DNA of 40,886 bases from NCBI GenBank assembly GCA_029262855.1, contig JAJCYP010000063.1:1-40886 (forward strand), in the 5' to 3' direction. The translations under genes and the position numbers were made by a program. A model generated the notes under the pieces. That model made no database searches and was not told the DNA's origin. It worked only from the letters and a program-made list of their open reading frames with translations. Within the stretch, counting starts at the first letter, position 1. The number at the start of each line of letters is the position of its first letter. This stretch comes from Bacteroidota bacterium. Lineage in GTDB: Bacteria; Bacteroidota; Rhodothermia; Rhodothermales; UBA10348. Positions 1 through 40,886 of this stretch are shown here, piece after piece.

Positions 1-2064
1 TCACCGCCCGCCCAAATCCACCACCATGACATCGGTTTCATCACGCTCCCGCTGGCCGAGGAACAGCCAGCGCCCATCGGCTGATACGGCCAGCGCGGGA
101 TCATGTCCTGGCACCGGAAACTCGGGCACCCAGAGGACGGAGTCGGTGCCAGTGGCCATGTCGAGAGATGCGACGCCCGCTCCCCTCCTGTAGTAGACCA
201 GTCGAGAGTCCTGAACCGAGAAGGATCCCCAGTCCCGGGTGTCGAGGTCATCGATCACCTGCGTCACACCTTCCGATGAGCTCCTCCAGATGCCAGCCTC
301 GGACATCCGCGCGTGGTAGAGCCCGTCGATTCCTTCCAGCATACCCATCGCCCCCTGCAGTCCGAGGTCCGAGGGTACTCCTGCTCCCGTGAGGTCCATC
401 CGCTTCCCTCGCCACAACCCACCCTCGTTGGAGCTGAAGTAGACCGCGCTTCCGTCCACACTCCACGAGGCCCCCAACTCCTCCCAGGAGGTGTGGGTCA
501 GCCGGTCGATGGTGCCAGACGCCACGTCGACCAGAAACAAGTCTGCGTTCCCGTCCGGCCGAGACGCGAAGAGGATTCGAGCCCCATCAGGAGACCACCT
601 GGGTCGGGAGGTAAACCCCCCGCGTATTTCGGTCAGCGGCCTGGCACCCGTGCCGTCTGCTGCCGACATCCAAACCTCATAGGTCCCCGAGCGGTTCGAC
701 GTAAACGCGAGCATGGTACCGTCCGGAGAGAGGTCCGGATGCATGTCCCATCCGGACGACGACACGACGCGCCGAAGCTCACCCGAGTCCAAATCCTTCC
801 GCCAGATCCCCGTCTCTCGCTGTGCATGGACGTAAGCCAGTCTCCCACCGGCAAAGCTCGGATGACTCGCGTCGTCGTCTGCAAGCGGAAGGAGCCAGGG
901 CTCGCCTCCCTCGGGCCGTACCTGCCACAACTGCTGCCGGCCGGTCTCGCGATTCGATGAGAACACAATAGTATCCGCATCACGCCACGCGCCGCCTCGG
1001 ATCTCGCGCGCATCGAACGTCAGGCGCCGCTCGGTCCGCGTCGCGAGGTCAAGTACGTACAGATCCTGAATTCCCTCGCTGGCGCTCCTGGTGAAGGCAA
1101 CCCACTCGCCACCTGGGGACATCACTGGATCGTGATCACCCCAGACTCCGGGTGGGGGAGACGTGACCGGTTCGAGTCGCCCCTGCTCCAATCGGACGAT
1201 GCGGAACGCGTCTCCACCGGAAGCCCGCGAGTTGAAGAAGAAGGTGCCGTCTGAGCCTGCCGCGAGGTCCGCGTAGAGTGAATTGGGGCAGGGGCCGACG
1301 AGACGTGGTGGGCCGCCCAGTGCCGAGACGCTCCAGACCTCACAGCCGTCATTGAACCGCTGAAACGTGACGCGCGTCCCGTCCTCAGACCACACCGGAG
1401 CGGACTCCCATCCTGGACCCGAGCTGACCACGAGCCGCCCGCTGTCTCCTGCCTGACCTATGACAATGCGCGCCTGGTCTTCCCCCTCGGGTACACGCGA
1501 ATACGCAATGCGATGGCCGTCCGGGGAGACGGCTGGATGTGCCTCCGAGCCCGGCTCAAAAGTGAACGGCCTCGGCGTCAGGACGACCGTCGGCGACGGC
1601 CGGGCAGCCCACAGACCAATAGCCGCAACCGCTGCAACGACCGACACCACCATCCATGGACGTGCACGGGCCGGCCCTCGGCGCACCTGCGCGGCCATCT
1701 CCAGTATCGGCACCTGAAGCGGTAGGGAGTCCCCCCGAACCCGCCAATCGACCTCGGCGATGAGCCGATACCCTCGCTTGGGGATGGTTTCGATATAGCG
1801 GGGATTCCGGGAGTCGTCCCCCAACACGCGCCGCAGCGCCGAGACCGATCGGTTGATGGCATCGTCGGTGACAACGGTGTCAGGCCACACCAGCCCCAAC
1901 AGCTCCTGTCGCGAAATGACCTCACCCGGTCGGCGGGCCAGCGCGACCAGGACCTCCATGACCTTCGGCTCAAGGCGCACCTCATCATCGCCCATCCGCA
2001 CCCGGTTCAGGGACGGAGACACGATGCAGGGACCAACCCGAAATGAGTCAGAGGACGCTTCCAT
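1..2064 (-). CDS. Membrane-anchored winged-helix regulator with PD40 beta-propeller (CadC/ToxR-like)
   Basis: Likely a one-component transmembrane transcription regulator of 687 residues. Residues about 8-105 form an OmpR/CadC-type winged helix: the stretch around LEPKVMEVLVALARRPGEV, then VSALRRVLGDD and IETIPKRGYRLIAEVDW. One transmembrane segment follows at about 138-154. The rest is a TolB/PD40 propeller with repeats such as HPAVSPDGHRIAYSR, HPDLSPDGTMLAFTSNRSG and RPRWSPDGARILFASRPDG. The frame stays open to 2427, but homology begins just after the ATG at 2064 and longer starts would run into the divergent gene. I infer that the propeller senses a periplasmic signal while the winged helix binds DNA. 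The divergent outer-membrane gene at 2216 is the obvious candidate target. The stop codon is the first three bases of the window, so the gene is complete. Confidence 0.88.
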   Translation of the reverse strand: MEASSDSFRVGPCIVSPSLNRVRMGDDEVRLEPKVMEVLVALARRPGEVISRQELLGLVWPDTVVTDDAINRSVSALRRVLGDDSRNPRYIETIPKRGYRLIAEVDWRVRGDSLPLQVPILEMAAQVRRGPARARPWMVVSVVAAVAAIGLWAARPSPTVVLTPRPFTFEPGSEAHPAVSPDGHRIAYSRVPEGEDQARIVIGQAGDSGRLVVSSGPGWESAPVWSEDGTRVTFQRFNDGCEVWSVSALGGPPRLVGPCPNSLYADLAAGSDGTFFFNSRASGGDAFRIVRLEQGRLEPVTSPPPGVWGDHDPVMSPGGEWVAFTRSASEGIQDLYVLDLATRTERRLTFDAREIRGGAWRDADTIVFSSNRETGRQQLWQVRPEGGEPWLLPLADDDASHPSFAGGRLAYVHAQRETGIWRKDLDSGELRRVVSSSGWDMHPDLSPDGTMLAFTSNRSGTYEVWMSAADGTGARPLTEIRGGFTSRPRWSPDGARILFASRPDGNADLFLVDVASGTIDRLTHTSWEELGASWSVDGSAVYFSSNEGGLWRGKRMDLTGAGVPSDLGLQGAMGMLEGIDGLYHARMSEAGIWRSSSEGVTQVIDDLDTRDWGSFSVQDSRLVYYRRGAGVASLDMATGTDSVLWVPEFPVPGHDPALAVSADGRWLFLGQRERDETDVMVVDLGGR

Positions 2065-2215
2065 GATTGCGGCGGGTACGTGCTCCCGGGACGAATGTTT
2101 GACCTCGAGAACTCCATCAGGGCGCCGCAGCGAATCATCAGGCAATCCGCATGAGACCGTAAGATCCTTCCGACTGAGCCCCCGGTATTGCGTTTCCAAC
2201 AAGACCACCGGGACC
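2065..2215. promoter_or_regulatory. Divergent intergenic region
   Basis: This 151-bp gap separates two divergent starts (2064 minus, 2216 plus) and must hold both promoters. I see a TTTGACC stretch near 2098 but no well-spaced -10 partner, and no clear operator palindrome. No Shine-Dalgarno site stands out before either gene. Confidence 0.4.
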
Positions 2216-4417
2216 ATGCGCCTCTGCCTCATAGTAACCGCACTCCTTGCTCTCAGCCTCCGGCCAGCTGTCGGCCAGGAGCGCCCCTCGGCCAAGCTGG
2301 AACTGCCTCGGATAGGCGGCCCCGTTGTTCTCGATGGCCGAAGCGACGAGGCGGCGTGGACCGCCGTCGAAACTCTTCCGACGACGGTGTACGAACCGGT
2401 GTTCGAGTCCGACCCGACGGAACGCACCGAAATCCGAGTGGCGTACGACGACGAGTACCTCTACGTGGCGGGTCGATTCTTCGACTCGGAGCCCGACGGC
2501 ATCCGCGGCATGTCCCGCACCCGGGATGACTGGGAAACGGACGACGCTTTTGCCATCGTTCTGGACACCTTCAACGACTCGGAGTCAGCGCTTTGGTTCG
2601 TTGCAACGCCGGCGGGCAATCGAGCGGACATCGCCGTGAGCAACGATGCGGACTGGGTCGGCGGATCGCCAATAAACACGTCGTGGGACTCCCACTGGGA
2701 AGCGGCGTCCGTGCGCGACGAAACGGGGTGGTACTCCGAGATGCGCATTCCTTACTCGACCCTGGGCTTTCAGACTTCGGGAGATATGGTAGAGATGGGG
2801 CTCATCACGTATCGGTTCATTGCGCGCAAGAACGAGCGGCACATCTATCCCGCCATCCCTCCGAATTGGGGGATGGGGTTTGCCAAGCCGTCGCAAGCGC
2901 AACCCGTAGTGCTTCGAGGTGTGCACAGCAGGCGGCCAGTCTACGTGACCCCGTACCTGGCAGCCGGTCGGGGGGAGACGCCCGTGCTTGATGCCGGTAG
3001 CAATTCCTACAACCTCGACGGTACGACCACCCGCGACATCGGCGCGGACTTGAAGTACGCCGTAACGGACAATCTTACGCTGGACCTCACGGCAAACACG
3101 GACTTCGCCCAGGTGGAGGCCGACGACCAGCAGGTTAACCTTACCCGGTTCTCGCTCTTCTTCCCGGAGAAGCGACCATTCTTCCAGGAGCGTGCCGGGA
3201 TCTTCGATTTCGGAACGTCTGGGTCGAGCCGACTCTTTCACTCGCGGTCCATCGGCCTGCGGAACGGGCAGTCTGTTCCCATTATTGCGGGAGCCCGGCT
3301 TGTGGGACGGATGGGCGATTGGGATCTGGGCGCGCTTGAGATGCAGAGCGGTCGCCAGGGGGATCTGGGCGGTGAGAACTTTGGCGTGCTCCGGCTTCGG
3401 CGGCAAGTCTTGAATCCGCAGTCGGTTGCAGGCGCGATGCTCACCTCACGTCTGGCTGAAGATGGGGCGTACAATGTGGCGATGGGACTCGACACCCGGC
3501 TGAACGTAGTCGGCAGCGAGTATCTAACGATTCGCGCCGCACACACTCTGGAGAACGGCGTGGAATCCGGCGCGGGGACATCGCGGGTCTTTGCCCAGTG
3601 GGACCGCCGGGTCAATCGCGGTCTCTCGTACGGGCTGTCCGGCGCGTGGTCTGGCGCCGACTACAATCCCGGCACGGGATTCATATTCCGGAATGATTTT
3701 ACGCGAATCGGCGGCAACATCAAGCTCGATCGGTTCTCGAGCGACGAATCTCTCGTGCGCCGTGTCCAGCCGGGCGTGTGGGCACGCGCATACTTGCGGA
3801 ACGCGGATCGATCCGTCGAGTCGGCACGGGTCCAGAGCTTCGTCAGCCTCGAGCTCAAGTCCGGCACGTGGCTCTGGATCGGTCCTACCTATCGGATCGA
3901 AGACATTCGAGACGGTTTCAAACTCTCTGGAGCGGTACCCATCGAACCGGGTCGGTACCAGTTTGGTGACCTTTGGCTGGCGCTTGCCCCCGGTTCCACT
4001 CGACTGTTCCGGGTCGGGGCCGACATCAGGACCGGACCGTTCTTCGATGGGTGGTGGTACTTCGCCTGGGTTCGTCCAACATGGCAGGTTTCATCGCTCC
4101 TGACCGTGGCGGGCGAGTACGAAGCCAACCTCCTCCGATTCGATCAGGGTGATTTCAACGCGCACGTCGGTCGCGTCCGCGTACAGACCGCGTTCAACGA
4201 GCACCTGTCGCTGCAGAGCTTCCTCCAGATCTCGACGGCCAGCAATCGGGCCTCGGTCAACGCCAGGCTCCGCTATCACTTCCGAGAGGGGACCGACTTT
4301 TGGCTGGTGTTTAACGAGGGACTGCAGACGGGCTCGATTGCGGATCGATATCCGACTGAGGGTCGGGTCACGGATCGGACGCTGCTCCTGAAGTACACGC
4401 GTACGTTCGGGCTTTAG
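2216..4417 (+). CDS. DUF5916 outer-membrane protein with CBM9-like N-terminal domain
   Basis: A 733-residue secreted protein. The ATG at 2216 opens a Sec signal peptide (MRLCLIVTALLALSL, cleavage near VGQ). The open frame reaches back to 1853, but that part is not homologous-looking and overlaps the divergent gene. Residues about 30-210 resemble the carbohydrate-binding family 9-like domain that precedes DUF5916 (DGRSDEAAWTAVETLP, YDDEYLYVAGRFFDSEPDG). The following region carries DUF5916 hallmarks (LFFPEKRPFFQERAGIFDFG, then LFHSRSIGLRNG). The C-terminal half alternates like a beta-barrel and ends in an aromatic/hydrophobic strand (LLKYTRTFGL). The family is common in FCB bacteria. Its substrate is unknown, and a role in outer-membrane binding or passage of a saccharide or peptide is only inferred. 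It lies divergent to a sensory regulator. Confidence 0.85.
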   Translation: MRLCLIVTALLALSLRPAVGQERPSAKLELPRIGGPVVLDGRSDEAAWTAVETLPTTVYEPVFESDPTERTEIRVAYDDEYLYVAGRFFDSEPDGIRGMSRTRDDWETDDAFAIVLDTFNDSESALWFVATPAGNRADIAVSNDADWVGGSPINTSWDSHWEAASVRDETGWYSEMRIPYSTLGFQTSGDMVEMGLITYRFIARKNERHIYPAIPPNWGMGFAKPSQAQPVVLRGVHSRRPVYVTPYLAAGRGETPVLDAGSNSYNLDGTTTRDIGADLKYAVTDNLTLDLTANTDFAQVEADDQQVNLTRFSLFFPEKRPFFQERAGIFDFGTSGSSRLFHSRSIGLRNGQSVPIIAGARLVGRMGDWDLGALEMQSGRQGDLGGENFGVLRLRRQVLNPQSVAGAMLTSRLAEDGAYNVAMGLDTRLNVVGSEYLTIRAAHTLENGVESGAGTSRVFAQWDRRVNRGLSYGLSGAWSGADYNPGTGFIFRNDFTRIGGNIKLDRFSSDESLVRRVQPGVWARAYLRNADRSVESARVQSFVSLELKSGTWLWIGPTYRIEDIRDGFKLSGAVPIEPGRYQFGDLWLALAPGSTRLFRVGADIRTGPFFDGWWYFAWVRPTWQVSSLLTVAGEYEANLLRFDQGDFNAHVGRVRVQTAFNEHLSLQSFLQISTASNRASVNARLRYHFREGTDFWLVFNEGLQTGSIADRYPTEGRVTDRTLLLKYTRTFGL

Positions 4418-4451
4418 GAGTCTTCGGGGCACCGGTTGTGGCGGAAGTCCC

Positions 4452-7088
4452 CTACCCTCGCCCCAGCGCCTTCGCCGGATTCACCCGCGCCGCCCTCCAT
4501 GATTGCCAGCCGGCCGTGACCCACGCGATAACGAGAATCGTCAGGCCTGCGGCCAGGACCAGCCAAACACTGAGCGGCGCACGATAGGCGTATCCCTGCA
4601 ACCAGTGGTTCATCACCATCCAGGCAACGGGCGCACCGATCATGAAACCGCCGAGCACGAGTAGACTGAATTCGCGGTTAAGCATGGTCACGATTCCAAA
4701 CACCGAGGCGCCGAGAGCTTTTCGGATTCCGATCTCCCTGGTGCGTTGCTCGGCGGTATAGGAGGCCAACCCGAAAAGCCCGAGGCAGGCAATGAGTATC
4801 GCGAGGTTGGCAGCTGCGCCCAGCACGTTCGCCAATCGTTCCTCGGATCGATACAGGGCGTTGTACTCGTCGTCCAGAAACGCATAGTTGAATGGGCTTC
4901 CTCCGGTGGCCTCCCGCCACGTTGATCGGATGGCATCCACGGTGCCGGGCACGTCTCGCCCGTCGATCTTGACGAGGAGCACGTTCCACGATGGCTCTAC
5001 GAACAGGGCCAGTGGCCGGATCTCTTCGGTTAGCGGAAGGAAATTGTAGTCGCGGATGACGCCCACCACATCGCCCATGCGACGCCCCCCGGAGACGCTC
5101 ATGCGCTGCCCAATGGCCGTCTCGGCCGTCCATCCGGCCAGGCGAACCAGGTCTTCGTTGACAACATACTGGTAACGGGCGCTGTCCGGATTGGACAAGA
5201 GGTTCGTGGCTGCGGAGAAGCCGGGCCCTGCAATGAGACTCAGCCCGAGCGCGTCAACAACGTCCGGATCCACAGGAGTCGCCGACACCGCGGGCCTGTC
5301 TTCCTGCGGGATCTCCAGAAGGAGGCTGTAGCCACCCCGCTGCTTGCCTGGAATTGCATTGCTGGCCGCCACCTCCAAAATGCGAGCGTTATTTCGCAAT
5401 GTCGACTTTAAGGCGGGAATGGCCCGCACCGCCGCGGCGTCGGCAAGAGGGATCACGGCCACGTGTCCTCGATCGAAACCCAAATCGCCCGATCGGATCA
5501 ACTCCAGTTGGTTCAGTACCGCCCTGGTGCCCACGAGAAGAAAGACCGTCACCGCAAACTGCCCCACCACAAGGGCCCGACGCAATCGCCCACCGGAGCC
5601 AGACATGCCTTTGAGGCCCTTCAGGACAGCCGCCGGCCGAAATCGACTCAACATGAGTGCCGGATGGAGCCCCGCGCCGAGAGCGGTCACCACCAGAATG
5701 GCCAGGAGGAGTAGCCAGAGCGAGGGGTCTGCAAATGCGGCCAGATCGAACGTTTTCCCGCTTAGCCGGCCGAAGGCTGGCATCAGAAGCATCGCCAGGC
5801 CGACGCCTACGAGGAGCGACAGGACCGCCATGATGGCCGATTCGCCAAAAAACTGACGCATCAATTGCCCTCGATGCGCGCCCAGTGCCTTCCGCACACC
5901 GACCTCCACGGCCCGGCGCGCGGACCTTGCCGTGGACAGGTTGACGTAGTTGATGCACGCAGCAATGAGGATGAGCAGGGCGAGCGACCCGAAGATCCAG
6001 ACGAATCGCTGCCGGCCCTCATGGACCAGATAGATGTCGGTCAATCGCTGATAGGCAAAGGACACTCCCTGGCGGGCCCCTTCCTGAGACTGCGCCCGGG
6101 TCACGAGATCCTGGACACCGCGATCCAACTCGGGCAATGCTGCCACAGAGGTGAGCAGCAGATAGGTTCTGAAATTGGCGGAGTCCCAGATCTCCCGCGA
6201 CGCCCATCGGGTCGAAGCGAACGACGCTAGAAGATCAAACTGGAGATGCGAGTTGGACGGAACGTTCTCGATCACTCCGGTGACCTCATAGTCTGCTGAA
6301 GAGATCCGCAGGGTCTCGCCGACCAGCTGCGTTGCTCGCCCGAAGTATCGCACGGCCGTGTCTCTTGTCAGGACCACGGTATTCGGACGACGTAGCGCGC
6401 TGGCTGGATCACCCTCCAGGAACGGAAGCGTAAAGACGCCAAACACGGTGGAGTCGGCGTACATGAATCTGTCCTCCTGCCAGCTCCGATCTCCTCGCTG
6501 GACGGCGACCGCGCGGAATCGTCCGATGTCGTAGAACCGGACGGCCTGCTCAACCTGGGGGAACTCGCGCGTGAGTAGGGGAGCTATGGCGGTTGGCGTC
6601 ACGTCTATCTGCCGCCCATCCGGGATAATCATGGTCACTCGGACGATGCGATCGGCGTGCTCGTGAAACCTGTCGAAGGACCGCTCATCGCTAACAAACA
6701 GGACGATGAGAAGGCAGCAAGCGATCCCAACCGCCAACCCGGCTACGTTGAGAAACGTGTAGCCGGGATTGCGCCGAAGTCCGCGAATGGCAATCACGGC
6801 CTGACTTCGGACAATGGCCCATTCGGCCAGAAGCGAGGTCCCAAGCAGACCCTTCCTCCTCAACTTTCCCCAGTACACCTTCCGGAAGGCTTCGGCCGTT
6901 CGAGAGTCGGCGGTCACTTCCCCCCTCGCGCGTTCGAAGGCCTCCTGGGTCGAGAGCCCGTTCGCGGTCAGGTCCTCGATATGGTCTCGAACGTGGCGTT
7001 CCAGTTCGTCGAGATCCTCCGGGAGGAGGACTCTCCCACTGTCGAGGGCGCGTCGCCAGGTCCTGATCGCTGCTTCGAGATTGAACAT
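4452..7088 (-). CDS. FtsX/MacB-family ABC transporter permease (two FtsX domains, N-terminal prefix domain)
   Basis: An 878-residue inner-membrane permease. Residues about 1-75 are a soluble prefix (LPEDLDELERHVRDHIEDL) typical of PadR-linked permeases. The first transmembrane helix is at about 105-130 (NVAGLAVGIACCLLIVLFV), followed by a MacB-like periplasmic domain. A first FtsX domain has three helices (YVNLSTARSARRAVEVGVRK), and a second periplasmic domain and FtsX domain end the protein (YTAEQRTREIGIRKALGAS). The family couples ATP hydrolysis to mechanical work on periplasmic partners or export of peptides and drugs. No ATPase subunit lies in this window, so its partner must be encoded elsewhere. 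It starts 4 bp after the PadR stop codon, so the two are almost certainly co-transcribed. Confidence 0.9.
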   Translation of the reverse strand: MFNLEAAIRTWRRALDSGRVLLPEDLDELERHVRDHIEDLTANGLSTQEAFERARGEVTADSRTAEAFRKVYWGKLRRKGLLGTSLLAEWAIVRSQAVIAIRGLRRNPGYTFLNVAGLAVGIACCLLIVLFVSDERSFDRFHEHADRIVRVTMIIPDGRQIDVTPTAIAPLLTREFPQVEQAVRFYDIGRFRAVAVQRGDRSWQEDRFMYADSTVFGVFTLPFLEGDPASALRRPNTVVLTRDTAVRYFGRATQLVGETLRISSADYEVTGVIENVPSNSHLQFDLLASFASTRWASREIWDSANFRTYLLLTSVAALPELDRGVQDLVTRAQSQEGARQGVSFAYQRLTDIYLVHEGRQRFVWIFGSLALLILIAACINYVNLSTARSARRAVEVGVRKALGAHRGQLMRQFFGESAIMAVLSLLVGVGLAMLLMPAFGRLSGKTFDLAAFADPSLWLLLLAILVVTALGAGLHPALMLSRFRPAAVLKGLKGMSGSGGRLRRALVVGQFAVTVFLLVGTRAVLNQLELIRSGDLGFDRGHVAVIPLADAAAVRAIPALKSTLRNNARILEVAASNAIPGKQRGGYSLLLEIPQEDRPAVSATPVDPDVVDALGLSLIAGPGFSAATNLLSNPDSARYQYVVNEDLVRLAGWTAETAIGQRMSVSGGRRMGDVVGVIRDYNFLPLTEEIRPLALFVEPSWNVLLVKIDGRDVPGTVDAIRSTWREATGGSPFNYAFLDDEYNALYRSEERLANVLGAAANLAILIACLGLFGLASYTAEQRTREIGIRKALGASVFGIVTMLNREFSLLVLGGFMIGAPVAWMVMNHWLQGYAYRAPLSVWLVLAAGLTILVIAWVTAGWQSWRAARVNPAKALGRG

Positions 7089-7092
7089 GACA

Positions 7093-7440
7093 TTACCCCG
7101 GAATCAAGTCCTGTGACGGGCCGAAGAGACGGGACAGGAGGGTGTACACACGCTCCCACTGTGCGCTTTCCCGCTCAAGTGCCTTCTCGCCCGAAGGTGT
7201 CAGGCTGTAATACTTCCTCCTCGGTCCCTCGTCGGCCTCAGCCCAGTAGCTCCGAAGCACGCCCTCGTTCTCAAGGCCATGGAGAAATGGGTAGAGAGTC
7301 CCCGTGGTCCACTCGATCTCCCCATTTGTCAGGTCATGGATCCGCTTGATGATGCGGTATCCGTATCCCGGACCATTCTTCAGGATGGCCAGGACCATGG
7401 GACGCAGGGTTGCCTGGGCGAGTTGTCGGCTGATCGGCAT
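7093..7440 (-). CDS. PadR-family transcriptional repressor
   Basis: A 115-residue winged-helix protein with the PadR N-terminal fold: LAQATLRPMVLAILKNGPGY, GYRIIKRIHDLTNGEIEWTTG, GTLYPFLHGLENEGVLRSYW and RRKYYSLTPSGEKALE. The length is normal for the short PadR subfamily, which dimerises through its C-terminal helix. It is the first gene of an operon with the FtsX permease, separated by 4 bp. Family members commonly repress their own operon and are released by a small molecule. A perfect inverted repeat lies within its own promoter at 7476-7494, which supports autoregulation. Confidence 0.92.
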   Translation of the reverse strand: MPISRQLAQATLRPMVLAILKNGPGYGYRIIKRIHDLTNGEIEWTTGTLYPFLHGLENEGVLRSYWAEADEGPRRKYYSLTPSGEKALERESAQWERVYTLLSRLFGPSQDLIPG

Positions 7441-7452
7441 GCGGGCGATTGG

Positions 7453-7473
7453 CTATGTTGATTTCCACCATAG
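7453..7473. promoter_or_regulatory. PadR operator candidate 2 (imperfect inverted repeat)
   Basis: CTATGTTG at 7453-7460 and CACCATAG at 7466-7473 pair at 7 of 8 positions around a 5-bp centre. The half-site CTATGTTG resembles the arm of operator 1. The centres are 22 bp apart, about two helical turns, so two dimers could bind the same DNA face between the -10 and the padR start. Confidence 0.45.
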
Positions 7474-7499
7474 TATATGTTGGATGCCAACATAGTCAA
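7472..7499 (-). promoter_or_regulatory. Candidate sigma-70-like promoter of padR-permease operon
   Basis: Read on the minus strand, TTGACT (7499-7494) and TATACT (7477-7472) are separated by 16 bp, a near-consensus housekeeping promoter. The -10 lies about 31 bp upstream of the padR ATG at 7440. The perfect operator-like palindrome at 7476-7494 fills the spacer. Rhodothermota/Bacteroidota promoters can differ from this consensus, so the call is an inference. Confidence 0.55.
7476..7494. promoter_or_regulatory. PadR operator candidate 1 (perfect inverted repeat)
   Basis: The sequence is TATGTTGG-ATG-CCAACATA, two perfect 8-bp arms around a 3-bp centre. It has the ATGT...ACAT outline common in PadR-family operators. 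It sits between the -35 and -10 of the padR promoter, so a bound dimer would block RNA polymerase. Confidence 0.65.
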
Positions 7500-7593
7500 G
7501 CGGGGAGTCGGCTACAGGTCCGCAACGGATCCTGGCGAGCATCACCCGCGTCCTGGAATCACCTATCATTCCCCTGCACCAACCTCCCGACCA

Positions 7594-8292
7594 ATGCCAC
7601 GCTTCCTTCTCCTTCTGGGTCTCGCTACGTTCCCAGCCTTCACAACCGCACAGCCCTGGGAGGGCGAAACGCTCTACCGAGTCGTCCTTGCGCAGGCCAG
7701 TCCTGGCGCGTTCGCCGAGGTTATTTCCGAGTGGTCTTCCCGACTGGGCGATTGGCCCGAGACGGACCCGGCAAAACCCATGTGGATGCGGCACTCGCAG
7801 GGTGACTGGTGGGATCTGATGTTCATTTTCCCGGTCGATGAGGGCGAGCCCCTCTCGTTCAGTCCGGCCAATGCGTTTGGTGAGGACGATCGCTACTCGC
7901 GGGTCGAGGACCTGTGGGTGGTCGGCGCCGGAATTGATGTATTGCGAAAAGCGGTGGCGGGCGCGGGACTCTACCACATTGAAATGTTCAGGGCGCTCCC
8001 CAGCAAGCGCGGCGAACTGCTCGCCCAGCGGCGCATGGAAAACGAGTATCTCGGAGCGATCGGCAAGCCGCAAAACTTCATCATGCGGAGGGTAGCCGGG
8101 ATCTCGGTCGACTCCTTTACCCTCGGCTGTCACCCGACTCTGGAGCAATTCGCCGTGAGTGGTCGAGTCTCCGCTGAAGCCGACGATCGGGCCGCGCGCG
8201 ATGCGGGTTTCGACGGGGTCTCGGGCATCAGTCCGTACTTCCGCTCATTGATTGCAGAGCATCACGACACGCTGGCCGTGGCGGTGAGGTAG
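7594..8292 (+). CDS. Secreted protein of unknown function, possible tandem dimeric alpha/beta-barrel repeat
   Basis: A 232-residue protein. The ATG at 7594 gives a clean signal peptide (MPRFLLLLGLATFPAFTTAQ), although the frame is open from 7477. Two similar halves can be seen by eye. One begins ETLYRVVLAQASPGAFAEVI and ends in WWDLMFIFP; the other begins GLYHIEMFRALPSKRGELLA and runs through NFIMRRVAGISVDSFTLG. Each has a strand-helix-strand-strand pattern like NIPSNAP or antibiotic-biosynthesis-monooxygenase folds. That resemblance is inference and no catalytic residues can be named. It is divergent from padR across a region holding the PadR operators, so it may share that control. Confidence 0.75.
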   Translation: MPRFLLLLGLATFPAFTTAQPWEGETLYRVVLAQASPGAFAEVISEWSSRLGDWPETDPAKPMWMRHSQGDWWDLMFIFPVDEGEPLSFSPANAFGEDDRYSRVEDLWVVGAGIDVLRKAVAGAGLYHIEMFRALPSKRGELLAQRRMENEYLGAIGKPQNFIMRRVAGISVDSFTLGCHPTLEQFAVSGRVSAEADDRAARDAGFDGVSGISPYFRSLIAEHHDTLAVAVR

Positions 8293-8417
8293 AAAGATCC
8301 GTTCTGGCGTATTTTCATCCATCCTGAAACTTGAGACTCATGAGTTTGGCGATTCGGCAGGCTCGGTGCCGGTCTACCCATATGTGCGGCTCGGCTGGCA
8401 GTTTGGTTTTTTTGGTC

Positions 8418-10064
8418 ATGGCGGGTTCTCCATTCTTGACGCAGAAAACACTCGGCGCCCTCCTCGCCGTCCTGCTCATCCCCTCCCTGGTGACGGCTCG
8501 TCAGTCCACCGATCCCTTGATCGGAAACTGTGAGATTAACCGGGATGTAGCCTTCTTGGACATCGGAAACGTTCGCGCGAAACTGGCGAACGCAGGTCGT
8601 CACTTCTGGCCGGGAACGGAGGCCGTCTACGAAGCCCCGAAGGGGGGCGGTGTCAACTCTGAGTTTGTTGTCTCGCTGATTGTTGGCGGGCGAGTCGGGG
8701 GCGAAGAGCGCGTCGCAGGCACTTCGTACGGCCCGGAGGAATTCTGGCCGGGCCCGCTTGACGGTGATGGGAGCCCCCCTGCGGACTGCGCCCCGTTTAA
8801 TCGCGTCTACTCGCTGGAGCGTGAACGGGACCTGGTGCCCCTCCAGCGGACGGGTGCGGTATCCCAACCTTTGGCCGAATGGCCGGACGAGCTGGGCACC
8901 CCGTTTTTCGAAGGTGGAGGCGGCGCGGGTTATGATCCGGTGTCCGGCGATCGGCCAGCCATGTTCGGCGATCAGATGCTCTGGTGGGTCATGAATGACC
9001 GGGGCAACGAACACCAACGCTACCTGTCCGAGCCGCTTGGCTTGGAGGTCGGGGTTCATGCGTTTGCCTTCGGCTCCACCGGTTCGCTCGGGAACGTGAC
9101 GTTCTACCGGTACCGAATTACGAACCGAAACACGGAGCCCATCGATGACCTGTACGCTGGTTGGTATAGGGACAGCGACCTGGGGTACTTCGGGGACGAC
9201 TACATCGGCACGGACACGACCCTGGGACTTGCGTACAGCTACAACGGGCTCGAGGAAGACCGCGAGTACGGATTGGCGCCGCCTGCCGCTGGGTTCATGA
9301 TTCTGTACCCAGACGACTGCGCCGCGGGAAGCCAGCGCGACCCGTGCTGGAATGGGAAGATATCCAGTCACATGCGATTCTTTGATTGCTGCGGAACGGG
9401 CTCGGAGCCACAGTCAGCCAGCGAGTACCGCCACTGGATCGAAGGTCGATATACGAACGGCGAGCCCATCCAGAACAGCGAGTACCTGGGCGCGACGGCC
9501 GCCCCGGCCACGACCTTCATGTACCCCGGTGATCCTGTAGAAGGGGCTTGGTGGTCCGAGCGCAACATCGATGGTCGCGGTACCGCCAACATGCCCGGGG
9601 ACCGCAAGAGCTTTGCGGGTTCTCTTCACGGCACGCTGGCTCCCGGCGAGTCCGTCGTCCTCACCATCGCGCTGCTTTGGTCGCGCGGCGACTCCAACCT
9701 GGACTCGGTCCGGAAACTGCGTTCTGACGCTGCATTCGTGCGTGGCATCACGAACGTGGTCGCCAAACCCGAGCCCTTCGCTGAGACTCGGGCTGACGTG
9801 CCCACGGATCTGATAGCCGCGGTGTATCCGAGTCCGACCCGAAATGAAGCTGTGATTCGTTTCACGACACCTGACAGGGCGACGGTCTCGATTCAGGTAT
9901 TTGACTCGCTGGGCCGGCGCTTTTATCGACACCAGGAGGACGTCGGAGCAGCTTCGGAGCACTCCATTCAACTCGATACCTCGGGGTGGGCGGTAGGCCC
10001 GTACTTTGTTCGGTTTGCCATCGGATCCGGCATGGCAACGCGCCACCTGCTGGTAGTTCGGTAG
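8418..10064 (+). CDS. Secreted protein with type IX secretion C-terminal sorting domain
   Basis: A 548-residue exported protein. I chose the ATG at 8418 because it leads directly into a signal peptide (TLGALLAVLLIPSLVTARQS); the frame is open from 8331. The middle region has no family I can name. It is rich in aromatic and glycine residues (WYRDSDLGYFGDDYIGTDTT) with scattered cysteines, including the pair in FDCCGTG. The final 80 or so residues are a por-secretion/T9SS type A sorting domain: VYPSPTRNEAVIRFTTPDR, VSIQVFDSLGRRFYR, WAVGPYFVRFAIGSG. Such proteins cross the outer membrane and are usually anchored to the cell surface after removal of this domain. The domain is a strong marker for the FCB group. 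Confidence 0.85.
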   Translation: MAGSPFLTQKTLGALLAVLLIPSLVTARQSTDPLIGNCEINRDVAFLDIGNVRAKLANAGRHFWPGTEAVYEAPKGGGVNSEFVVSLIVGGRVGGEERVAGTSYGPEEFWPGPLDGDGSPPADCAPFNRVYSLERERDLVPLQRTGAVSQPLAEWPDELGTPFFEGGGGAGYDPVSGDRPAMFGDQMLWWVMNDRGNEHQRYLSEPLGLEVGVHAFAFGSTGSLGNVTFYRYRITNRNTEPIDDLYAGWYRDSDLGYFGDDYIGTDTTLGLAYSYNGLEEDREYGLAPPAAGFMILYPDDCAAGSQRDPCWNGKISSHMRFFDCCGTGSEPQSASEYRHWIEGRYTNGEPIQNSEYLGATAAPATTFMYPGDPVEGAWWSERNIDGRGTANMPGDRKSFAGSLHGTLAPGESVVLTIALLWSRGDSNLDSVRKLRSDAAFVRGITNVVAKPEPFAETRADVPTDLIAAVYPSPTRNEAVIRFTTPDRATVSIQVFDSLGRRFYRHQEDVGAASEHSIQLDTSGWAVGPYFVRFAIGSGMATRHLLVVR

Positions 10065-10127
10065 ACCGCCCCAACTCAGGTCCCGGCCGAAACCGTACCT
10101 TCGGCGATTCACCAGCCGGAGACACCC

Positions 10128-11621
10128 ATCACGACTCTCGAACAGGCACCGGACAAACAGCGCTTCTCCTCACGATGGGGATTCTTCCTGAGCGTTCTCG
10201 GGATTGCGGTCGGGACGGGCAATATCTGGCGTTTCCCCAGGATCGCCGCTCAGAATGGTGGAGATGATGGCGCCGGTGCATTTCTGGTGGCCTGGCTGAT
10301 TTTTCTGTTTGCCTGGAGCATCCCGCTCATCATCATTGAGTACGTCTGGGGGCGCAAGCACCGCTCCGGCGTCGTCGCCACGTTCATCCGGGAAGGCGGC
10401 GACCGCCTCGCATGGATGGGAGGCTTCGTGGCCTTTGTGGCGACCGCCATCACCTTCTTCTACTCGGTGGTGGTGGGCTGGTGCATTTTCTACCTGATTC
10501 AGTCCATCATCCACCCGCTTCCCCAGACCACTGAGGCGGCGATGACGGTTTGGGACGACTACCAGAGTGGCGGCTGGCCGCTGCTGTTCCATGCGCTCGC
10601 CATGGGACTGGGTGCACTGGCCATCGGGAAGGGCGTGAAGTCCATCGAGAAGGTGAACAAGGTGCTCGTCCCGACGCTGCTCACCATCGTCGCGATCTCG
10701 GTGGTCCGGGCCCTGATGCTGCCGGGGGCCATGGACGGCGTCGCCTACCTGTTCACGCCCGAGTGGAGTCAGCTCGCGACTCCCAAGATCTGGATTGAAG
10801 CCCTGACGCAGAACGCCTGGGACACAGGCGCAGGGTGGGGCCTTTTCCTGACCTACGCAGCCTACATGAGCACCAAGCAAGGCGTGGTCAAGAACGCTGT
10901 GGCGACCGCCGTAGGAAACAACGTGGTATCGCTGCTCGCCGCTCTGATGGTCTTCTCCACCGTCTTCGCCATCCTGCAGACAGAGATGGGAATGAACCAG
11001 GATCAGATCCTGGACGTGATGAAGACGAGTGGTCCGGCGTCGACCGGCTTGACCTTCATCTGGATGCCCCAACTCTTCGCGCGCATGGTCCTGGGAGGCC
11101 CGCTCGCGATCCTGTTCTTCCTGGGATTGACCTTCGCAGGCTTCTCCTCGCTCATCGCACAGCTCGAACTCCCCACCCGGGTCTTCATCGACTCCGGAAT
11201 GAAACGCGGCCGAGCCATCGCAATGGTGGTGGGGATCAGCTACCTGCTCGGAATTCCCTCGGCCGTGAATCTGAATATTCTCAGCAACCAGGACTTTGTC
11301 TGGGGCGTGGCGCTGATGGTCTCAGGTGCCTTCGTCGCGTTCATCGTGATCCGTAACGGCGTCGACAAAATGCGGGACGAAAACCTGCTCGGCGCGGACG
11401 GTGACTGGGCCGTGAGCAAGGCCTGGGTATACGTGGTGAAGTACTTCATTCCCATCGCCGCGATCACCCTCTTGGGCTGGTGGCTCTCATCTTCCATTAC
11501 CGAAAACTGGTACGACCCACTCCAGCCAGCCAGCCTGATGACCCTTCTCGGCCAGTGGGCCGTGATCATTGGGCTGCTGGTCGTCAGCAACAAGTGGCTG
11601 GTTCGAAGGATGAAGAGGTAG
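10128..11621 (+). CDS. Neurotransmitter:sodium symporter (NSS/SNF) family transporter, apparent ATC start
   Basis: A sodium-coupled amino-acid transporter of about 497 residues. The N-terminus reads QRFSSRWGFFLSVLGIAVG then TGNIWRFPRIAAQNGG, the classic TM1 of LeuT-like proteins, with A27, V28 and N32 in the positions of LeuT sodium ligands. Some twelve helices follow. The frame contains no ATG, GTG or TTG between the upstream stop (10062-10064) and this motif. The first standard start, GTG at 10287, would delete TM1. I place the start at ATC 10128, which has GGAG at 10118-10121 six bases upstream; ATT at 10107 is the alternative. Either this is a rare near-cognate start or one base differs from a true ATG. 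The gene follows the T9SS gene by 63 bp in the same frame and is convergent with the phosphoesterase gene. Confidence 0.85.
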   Translation: MTTLEQAPDKQRFSSRWGFFLSVLGIAVGTGNIWRFPRIAAQNGGDDGAGAFLVAWLIFLFAWSIPLIIIEYVWGRKHRSGVVATFIREGGDRLAWMGGFVAFVATAITFFYSVVVGWCIFYLIQSIIHPLPQTTEAAMTVWDDYQSGGWPLLFHALAMGLGALAIGKGVKSIEKVNKVLVPTLLTIVAISVVRALMLPGAMDGVAYLFTPEWSQLATPKIWIEALTQNAWDTGAGWGLFLTYAAYMSTKQGVVKNAVATAVGNNVVSLLAALMVFSTVFAILQTEMGMNQDQILDVMKTSGPASTGLTFIWMPQLFARMVLGGPLAILFFLGLTFAGFSSLIAQLELPTRVFIDSGMKRGRAIAMVVGISYLLGIPSAVNLNILSNQDFVWGVALMVSGAFVAFIVIRNGVDKMRDENLLGADGDWAVSKAWVYVVKYFIPIAAITLLGWWLSSSITENWYDPLQPASLMTLLGQWAVIIGLLVVSNKWLVRRMKR

Positions 11622-11634
11622 GGCGTCTCCGCCG

Positions 11635-14600
11635 TCAAAACGTGAAGCCCGCTCCCACAACCAGATGATTCTGCTCGTGGGAAAAGCCTACGGTCGCCGA
11701 CATCACAACAGCGTCAAACATCGTGGCCCAACCCCCGAAGCCATAGCCCTGATGCCAGACCCTCGATGACTCGCCGTCCGTCCAGACCCGGCCATTGTCC
11801 AAGAACGCGAGCGTGCCATACGTGCCGTTGCCAACGACGGAAGCGAATTGGCCCAGGCGCCTCCTGACTTCGACGTTCTGATAGACGTTGGTTCTGCCCG
11901 CAAACCGGGTACTGGTCCAACCGCGCAGATTCTGGATGCCACCGAGGCTGCTCGCGTCAAAGAACGGGAAGTCTCCGAGGCGATGTTCAGCGCCCAGCCT
12001 GAAGGCGATGGTAGACCGGGACCCGGAGGTCCGGGTGGCGAAGAATGAGAAGGAGGCCACGAGACGGGTATAGTCCGCCGACGCATCGTTCAACCCGACA
12101 TTCGTCGTTACGCTGCCCTGGAGATGAAAGCCGTGTCGCGGTAGAACAGCGCTGTCTCGTTGATCAAAGTCCAAGACAGCCTCGACGCCTGCGAAGAGTT
12201 GATCTTCAAACGTCGAGGCCGAGATTCCGGGCTGTGGAATCGCCACGAAACCGGCTTCGTCCTCGCGCACATGCACCCTCGACACGAAAGGCGACACCGT
12301 GACGGTCGAACCCAGCGACATCCTTCGGCGAAGACCAGTCTTCAGCCTCAGCCTCGACAGTTGGGCCTCGTAGAAGTCCTCGTTCTCGTTGGTATTGGCG
12401 GTCTCGTTTCCAAGCCCGAAGAAATGCCGGATGCTGTTGGGTGACCGGACTTCTGCGTCGACGAGGAGGTCCCACTTGCCTGCCAGTTCGGTGAAGACAC
12501 CTCCGTAGACAGCGTTGTAGGCCTGCGTCCAGAACGAGTAGTTGCCAAGCAGGGTATGACTGGCGGCAAACGGCCGCTTGCGGAAGCGGTGGCTATAGAT
12601 GGTGGCGCCTCCACCCAGGAAGAGGCCGTCATCGGCGTTGTTGCCCAGGAATACGCGCGGGACTGCTCTGATAATGGCGTAGTCGTTCTGGTCGTACCGA
12701 TTGACCAGCGCATCGTCCGACAACCTCAGACGCGTCGACGGACCCGCCTGAGCCTCCATACCGCTTGGCACGTCCATGACATAGACGTGGCCGCGTTGTC
12801 TGACCGAGCGGTCTTGGAAGGTGTCGTCGCCCGTTCCTCCGATCACGTAGAGATCCAAACCACGCCCGATACCTTCGATGGTGAAGCGATCCTGTCCCCC
12901 AAGTCCATAGAGGCGAACCTCACTGGAACGCCGAGCCTTGAATGTGCGCCGATAGAGCTCCTTGCGCCTCTCCCCCTCTCTGGTCGTCTTGTAAACAACC
13001 ACCCTGGTCTCGGTCGCACTCGGGTTGTCGACCACAAACTCTTCGTGTTTATTGGACCCGACCACGTCTACGTACCTGTCCAGAATGCGGGAAAAGTCAT
13101 CCGCCGCATCACCCAGCGCTTCGCGGCGGGAGCGCATTGAGGCTTTCAGCTCGGACTCGTACAAATCCCGCATCGATTCGGGCCAATCGTCAAAAGTGGA
13201 CTCAAGGACGTCATCTGCGAGTGCCATGCTCATTGAGTCGGCGATCTCCGCCCAATCCTGCGGAGTCACCGCCGCGAGAATCCGCCGGTCCCAGGGAAGA
13301 CCGTTTTCGACCAGACCCTCGACGATCTCATAGTCGGGTTTGAAGCTCTGAAACTTGGGCACCGCGAACCGGGACTGCATGAGTGTCGGAAACAGCCCGT
13401 CGATTTTGTTGAACGCCCAGTCACGGTCTCGGGGAATCGGGCGGTAGATCTTGCCCTCGCCATCCTCGGGCTCGAAAGCCGCCCAGCGCCATTGGTCAAC
13501 ATGCCGGTCCCAATCGCTCAGATATATGTCGAAGAGCCGCGCCTTGGCATAGGCCCGCTGATCAACCCTGTGGTCGTTGTCCGCTGTGATTTCCTTGAAC
13601 ATGTCAGGGGCACCCATCACATCATCCGAATTCCCAAAATTCTCGGCGTGCGACATGTCGCGGTTGGGCCGCTCCTCGAACAGCATCAGCCGTCCGCCAA
13701 CAACCCGGGAATACGGACCAAATCGAGGATCAACGGGCACAAAAACCACTTCCGGATTCGTGTGATAGACGCCCAAGGCCCTCGCCAGAGCCGGGACGAG
13801 AAGCGCCGCATAGGGATGTTGGATGGCCACCTGATCAATCAGGATGTCCTTTGCCACTGTCTCCTTTAGTTCGTCCGGCAACGACTGGACGGGGTTCTTG
13901 GCGAGCGAGCGCAAGACGAACTGCCGTCCATCCTTTGCCTCCATCCTCAGCGAGACCGTCTGCATCCCGCCGCCGCGCTTGATTGGCGTCAGTCCTCCCT
14001 GCTCGGTGCCAATGTCAAAGACCGGTACCGTTACCGGGGTCGTCCAAGCATCGCGGTAATGGGAGCCCGCGAAAGCGCGCCATATGCTCCCGGCGGCAAG
14101 CTCCGCGCCCGCGGAGCCGGTGTAGGTTTCGTCCGGTCCGATCTCGGGTGCTTCATCCAGGCCCAGCGGCAGATCGACCGCCTGCGAAGGGGTGTGGATG
14201 ACGCTTTCGTACTGGATACCCTCCCGCGTCCAGGCAACCAGCGAGATGGAGCCATCCTTCAGGTATCGGACCTCCATGAAGCCCGACTCGGACGACGCAA
14301 AGGTCGCCCCCCGACCCTTGGCGACAAAGTCAGACTTCGTCGCCGACCCGCTGACCACCTGGTGGACGTGTCCGACCGGGAAGTGCTGCAGCGACTGCTC
14401 GTGTCCACTCGCGACGACCACATTCTCGCCGTGCCCTTCCAGCAAACTCATCAAGGTCGTACGCAGAGAGCGGTACTTCCAGTGACTGAGATCCTGGGTG
14501 CTACCCGCCCAGGCCCGGGCGAGCGGATAGAGGCTTCCGACGATGGGCAGCGGGATATATGCGCTTTCCCAGAGGGCCGTGAGGGGGAAGAGGTGTTCAC

Positions 14601-15282
14601 GAAGCGGGAATTGGCCGCCGTGGCGGCCATTGGACAGGAGCGGGTGATGTGCGACTACCAGCAGGTTGACGTCATCGCGCCGGCGGAGGACATCGGCGAT
14701 GTGAACCAGAAGGTCACCCTCCTCTTCGATGTCGTAGCGACCGGACGCGTCGCCGAAGGATTTCTCCCCCTCCCGCAGCCACCACTCGGTGTCCAGGACG
14801 ATCATGCTCAGATCGTCCGTGAGATCGATGAGCTCAGGACCCGGAAAACCGTCGTCCGGCAGGAAGGTGTTCCCTTCGTCCAAGACGCTCTCGACGAACA
14901 CCTCCTGCCGATGAACAGCAGCCAGACCGTCCGCACCCGAGTTGTCCCAGTCGCGATCTCCAGGCACGACCACCACCCTGCCCGCGAAGCCCTCAGACAG
15001 TCCCAGCTGTCCCCGGAGTCGGGCCTCGGCCTGCGGGCGACCTGCGTCTGACGAGTCGGGGAGGCCGCAGCACTCAAGGTTGTCGCCGAGAAAAACCAGA
15101 ACGGAGTTTTCGTCTGACTGGGCCAGCAGCGACCGCAGCGTCTCAAAGATCGGGCTGTCGACATTCCCGTCCATGCCTCCGATCAGGAAAGCGCGGAAGC
15201 TGATCTGCCGATCGTCGGTCGGTCGATCCTGTGCCGATACGGAAATCGGGACACAGATCAGTAGAAGGGCGAGTCGAAACAA
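11635..15282 (-). CDS. Fusion protein: calcineurin-like phosphoesterase, kinase-like domain, C-terminal Omp85-type barrel
   Basis: A 1215-residue protein. A signal peptide ends near SVSAQDRP. Residues about 25-300 form a metallophosphoesterase-like domain with GDN at 66-68, GDRDW at 108-112, AHHPL at 211-215 and GHEQ at 293-296. Residues about 425-730 look like a kinase of the CotH/HipA type: a glycine-rich turn (IKRGGGMQTVSL), a beta-3-like QFVLRSLAKNP, then SDWDRHVDQWRW at 589-600 and PRDRDWAF at 617-624. Two RTX-like turns follow (GLGGQDRF about 793-800, GGTGDDTF about 815-822). The last 330 residues are a surface-antigen/BamA-type barrel ending in a typical terminal strand (HLVVGAGFTF). 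It starts 15 bp after the M28 peptidase stop, so it is probably co-transcribed. Its function is unknown. Confidence 0.85.
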   Translation of the reverse strand: MFRLALLLICVPISVSAQDRPTDDRQISFRAFLIGGMDGNVDSPIFETLRSLLAQSDENSVLVFLGDNLECCGLPDSSDAGRPQAEARLRGQLGLSEGFAGRVVVVPGDRDWDNSGADGLAAVHRQEVFVESVLDEGNTFLPDDGFPGPELIDLTDDLSMIVLDTEWWLREGEKSFGDASGRYDIEEEGDLLVHIADVLRRRDDVNLLVVAHHPLLSNGRHGGQFPLREHLFPLTALWESAYIPLPIVGSLYPLARAWAGSTQDLSHWKYRSLRTTLMSLLEGHGENVVVASGHEQSLQHFPVGHVHQVVSGSATKSDFVAKGRGATFASSESGFMEVRYLKDGSISLVAWTREGIQYESVIHTPSQAVDLPLGLDEAPEIGPDETYTGSAGAELAAGSIWRAFAGSHYRDAWTTPVTVPVFDIGTEQGGLTPIKRGGGMQTVSLRMEAKDGRQFVLRSLAKNPVQSLPDELKETVAKDILIDQVAIQHPYAALLVPALARALGVYHTNPEVVFVPVDPRFGPYSRVVGGRLMLFEERPNRDMSHAENFGNSDDVMGAPDMFKEITADNDHRVDQRAYAKARLFDIYLSDWDRHVDQWRWAAFEPEDGEGKIYRPIPRDRDWAFNKIDGLFPTLMQSRFAVPKFQSFKPDYEIVEGLVENGLPWDRRILAAVTPQDWAEIADSMSMALADDVLESTFDDWPESMRDLYESELKASMRSRREALGDAADDFSRILDRYVDVVGSNKHEEFVVDNPSATETRVVVYKTTREGERRKELYRRTFKARRSSEVRLYGLGGQDRFTIEGIGRGLDLYVIGGTGDDTFQDRSVRQRGHVYVMDVPSGMEAQAGPSTRLRLSDDALVNRYDQNDYAIIRAVPRVFLGNNADDGLFLGGGATIYSHRFRKRPFAASHTLLGNYSFWTQAYNAVYGGVFTELAGKWDLLVDAEVRSPNSIRHFFGLGNETANTNENEDFYEAQLSRLRLKTGLRRRMSLGSTVTVSPFVSRVHVREDEAGFVAIPQPGISASTFEDQLFAGVEAVLDFDQRDSAVLPRHGFHLQGSVTTNVGLNDASADYTRLVASFSFFATRTSGSRSTIAFRLGAEHRLGDFPFFDASSLGGIQNLRGWTSTRFAGRTNVYQNVEVRRRLGQFASVVGNGTYGTLAFLDNGRVWTDGESSRVWHQGYGFGGWATMFDAVVMSATVGFSHEQNHLVVGAGFTF

Positions 15283-15297
15283 GTCTATGTCCAGCGC

Positions 15298-16914
15298 CTA
15301 ACGGCTGCTGGTTGCCCCTCCCTCAACCGGGGGCTGCGCCTTCCGAGGAAGGAGTTCGTCCCGCATGGACGTGTGGTAGACGAAGGACGCGATGATGGTC
15401 GCCGACTGCTTCAGGTCCTCTATCACGGCGTGGTCATACACGTCCATGTTGGAGTGGTGAGTCTTGGTACCGTAGGCCATGGGTTCCTGAATGAACTGGA
15501 AGCCGGGGAGCCCGACGCCGTCAAACGACAGGTGGTCGGTGCCGCCGGTGTTCTGCAGCGAAAGCGTTCCTGCGCCCAGGTCCTGGAAGGGTCGCATCCA
15601 GGCACGGAAAATCGGGCTGATCTCGGAGTTGCCCTGCAGATAGACCCCACGGATCTTGCCCGTGCCGTTGTCCAGATTGTAGTACCCGGAGAGCTTGGCG
15701 TGATCAGGCTTGAGCTCTGTGATGGGGCCGCCTCTTCCTTCGGAGGCGGCAAAGTGATCAGACACATAGGCCCGCGATCCATTGAGACCCTGTTCTTCGC
15801 CCGTCCACAGCGCCACCCGGATGGTGCGGCGTGGGGCATTCCCCATTTCGGCGAACGTCTCCTTCAGGATCCGCATGACCTCGACCATGACCGAGGAGCC
15901 CGAGGCGTTGTCGGTGGTTCCAGTGCCGGCATGCCACCCGTCGAAGTGTGCACCGAGCATCACGATCTCATCACCGATCTCCGGATCGGTACCGGGGATT
16001 TCGCCGATGACATTGTACTCCATGGGGTCGTCGGTCTTGAAGGCGACATCCACTGACAGATCAATCGACACCGGAAAACCCGAGTTGATCAGGCGAACAA
16101 TTCGGTTGTAGTGCTCCGGAGCCATGGTAATCTGCGGCGGCGTTGCCGGTGCGTCCATTGCGTAGGCAGAACGGCGTCCGCCGTCAGGATTCGGAAGCGC
16201 ACCAGCACCCGAGACGAAGATGGTACCGTAGTCTCCGAGTCTCGACACGTCCACGACAGCCAGGGCATTCGTGGCCAGCGGAGATGCAGCGCCGGGGGCT
16301 CCGCGACGGAATCGGCGGCGGCCACCACCTTCATTGCCGGCCCAGTTCGCCATATCCAGAAGGGATTCATCGTCGTGGCGACGGGCGATGGGAGTGAAGG
16401 GCTCCTCCAGCTCCCTTGGGGCGCTTACGAAGGCAATCTTCCCAGCGACCAGTGCCGACAGTTCCTCCTGGGTGTATTCCGCGGCTGGGTCCACCATGAC
16501 CACCTCGCCGGACACCATGCCGTTGGTGCCGTGTGACCAGGCTTTGGGGAACGCATAGACGGGAAACGACGTGGCGCGGCTGTGCGCGTTCATCGAAAAA
16601 TTCTTCAGCGACCAGCCTTTTCCGAAAGGGCCCCAGGCTTCCTGCTTCACGTTCTGAAGGCCCATGGCCTCCATGGTTTCGGCGGCCCAGGCCGTAGCCT
16701 TGTCGAGCTCAGCGGAGCCGGTAAGTCTGCCTCCGAACACGTCGGTCATCATGTGCAGCGTGCCCGCAACCTGGCTCTGCTCCATGCCGTGCTTGCGAAT
16801 GATATCGTTGGCCGCCGCATCCACCGGCTCGGAGAGCTGGGCCAGGGCAGGAAGCGCGGTCAGCGCTGCCAGAAAGAGGGTGGCAAGGGCCGACAATCGG
16901 AAATGGCGTGCCAT
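15298..16914 (-). CDS. Secreted M28-family zinc metallopeptidase
   Basis: A 538-residue exopeptidase-type enzyme. The signal peptide is clear (ALATLFLAALTALPALAQ). A PA-like domain is inserted at about 130-290, containing a glycine/arginine-rich loop (GGGRRRFRRGAPG). The M28 zinc-site motifs are in order: GAHFDGW (H323), TTDNASG (bridging D335), TGEEQGL, YYNLDNG and KTHHSNMD. All metal ligands appear intact. Family members release N-terminal amino acids from peptides in the periplasm or outside the cell. It lies between a dipeptidyl peptidase IV gene upstream and the phosphoesterase fusion downstream, all on the minus strand, which fits a peptide-degradation module. A TATATA stretch at 16947-16952 in the 100-bp upstream gap may be part of its own promoter. 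Confidence 0.93.
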   Translation of the reverse strand: MARHFRLSALATLFLAALTALPALAQLSEPVDAAANDIIRKHGMEQSQVAGTLHMMTDVFGGRLTGSAELDKATAWAAETMEAMGLQNVKQEAWGPFGKGWSLKNFSMNAHSRATSFPVYAFPKAWSHGTNGMVSGEVVMVDPAAEYTQEELSALVAGKIAFVSAPRELEEPFTPIARRHDDESLLDMANWAGNEGGGRRRFRRGAPGAASPLATNALAVVDVSRLGDYGTIFVSGAGALPNPDGGRRSAYAMDAPATPPQITMAPEHYNRIVRLINSGFPVSIDLSVDVAFKTDDPMEYNVIGEIPGTDPEIGDEIVMLGAHFDGWHAGTGTTDNASGSSVMVEVMRILKETFAEMGNAPRRTIRVALWTGEEQGLNGSRAYVSDHFAASEGRGGPITELKPDHAKLSGYYNLDNGTGKIRGVYLQGNSEISPIFRAWMRPFQDLGAGTLSLQNTGGTDHLSFDGVGLPGFQFIQEPMAYGTKTHHSNMDVYDHAVIEDLKQSATIIASFVYHTSMRDELLPRKAQPPVEGGATSSR

Positions 16915-17014
16915 GACTCGTCTCGAGAGGTGGATGGGACGGGATCTATATACAACCCTTGAAAATCATCCACGACGTTGTGACACAATAGCCACACTCG
17001 CCTGTCCGGTCCAT
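16915..17014 (-). promoter_or_regulatory. Intergenic gap upstream of the M28 gene
   Basis: The 100-bp gap between the DPP IV stop and the M28 start contains an AT-rich patch, TATATA on the minus strand at 16952-16947, about 33 bp before the start codon. No convincing -35 is present at 16-18 bp. It may be a weak internal promoter. No terminator hairpin is visible. Confidence 0.3.
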
Positions 17015-19261
17015 CTACCCGGCATCGCGCGCCTCAAACCCGCCCGGAGTCAGATGCTCAAGCAGAAATTCCGTCAGCATCGTTCGCAGATGTAGCGTCG
17101 TTCCCGCCCCCTCAAAAATCCCGTGTGACCGATTGGGGTAGGCGAACATGGTGAACTGCTTCCCGTGCTCGATCAGCTTGTTGATGAGCGTCTCGGAGCC
17201 CTGATAGTGGACGTTGTCGTCGCCTGTCCCGTGGACAAGCAGCAGGTCCCCCTTCAGGTTCTCCGCATAAGTAATCGGCGAACCGCCGCGGTATCCCTCG
17301 GCATTCGTCCTCGGATCTCCCGAGTACCGTTCCTGATAGATGGTGTCATAGAACCGCTGGTCCGGTACCGGCGCCACGGACATGCCGACGTGGTACAGAT
17401 CCGGATAGCGGAACAGCATGTTGAGCGTCATGGAGCCGCCTCCGGACCAGCCCCAGATCCCGATTCGGTCGGCGTCCACATAGGGCCATTCGGAGATTTC
17501 CGCGAGCGCGCCTGCCTGATCGCGAGCCGCGATGGTACCAATCTCTCCGTAGACCACCTTTCGCCATGCACGGCTACGCGGTCCAGGGGTCCCACGATTG
17601 TCGATGGAGATCACCAGATACCCCTCCTCGGCGATCATTCGATGCCACAGGTCGCCCGAGCCGCCCCAGCGATCCTGAACGGTCTGGCCCCAAGGCTCGC
17701 CGTAAACAAAGAAGAGAACGGGGTACTTCTTGGCGGCATTGAAGTGGGTCGGCTTAATGATTGACCCATCCAGTGTCACCCCTTCGTCCGTTTCCACCTG
17801 GAAGAACTCCATCTCCCCCATGGACACGGCATCGACCGTGGCCTGAAGTTGGCTGTTGTCCACAAAGGTCCGGACCACCGTGTGGTCGGGAAGCGAAACC
17901 AGATCGATGACGGGCACCCTTGCTGCCGATGAATAGGAGTGGATCGCCCACTTGGCATCCGGCGACATCTGGTAGCTGTGCTGTCCGGGTTGATTCGCGG
18001 GCGACAACCGTTCGGGTGCAGCACGGCGGTTCAGCGGCACACGGTAGAGGTAGCGTTGAATCGCATTGTCGAGCGAGCCGATGAAGTACAGCCAGCCGCC
18101 CTTGGTGTCGATGTTGACAACACTGACGATGTCGTAGTCGCCATCGGTGATGGTGGTCAGTTTGCCGGTTTCGCGATCGGCGACGTAGACGTGACGGTAC
18201 CCGTCCCTCTCGCTGACCCAGGTGAATCGCTTCCCGCCTTCCACCCAGATCAGGTCATCGACCGTGTCCAGCCAGGCGTCATCACGATCGACAAACACGG
18301 TTCGCGTCGCACCCGTATTCGCGTTTGCCAGCAAGACGGTGTTCGTGTTCTGAGGCCGATTCAGATGTTGGATCAGGATCTCATCCGAGTTGGCCGCCCA
18401 GTCCATCCGGGCCGGGTAGTGCTCCCGCGGATTGTGAGCGTCCTGCACCCACACCGTCTCTCCCCCACCGGCCGATACGATCCCCACACTCGCGGCCGAA
18501 TTCGTGGTGCCTGCCTTGGGGTACTGGACGGGGATGGTGAAGGAGTACAGCGAATCGGTGTTGTTGATCATCAGGAACTCTCCGATCCCGCTCGCATCCA
18601 GCCGCCAGTAGGCAATCCTGCTGCCGTCGGGACTCCAGCGGAATCCGTCCCGGAGACCAAACTCTTCCTCGTAGACCCAGTCGAACGTTCCGTTGATGAT
18701 CTCCTTGGTCCCATCCGTCGTCAGCGCCGTGATCGTGCCGCTCGCAAGATTCTCAACGTAGATGTTGTGCTCGCGGACATAGCCCACGCGGGAGCCGTCG
18801 GGAGAGAACTTGGCGAACATCAGCGTGGAGGGCCGGGCGCCGGCACCCAGCTGAGTCAGACCACCATTCCTGAGGTCCAGGACCCAGTAGTCCCCGCGGG
18901 TATTCTGTCGCCAGACTCTTCGGGAGTTGGTGTAGATCAGCAGCTTGGAGCTGTCATCCGACCAGCTGTAATTCTCGACGGCGATTGGATCAGACGTTCC
19001 CGAAGGTGTCAGTTGAGCCGCAGAAACCAGGACGGTCCGGTCCCCGGAGGCGGGGTCGTAACGCACGATTTCCCGACCTCCCGACGTGCCGCTTTCGAGG
19101 GTCGTGTAACCACTCCCATCGGCCAACCACCGGGCCGGGCCGAAACGCTGACTGGCGAAGTCGGAGGACGAAAAAATGCGCTCGTTGCTGAGGTGAGTCG
19201 CGTCCTGCCCATAGGCTGGAAGGGCAACGAGGACGGCAAGCAGGAGGAGGGAGCGGCGCAT
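17015..19261 (-). CDS. Dipeptidyl peptidase IV (S9B prolyl oligopeptidase family)
   Basis: A 748-residue secreted serine peptidase that removes Xaa-Pro or Xaa-Ala dipeptides from peptide N-termini. The signal peptide is MRRSLLLLAVLVALPAYGQ. An eight-bladed propeller occupies about 40-480, with the S9B active-site pair EE in TFDWVYEEEFGLRDGFRWS. The alpha/beta-hydrolase domain carries GWSGGGS (nucleophile S606), HGTGDDNVHYQ (D681/D682) and NRSHGIFEG (H713), so the triad is intact. It is preceded by a 77-residue unknown protein only 12 bp upstream and followed by the M28 aminopeptidase gene, which suggests joint peptide degradation in the periplasm. No strong Shine-Dalgarno site is seen. Confidence 0.96.
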   Translation of the reverse strand: MRRSLLLLAVLVALPAYGQDATHLSNERIFSSSDFASQRFGPARWLADGSGYTTLESGTSGGREIVRYDPASGDRTVLVSAAQLTPSGTSDPIAVENYSWSDDSSKLLIYTNSRRVWRQNTRGDYWVLDLRNGGLTQLGAGARPSTLMFAKFSPDGSRVGYVREHNIYVENLASGTITALTTDGTKEIINGTFDWVYEEEFGLRDGFRWSPDGSRIAYWRLDASGIGEFLMINNTDSLYSFTIPVQYPKAGTTNSAASVGIVSAGGGETVWVQDAHNPREHYPARMDWAANSDEILIQHLNRPQNTNTVLLANANTGATRTVFVDRDDAWLDTVDDLIWVEGGKRFTWVSERDGYRHVYVADRETGKLTTITDGDYDIVSVVNIDTKGGWLYFIGSLDNAIQRYLYRVPLNRRAAPERLSPANQPGQHSYQMSPDAKWAIHSYSSAARVPVIDLVSLPDHTVVRTFVDNSQLQATVDAVSMGEMEFFQVETDEGVTLDGSIIKPTHFNAAKKYPVLFFVYGEPWGQTVQDRWGGSGDLWHRMIAEEGYLVISIDNRGTPGPRSRAWRKVVYGEIGTIAARDQAGALAEISEWPYVDADRIGIWGWSGGGSMTLNMLFRYPDLYHVGMSVAPVPDQRFYDTIYQERYSGDPRTNAEGYRGGSPITYAENLKGDLLLVHGTGDDNVHYQGSETLINKLIEHGKQFTMFAYPNRSHGIFEGAGTTLHLRTMLTEFLLEHLTPGGFEARDAG

Positions 19262-19273
19262 GGCGATCGGTAG

Positions 19274-19507
19274 TCAGTTCCGCAGTTTTTCGAGAACGCT
19301 CAGGTCGATGCCCGGGTAAAACCACGGATCGTCCTCGCTCACTTCTTCGTGGACGATCACCCAATCGCTCACCGGTACGTTGGCGTAGTTCCAGGCATAA
19401 CCGCCCACTTCTTCGATGACCTCCAGCAGGGCGTCGCGCGCGGCGTCAATCTGCAGGATGCGATGGTGGAAGTGCGGAAAGGTCTTATGGGGCCGAGGTG
19501 GGTTCAC
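19274..19507 (-). CDS. Small hypothetical protein upstream of DPP IV
   Basis: A 77-residue soluble protein that I do not recognise. It is rich in acidic and aromatic residues, with a helical central part (DAARDALLEVIEEVGGYAWN) and a tail ending in PWFYPGIDLSVLEKLRN. No signal peptide or membrane segment is visible. Its stop lies 12 bp before the DPP IV start on the same strand, and its start faces the divergent hrpB gene, so the position fits a leader gene of the peptidase operon. Composition looks coding rather than random. Confidence 0.5.
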   Translation of the reverse strand: MNPPRPHKTFPHFHHRILQIDAARDALLEVIEEVGGYAWNYANVPVSDWVIVHEEVSEDDPWFYPGIDLSVLEKLRN

Positions 19508-19616
19508 GCCGTATCTTACGACACAGAACCTTCAATGTGGAGTGGGGCCTTGTTTCTGCCGTTCCTCGCGAACGCCAGGGGGGTGGAGCGGTATTCTGGG
19601 ATCGAATTCCCCTGAG
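19508..19616. promoter_or_regulatory. Divergent gap between the small ORF and hrpB
   Basis: This 109-bp region separates divergent starts (19507 minus, 19617 plus) and should hold both promoters. No clear consensus boxes or operator palindrome were recognised. A GGGGGGTGGAG run lies about 30 bp before the hrpB start. Confidence 0.3.
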
Positions 19617-22109
19617 GTGCCCATACCGGATCCACTCCCCATAGAAACCGTCCTCCCCGACCTGCTCGCCGCCCTCCGGGACCGGAAGGAAGTGGTTCTT
19701 CAGGCTCCACCCGGAGCAGGGAAGACCACCCTCGTACCGTTGGCGCTCCTGCATGAGCCTTGGTTGGCGGGACGAAAGATCCTGGTACTGGAGCCGCGGC
19801 GACTGGCAGCCCGAGCGGCGGCCAGACGCATGGCCTTTCTGCTGGAAGAGGCCGTCGGAGAGACGGTCGGGTATCGCGTTCGGATGGATACGAAAGTCGG
19901 CCCGCGCACCCGGATCGAAGTCGTCACCGAAGGCATTCTGACCCGAATGCTCCAGACCGATCCCGAGCTGGCTGGAGCGGGGTGCGTGATCTTTGATGAG
20001 TTCCACGAACGCAGCCTGCACGCGGACCTGGGCCTTGCCCTGACACTGGATGCGCGCTCGGCGCTGTGTGAGGATCTCCGGTTGGTGGTCATGTCGGCCA
20101 CGATGGATGGTGAACGTGTGGCCGCATTGCTGGACAATGCTCCCATTGTGTCCTCGGAGGGTCGCCTCTTCCCGGTGACCACCCAGTATCTCGACCGGAC
20201 ACCGGGCGCCCGGATAGAGACCACGGCGGCCGTTGCGGTGAGGCAAGCCCTCTCGGAAACCGACGGCGATATCCTGGTATTTCTGCCCGGCGTCGGTGAG
20301 ATTCGTCGGACCGAAGAGCATCTGGATGGGGTCCCCGCCGACGTCCGTCCCCTCTTCGGAGCCCTCAGTTTCGACGAGCAGGACGCGGCCATTCAGCCAT
20401 CACGAGGCCGGCGCAAGGTTGTCCTGTCCACAGACATCGCCGAGACCAGCCTCACAATCGAAGGGGTGCGGGTGGTGATCGACTCCGGTCTTTCTCGGGG
20501 CCCAATGTTCGATCCCGACAGCGGGATGACGCGGCTCGTGACCCGGTCCACCTCTCTGGCCTCGGCCGATCAGAGGCGGGGCCGCGCCGGGCGCCTTGCG
20601 CCGGGTGTCTGCTACAGACTCTGGACACGTATCGATCACGCTGCGCGTGCGGCGTTTGACGAGCCGGAAATCGCTCAGGCCGACCTTGCCCCGCTGCTGC
20701 TCGAACTCGCCCTTTGGGGCACGCCTGAGCCCACCGCCCTCCGCTGGCTGGACCCTCCCCCGGCGGGAGCCGTGGATTCCGCGCGAGCCCTCCTGCGTCA
20801 ACTTGGAGTCCTGGACGCTTCGGGTATCACACCGCACGGACGCGTTGTGGCCGGAACCGGGCTCCATCCGCGCCTGGCCCACATGGTCGCGTCCTCGATC
20901 CGATCGGGCGCTGGCCGACTCGCCTGCCACCTGGCGGCACTCCTGGAGGAACGTGACCTGTTTCGCGGGCGCGCGTCAGAGGTGCCGACCGACATCCGAC
21001 TCCGACTGCACGCCCTGCTCGGCTCAGGCCGGGAGCGATCCATCCCGGGCACTACCATCGACCGTGCAACACTCCGCCGCGTCACCGCGCGGAGCCGAGA
21101 CCTTTGCCGCAAGATTCTGGAAGTCGGCAGCCGCCAATCCGGTTCAGAGGGTGGTCTGGACGCGGCGGGCGCGCTGGTGGCCCTGGCCTACCCGGACCGC
21201 GTGGCTCAGCGGGTTCGTGACGGCCACTTTCGACTACGTAACGGGAGGCCCGTGGAGATTCCAGACATGGACCCGATGGCAGACTCCAAGTACCTGGCTG
21301 TTGCCACCGTGGGAGGTGGACAGGACCGGCACCGCGCGTTCCTTGCTGCGCCGTTGTCCATGGAAGAAATTGAAGCCACCTTCGGAGACCAGATCGAAAA
21401 CGCGGAGATCACCGTTTGGGACGCCACTGCCGAACGCGTCGTTGCTGTTCGCAGGCGATTCCTCGGTGCGATTATTCTTGAGGAATCGGCTTTGTCGAGC
21501 CCGGATCCCGGGCTGACGGCTGTCACGCTACTGGACGAGGTCCGGCGGCGTGGAGCGCATGTTCTCCCCTGGAACAGATCCTCTCGGCAACTCCAGGCCC
21601 GCCTGGCGTTCCTGCGACCGCGTGATCCGACCGTCCCGGACCGCAGTGACGAGGCCCTCCTGGCGGGCGATCTGCTGGTCCCGTTCCTCGCCGGGATGAC
21701 GCGCCTCTCGGAGCTCAGGAAGCTGGACATGACGGCCGTTCTTTTCACCGGAATGGACTGGCCGCTCAGGCAGGCCTTGGACAACCGGGCGCCGACCCAC
21801 CTTGAGGTGCCGTCCGGTTCGCGCATTGCGATTGACTACAGCGACCCGGAATCCCCCGTTCTCGCCGTGCGTCTGCAGGAGGTCTTCGGGCTGACTGAGA
21901 CCCCGCAGGTTGACCGCATCCCGCTGACCATGCACTTGCTCTCGCCGGCCCAGCGTCCAGTCCAGGTGACCCAGGATCTAAGAGGCTTCTGGGCTTCCAG
22001 CTATTTCGATGTCCGAAAGGACATGCGCGGGCGCTACCCCAAACACCATTGGCCAGAAAACCCGCTTGACGCGGCTCCAACCGCGCGAGCCAAGCGCCGG
22101 CGTGACTGA
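19617..22109 (+). CDS. hrpB: ATP-dependent RNA helicase HrpB
   Basis: An 830-residue DEAH-box helicase. The GTG at 19617 is chosen because the family N-terminus (LPIETVLPDLLAALRD) begins eight codons later; the frame is open from 19416 but that part overlaps the divergent gene and lacks homology. Motifs: Walker A GAGKTT at 33-38, DEFH at 127-130, SAT at 160-162, and the helicase C motif STDIAETSLTIEGVRVVIDS with QRRGRAGR. The HrpB-specific C-terminus is clear (QDLRGFWASSYFDVRKDMRG then RYPKHHWPENPL). The length matches the family. HrpB is a non-essential cytoplasmic helicase of uncertain substrate. It is not functionally tied to its neighbours, and the ATPase gene begins 38 bp downstream. Confidence 0.96.
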   Translation: MPIPDPLPIETVLPDLLAALRDRKEVVLQAPPGAGKTTLVPLALLHEPWLAGRKILVLEPRRLAARAAARRMAFLLEEAVGETVGYRVRMDTKVGPRTRIEVVTEGILTRMLQTDPELAGAGCVIFDEFHERSLHADLGLALTLDARSALCEDLRLVVMSATMDGERVAALLDNAPIVSSEGRLFPVTTQYLDRTPGARIETTAAVAVRQALSETDGDILVFLPGVGEIRRTEEHLDGVPADVRPLFGALSFDEQDAAIQPSRGRRKVVLSTDIAETSLTIEGVRVVIDSGLSRGPMFDPDSGMTRLVTRSTSLASADQRRGRAGRLAPGVCYRLWTRIDHAARAAFDEPEIAQADLAPLLLELALWGTPEPTALRWLDPPPAGAVDSARALLRQLGVLDASGITPHGRVVAGTGLHPRLAHMVASSIRSGAGRLACHLAALLEERDLFRGRASEVPTDIRLRLHALLGSGRERSIPGTTIDRATLRRVTARSRDLCRKILEVGSRQSGSEGGLDAAGALVALAYPDRVAQRVRDGHFRLRNGRPVEIPDMDPMADSKYLAVATVGGGQDRHRAFLAAPLSMEEIEATFGDQIENAEITVWDATAERVVAVRRRFLGAIILEESALSSPDPGLTAVTLLDEVRRRGAHVLPWNRSSRQLQARLAFLRPRDPTVPDRSDEALLAGDLLVPFLAGMTRLSELRKLDMTAVLFTGMDWPLRQALDNRAPTHLEVPSGSRIAIDYSDPESPVLAVRLQEVFGLTETPQVDRIPLTMHLLSPAQRPVQVTQDLRGFWASSYFDVRKDMRGRYPKHHWPENPLDAAPTARAKRRRD

Positions 22110-22147
22110 TCAATTAGTATTCTCAAGCCGCTATAGCCCCAGTTCGA

Positions 22148-24100
22148 ATGTCCGGTAGCACACCCCACGGCCACGACGGCCACGATGCCCACTCTGGAGG
22201 CAGGACCGAACTGGTCTTCGCCATCCTCTCCGGCGTTTTTCTGATTTCCGCCTGGTTGGTGGATGTCTTCGACGTCGCGCCGCCTGAAGTTTCCCTGCCT
22301 GGATACCTGGCCGCGTATTTCTTCGGAGGCTGGTTCGCCCTGCTCGAAATGCTGGACAGCCTCCGACAAAGGCGTTTTCAGATTGACTTTCTGATGCTCG
22401 TCGCAGCTGCGGGAGCCGGCGTACTCGGTGCCTGGGCGGAGGGCGCACTGCTGCTCTTCCTCTTCAGCATGGGGCATGCGTTGGAGCACTATGCCATGGG
22501 ACGGGCTCGTCGCGCCATTGAGGCCCTCGGCGAGTTGACTCCGGACACCGCCATGGTGCGCCGAGATGGACGAGAGCAGGAGATTCCGGTCGAAGACCTC
22601 GTGGTGGGCGACGTGGTCCTGGTTCGGACCAACGCGCGCATACCCGCGGACGGTTTCGTCCTGAAAGGCGAGAGCGCGGTCAACCAGGCCTCCGTCACCG
22701 GAGAGAGCGTCCCGGTAGACAAAGAGCCTGTGGCTGACCCTACCCGCGCTGCCGCAGATCCGGCCAGACTGTCTCCGGCCAATCGGATTTTCGCAGGGAC
22801 CATCAATGGCCTCGGCGCCCTGGAAATTCGGGTCACGAAGAGGTCTTCGGACTCGATGTTGGCCCGCGTGGTTCAGATGGTAAACGAAGCCGAGGCGCAG
22901 CGGTCTCCCACGCAGCGTTTCGCGGAGCGGTTTGAGCGGGTCTTTGTGCCCGTCATTCTCGGTTTCACGGGTCTGCTCCTCTTTGCCTGGGTCGTGGTGG
23001 ATGAGCCGTTCTCGGACAGTTTCTACCGGGCCATGGCGGTGATCGTGGCCTCCAGTCCCTGCGCGCTGGCTATCGCTACGCCGAGCGCGGTCCTGAGCGC
23101 TGTCGCGCGAGCCGGTCGCGGTGGGGTCCTGGTGAAGGGCGGTGCTCCCCTTGAGAGTCTGGGAATGCTGAGCGCCATGGCGTTCGACAAGACGGGGACC
23201 CTCACTGAGGGGAAGCCCCGAGTCACCGACGTTGTCCCCTGCGCCGGCGTGGCGGAATCACAGCTGTTGGCGACCGCCGCTGCGGTGGAACGACTCAGTG
23301 ATCACCCGCTGGCACGGGCGGTCGTTTCCGAGGCCGAGGCCAGGGATCTGGCATTCGAGGCGGCAACGGGCCTTGAGAGCATCACAGGCCGCGGCCTTCG
23401 CGCCCGAATTGGAAACGACGTGGTACTGATCGGAAAAGACGACCTGTTTTCCGAAACTGGAGCCGTCCTTCCTGAGCCTCTCGCGGCCGAAACAGCTCGC
23501 CTGGAGCGGGCCGGACGCACAACCATGATCGTCCGACGCGGGGACCGCTTTCTTGGGGTTGTCGGACTGATGGATACGCCCAGGGCCGCTGCGCGGGAGA
23601 CCCTGTCCAGGCTGCGCGCGATGGGCATTCAACGTATGGTCATGATATCTGGAGACAATCAGCGTGTCGCCGATGCTGTGGCCCTGGAGGTGGGACTGGA
23701 CGAGGCGCACGGTGATTTGATGCCGGACGACAAGGTCGCGACGATTCGCCGACTCGCCGAGCACGAGGCTGTGGCCATGGTCGGAGACGGTGTAAATGAT
23801 GCCCCGGCGATGGCCCACGCCACGGTCGGCATCGCCATGGGAGCCGCCGGCTCAGACGTCGCGCTCGAAACAGCCGATGTGGCCCTGATGGCCGACAATC
23901 TCTCTCACCTGCCCTTCGCGGTCGGGCTCTCGAGGGCGACCCGCAAGATCATCCGCCAGAACCTCTGGATCAGCCTCGGAATGGTGGCCCTCCTCATCCC
24001 GGCAACACTGATGGGCCTGGACATCGGTCCCGCCGTCGCGTTGCACGAGGGCTCAACGCTGGTTGTCGTGCTGAACGCGCTGCGACTACTCGGCTACTGA
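22148..24100 (+). CDS. P1B-4-type heavy-metal efflux ATPase
   Basis: A 650-residue cation-exporting P-type ATPase of the inner membrane. It has a His-rich start (HGHDGHDAHSGG) and no ferredoxin-like metal domain. Motifs: TGES at 184-187, the metal-site SPC at 303-305, phosphorylation DKTGT at 347-351, GDGVNDAP at about 545-552, and HEGST at 633-637. The SPC plus HEGST pair is the signature of the P1B-4 group, whose members export Fe(II), Co(II) or related metals, rather than the CPC copper or CPC...K zinc groups. Helix number looks like the reduced P1B-4 topology. The substrate cannot be fixed from sequence alone. It sits 38 bp after hrpB. No metal-responsive regulator is adjacent. Confidence 0.93.
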   Translation: MSGSTPHGHDGHDAHSGGRTELVFAILSGVFLISAWLVDVFDVAPPEVSLPGYLAAYFFGGWFALLEMLDSLRQRRFQIDFLMLVAAAGAGVLGAWAEGALLLFLFSMGHALEHYAMGRARRAIEALGELTPDTAMVRRDGREQEIPVEDLVVGDVVLVRTNARIPADGFVLKGESAVNQASVTGESVPVDKEPVADPTRAAADPARLSPANRIFAGTINGLGALEIRVTKRSSDSMLARVVQMVNEAEAQRSPTQRFAERFERVFVPVILGFTGLLLFAWVVVDEPFSDSFYRAMAVIVASSPCALAIATPSAVLSAVARAGRGGVLVKGGAPLESLGMLSAMAFDKTGTLTEGKPRVTDVVPCAGVAESQLLATAAAVERLSDHPLARAVVSEAEARDLAFEAATGLESITGRGLRARIGNDVVLIGKDDLFSETGAVLPEPLAAETARLERAGRTTMIVRRGDRFLGVVGLMDTPRAAARETLSRLRAMGIQRMVMISGDNQRVADAVALEVGLDEAHGDLMPDDKVATIRRLAEHEAVAMVGDGVNDAPAMAHATVGIAMGAAGSDVALETADVALMADNLSHLPFAVGLSRATRKIIRQNLWISLGMVALLIPATLMGLDIGPAVALHEGSTLVVVLNALRLLGY

Positions 24101-24230
24101 TCCGGAACGGGCCACGCCGCCAGTCGGTGGCAGCAACTACCTTGCGATTGCCCGGGACTGTGCTTCAGGCGGCGCCGATCCCCGAGCCCTCCATTCACCC
24201 ACCCGACTCCGGCACGCCGGAAGCTGCACC

Positions 24231-25913
24231 ATGTTCAGAAGAGCGTTCTACGCAGGCAGCCTTGCCACTCTTGTCGCGATTGGCCTGCTCTCCCTTCGAA
24301 CTCCGGCCGTCCTGTGGTCGCTGCTGGTGGTTGTTCCCCTCATTGGCCTGGGCCTCCTCGATGCCTGGCAGACCCAACATGCCATCCTCCGGAATTTTCC
24401 ACTCCTTGGTCGGGCGCGTTACATGTTGGAGGAAATCCGTCCGGAGATCCAGCAGTACTTCATTGAGTCCTCTCTCGACGCGTTTCCCATCGAGCGTGAG
24501 TTCCGAAGCTTGGTGTACCAACGTGCCAAAGGCGAAGCCTCCAGCCACCCGTTCGGGACGCACCACAACGTCTATGGGGTGGGGTACGAGTGGGCTGCCC
24601 ATTCGATGGCGGGTGGAATCCCCATCGACAAGACCACCCGCGTGGACATTGGCGGCGCCGAATGCTCGAAACCGTATCGATCGTCCTTCCTGAATATCAG
24701 CGCTATGAGCTTCGGCTCGCTTTCACCTAACGCGGTGATGGCGTTGAATTCCGGGGCACGGCAGGGCGGATTTGCCCATAACACGGGTGAAGGCGGAGTG
24801 TCTCCCTATCATCTGAAGCACGGAGGAGACCTCATCTGGCAGATTGGGACCGGTTACTTCGGCTGCCGAAACGTCGACGGCAGTTTTGACCCGGGCCTTT
24901 TCAGCGAGAATGCGCAGCAAGACTCCGTGCGGATGATCGAAGTCAAGCTCAGTCAGGGGGCAAAGCCCGGGCACGGCGGCGTGCTGCCGGGCGCGAAAGT
25001 GACCAAGGAGATCGCCGCGATTCGAAACGTCCCGGTAGGGAAGACGGTGTTCTCACCACCCAGGCATTCCGCCTTTTCGACGCCGACCGGACTCATGGAG
25101 TACGTGGCCAGTCTGCGGGAAATGAGCGGCGGAAAGCCTGTCGGATTCAAGCTTTGCGTGGGACGCCAGTCAGAAGTGTTTGCCCTTTGCAAGGCCATGC
25201 AGGAGACCGGAATCGTGCCGGACTTCATCTCCGTGGATGGCGGTGAAGGAGGCACAGGCGCCGCCCCCCTCGAGTTCAGCAATTCCCTCGGGATGCCCGC
25301 ACGGGATGGCTGGGCATTTGTCCACGGAGCATTGACGGCAGCTGGTATCCGCGATGATATTCGAATTCTCGCTTCTGGAAAGATCCTTACCGGATTTCAC
25401 ATGGTCCGTGCTCTGGCACTGGGGGCCGACGCTTGCTACTCGGCTCGGGGCATGATGCTGGCACTGGGCTGTATTCAGGCCCTGCGCTGCAACAACGACA
25501 CCTGTCCCACCGGCGTGGCGACCCAGAACCCGGCCCTGTTCCACGGACTGGTGCCGGAAGACAAGGCTGAGCGGGTGGCCCGATTCCATCATGCGACCCA
25601 GGACAGCTTCTTCGAAATCCTGGACGCCATGGGCGTGGGGGCGCTGAACGATGTGACCCCGGACCTGGTCTTCCGCCGGATCGACGATATGACGGTCAAA
25701 TCCTACGCGGAGCTTTACTCGTTCGCGGCTCCAAACGCTTTTCAGCTTGGCCTCCCCGTCCCGGACGGCTGGGAGTCTGCCTGGGAGGAGGCGAGTGCCG
25801 CCTCCTTTCACCCGGTGCCGACAGCCACCGGCGGTCTCCGAAAGGCGATGGGGCACAATCGGCGCACGACCGCCGATGCGGCCGTGGTCGCGACGGATAG
25901 CGGGACGGCCTGA
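24231..25913 (+). CDS. FMN-binding glutamate synthase-family oxidoreductase, membrane-anchored
   Basis: A 560-residue protein of the GltB-like (archaeal-type) family. Two N-terminal hydrophobic helices (about residues 8-22 and 27-45) anchor it. The rest is the glutamate synthase FMN barrel: MSFGSLSPNAVMALNSGARQ, NTGEGGVSPYH, SVDGGEGGTGAAPLEF and LASGKILTGFHMVRALALGA. Three cysteines in C414-x5-C420-x4-C425 match the spacing of the 3Fe-4S cluster in glutamate synthase. The glutaminase (GATase) domain is absent, so ammonia-dependent glutamate synthesis is not proven and another electron-transfer reaction is possible. A 130-bp gap separates it from the ATPase gene; a short CCGG-based palindrome lies near 24211-24222. 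Confidence 0.92.
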   Translation: MFRRAFYAGSLATLVAIGLLSLRTPAVLWSLLVVVPLIGLGLLDAWQTQHAILRNFPLLGRARYMLEEIRPEIQQYFIESSLDAFPIEREFRSLVYQRAKGEASSHPFGTHHNVYGVGYEWAAHSMAGGIPIDKTTRVDIGGAECSKPYRSSFLNISAMSFGSLSPNAVMALNSGARQGGFAHNTGEGGVSPYHLKHGGDLIWQIGTGYFGCRNVDGSFDPGLFSENAQQDSVRMIEVKLSQGAKPGHGGVLPGAKVTKEIAAIRNVPVGKTVFSPPRHSAFSTPTGLMEYVASLREMSGGKPVGFKLCVGRQSEVFALCKAMQETGIVPDFISVDGGEGGTGAAPLEFSNSLGMPARDGWAFVHGALTAAGIRDDIRILASGKILTGFHMVRALALGADACYSARGMMLALGCIQALRCNNDTCPTGVATQNPALFHGLVPEDKAERVARFHHATQDSFFEILDAMGVGALNDVTPDLVFRRIDDMTVKSYAELYSFAAPNAFQLGLPVPDGWESAWEEASAASFHPVPTATGGLRKAMGHNRRTTADAAVVATDSGTA

Positions 25914-26041
25914 TCCGGACAGTCTGGTGCCGTTGTTGAGCGGCCCGCCCGACAGTCCACCGGCGGCGGCGGCCGCGGCCGCGCAATGCGGACCCAACGC
26001 CCCGGACCCCTCCCGGGTTTGGATCACGCACGCCTCATCCC
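25914..26041. other. Convergent intergenic gap
   Basis: This 128-bp gap lies between the ends of two convergent genes. It contains a dense GC run (GCGGCGGCGGCCGCGGCCGC) around 25962-25984 that could form a strong stem, but no T-tract is attached, so I do not call a terminator. Confidence 0.3.
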
Positions 26042-26248
26042 TCAGGAATAAAGGCCTTTGGATTTGAGCAGGCGCATTGCGGCGAGTACGACAAGGAGTC
26101 CAAAGAGGAATCCCCCGGCCGCACCCAGCGATGTACTCTCCCACGCCGCGAGTCGCGGCCTGGTCGGGGCCAGCCAAAGTCCGGCGCCAACGGTGCTCAG
26201 GAAAATGAAGAACAGGAACGCCGCATTGAGCTTCTGTTGAGCAGTCAT
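26042..26248 (-). CDS. Small two-helix membrane protein
   Basis: A 68-residue protein. The ATG at 26248 follows the lipoprotein stop (26257) by 8 bp; a GTG at 26278 would instead overlap that gene. Two hydrophobic helices are clear: LNAAFLFFIFLSTVGAGLWL at about 7-26 and a Gly/Ala-rich one, LGAAGGFLFGLLVVLAAMRL, at about 41-60, then a basic tail. No family is recognised. The tight link to the glycine-zipper lipoprotein suggests a functional pair. Small membrane proteins often serve as immunity or partner factors for such proteins, but here that is speculation. Confidence 0.65.
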   Translation of the reverse strand: MTAQQKLNAAFLFFIFLSTVGAGLWLAPTRPRLAAWESTSLGAAGGFLFGLLVVLAAMRLLKSKGLYS

Positions 26249-26256
26249 CACTTGTA

Positions 26257-27264
26257 CTAGTTCTGGTTTGTGTTGCACTTGGACTCGTACTCCTTGTGTC
26301 GAAGTACCTCCGGCAGGCCTTCCTGCTCGTCACACCAGGCTCCCTGCGCTGCCTGGAAATCTCGGACAGCGTCGATGGCATTTGCAATCGACGACACAAT
26401 GGCGCCCAGAACGGCACCGGTAAGGGCACCCAACGATACACCGCCAGCGGCTCCTACTGCACAGCCAAACCCTGCACCCCATATACCAGCCAGGCAGCCT
26501 ACGCCACCTCCCATCAGTGCTCCGGCCTCGGCCCAACTGCGAATGTCAGAGACGAGTTGACGGATGTAGTTGCCTGGGCGAAAGTACGAGGTCCACGTGG
26601 GCGGGCGCCGTCCGCCCGGAGCATTCTGGATGGTCAGGATTCGAGGCCTTGAGTGGTCGGACGCGGCAACGACCGGAGCCGCCTTGCCGAGAAGAAAACT
26701 CAGGCGACGCACGGAGGGGGCGTTGGCCTCATCGGTGAAGTAGTCGAATTGGGCCTGGATGAATGCGCTGACTACGTGGATGGGCCGTGCTGCTTCCGGC
26801 CCGATCTGTCCGACGGCTGCGTGTTCCACCGCGGTCAGAATGGACTTGAGTTCTGGGCCGGTAGTTGCCGTTTCTGCGCGATCCAGCACCTGATGCAGGT
26901 AACGCTTCTGATCCTGCGTCAGCGATTCGTCGGTATCAAACGGACGTCGTGAGGGTGTTTTCCGGTCCAGACTGGAGACTTGTGATATCGCGCTGGCGAC
27001 TTCGTCGATATCCAGATCGATCGCAAGCGGCTCGTAGGCATCCAGCGCTTCCAGCAGCACCAGGCCGGGGTCCGCCCGCGTCCCGTGGTAGGCAGACACG
27101 TAGTCGATGGAGTGCTCGACGAGACCGGCGATTGCGGCACGGGCCTCTTCGATGTAGGGGTTCTCCGACTCGGGCTGTGAATCAAGGAGATCACCCGAGC
27201 AGGCGGCAAAGACACCACTCAGGAGTACGGCGATTACGCCGAGAAGTGAATAGGAACGTTTCAT
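26257..27264 (-). CDS. Glycine-zipper lipoprotein of unknown function
   Basis: A 335-residue predicted lipoprotein. The ATG at 27264 gives a lipobox F-A-A-C with the acylated cysteine at 22; Ser at +2 fits outer-membrane sorting. Residues about 30-240 are mainly helical and soluble, with a conserved-looking start (ENPYIEEARAAIAGLVEHSI). Residues 247-298 form a long Gly/Ala-rich hydrophobic stretch with repeated GxxxG spacing (MGGGVGCLAGIWGAGFGCAV then GALTGAVLGAIVSSIANAI), like the glycine zippers of some bacteriocins and amyloid-like toxins. Four cysteines lie in or after this part (257, 268, 311, 330). The small membrane protein follows 8 bp downstream. The family is not recognised, and function is open. 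Confidence 0.7.
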   Translation of the reverse strand: MKRSYSLLGVIAVLLSGVFAACSGDLLDSQPESENPYIEEARAAIAGLVEHSIDYVSAYHGTRADPGLVLLEALDAYEPLAIDLDIDEVASAISQVSSLDRKTPSRRPFDTDESLTQDQKRYLHQVLDRAETATTGPELKSILTAVEHAAVGQIGPEAARPIHVVSAFIQAQFDYFTDEANAPSVRRLSFLLGKAAPVVAASDHSRPRILTIQNAPGGRRPPTWTSYFRPGNYIRQLVSDIRSWAEAGALMGGGVGCLAGIWGAGFGCAVGAAGGVSLGALTGAVLGAIVSSIANAIDAVRDFQAAQGAWCDEQEGLPEVLRHKEYESKCNTNQN

Positions 27265-27365
27265 GGGTCGACTCGATGGGGTTGGTTGGACTAGCTTCGC
27301 GGGCCGGCATGGTCGCCGGCCACACACCCATAGAGCCTCCACCCGGGAGCGCGTAACATCTTCAG

Positions 27366-28784
27366 ATGGAAGCCATCAGCGTTTTTGACATGCTGAAGAT
27401 TGGTGTCGGGCCCTCCAGCTCGCACACACTGGGCCCCTGGCGGGCCGTCCAGCGATGGCTTCGCGAGCTCTCGGCCGAGATCGATCCCAGCGACATCGAC
27501 CACATCCAGATTCTGCTGTATGGATCACTCGCGCTGACGGGACGTGGGCACTGCACCGACACCGCGATTTCCCTTGCCCTGCTTGGACACGATCCGGTGA
27601 CCGTTCCCGTGGAGAACATCCGGCAGTATGTGAGCGACCTGGAGCGGTCCAAGTCCGTGGACATCGGCAACCATTGGGTGCCGTTTGACCCGGTCTCGGA
27701 TATCATTTTCCTCAAGTCAGAGCGCCTCCCGGGTCACGCCAACGGCATGGTCTGCCGGGCCTCACTTGGCGAGCGCGTCCTGGAGTCCACCTACTACTCG
27801 GTCGGCGGGGGCTTCGTGGTCCGCGAGGGCGATGAGAACGGCGATGCCCAGTCCGTCACGCTGCCCTATCCGGCACTAAAGGCCCAGGACTTCGCGGAGC
27901 ATGCGGCGCGGAGCGGAATGTCCATGGCGCAGCTGGTCCGAGCCAACGAGGCCACCTGGAGGACGGAGGCCGAGATGACCCGTGACATCCAGGCTATCTG
28001 GGAGACGATGCGCGATTGCGTCTACCTGGGTTGTCACAGAGAGGGCATCCTTCCGGGCGGACTGAACGTGACTCGTCGTGCCTTTGCGCTGCACCGAAAA
28101 CTGATGCCGCCGGTGCCCTATTCCAGCAGCACGGAGTGGCTCCGCGCCCTGGAGAACCAGCACCCCCACTTCAATCAGGTGATCAAGTGGGTCAGCTGTT
28201 TTGCCCTTGCCGTGAACGAGGAAAATGCAGCGCTCGGACGCGTGGTCACCGCGCCCACCAACGGAGCGGCGGGCGTCATTCCGGCGGTCCTTATGTACCT
28301 GATCTGTTTTTGTGAACAGGCCATCTCCACCAGGCAGATCCATGACTTCCTGTTTGTGGCAGGTGAAGTAGGCACCTACTTCAAGAAACGCGCGACCATT
28401 TCCGCGGCGATGGGCGGCTGCCAGGCCGAAATCGGCGTGTCATCAGCGATGGCGGCAGCGGCCCTGACGGAGGCACTGGGGGGTACGGTCCCGCAGGCAC
28501 TGATGGCAGCCGAGATTGCGATGGAACACCATCTGGGACTCACCTGTGATCCGGTTGGCGGCCTGGTTCAGATCCCCTGTATCGAGCGCAACTCAATGGG
28601 CGCCATAAAGGCCATCAATGCCGCACAGCTCGCACTGGATGGCGACCCGGCATCGGCCAAAGTCTCGCTTGACGATGTCATCGTGACCATGGACCAGACC
28701 GCCAAGGACATGAGCCAGAAGTACAAGGAGACCTCGGAGGGTGGACTGGCGGTCAACATCTCGGTTCGCGTGCCCGAGTGTTGA
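27366..28784 (+). CDS. sdaA: L-serine ammonia-lyase (single-chain, iron-sulfur)
   Basis: A 472-residue enzyme that converts L-serine to pyruvate and ammonia in the cytoplasm. The beta domain comes first (SVFDMLKIGVGPSSSHTLGP), then the alpha domain (TAPTNGAAGVIPAVLMYL). Three cysteines at 352 (GGCQAEIG), 394 (LTCDPVGG) and 405 (IPCIERNSMG) are spaced 42 and 11 residues apart, as in characterised bacterial 4Fe-4S serine dehydratases. The C-terminal residue is cysteine (VRVPEC), which matches the autoinhibitory tail-in-mouth cysteine known in this family. The start at 27366 gives the canonical N-terminus. It is divergent from the lipoprotein gene across 101 bp. There is no evident regulatory neighbour. 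Confidence 0.96.
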   Translation: MEAISVFDMLKIGVGPSSSHTLGPWRAVQRWLRELSAEIDPSDIDHIQILLYGSLALTGRGHCTDTAISLALLGHDPVTVPVENIRQYVSDLERSKSVDIGNHWVPFDPVSDIIFLKSERLPGHANGMVCRASLGERVLESTYYSVGGGFVVREGDENGDAQSVTLPYPALKAQDFAEHAARSGMSMAQLVRANEATWRTEAEMTRDIQAIWETMRDCVYLGCHREGILPGGLNVTRRAFALHRKLMPPVPYSSSTEWLRALENQHPHFNQVIKWVSCFALAVNEENAALGRVVTAPTNGAAGVIPAVLMYLICFCEQAISTRQIHDFLFVAGEVGTYFKKRATISAAMGGCQAEIGVSSAMAAAALTEALGGTVPQALMAAEIAMEHHLGLTCDPVGGLVQIPCIERNSMGAIKAINAAQLALDGDPASAKVSLDDVIVTMDQTAKDMSQKYKETSEGGLAVNISVRVPEC

Positions 28785-28867
28785 AACGGATGCCGGCCCG
28801 GCACGTGGGGCGTCAATGTCGTGGTTTGCTGGAGTTCTCCGTTTACTCTAGTGTAACCCCCAGGTTT

Positions 28868-29071
28868 GTGACCCTATCCGAACCGACTCCATACTCGAGA
28901 AGGCTCTGGGCGGCCTTCTTCGCCGGCGTGGCGCTCATGTCCGGCCTTCGCATGGCTTTGGCCCAGTCCCAGGGCGTCAGTGCGACCAGGTTGGACCTGC
29001 TGGGCCTGGTACTCGGAGCCACTCTGGCCGTGCTGATTGTCGCGCTCCCCAGTCGAGGATCCCGAAGCTAG
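28868..29071 (+). CDS. Small two-helix membrane protein
   Basis: A 67-residue ORF starting at GTG 28868; the frame is open from 28778 but the earlier part overlaps the end of the serine dehydratase gene and reads as non-coding. Two hydrophobic segments are seen: LWAAFFAGVALMSGLRMAL and LDLLGLVLGATLAVLIVAL, followed by a basic tail. Nothing further is recognisable. It lies between a plus-strand enzyme and a convergent ATP-grasp gene. An opposite-strand ORF covers the same bases but lacks protein-like character. Confidence 0.45.
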   Translation: MTLSEPTPYSRRLWAAFFAGVALMSGLRMALAQSQGVSATRLDLLGLVLGATLAVLIVALPSRGSRS

Positions 29072-29093
29072 CACAAGAGCTGGCACAGGCCCC

Positions 29094-29954
29094 TCAACCT
29101 GTCCGAAGACGCGAAGCCACCACATCGGCGCAGCGCTGCGCAGCGCCCGGCTGCGACAGGAAGAGAACGGGCTCGATGAGTTCGAGCTCCAGGACCGCGG
29201 GTTCATCTTCCCACAACACCAGGTCAACGCGGGCGAACAGCGGCGTGCGGGGCAGTCTCGAGAACAGACGCCGAGCCAGGGCCAATTCGGCTTCCGATGG
29301 AATTACGGGGACCGACGCGCCGCCCAATTCCTCCTGTACCCGAAAGTCGCCGGCACCCGGCGTCTTGCGCATGGCGTGGCTGAAGGCGCCGTCGAAGTAG
29401 ATCAGGGAGGTCTCGCCGCGGGTCCGGATGGAGGGGACGAAGGGCTGTATCAGTGTGCGCATTCCAGCGAGGGCGGCTGTGGCCTCCGCAACAGTCGAGG
29501 GATCAGCCGCCTCCATCAGGAACGTCTTGTAGGCAGAGGCGCCGACGGCGGGTTTCGCAACAACGCACTCGCTGGCCGCCTTCTGGAAGGCGGCCAGCGG
29601 GACCCCGCAGGATATCACCGTGGGGACCACGCGGACCCCCCGGTCCGCGAGGTCCAGGAGGTACCCCTTGTCGGCGTTCCAGCGTACCAGATCCAGCGCA
29701 TTCCAAAGCACGGCCTCTCGGTGAATCCGCTCCAGCGCCGACAGGAATTCGAGAAGGTTCAGGTGGTAGTCCCACGTCTCGCGAATAAGCACGGCGCGGT
29801 ATGCCGACCAGTCCATGTCCGATGTCCACGGCACGAACTCAACAGTCCAACCCAGATCAGAGAGGGCGGGTACAAGCGCCCGCTCCTCCCGGGCCAGGTC
29901 CGAATACGGTCCTGGCCCGGGAGCAACGAGAATGGCTAGGGTCTGGCTGGGCAA
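29094..29954 (-). CDS. ATP-grasp domain protein (DcsG/RimK-like ligase)
   Basis: A 286-residue ligase-like enzyme. I place the start at TTG 29954 with GGAG seven bases upstream; the frame is open to 30101, but that would overlap the barrel gene and precede the homologous start (TLAILVAPGPGPYSDLAREE). The N-terminal Rossmann-like part has LIRETWDYHLNLLEFL. The central lid has RWNADKGYLLDLADRGV and the ATP-binding VAKPAVGAS (K134). The metal-binding end motif is ELELIEPVLFL at about 256-266. Relatives join a carboxylate to an amine, such as in D-cycloserine formation (DcsG). No other biosynthetic gene is near, so the substrate is unknown. It follows the barrel gene by 46 bp, with a strong hairpin between them. 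Confidence 0.85.
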   Translation of the reverse strand: MPSQTLAILVAPGPGPYSDLAREERALVPALSDLGWTVEFVPWTSDMDWSAYRAVLIRETWDYHLNLLEFLSALERIHREAVLWNALDLVRWNADKGYLLDLADRGVRVVPTVISCGVPLAAFQKAASECVVAKPAVGASAYKTFLMEAADPSTVAEATAALAGMRTLIQPFVPSIRTRGETSLIYFDGAFSHAMRKTPGAGDFRVQEELGGASVPVIPSEAELALARRLFSRLPRTPLFARVDLVLWEDEPAVLELELIEPVLFLSQPGAAQRCADVVASRLRTG

Positions 29955-29963
29955 CGTCGTGCT

Positions 29964-29989
29964 CCGGAGGCCCGGGATCGGGCCTCCGG
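29964..29989 (-). promoter_or_regulatory. Strong hairpin before the ATP-grasp gene
   Basis: Positions 29964-29973 (CCGGAGGCCC) and 29980-29989 (GGGCCTCCGG) form a perfect 10-bp GC-rich stem with a 6-nt loop. It lies between the barrel stop and the TTG start and overlaps two bases of the GGAG ribosome-binding site (29962-29965, minus strand). There is no T-tract. It could act as an attenuator, an mRNA stabiliser or a translational gate. Confidence 0.55.
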
Positions 29990-30000
29990 GGCCCGGCGGG

Positions 30001-30708
30001 TCAGAATGCGAGAGTAACTCCGAACCGCGGCTGCACGATATCGACCCGAGATCGGGTGGTATTGAAGGAAATACTGCCGGGCTCGCGCTCAATATCCCCA
30101 CTGCGGAGGTACTCCGCCTCCCCGCTGAGCAGGTAACGCGCTCCGAACGTCAGATACACCTGACCGGGGCGCCGGTCATCGCCCATGAGTCCATCCCAGA
30201 CCCTGAAGTCGATTCCGGCACCAAGGCCATAGCTGCGGGTGAAATCATCCTGATTCGTGGAGCCGATGATCTCCTCGTCGTAGTCATAATCCACCAGTGA
30301 GGTCTGCGTCCAAAGGTACTTGAAGCCGTAGAGGGCATCGACGTAGGGTCTAACCTTCCCACTGACCGGCTGGAGCCGGATCATGGCGTGCACCTGGGCG
30401 AGATTGTTGGTGGTTTGAACCCTTGCATTGATGTCGGGAATCGTCATCGAGAGGGGTTCGCGCCTGTTCTCGGTCCCATAGACGTGCGCGGCGGCATCGA
30501 GTCCGATCATCACGGGCGAGAGCCCCACGTGCTTTCCGGCATGGAAGTTCAGCCCAAAGCCGGCTTCGTTCATGTTCTCACTGAACGCGCCCTGAGGCAC
30601 GGCCAGTGCCAGGTCGAGGCCGAATTCGGTGCCACGCTGGGCGGATGCGGTCAGAGGAATCAGGAAAAGGAGGAGTGCAAGGCTGAGGCCGTAGCGATTG
30701 TCTTTCAT
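30001..30708 (-). CDS. Small outer-membrane beta-barrel protein
   Basis: A 235-residue secreted protein. The ATG at 30708 begins a signal peptide (MKDNRYGLSLALLLFLIPLT, cleaved after ASAQ); an in-frame ATG at 30738 is less likely. The mature part alternates polar and hydrophobic residues in short strands (FGLDLALAVPQ, GFGLNFHAGKHVG, MIGLDAAAHVYG) and ends in a terminal strand with phenylalanine last (QPRFGVTLAF), as expected for barrel insertion by the BAM machinery. It resembles general OmpW/OmpA-like porin-type proteins of FCB bacteria, but no specific family is named. It precedes the ATP-grasp gene on the same strand. Confidence 0.8.
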   Translation of the reverse strand: MKDNRYGLSLALLLFLIPLTASAQRGTEFGLDLALAVPQGAFSENMNEAGFGLNFHAGKHVGLSPVMIGLDAAAHVYGTENRREPLSMTIPDINARVQTTNNLAQVHAMIRLQPVSGKVRPYVDALYGFKYLWTQTSLVDYDYDEEIIGSTNQDDFTRSYGLGAGIDFRVWDGLMGDDRRPGQVYLTFGARYLLSGEAEYLRSGDIEREPGSISFNTTRSRVDIVQPRFGVTLAF

Positions 30709-30829
30709 CGTATTCGCCGTGTCGTGATTGATGGACATCTCACGGCGCTTCACCTATCCTCTGGGCCCTGAATCGGACCAGCACCGCTTGGCCGTTCCAT
30801 TCTGCAATGCGGGTGCCTGATTCCCCGTC

Positions 30830-31225
30830 TTAACTGTCGCTGAAGCCGTAGGGCCAATCTTTGCGCGGCAAGGCCATCTCCAAACCGTACAGCTGGACAC
30901 GGCTTTCTCCCTTCCAATTGAACGGATCCCGGGCTCGGAGCTGCTTGGTCAGAAAGGTGCGGAACGCGTGAAGCCATTGCTCCACCATGGCGTCGCGGGG
31001 CTCCCTTGAGGCGACCAGAGCAATGTTGCTCATCAGAGTTCGGAAGTCGGATCCGTGTGGGGCCGCAAACCGGAAAGCTGCCAGTTTCGTGAGGCAGTCC
31101 TGCTGGATATCGATCAGCTCCGACCTGCGAATCTTCCTGGCCCCCCGCGCTTCAATGGCGCGGGCCCAGCGATCAAGCTCGGCGATGGCGCCGTTGACGG
31201 TACTTAGGGCTGGAGATCCTGACAT
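30830..31225 (-). CDS. Hypothetical soluble protein
   Basis: A 131-residue protein of unknown function. The frame is open to 31855, but protein-like sequence begins at the ATG at 31225, where a helical segment starts (TVNGAIAELDRWARAIEARG). Basic and aromatic residues are frequent, and the C-terminal part reads RDPFNWKGESRVQLYGLEM. No signal peptide or membrane segment is present. The gene lies 121 bp upstream of the barrel gene on the same strand. I could not assign it to any family. Confidence 0.6.
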   Translation of the reverse strand: MSGSPALSTVNGAIAELDRWARAIEARGARKIRRSELIDIQQDCLTKLAAFRFAAPHGSDFRTLMSNIALVASREPRDAMVEQWLHAFRTFLTKQLRARDPFNWKGESRVQLYGLEMALPRKDWPYGFSDS

Positions 31226-31420
31226 GGCCGAAGATAATACCCACAAGGCTTTATCGTAGCAGCACCAGCATCCCCGTTTCACGATTGTCCGAATGCGTGA
31301 GCACGTACAGATAGGAACCGGCCGCGAACCCAAGACTAGCAGCAACCATGCCGCCCAGAGCACCAGAACTCCCAGCGGTCGACCTTTGCGATTCGCTTGA
31401 CGCGGATGTATCGTGGCCGG
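31226..31420. other. Intergenic region before the propeller cluster, with a weak sORF
   Basis: The 195-bp gap separates divergent genes and should carry the promoter of the propeller operon; no clear boxes are seen. A short minus-strand ORF at 31251-31349 (32 residues, MVAASLGFAAGSYLYVLTHS then DNRETGMLVLLR) looks protein-like but is too short to support. It could be a remnant of a longer gene or chance. Confidence 0.25.
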
Positions 31421-32599
31421 ATGAGCATGTTCAAGCCTTTCCCGCCAAGGCCCATGCAGCCTGGATTTCTTTCGACCCTGCTGCTGGCGATTCTGGTTGT
31501 CACTCCAGTCCTGGCCCAGACGTCCCAGGGTTCTCGCAATGTATCGCTGCTGGGGCGAGCCCCGGTTCGCGCCGGGGGCGCGGTTGTGGCCCTTGCGCTT
31601 GACCAGCGTAGGCCACTGGCCTACGTCGCCCACGAGAGCGGGATCTCCGTGGTGGATACCGAGCATTTTGGCGTCGTTTCGAGCTGGACTTTGGGGTTGG
31701 ACGGGATCAGGGATGTGGTCCAATTCGGTGACCAGGGAGTCGCACTGGCTACCGAGCAAGGTGTCCGGTTTGCGGCGGTTTCGGATGACGGCTCGCTGGT
31801 GCCGGGCCGTTTTGCCCCTGCTTCGGGCATCCGGGCGTTGGCCGGCTATCGACATTCGTCCGGAGCTTCTTATCTGCTTGCCGCCGGCAAGAACGGGGTC
31901 ACCGTGATGGGCGATGAGTCGTCTGCCCTGATTCCCGTTCCAGACGACGTCCCGGGACGCGAACGCGGAGCGTTTGGCGTCTACGCCGCCTACGATCTTT
32001 CCTCCGAGCAGGACCGCCTATACATGGCTGCCGCCGGAGGCTACTTTGTTTTCGATATCTCCGACGTGGTCGCAGCGGAGCTACTCACGTGGGTGAACTC
32101 GGCGGCGATTCAGAACGGCGTCGGTATTCAGGCATCGCCCGACGCGACCACAATCGTCACGACCACCGACTACGCCTCGGCTCCGGTGCGGATTTTCGAC
32201 CTCCGGCCTGCCCTGGACGGAACCATCTCGCAGGTTCGCACGGCATCTGGAGCCTGGACGGCTGACTGGCGCTCGCACGCCGAGCGTTTTCAGGTCAGGT
32301 GGCCCTACGTGTTTGTGGCCGGAAGGGACCAGGGTTTCCGGATGTTCAACATGCGAAACGTCTACGAACCCTATTCGACGGCCTGGTTCAGAACGGCGCA
32401 GCCTGGCGCCGAACTCGGGGCGATAGACATAGACGTCCGCAATTCTGATGGACTCGTGGCAGTCCTGGATGCGGACACGGGCCTGTGGCTACTCCAGATC
32501 GAGGACTTCCGCGGCTGGGACGGTCGGGGATGGGGATTCGGAAATATCAGTGCGGTTCAGGACTGGGATCAGGGACCACTCGGAGCAGACCAATGGTGA
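31421..32599 (+). CDS. LVIVD-like secreted beta-propeller, divergent paralogue A
   Basis: A 392-residue secreted protein starting at ATG 31421 (ATG 31427 is also possible), with a signal segment LSTLLLAILVVTPVLAQ. The propeller repeats align with paralogues B-D, especially VYAAYDLSSEQDRLYMAAAG, APVRIFDLRPALDG, QVRWPYVFVAGRDQGFRMFN and VRNSDGLVAVLDADTGLWLL. Of the nine histidines shared by B-D only the one in RHSSG remains: GHTFTP is GIQASP here and HNHEVRWPF is AERFQVRWPY. The block around DLHT is missing. If the histidines bind metal, this copy is a non-catalytic or structural member. Its stop overlaps the start of B by 7 bp (ATGGTGA), so the two are translationally coupled. Confidence 0.85.
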   Translation: MSMFKPFPPRPMQPGFLSTLLLAILVVTPVLAQTSQGSRNVSLLGRAPVRAGGAVVALALDQRRPLAYVAHESGISVVDTEHFGVVSSWTLGLDGIRDVVQFGDQGVALATEQGVRFAAVSDDGSLVPGRFAPASGIRALAGYRHSSGASYLLAAGKNGVTVMGDESSALIPVPDDVPGRERGAFGVYAAYDLSSEQDRLYMAAAGGYFVFDISDVVAAELLTWVNSAAIQNGVGIQASPDATTIVTTTDYASAPVRIFDLRPALDGTISQVRTASGAWTADWRSHAERFQVRWPYVFVAGRDQGFRMFNMRNVYEPYSTAWFRTAQPGAELGAIDIDVRNSDGLVAVLDADTGLWLLQIEDFRGWDGRGWGFGNISAVQDWDQGPLGADQW

Positions 32600-33996
32600 C
32601 CATGACCAGCTCACGCTTCGCGTCCGCGCTGCTGGTTGCGGCGCTGGCCTCGGCACCTTCGGCCTCGGCCCAGACGCCCGTCGACCAGCCCGGACATCCG
32701 CCCGCACCCGGAGAGCGGGGCAGCACAAACCTGCACGTTGTCGCCCACATTCCCCTGGGACTCGCCGGCTCTGTGTCGGACGTCGAGGTGGAGCAGGAGC
32801 TCAGCCGACCCTTCGCCTACGTCGCACGGCGTTCCGGCGAGATCGGCTTTGACGTCATCGACCTGAGTGACCCGTCCAAGGCACGCGTGATCCACCGGTG
32901 GCGGATAGAGGACCAGGATCTTCACACCGGCGGCGCCATGGACGGCCGCTACTTCAAGCACGAGGGGCGGTACTACTACGTACAGTCCATGCAGCTTCGG
33001 CAATCGGGACCCAACTCAGACGTCGGCGCCATTGTGTTCGACGTCACCGATCTGCCCGAACGCATCGTGGAGGTGGGCCGCATCCGTCAACCCGATAATC
33101 CGGGCGGCTTCCATAACACGTTCCTGTACAAGCACAGTAGCGGCAAGCCCCTCTACTTCGCCACCTCCGGGCAGTATGCCAAGGTGTTCGACATGGACCG
33201 ATTCCTGGACGGAGACCAGAACGAGATGGATCCGATCCTGCGCGACGCCAACCAGTCGCTGGTGGGCCAGGTACCGGTTCCACAAACGGAAAACCTCTGG
33301 TCGCGCGGCTACCACGACTTCTACGTGGGCTATCACGCTGAGACCGGGACCGACCGATTTTACGGGGGTGGTGGAAGCGGCTTCTACGTCTACGACGTCT
33401 CGGATCTGGCGGACCCGGAACTGCTGGTTTCCATTGTCGGCGTTCCAGGCGTCTCATGGGGGCACACCTTCACGCCCACGCCCGACGGAAATTTTGCCGT
33501 CGGCGAGACCGAATTCCAGTATCAACCGCTGAGGGTCTTTGACCTGCGACCGGCGCTGGAGGGACCCGAGAAGAACATCGACCGGGCCGCCGGAATCTGG
33601 CACGCAGACTGGAAGGCGCTCGCCCACAATCACGAAGTGCGGTGGCCCTTCGTATTCGTCTCCGGGTATGAGAGCGGCCTCAGTGTCTTCAACATGATGG
33701 ACCCGACCAATCCCCACACGGTCGGGTACTACGATACCTTCGATGGTATCCACAACAACCGGGTCGAGGCCATGCAGCGGCTGGGTAGCCCCTATACCTG
33801 GAACGTCTACGATGGGGCCTGGGGCGTGGATGTCCGGAATGCCGACGGACTGATCGTGGTAAGCGACATGACCACCGGATTCTGGGCCTTGCGTATGGAC
33901 GGCTTTGACCGCTGGTACGGACCCGACTGGGGACAACCCGATATTTCGAGTGCACAAGACTGGGACCTGGGTCCCAAGCGAATACAAGATCAATGA
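32593..33996 (+). CDS. LVIVD-like secreted beta-propeller, paralogue B
   Basis: A 467-residue protein. The ATG at 32593 overlaps the end of gene A; the ATG at 32602 is an alternative that keeps the same signal peptide (SRFASALLVAALASAPSASA). A proline-rich linker follows, then propeller repeats resembling LVIVD repeats (FDVIDLSDPSKARVIHRWRI). Histidine-bearing blocks are all present: VAHIPLG, DLHTGG, GGFHNTFLYKHSSG, YHDFYVGYH, GHTFTPTPDG and HNHEVRWPFVF. It is a little longer than C and D because of an insert near DMDRFLDGDQNEMDPILRDA. I infer a periplasmic or surface metal-binding enzyme, but no reaction can be stated. Its stop overlaps the start of C in an ATGA arrangement. Confidence 0.88.
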   Translation: MVTMTSSRFASALLVAALASAPSASAQTPVDQPGHPPAPGERGSTNLHVVAHIPLGLAGSVSDVEVEQELSRPFAYVARRSGEIGFDVIDLSDPSKARVIHRWRIEDQDLHTGGAMDGRYFKHEGRYYYVQSMQLRQSGPNSDVGAIVFDVTDLPERIVEVGRIRQPDNPGGFHNTFLYKHSSGKPLYFATSGQYAKVFDMDRFLDGDQNEMDPILRDANQSLVGQVPVPQTENLWSRGYHDFYVGYHAETGTDRFYGGGGSGFYVYDVSDLADPELLVSIVGVPGVSWGHTFTPTPDGNFAVGETEFQYQPLRVFDLRPALEGPEKNIDRAAGIWHADWKALAHNHEVRWPFVFVSGYESGLSVFNMMDPTNPHTVGYYDTFDGIHNNRVEAMQRLGSPYTWNVYDGAWGVDVRNADGLIVVSDMTTGFWALRMDGFDRWYGPDWGQPDISSAQDWDLGPKRIQDQ

Positions 33997-35306
33997 GAAC
34001 AATTGCCTTGGCCCTGGTGGCCCTCCTCCTTCTTCCCGAAGCACAGGCGCAGGAGCCCGTCAAACGGGGCTCAGACAACATCGAAGTGGTGGGTCACATT
34101 CCGCTCGGCAAGCGGCTGACCGTCACAGACATCGAGATGGAACAGGAACTCGAGCGACCCTTCGTCTACGTAAGTAGAGCGTCGCTGGTGGACGGGGGAC
34201 CGAAGGGTGTCGACATGATCGACATCTCTGATCCTGCCCATCCCAAGGTGCTCCTTCGCTGGCGCCTCGAGGATCAGGACCTTCATACGAACCGTGGAGG
34301 AATGGACGTCAAGTACTTCAAGTGGGAAGGCCGCTACTACATCGTCCAGAGCTTTGAATTCAGTCAGGGAGGACCGAACGCAGACCTCGGTGCGGTGATC
34401 TTCGATGTGACCGCCCTCCCCGACGCGAGCGGCGTCAAGGAAGTGGCCCGACTCCGCCATCCGGACGCGCCGGGCGGCTTCCACAACATCTTTATCTACA
34501 AGCACTCCAGCGGAAGAGCGCTCCTGCTTACTACCACCCGGGGCGGGCCTGCCCACGTCTACGACCTGGGGCGCGCCGTTTCCGGTGACCTCGATGGTGC
34601 TCTCGTGGGAACGGTGCCGATCCCGGCCGCGGCCGCTGCCGGAGACCGCAGCACCTCGTATCACGATCTCTACGCGGGGTATCACCCGGACACCCAACAG
34701 GATCGGTTCTACGGTGGCGGAACGGGCGGCTACTACGTGTACAACATCACCGATCTGCAGCATCCTGAGATGATTGTGAGCCTGATGGGAGTCCGCGGAG
34801 TGGATTGGGGCCACACCTTCACGCCAAGTCCAGACGGACGCTACGCGGTCGCCGAGGTGGAGTACCGGTATGCGCCGCTTCGCATTTTTGATCTCAAGCC
34901 GGCGCTGGATGGCGAGAGGACCAACATCAACAACCCCATCTCGGCCTGGACGCACAACTGGAAGAACCTGGTTCACAATCACGAGGTCCGCTGGCCGTTC
35001 GTCTTCACCGCCAGTTATATGGATGGCTTCGCCGTCTTCTCCCTGATGGACCCGGAGAACCCCGTCACCCTTGGCACCTACGACACCTACACGGGGCCCG
35101 AATCGTACGATTTCATTCCCTACATCAACGGCGCCTTCGGCGTGGACGTCCGCAATGAAGACGGACTCATCGTTGTCAGCGACATGACCACCGGGCTTTG
35201 GACGTTCCGAATGGATGGATTCAACGGCTGGAACGGAAATGACTGGGGACAGCCCGACATCTCCAGCGTGCAGAAGTGGGATGATCCGCCCCCCGGCACG
35301 AACTAG
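33993..35306 (+). CDS. LVIVD-like secreted beta-propeller, paralogue C
   Basis: A 437-residue secreted protein with signal peptide MRTIALALVALLLLPEAQAQ. Its start overlaps the stop of B (ATGA), which indicates translational coupling. The nine histidines shared with B and D are H35 (VGHIPLG), H98 (DLHT), H164 (GFHN), H171 (KHSSG), H224 (YHD), H231 (YHPD), H274 (GHTFTP), and H328 and H330 (VHNHEVRWPF). Further shared blocks are KYFKWEGRYYIVQSFEF, DRFYGGGTGGYYVYNI and GLIVVSDMTTGLWTFRMDGF. Histidines on several blades recall the copper sites of selenium-binding/methanethiol-oxidase proteins and of nitrous-oxide reductase, although no specific homology to those is claimed. It is closest to D. Confidence 0.9.
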   Translation: MRTIALALVALLLLPEAQAQEPVKRGSDNIEVVGHIPLGKRLTVTDIEMEQELERPFVYVSRASLVDGGPKGVDMIDISDPAHPKVLLRWRLEDQDLHTNRGGMDVKYFKWEGRYYIVQSFEFSQGGPNADLGAVIFDVTALPDASGVKEVARLRHPDAPGGFHNIFIYKHSSGRALLLTTTRGGPAHVYDLGRAVSGDLDGALVGTVPIPAAAAAGDRSTSYHDLYAGYHPDTQQDRFYGGGTGGYYVYNITDLQHPEMIVSLMGVRGVDWGHTFTPSPDGRYAVAEVEYRYAPLRIFDLKPALDGERTNINNPISAWTHNWKNLVHNHEVRWPFVFTASYMDGFAVFSLMDPENPVTLGTYDTYTGPESYDFIPYINGAFGVDVRNEDGLIVVSDMTTGLWTFRMDGFNGWNGNDWGQPDISSVQKWDDPPPGTN

Positions 35307-35333
35307 ATTACAGCCTGACCTCCGTTGACCCCT

Positions 35334-35359
35334 GGTACGGAAGACACAATCACCGTACC
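35334..35359. promoter_or_regulatory. Inverted repeat between propeller genes C and D
   Basis: GGTACGG at 35334-35340 and CCGTACC at 35353-35359 are perfect 7-bp arms with a 12-nt centre. They lie in the only sizeable gap (73 bp) of the cluster, about 20 bp before gene D, with a TTGACC at 35324-35329 just before. It may be an operator of an internal promoter or an RNA hairpin that changes expression between C and D. Confidence 0.45.
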
Positions 35360-35379
35360 GAGCAAACTGCCTACCTGAC

Positions 35380-36705
35380 ATGAAGAACCTGCTTGCCGCG
35401 TTCAGCCTGATGCTGATCGCACTCCCCGCTCTGGCCCAGAATGACACGCCGTGGACGGCGCTCAAGCCCGGGTCCGACAATATGACTGTGGAAGGGCACA
35501 TCTCACTTGGAGCTGGGCTCAACACGATGGATATGGAGATCGAGCAGGAGTTGTCCCGCCCGTTTGCCTACGTCTCCCGCGGAACGGTTGGCGCCGGGAC
35601 CGAGCGCGGTACCGACATCATTGACCTCTCTGATCCGGGCAACCCCAGGGTCATCTACAAATGGCGCATCAACGACCCAGACTTGCATACCGGGCTTGGC
35701 GGCATGGACATCAAATACTTCAAGTGGGAGGGCCGCTACTATGTGGTCCAGTCCACCCAGTTTGGGTCGGGACCGGACAATGATCTGGGCGCCGTGATTC
35801 TGGATGTCACCGGCTTGCCTGACGCCAGCACGGTCCGTGAGGTGGCGCGGATTCATGCCCCGGACCTGCCGGGTGGCTTCCACAACATCTTTATCTACAA
35901 GCACTCTTCAGGACGCGTCCTGCTGCTGACCACGGTAGGCGGTCCGCAGGCAAATGTCTATGACCTGGGCATGGCCGTAACAGGCAAACTGGACACCGCG
36001 CTGATCGGGGCGGTCCCCGGGCCGGATACTCAGGCAGGACCCTTTCGCTCCTACCATGATCTCTATGCGGCGTGGCATCCCGACTCGCAGCAGGACCGTT
36101 TCTACGGTGGCGGCACCGGGGGCTACTTCGTCTACGATATCACGAACATCGACGAGCCGGAGCTGCAAGTGACCCTGTCTGGCATCACCGGGGTAAACTA
36201 TGGACACACGTTTACGCCGAGTCCCGACGGGCGATACGCCGTGACCGAGACTGAATACCAGCATGCCCCGCTTCGCATGTTCGACATGAAGCCCGCGCTG
36301 GACGGCGAAGTCACCAACATTCGTCAGCCGATTTCGGCGTGGACAGCGAACTGGAGGAATCTGGTGCACAACCACGAAGTCCGGTGGCCCTTCGTCTTCG
36401 TCTCAGGCTACCACGACGGCCTGCAGATCTTCAGCATGCAGGATCCGGAAAACCCGGTGACCGTCGGCTACTACGACACATACACCGGGCCCCGCAACGT
36501 CGGTGTCATGGCGGGCAACGTGGCAAATGGCGCCTTTGGCGTGGATGTTCGCAATGCGGACGGACTCATCGTTGTCAGTGACATGACCACCGGTTTCTGG
36601 ACCTTCCGCATGGAGGGCTTCAACGGCTGGAAGGGCACCGACTGGGGTCAGCCCGACATCTCCAGTGCCCAGAAGTGGGATGAGCCTCAGCCCGGCACCA
36701 ACTGA
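35380..36705 (+). CDS. LVIVD-like secreted beta-propeller, paralogue D
   Basis: A 441-residue secreted protein with signal peptide MKNLLAAFSLMLIALPALAQ. It aligns with C along nearly its whole length: TDIIDLSDPGNPRVIYKWRI, DLHTGLGGMDIKYFKWEGRY, GGFHNIFIYKHSSGRVLLL, YHDLYAAWHPDSQQDRFYGG, GHTFTPSPDGRYAV and NLVHNHEVRWPFVFVSGYHD. All nine shared histidines are kept. The C-terminus (WGQPDISSAQKWDEPQPGTN) nearly matches that of C. It is separated from C by 73 bp holding an inverted repeat, and the next gene begins 8 bp after its stop, so D, the small secreted protein and the oxidase probably form one transcription unit. Confidence 0.9.
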   Translation: MKNLLAAFSLMLIALPALAQNDTPWTALKPGSDNMTVEGHISLGAGLNTMDMEIEQELSRPFAYVSRGTVGAGTERGTDIIDLSDPGNPRVIYKWRINDPDLHTGLGGMDIKYFKWEGRYYVVQSTQFGSGPDNDLGAVILDVTGLPDASTVREVARIHAPDLPGGFHNIFIYKHSSGRVLLLTTVGGPQANVYDLGMAVTGKLDTALIGAVPGPDTQAGPFRSYHDLYAAWHPDSQQDRFYGGGTGGYFVYDITNIDEPELQVTLSGITGVNYGHTFTPSPDGRYAVTETEYQHAPLRMFDMKPALDGEVTNIRQPISAWTANWRNLVHNHEVRWPFVFVSGYHDGLQIFSMQDPENPVTVGYYDTYTGPRNVGVMAGNVANGAFGVDVRNADGLIVVSDMTTGFWTFRMEGFNGWKGTDWGQPDISSAQKWDEPQPGTN

Positions 36706-36713
36706 TCAACACC

Positions 36714-37271
36714 ATGAAACGCCTCCTTTTCCTGGCGGCTTTCCTGCTGACCGCCGGAGCCCTGACGCTTCCGGTTTCGCCCTCAGTCGGGTCCCCTGCA
36801 GGGTCGACCTGTGCGGTCGGCGATGGACCGCCGCGGTACTACGCGATCGATCTGGTGACCACCAGGCGCCTTCCCGGCGCACGGATGGCCCGCGGAAAGG
36901 CCGACGTGGTGTTCGCGCGCTCACCATTTGGCTTGGCGCTCTCAGCCGATGGCAGCTACGTCTATGAACTGCTCATCTCGATCGACAATCTGGCTCCTGC
37001 CCGGAATGGCGCGTACGTAGCCTGGGTTACCACGCCTCAGTTGGACCAGCGCGTTCGGTTGGGCGCCCTGGATGCAGACCACAAGGTGTCCGGCTCCGTC
37101 GGATGGAATAAGTTTTTGGTGGTCGTCACGCTCGAGGACGATGAAGCAGAGGGCGCTCAATCCTGGACGGGTCCGGTGGTTGTTCGAGGAATGTCCCGCT
37201 CGGGACTGATGCACACGCAGGCGGGGCACGGTCCATTCGAGGCGGAGCCCTGCGCGGTTTATGGTTACTAG
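36714..37271 (+). CDS. Secreted protein of unknown function linked to the multicopper oxidase
   Basis: A 185-residue protein with a signal peptide (MKRLLFLAAFLLTAGALTLP). The mature part looks like an all-beta, Ig-like domain: LISIDNLAPARNGAYVAWVT, LGALDADHKVSGSVGWNKFL, VVVTLEDDEAEGAQSWTGPV and VVRGMSRSGLMHTQAGHGPF. Two cysteines, near residue 33 (STCAVGD) and near the end (EPCAVYGY), could form a disulfide. A His/Met-bearing segment near the end (GLMHTQAGHG) might bind copper; this is speculation. It lies 8 bp after propeller D and 25 bp before the oxidase, so it is likely part of the same operon. I do not recognise the family. Confidence 0.75.
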   Translation: MKRLLFLAAFLLTAGALTLPVSPSVGSPAGSTCAVGDGPPRYYAIDLVTTRRLPGARMARGKADVVFARSPFGLALSADGSYVYELLISIDNLAPARNGAYVAWVTTPQLDQRVRLGALDADHKVSGSVGWNKFLVVVTLEDDEAEGAQSWTGPVVVRGMSRSGLMHTQAGHGPFEAEPCAVYGY

Positions 37272-37296
37272 CGCGCCCTTCTGCGGCGTCATACGA

Positions 37297-39006
37297 ATGA
37301 AGTATTTGATGCGGCACCTCACCGTGGCGCTTGTGATCCTCTCCCCGATCGTGGCGATGGGACAGGATCACAACATGATGAACCACGCCGGGATGGAAAT
37401 GGGAGCCGGCGACAGCCTCGCCTGGCGCATGCCGCCCATGAACATGTCGATGCCCATGCTGCCTGGGCTGGAGAACGCGGTCCCGGTTGTCGGGCCCTTC
37501 CTGGCCGGTCAAGGGATGAACCCGATGATATTTCCCGAAGGCGAGCCGCGCCGTGTGGTGGAGATGGCCGATGGAGACACGCTTCACCTGGAGGCTTCGC
37601 TGATTCGCCGGACGATTGGCGAGAAGGTCTTCGTGATGTATGGTTACAATCGCCAGTATCCGGGGCCTCTGATCCGCGCCGAACGGGGCTCGGAGGTCAC
37701 GGTGCATTTCACCAACAACATCGAACTTCCAACGACCGTTCACTGGCACGGACTTCGCCTGGACAACGCCTCTGATGGGGTCCCCGGAGTAACCCAGCCA
37801 CCTGTCCTTCGGGGCGAGTCGTTCACCTACCAACTGAAGTTTCCGGACACCGGGATCTACTGGTACCATCCGCACATGCGGGAGGATATTCAGCAGGACC
37901 TGGGTTTGTACGGCAATATGCTGGTGGATCCCGAGAATGAGGGGTACTACAGCCCCGTGAACCGGGAGGAGGTGCTGGTTCTGGATGACCTTCTGGTCGA
38001 TGCCACCGGGATCATTCCCTATGGAGACGAGGCACCCACGCACGCCCTCATGGGTCGCTTCGGAAACGTCATGCTGACCAATGGCATGACCGACTATGGG
38101 CTGTCGGTGCAGCGGGGCGAAGTGGTCCGGTTCTACATCACGAATGTCGCCAATTCGCGGACGTTCAATCTGGTCTTCGAGGGCGCACGCGCCAAGATCG
38201 TGGCCAGCGACGTGTCCAAGTACGAGCGGGAGGACTACGTCAGCAGCGTGGTCATTGCGCCGGCAGAACGGTACGTGGTGGAAGTTCTCTTCGATGAGCC
38301 GGGGACGTTCTCGATCAAGAACAAGGTCCAGGCCATTAATCACTTTCGCGGGGTGTTCTACCCGGAGGAACACCTGCTGGGGACGGTCGAGGTGGGGGAA
38401 GACGCGGTCTCAGTGTCGCATCGCGAGGAGTTCGAGATGGCCCGTGTCAATCTCGACGTCGCCGAAGATCTCCTCCGCTACCGATCCGAATTCGATCGGA
38501 CTCCGGACCATACCCTCGAACTCACGCTCCGCGTAAAGGGGCTCCCGCTACCCATCGTCCGTTCGATGGAAATCGATACGCTGTACGTGCCGCCGGTGGA
38601 GTGGAACGATGCCATGCCCATGATGAACTGGCTCTCGAGCGCCGAGCAGGTGGACTGGGTGATCCGTGACGTCGACACCGGGCGGGAGAACATGGATATC
38701 GACTGGAGCTTCGGCGTCGGGGACGTGGTCAAGATTCGGGTGTTCAATAATCCGAAGTCATTCCACCCGATGCACCACCCGTTTCACATCCACGGACAGC
38801 GCTTCCTCGTGGTATCCATGGATGGCGTGAAGAACCCGAATCTGGTCTGGAAGGACACGGCCATCGTGCCGGTCGGTTCAACGATGGACTTTCTGGTGGA
38901 CATGTCCAATCCCGGCGACTGGATGGCGCACTGCCATATTGCCGAACATCTCCACTCCGGAATGATGCTGGGATTCAGCGTCACCGAAGGAGATCGGTCC
39001 CAGTAG
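37297..39006 (+). CDS. Secreted multicopper oxidase with Met-rich N-terminus
   Basis: A 569-residue periplasmic or exported enzyme. The ATG at 37297 precedes a signal peptide (YLMRHLTVALVILSPIVAMG); the frame is open from 37261, overlapping the previous gene. The mature start is rich in Met and His (NMMNHAGMEMGAG, MPPMNMSMPML), as in copper-resistance oxidases. Copper motifs are complete: HWHG (H149, H151), YHPHM (H191, H193), HPFHIHG (H494, H497, H499) and HCHIAEHLHSGM (H545, C546, H547, H551 and axial M556). It should oxidise a substrate with four-electron reduction of oxygen to water. The substrate could be Cu(I), Fe(II), Mn(II) or an organic compound and cannot be fixed here. It closes the propeller cluster. 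Confidence 0.94.
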   Translation: MKYLMRHLTVALVILSPIVAMGQDHNMMNHAGMEMGAGDSLAWRMPPMNMSMPMLPGLENAVPVVGPFLAGQGMNPMIFPEGEPRRVVEMADGDTLHLEASLIRRTIGEKVFVMYGYNRQYPGPLIRAERGSEVTVHFTNNIELPTTVHWHGLRLDNASDGVPGVTQPPVLRGESFTYQLKFPDTGIYWYHPHMREDIQQDLGLYGNMLVDPENEGYYSPVNREEVLVLDDLLVDATGIIPYGDEAPTHALMGRFGNVMLTNGMTDYGLSVQRGEVVRFYITNVANSRTFNLVFEGARAKIVASDVSKYEREDYVSSVVIAPAERYVVEVLFDEPGTFSIKNKVQAINHFRGVFYPEEHLLGTVEVGEDAVSVSHREEFEMARVNLDVAEDLLRYRSEFDRTPDHTLELTLRVKGLPLPIVRSMEIDTLYVPPVEWNDAMPMMNWLSSAEQVDWVIRDVDTGRENMDIDWSFGVGDVVKIRVFNNPKSFHPMHHPFHIHGQRFLVVSMDGVKNPNLVWKDTAIVPVGSTMDFLVDMSNPGDWMAHCHIAEHLHSGMMLGFSVTEGDRSQ

Positions 39007-39026
39007 GCCTTGGGTGGCCCGGAATC

Positions 39027-39110
39027 CTAAGCGACGGCTCCGATCAGGATGAGCAGTGCGGCGACCGCGGTGAGCGGCAGAAACGGATTCTCGGCTATAA
39101 TTCGGGGCAT
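39027..39110 (-). CDS. Possible 27-residue membrane microprotein
   Basis: A short ORF encodes MPRIIAENPFLPLTAVAALL followed by ILIGAVA: a polar start, then one hydrophobic helix. It lies 65 bp downstream of the YheT-type hydrolase gene on the same strand and converges with the oxidase gene. There is no clear ribosome-binding site. The amphipathic-to-hydrophobic pattern is protein-like, but at this length chance cannot be excluded. Confidence 0.33.
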   Translation of the reverse strand: MPRIIAENPFLPLTAVAALLILIGAVA

Positions 39111-39175
39111 GACTTGGGGGGTTAAGATGGTTGGGGCCTGATCGGTAGATCGGCCGACCGCCCAAGCACCTTAAA

Positions 39176-40111
39176 TCACTTACCCAAGAAATCGGACACG
39201 ACCCGTTCTGACCAGAAGCGGCCATACCCTTCGGCAAACCCCACATGGCCACCCCAGCGAGGCGTCAGGAGAGTGAGTTGGGGGTTGGCTTTCGCCTCGT
39301 CGTGCGGAAAGCAGGAGGGCGACAGGAAGGGATCGTCCTCGGCATTGACCATCAGTGTCGGAATCTCGATGGCCGGGAGGTATTGCTTGCAACTGGCCTG
39401 TGCCCAGTAGTCCTCGGCATCGCGGAATCCGTTGATTGGCGCCGTATAGGCGTTGTCGAACTCCGCAAAGGTGGTCATCTCATCCAGGCCTTGGAGCGGG
39501 ACCTGACCGGGGAACATCACGGCCTTCGCACGCACTTTCTCACGCAGCGAGGTCATGAAGCGCGCCAGGTAAGGGCGAGCGCTCCAGTGCGTCAACGCCA
39601 CTGAGCTTCCCGCCAGGTCACAAGGGACCGACAGTACCGCTGCTCGAAACACGGACGTCTCCGCGCCCTTTTCCCCCAGGTACTTTGCCGTGATGTTGCC
39701 GCCCAGGCTGAAGCCGACCAGTGCAATCTTCTGGTAGTGCGTCGCCGAGCGCTGGACGATCCAATCCAGATCGTCGGTGAACCCGCTGTGGTAGGAGATC
39801 AGCTTGCGATTGGGCTCGCCCGAGCATCCGCGGTAGTTCCAGGCCAACACGTCCCATCCAGCACGCGCCAGTGCGAGTGCCATCCCGGAAACGTAGACCC
39901 GGTGGGAGTTGCCCTCCAGGCCGTGACTGATGATGGCGAGGCGCGAGTTGCCGTCCCGAAGCCAGTCGGCGTCCAGAAAATCCCCGTCCGGCGTCTCGGC
40001 GCGCTGACGACGATAGGCCGGGACCTCCACGGCTCGCAGGAGTCCGCTGTAGAGCGTATTGACATGCCCGTTTCTGCACCAGAGTGCCGGGCGGTACGGT
40101 TGGCTGGTCAC
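39176..40111 (-). CDS. Alpha/beta hydrolase of the YheT family
   Basis: A 311-residue cytoplasmic hydrolase. The family start is typical (PALWCRNGHVNTLYSGLLR), followed by SHGLEGNSHRVYVSGMALAL and WNYRGCSGEPNR. The nucleophile elbow is GFSLGGN with S135. The acid lies in NAEDDPFLSP (D259/D260) and the histidine in RWGGHVGFAEG (H289), so the triad is complete. YheT/ABHD1-3-like proteins are predicted esterases or lipases with poorly defined substrates. The regulator gene upstream ends 9 bp before its start, so the two are probably co-transcribed. The length matches the family. Confidence 0.92.
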   Translation of the reverse strand: MTSQPYRPALWCRNGHVNTLYSGLLRAVEVPAYRRQRAETPDGDFLDADWLRDGNSRLAIISHGLEGNSHRVYVSGMALALARAGWDVLAWNYRGCSGEPNRKLISYHSGFTDDLDWIVQRSATHYQKIALVGFSLGGNITAKYLGEKGAETSVFRAAVLSVPCDLAGSSVALTHWSARPYLARFMTSLREKVRAKAVMFPGQVPLQGLDEMTTFAEFDNAYTAPINGFRDAEDYWAQASCKQYLPAIEIPTLMVNAEDDPFLSPSCFPHDEAKANPQLTLLTPRWGGHVGFAEGYGRFWSERVVSDFLGK

Positions 40112-40120
40112 ACGGAGAGT

Positions 40121-40886
40121 TTAACGCTCAACGCCTAACCGTGACATCCGGGATCGGAGCGTGTTCGGATGAATATCAAGCAGTTCGGCGGCCCCCCCCT
40201 TTCCCTCGATGCGACCGGAGCACTCGGACAGGACGTGTTCGATATAGAGTCGCATCGCCTCGTCCAGTGTACTCCCCGAAGGGATGTCCATCCCAGTTCC
40301 GGCCGGCTTCGCGCCCGCGGCACGCCTCTCCGTGTCACGGAGCGCCGCCGATAGCTGCCCCGCGAAGATGGTCAGGTGAGACTCCAACCTGGGAGTCAGT
40401 TCGTATCGGGTGAACACCGCCAGCACGCCAAGCAGTCGACCTTTGTCCAGAAGGGCGTGTCCGGAAAACGCCCGAAATCTGTTCGATCGCATCCATCCGG
40501 CGTCCGGCGTGTCAGTCCCGTGATAGAGACGACTGGTGGTCAGGGACTCCCGATTCTGGCCAAGCCGGAAAATCCAGCGTGCCGCCATGACCTCCCTCCC
40601 GTTCTCTTCATCCAGGTTCACCTTCCGCACGCCCTGCGCCTTCAGTCGCAGGCATTCCGTGGGCGATATTTGCAGTGACCGAAAGCGTGAGCGACCGGTG
40701 GGACCCGCGATCCAGAGGCGTGCCAGGGCTGCGCCAAAGTCGTTCACCAAGCCTTCGACAGCCGTGTCCATAACATAGCGCTGGTCGCGGCGTGCGCTCA
40801 GTCTAAGCGCAATCGTCGGCAGCGAGTCGAGATACTCGTCAGCCTTTGGCAAGGGTGTATTTTCGGTCTTGAGGGGATTGAAGATA
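40121..40886 (-). CDS. GAF-domain regulator with C-terminal Fis-type helix-turn-helix (5' truncated by window edge)
   Basis: At least 254 codons are present. A TTG at 40852 could start it, but the frame stays open to the window end (upstream codons read IFNPLKTENTP), so the true start probably lies outside. Residues after ALRLSARRDQRYVMDTAVEG form a GAF-like sensor domain (FGAALARLWIAGPTG, HALLDKGRLLGVLAVFTRYE). The last 50 residues are a Fis-type DNA-binding domain: LDEAMRLYIEHVLSECSGRI, GGAAELLDIHPNTLRSRMSR. There is no AAA+ domain between them in the visible part, unlike NorR-type activators. I infer a transcription regulator responding to a small ligand. It is followed by the hydrolase gene after 9 bp. 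Confidence 0.82.
   Translation of the reverse strand, partial: IFNPLKTENTPLPKADEYLDSLPTIALRLSARRDQRYVMDTAVEGLVNDFGAALARLWIAGPTGRSRFRSLQISPTECLRLKAQGVRKVNLDEENGREVMAARWIFRLGQNRESLTTSRLYHGTDTPDAGWMRSNRFRAFSGHALLDKGRLLGVLAVFTRYELTPRLESHLTIFAGQLSAALRDTERRAAGAKPAGTGMDIPSGSTLDEAMRLYIEHVLSECSGRIEGKGGAAELLDIHPNTLRSRMSRLGVER

Follow-up and report, generated by a model that had tools for sequence, protein, structure and literature searches.

Exported propeller proteins (P), a small secreted protein (E) and a multicopper oxidase (M) are encoded together in a gene unit that is real, widespread and, as far as the literature was searched, undescribed; a full-text search, which covers few subscription papers, returned no published description of it. 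The unit is exemplified by six genes of the window, i.e., the whole stretch of 40,886 nucleotides analyzed here, from a Bacteroidota bacterium of the order Rhodothermales. We think it fairly probable that these genes specify an exported three-component module, made of M, its partner E and one to eight metal-holding seven-bladed propellers. Multicopper oxidases are often found without a known physiological partner; here, in several phyla, M is accompanied by two apparently obligate partners, one of which is sometimes fused to it.

The Gene Array

All six genes lie on the forward strand between positions 31427 and 39006, the propellers A to D in tandem being followed by E and then by M:

31427-32599 (alternative ATG at 31421), strand +: propeller A, first in the array, degenerate, with one of the nine histidines kept (H171)
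32593-33996, strand +: propeller B, with all nine histidines and an LVIVD match of 20.4 bits; member of the second-position clade
33993-35306, strand +: propeller C, with all nine histidines; the protein used for the structure model
35380-36705, strand +: propeller D, with all nine histidines
36714-37271, strand +: E, a small secreted beta-sandwich protein of 185 aa with the conserved tail MHTxxGHG...C
37297-39006 (reading frame open from the ATG at 37261), strand +: M, a multicopper oxidase with three Cu-oxidase domains and a His/Met-rich mature N-terminus

Neighboring genes overlap or are separated by at most 73 nt. Signal-like segments are found at the N-terminus of every product, propeller, E or M; that of M is a clean signal peptide, opened by the ATG at 37297. 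The gene order claimed by the initial annotation (four tandem propellers, a small secreted beta protein and a Met-rich oxidase, tightly packed) is borne out by these coordinates. When the region was scanned for promoters and terminators, the number of sites was not above that of shuffled sequence. Upstream of the array, the reverse strand encodes an outer-membrane beta-barrel protein (PF13505) and an ATP-grasp protein (PF02955), at 30001-30753 and 29094-30101.

Conservation of the Unit

P, E and M form a conserved unit and not a local chance arrangement. Relatives were collected by scanning one genome per species; 251 were confirmed, and the best 80 of these 251 (60-91% identity) were kept, originating from Rhodothermales, other Bacteroidetes, Gemmatimonadetes, Gammaproteobacteria and one Acidobacterium. 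Profiles for the three components located P, E and M in this order and on one strand in 57 of the 80 loci, among which 39 have a single propeller and the largest array has eight. Ten further loci are interrupted by a contig end within 2.6 kb and 13 consist of a lone propeller with contig to spare. The gap between E and M is usually about 0.1 kb, although it reaches 8 kb in one locus. These counts exclude an all-against-all clustering, which had merged overlapping frames.

The same linkage is seen at the level of whole genomes. Among 395 genomes of the window's phylum, 21 have P (E-value 1e-20, no more than four matches being scored in any genome); E occurs in exactly these genomes, and every one of them also has M. 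These counts are not independent trials since related genomes share the unit by descent. All three are on one contig in 19 of them; the two others, G293 and G356, have P on a contig different from that of E and M. Within one genus (g12), P and E are both present in four genomes and both absent from two. Propellers lacking a nearby oxidase, which the initial annotation held would speak against its proposal, do occur as the 13 lone loci, but they seldom correspond to genomes devoid of the partners: of the 21 genomes searched because a locus of theirs has no E and M close by, 20 have M elsewhere and 20 an E domain. In one propeller genome, G418 (locus L018), both E and M are missing at the thresholds applied, and in another, G415, E exists only in an oxidase-fused form and a second M is incomplete. 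The proposed association of exported propellers with the oxidase is supported.

In a second phylum, also represented by 395 genomes, P was found in 122 and an E match in 175, with 119 genomes having both, three P only and 56 E only. Ten of the E-only genomes are among the matches listed; six of these have frames of 722-872 aa, i.e., the length of fused E-M proteins, and the other four have short frames, two of them at contig ends. Twenty regions hand-picked in this phylum comprise 11 with the order E-M-P, four with P-E-M, three with a lone propeller, one with P-E and an upstream oxidase fragment and one with E-M at a contig end. The order has thus changed while the linkage was kept, which is stronger evidence than a conserved order alone.

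Histidines and Ordered Paralogues of the Propellers

The initial annotation had put forward nine invariant histidines in propellers B, C and D. In a MAFFT alignment, positions 35, 98, 164, 171, 224, 231, 274, 328 and 330 (numbering of C) are indeed histidine in B, C and D, propeller A having only H171; the statement is literally true of B-D, but for the family it goes a little too far. Among 156 His-type propellers, drawn from the first 80 loci plus window B-D, seven positions (H35, H164, H171, H224, H274, H328 and H330) are histidine in 156 of 156, with H231 conserved in 143 and H98 in 130. A further 26 propellers share 49-65% identity with C; in these, eight of the nine positions are histidine in 25 or 26 of 26, with Asp replacing H231 in 20. 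The positions that vary are H98 and H231.

In a FastTree phylogeny of 150 propellers, 127 rows, those of the His type, form a single clade. The 23 rows outside this clade are, without exception, first genes of arrays, on long branches whose exact placing is unsure. The second-position genes, such as propeller B, form one clade of 24 rows, one of which comes from a contig starting inside an array, and propellers C and D of the window belong to two further clades of 25 rows each. As the position in the array matches the clade, the order is ancient, and the copies probably cannot replace one another. Judging from these phylogenetic relationships, array members are old, ordered paralogues, probably with distinct roles. 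Propeller A has lost the putative site and may have a structural role. In the 21 A-type rows, the putative metal site of the first propeller is mostly lost, position 328 being Glu in 18, yet the gene is kept, in a pseudoenzyme-like manner. Lone His-type propellers located away from E and the oxidase (e.g., L012, L014, L016 and L026; range L023-L088) group with window C.

A Branch of the Choice-of-Anchor B Family

Profile comparison assigns the propellers to a distant branch of the choice-of-anchor B family (TIGR04312; LVIVD repeats, PF08309). Aligned by hhalign with 21 choice-of-anchor B proteins, the propeller profile matches over the full length (probability 99.3, E 3.3e-20, 341 columns). 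Against TIGR04312, B, C and D score 42, 51.6 and 50.1 bits, below the NCBI curated cut-off of 100. Regarding the LVIVD repeat, whose gathering score is 20.2, B matches with 20.4 bits, A, C and D have no match at E 1, and 31 of 60 propeller family members have one at E 0.1.

The residues shared with these proteins are D46, D105, H164, N165, Y223, H224, D225, H274, E290, H328, N329 and D364 (each in 20-21 of 21), with D46, D105, H224, D225, H274, E290 and H328 identical in all 21 and H164 in 20; the position of E50 is Asp in 21 of 21. In contrast, the position of H330 is histidine in none of the 21 and those of H35 and H231 in three, while H98 and H171 are not at positions listed among the shared residues. 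Since four histidines and their accompanying acids are common to choice-of-anchor B proteins, this core is old and five histidines have been added in the oxidase-linked branch.

Among the matches listed, choice-of-anchor B proteins number 11 in the window's genome (contigs C85, C47, C65, C45 and C48) and up to 21 per genome in relatives. The family has no assigned function in the models used. In Pseudoalteromonas xiamenensis (L138:5521-10193), a choice-of-anchor B gene stands beside genes for the copper-protein pair MbnP and MbnH (on which see PMC3621798), a possible independent copper link. As a general copper link of the family, this association was rejected, being a single Pseudoalteromonas case: no further choice-of-anchor B gene with MbnP/MbnH was found in the plasmid set, and none of six weak MbnP matches in 31 relatives adjoins a choice-of-anchor B gene among the matches listed.

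Fold of the Propeller

An AlphaFold2 model of propeller C, built with 60 sequences (mean pLDDT 92, pTM 0.92), has seven four-stranded blades, the seventh being closed by the N-terminal strand according to the strand order. In this model, the inner strands of blades 3, 4, 5 and 6 are predicted to begin at H164, H224, H274 and H328/H330, respectively, and H98 is just ahead of the inner-strand start of blade 2 in the strand list. Two inner strands have H171 and H231 at their far ends, and H35 is on the closing outer strand, so that the nine histidines cannot all form one site. Six of the nine fall in segments around inner-strand starts, which make up 56 of the 418 residues (p 3e-4, for segments picked after seeing the data), vs. 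12 of the 65 invariant residues other than histidine. The convergence of the histidines in a central channel, which the initial annotation had suggested checking on a predicted structure, has the support of topology only, i.e., of a confidently predicted seven-bladed propeller with six of the nine at inner-strand starts. With VIA-align, WD40 proteins come first (Z about 30-31), matches that inform on the fold only.

Protein E and its Fusion to the Oxidase

The model of E (pLDDT 84) consists of an eight-stranded sandwich followed by a tail, with residues 135-145 and 147-154 under pLDDT 50. This low-pLDDT tail is the best-conserved part of the protein: the motif MHTxxGHG is present in 82 of 94 E reading frames (not dereplicated), and divergent E proteins usually retain just its later histidine. 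Two other assignments of E were rejected as too weak, namely RskA_C (matched by seven of 31 members, best E 0.005) and a relative of surface-layer propellers, the best PDB profile match (whole E 6e-5, with no stretch below 0.4).

Eleven of the 21 genomes, that of the window among them, have a second gene encoding an E domain placed N-terminal to an oxidase (about 700-830 aa), and E-M fusions were also found in 11 reading frames read directly. In the window's genome, a protein of 696 aa made of a fused E-like domain and a multicopper oxidase is encoded at L119:8551-10641 on the reverse strand (contig C53). The MHTxxGHG tail is replaced in all three fused E-M proteins inspected. Such fusions speak for E acting with M. 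The initial annotation had noticed neither these fusions nor the old order of the paralogues nor the affinity to choice-of-anchor B proteins, in which four of the nine histidines are already there.

The Multicopper Oxidase

M has the three Cu-oxidase domains above cut-off, with 112.8 bits for Cu-oxidase_3 (PF07732), 59.7 for Cu-oxidase (PF00394) and 98.5 for Cu-oxidase_2 (PF07731). Across 22 aligned oxidases, the copper motifs HxH, HxH and HPxxHPxHxHG are each present in 22 and HCHxxxHxxxxM in 21, the remaining sequence ending before this motif. The Met-rich character that the initial annotation gave to the oxidase is real at the N-terminus, where the motif WRMxPM...MP is found in all 22 and in 66 of 85 reading frames of a wider, non-dereplicated set. 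We read the His/Met-rich mature N-terminus as a probable sign of copper binding.

Proposed Function and Alternatives

In the module that we favor, M would be a Sec-exported multicopper oxidase and E a small beta-sandwich that docks on M or serves it, the His, Met and Cys of its tail bridging P and M. P would bind its metal close to the opening of the central channel, where H164, H224, H274 and H328, one per blade at the inner-strand starts of blades 3 to 6, would bind one metal, most likely copper. P could then oxidize a small substrate, M serving either to take up the electrons or to supply copper, or it could pass copper to or from M. Regarding the parts of this proposal, the propeller likely has a metal site, copper is the leading candidate metal, with chances that we would call even, and the linked set probably handles metal jointly outside the cytoplasm. 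Far more tentatively, the unit might be a redox system in which the multi-histidine center, made of five histidines added to an older site of four histidines and acids, is the catalytic or copper-carrying partner of M, E is a physical bridge and the arrays of paralogues provide several parallel specificities. If true, it would give a first mechanistic handle on the large choice-of-anchor B family. Indeed, because the site of four histidines and acids is common to this family, with its 11 matches in the window's genome, a result obtained on B-D would extend to many proteins.

Among the alternatives, the most probable one, although unlikely, is copper detoxification and storage, in which M would be a cuprous oxidase like CueO or CopA, with P and E acting as non-catalytic periplasmic copper sinks or chaperones. 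The curated models nearest to M are those of CueO and copper_res_A, though the scores are far below the cut-offs (157.5 bits vs. 525 for the CueO equivalog NF008205, and 134.5 vs. 478.95 for TIGR01480), and the oxidase N-termini are rich in His and Met. In addition, all 50 rows returned by VIA-align for E are of the superoxide dismutase type, including the superoxide dismutase copper chaperone; however, their Z scores of 7.5-8.9 are borderline, and Foldseek gave nothing at E 0.001 and ranked other proteins ahead of this type. The barrel histidine ligands of Cu/Zn superoxide dismutase are not conserved in E, whose only invariant histidines are in the C-terminal tail. Moreover, neither a copper ATPase, CopB or CopC nor the product of any other copper gene is among the 19 neighbor proteins collected at 14 loci, which argues against detoxification, and an acid-rich, Cys-free site with one histidine per blade resembles an active site more than a sponge.

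A quite improbable reading makes P a hydrolase that depends on a metal, as does the Sphingobium phosphotriesterase, with the link to the oxidase reflecting a common catabolic pathway and not a common metal chemistry. The Sphingobium enzyme (5hrm), a metal-dependent seven-bladed propeller according to the title of its structure paper as cited in PMC11656708, is the top solved Foldseek match of the C model (E 1.5e-11, TM 0.61, 16% identity) and the only family below 0.1 in a PDB profile search with the propeller family (E 0.005); it is absent from the 50 VIA-align rows, and a PDB sequence search with C alone returned nothing at E 10. Against a catabolic link, the lineages have no other catabolic genes in common, the same 19 neighbor proteins sharing no Pfam family (15 had Pfam hits), and the E-M fusions together with the phylogenetically wide P-E-M unit favor a direct partnership with the oxidase. 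Still less probable is manganese or iron oxidation as by mnxG-type operons, which pair a multicopper oxidase with a propeller gene of another family: the mnxG operon of Pseudomonas putida GB-1 does include a beta-propeller lactonase-family gene, as described in PMC8218464, but M is a three-domain, CueO-like enzyme and the propeller family differs.

Comparison With Known Systems

M shares with CueO and CopA the three Cu-oxidase domains, the four copper motifs and the Met-rich character. It differs by scores reaching about 30% of the curated cut-offs, by the lack of a Tat-like motif (0 of 69 oxidases by a simple pattern), by its obligate neighbors P and E and, in some cases, by fusion to E.

Nitrous-oxide reductase is a propeller with many histidines, and the initial annotation had invoked it along with SBP56 (methanethiol oxidase). 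As relatives of B-D, both lack sequence support. Kinship with NosZ was rejected on an hhalign comparison with five NosZ proteins, a thin profile (probability 0.2, E 0.34), and no NosZ model was found in the NCBIfam scan at E 1. The window's genome has a separate clade II-type NosZ gene (G000:C59:37332-39131, reverse strand; 929.8 bits vs. a cut-off of 625). For SBP56, kinship was rejected since PF05694 has no match in B-D at E 1 and none in 60 family members at E 0.1; neither its HH nor its HxxH motif is present in C, and a search for SBP56 genes in 41 related genomes gave one match above cut-off and none suited to profile building. SBP56, or SELENBP1, is a copper-dependent seven-bladed propeller with a cavity containing His, Asp and Glu (PMC10362175).

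The Sphingobium sp. TCM1 phosphotriesterase has in common with C a seven-bladed propeller and LVIVD-like repeats; it is a hydrolase, and the likeness observed here is one of fold. Finally, compared with the choice-of-anchor B proteins, in which the four-histidine core is present without a known oxidase link, the B-D branch is tied to E and to the oxidase.
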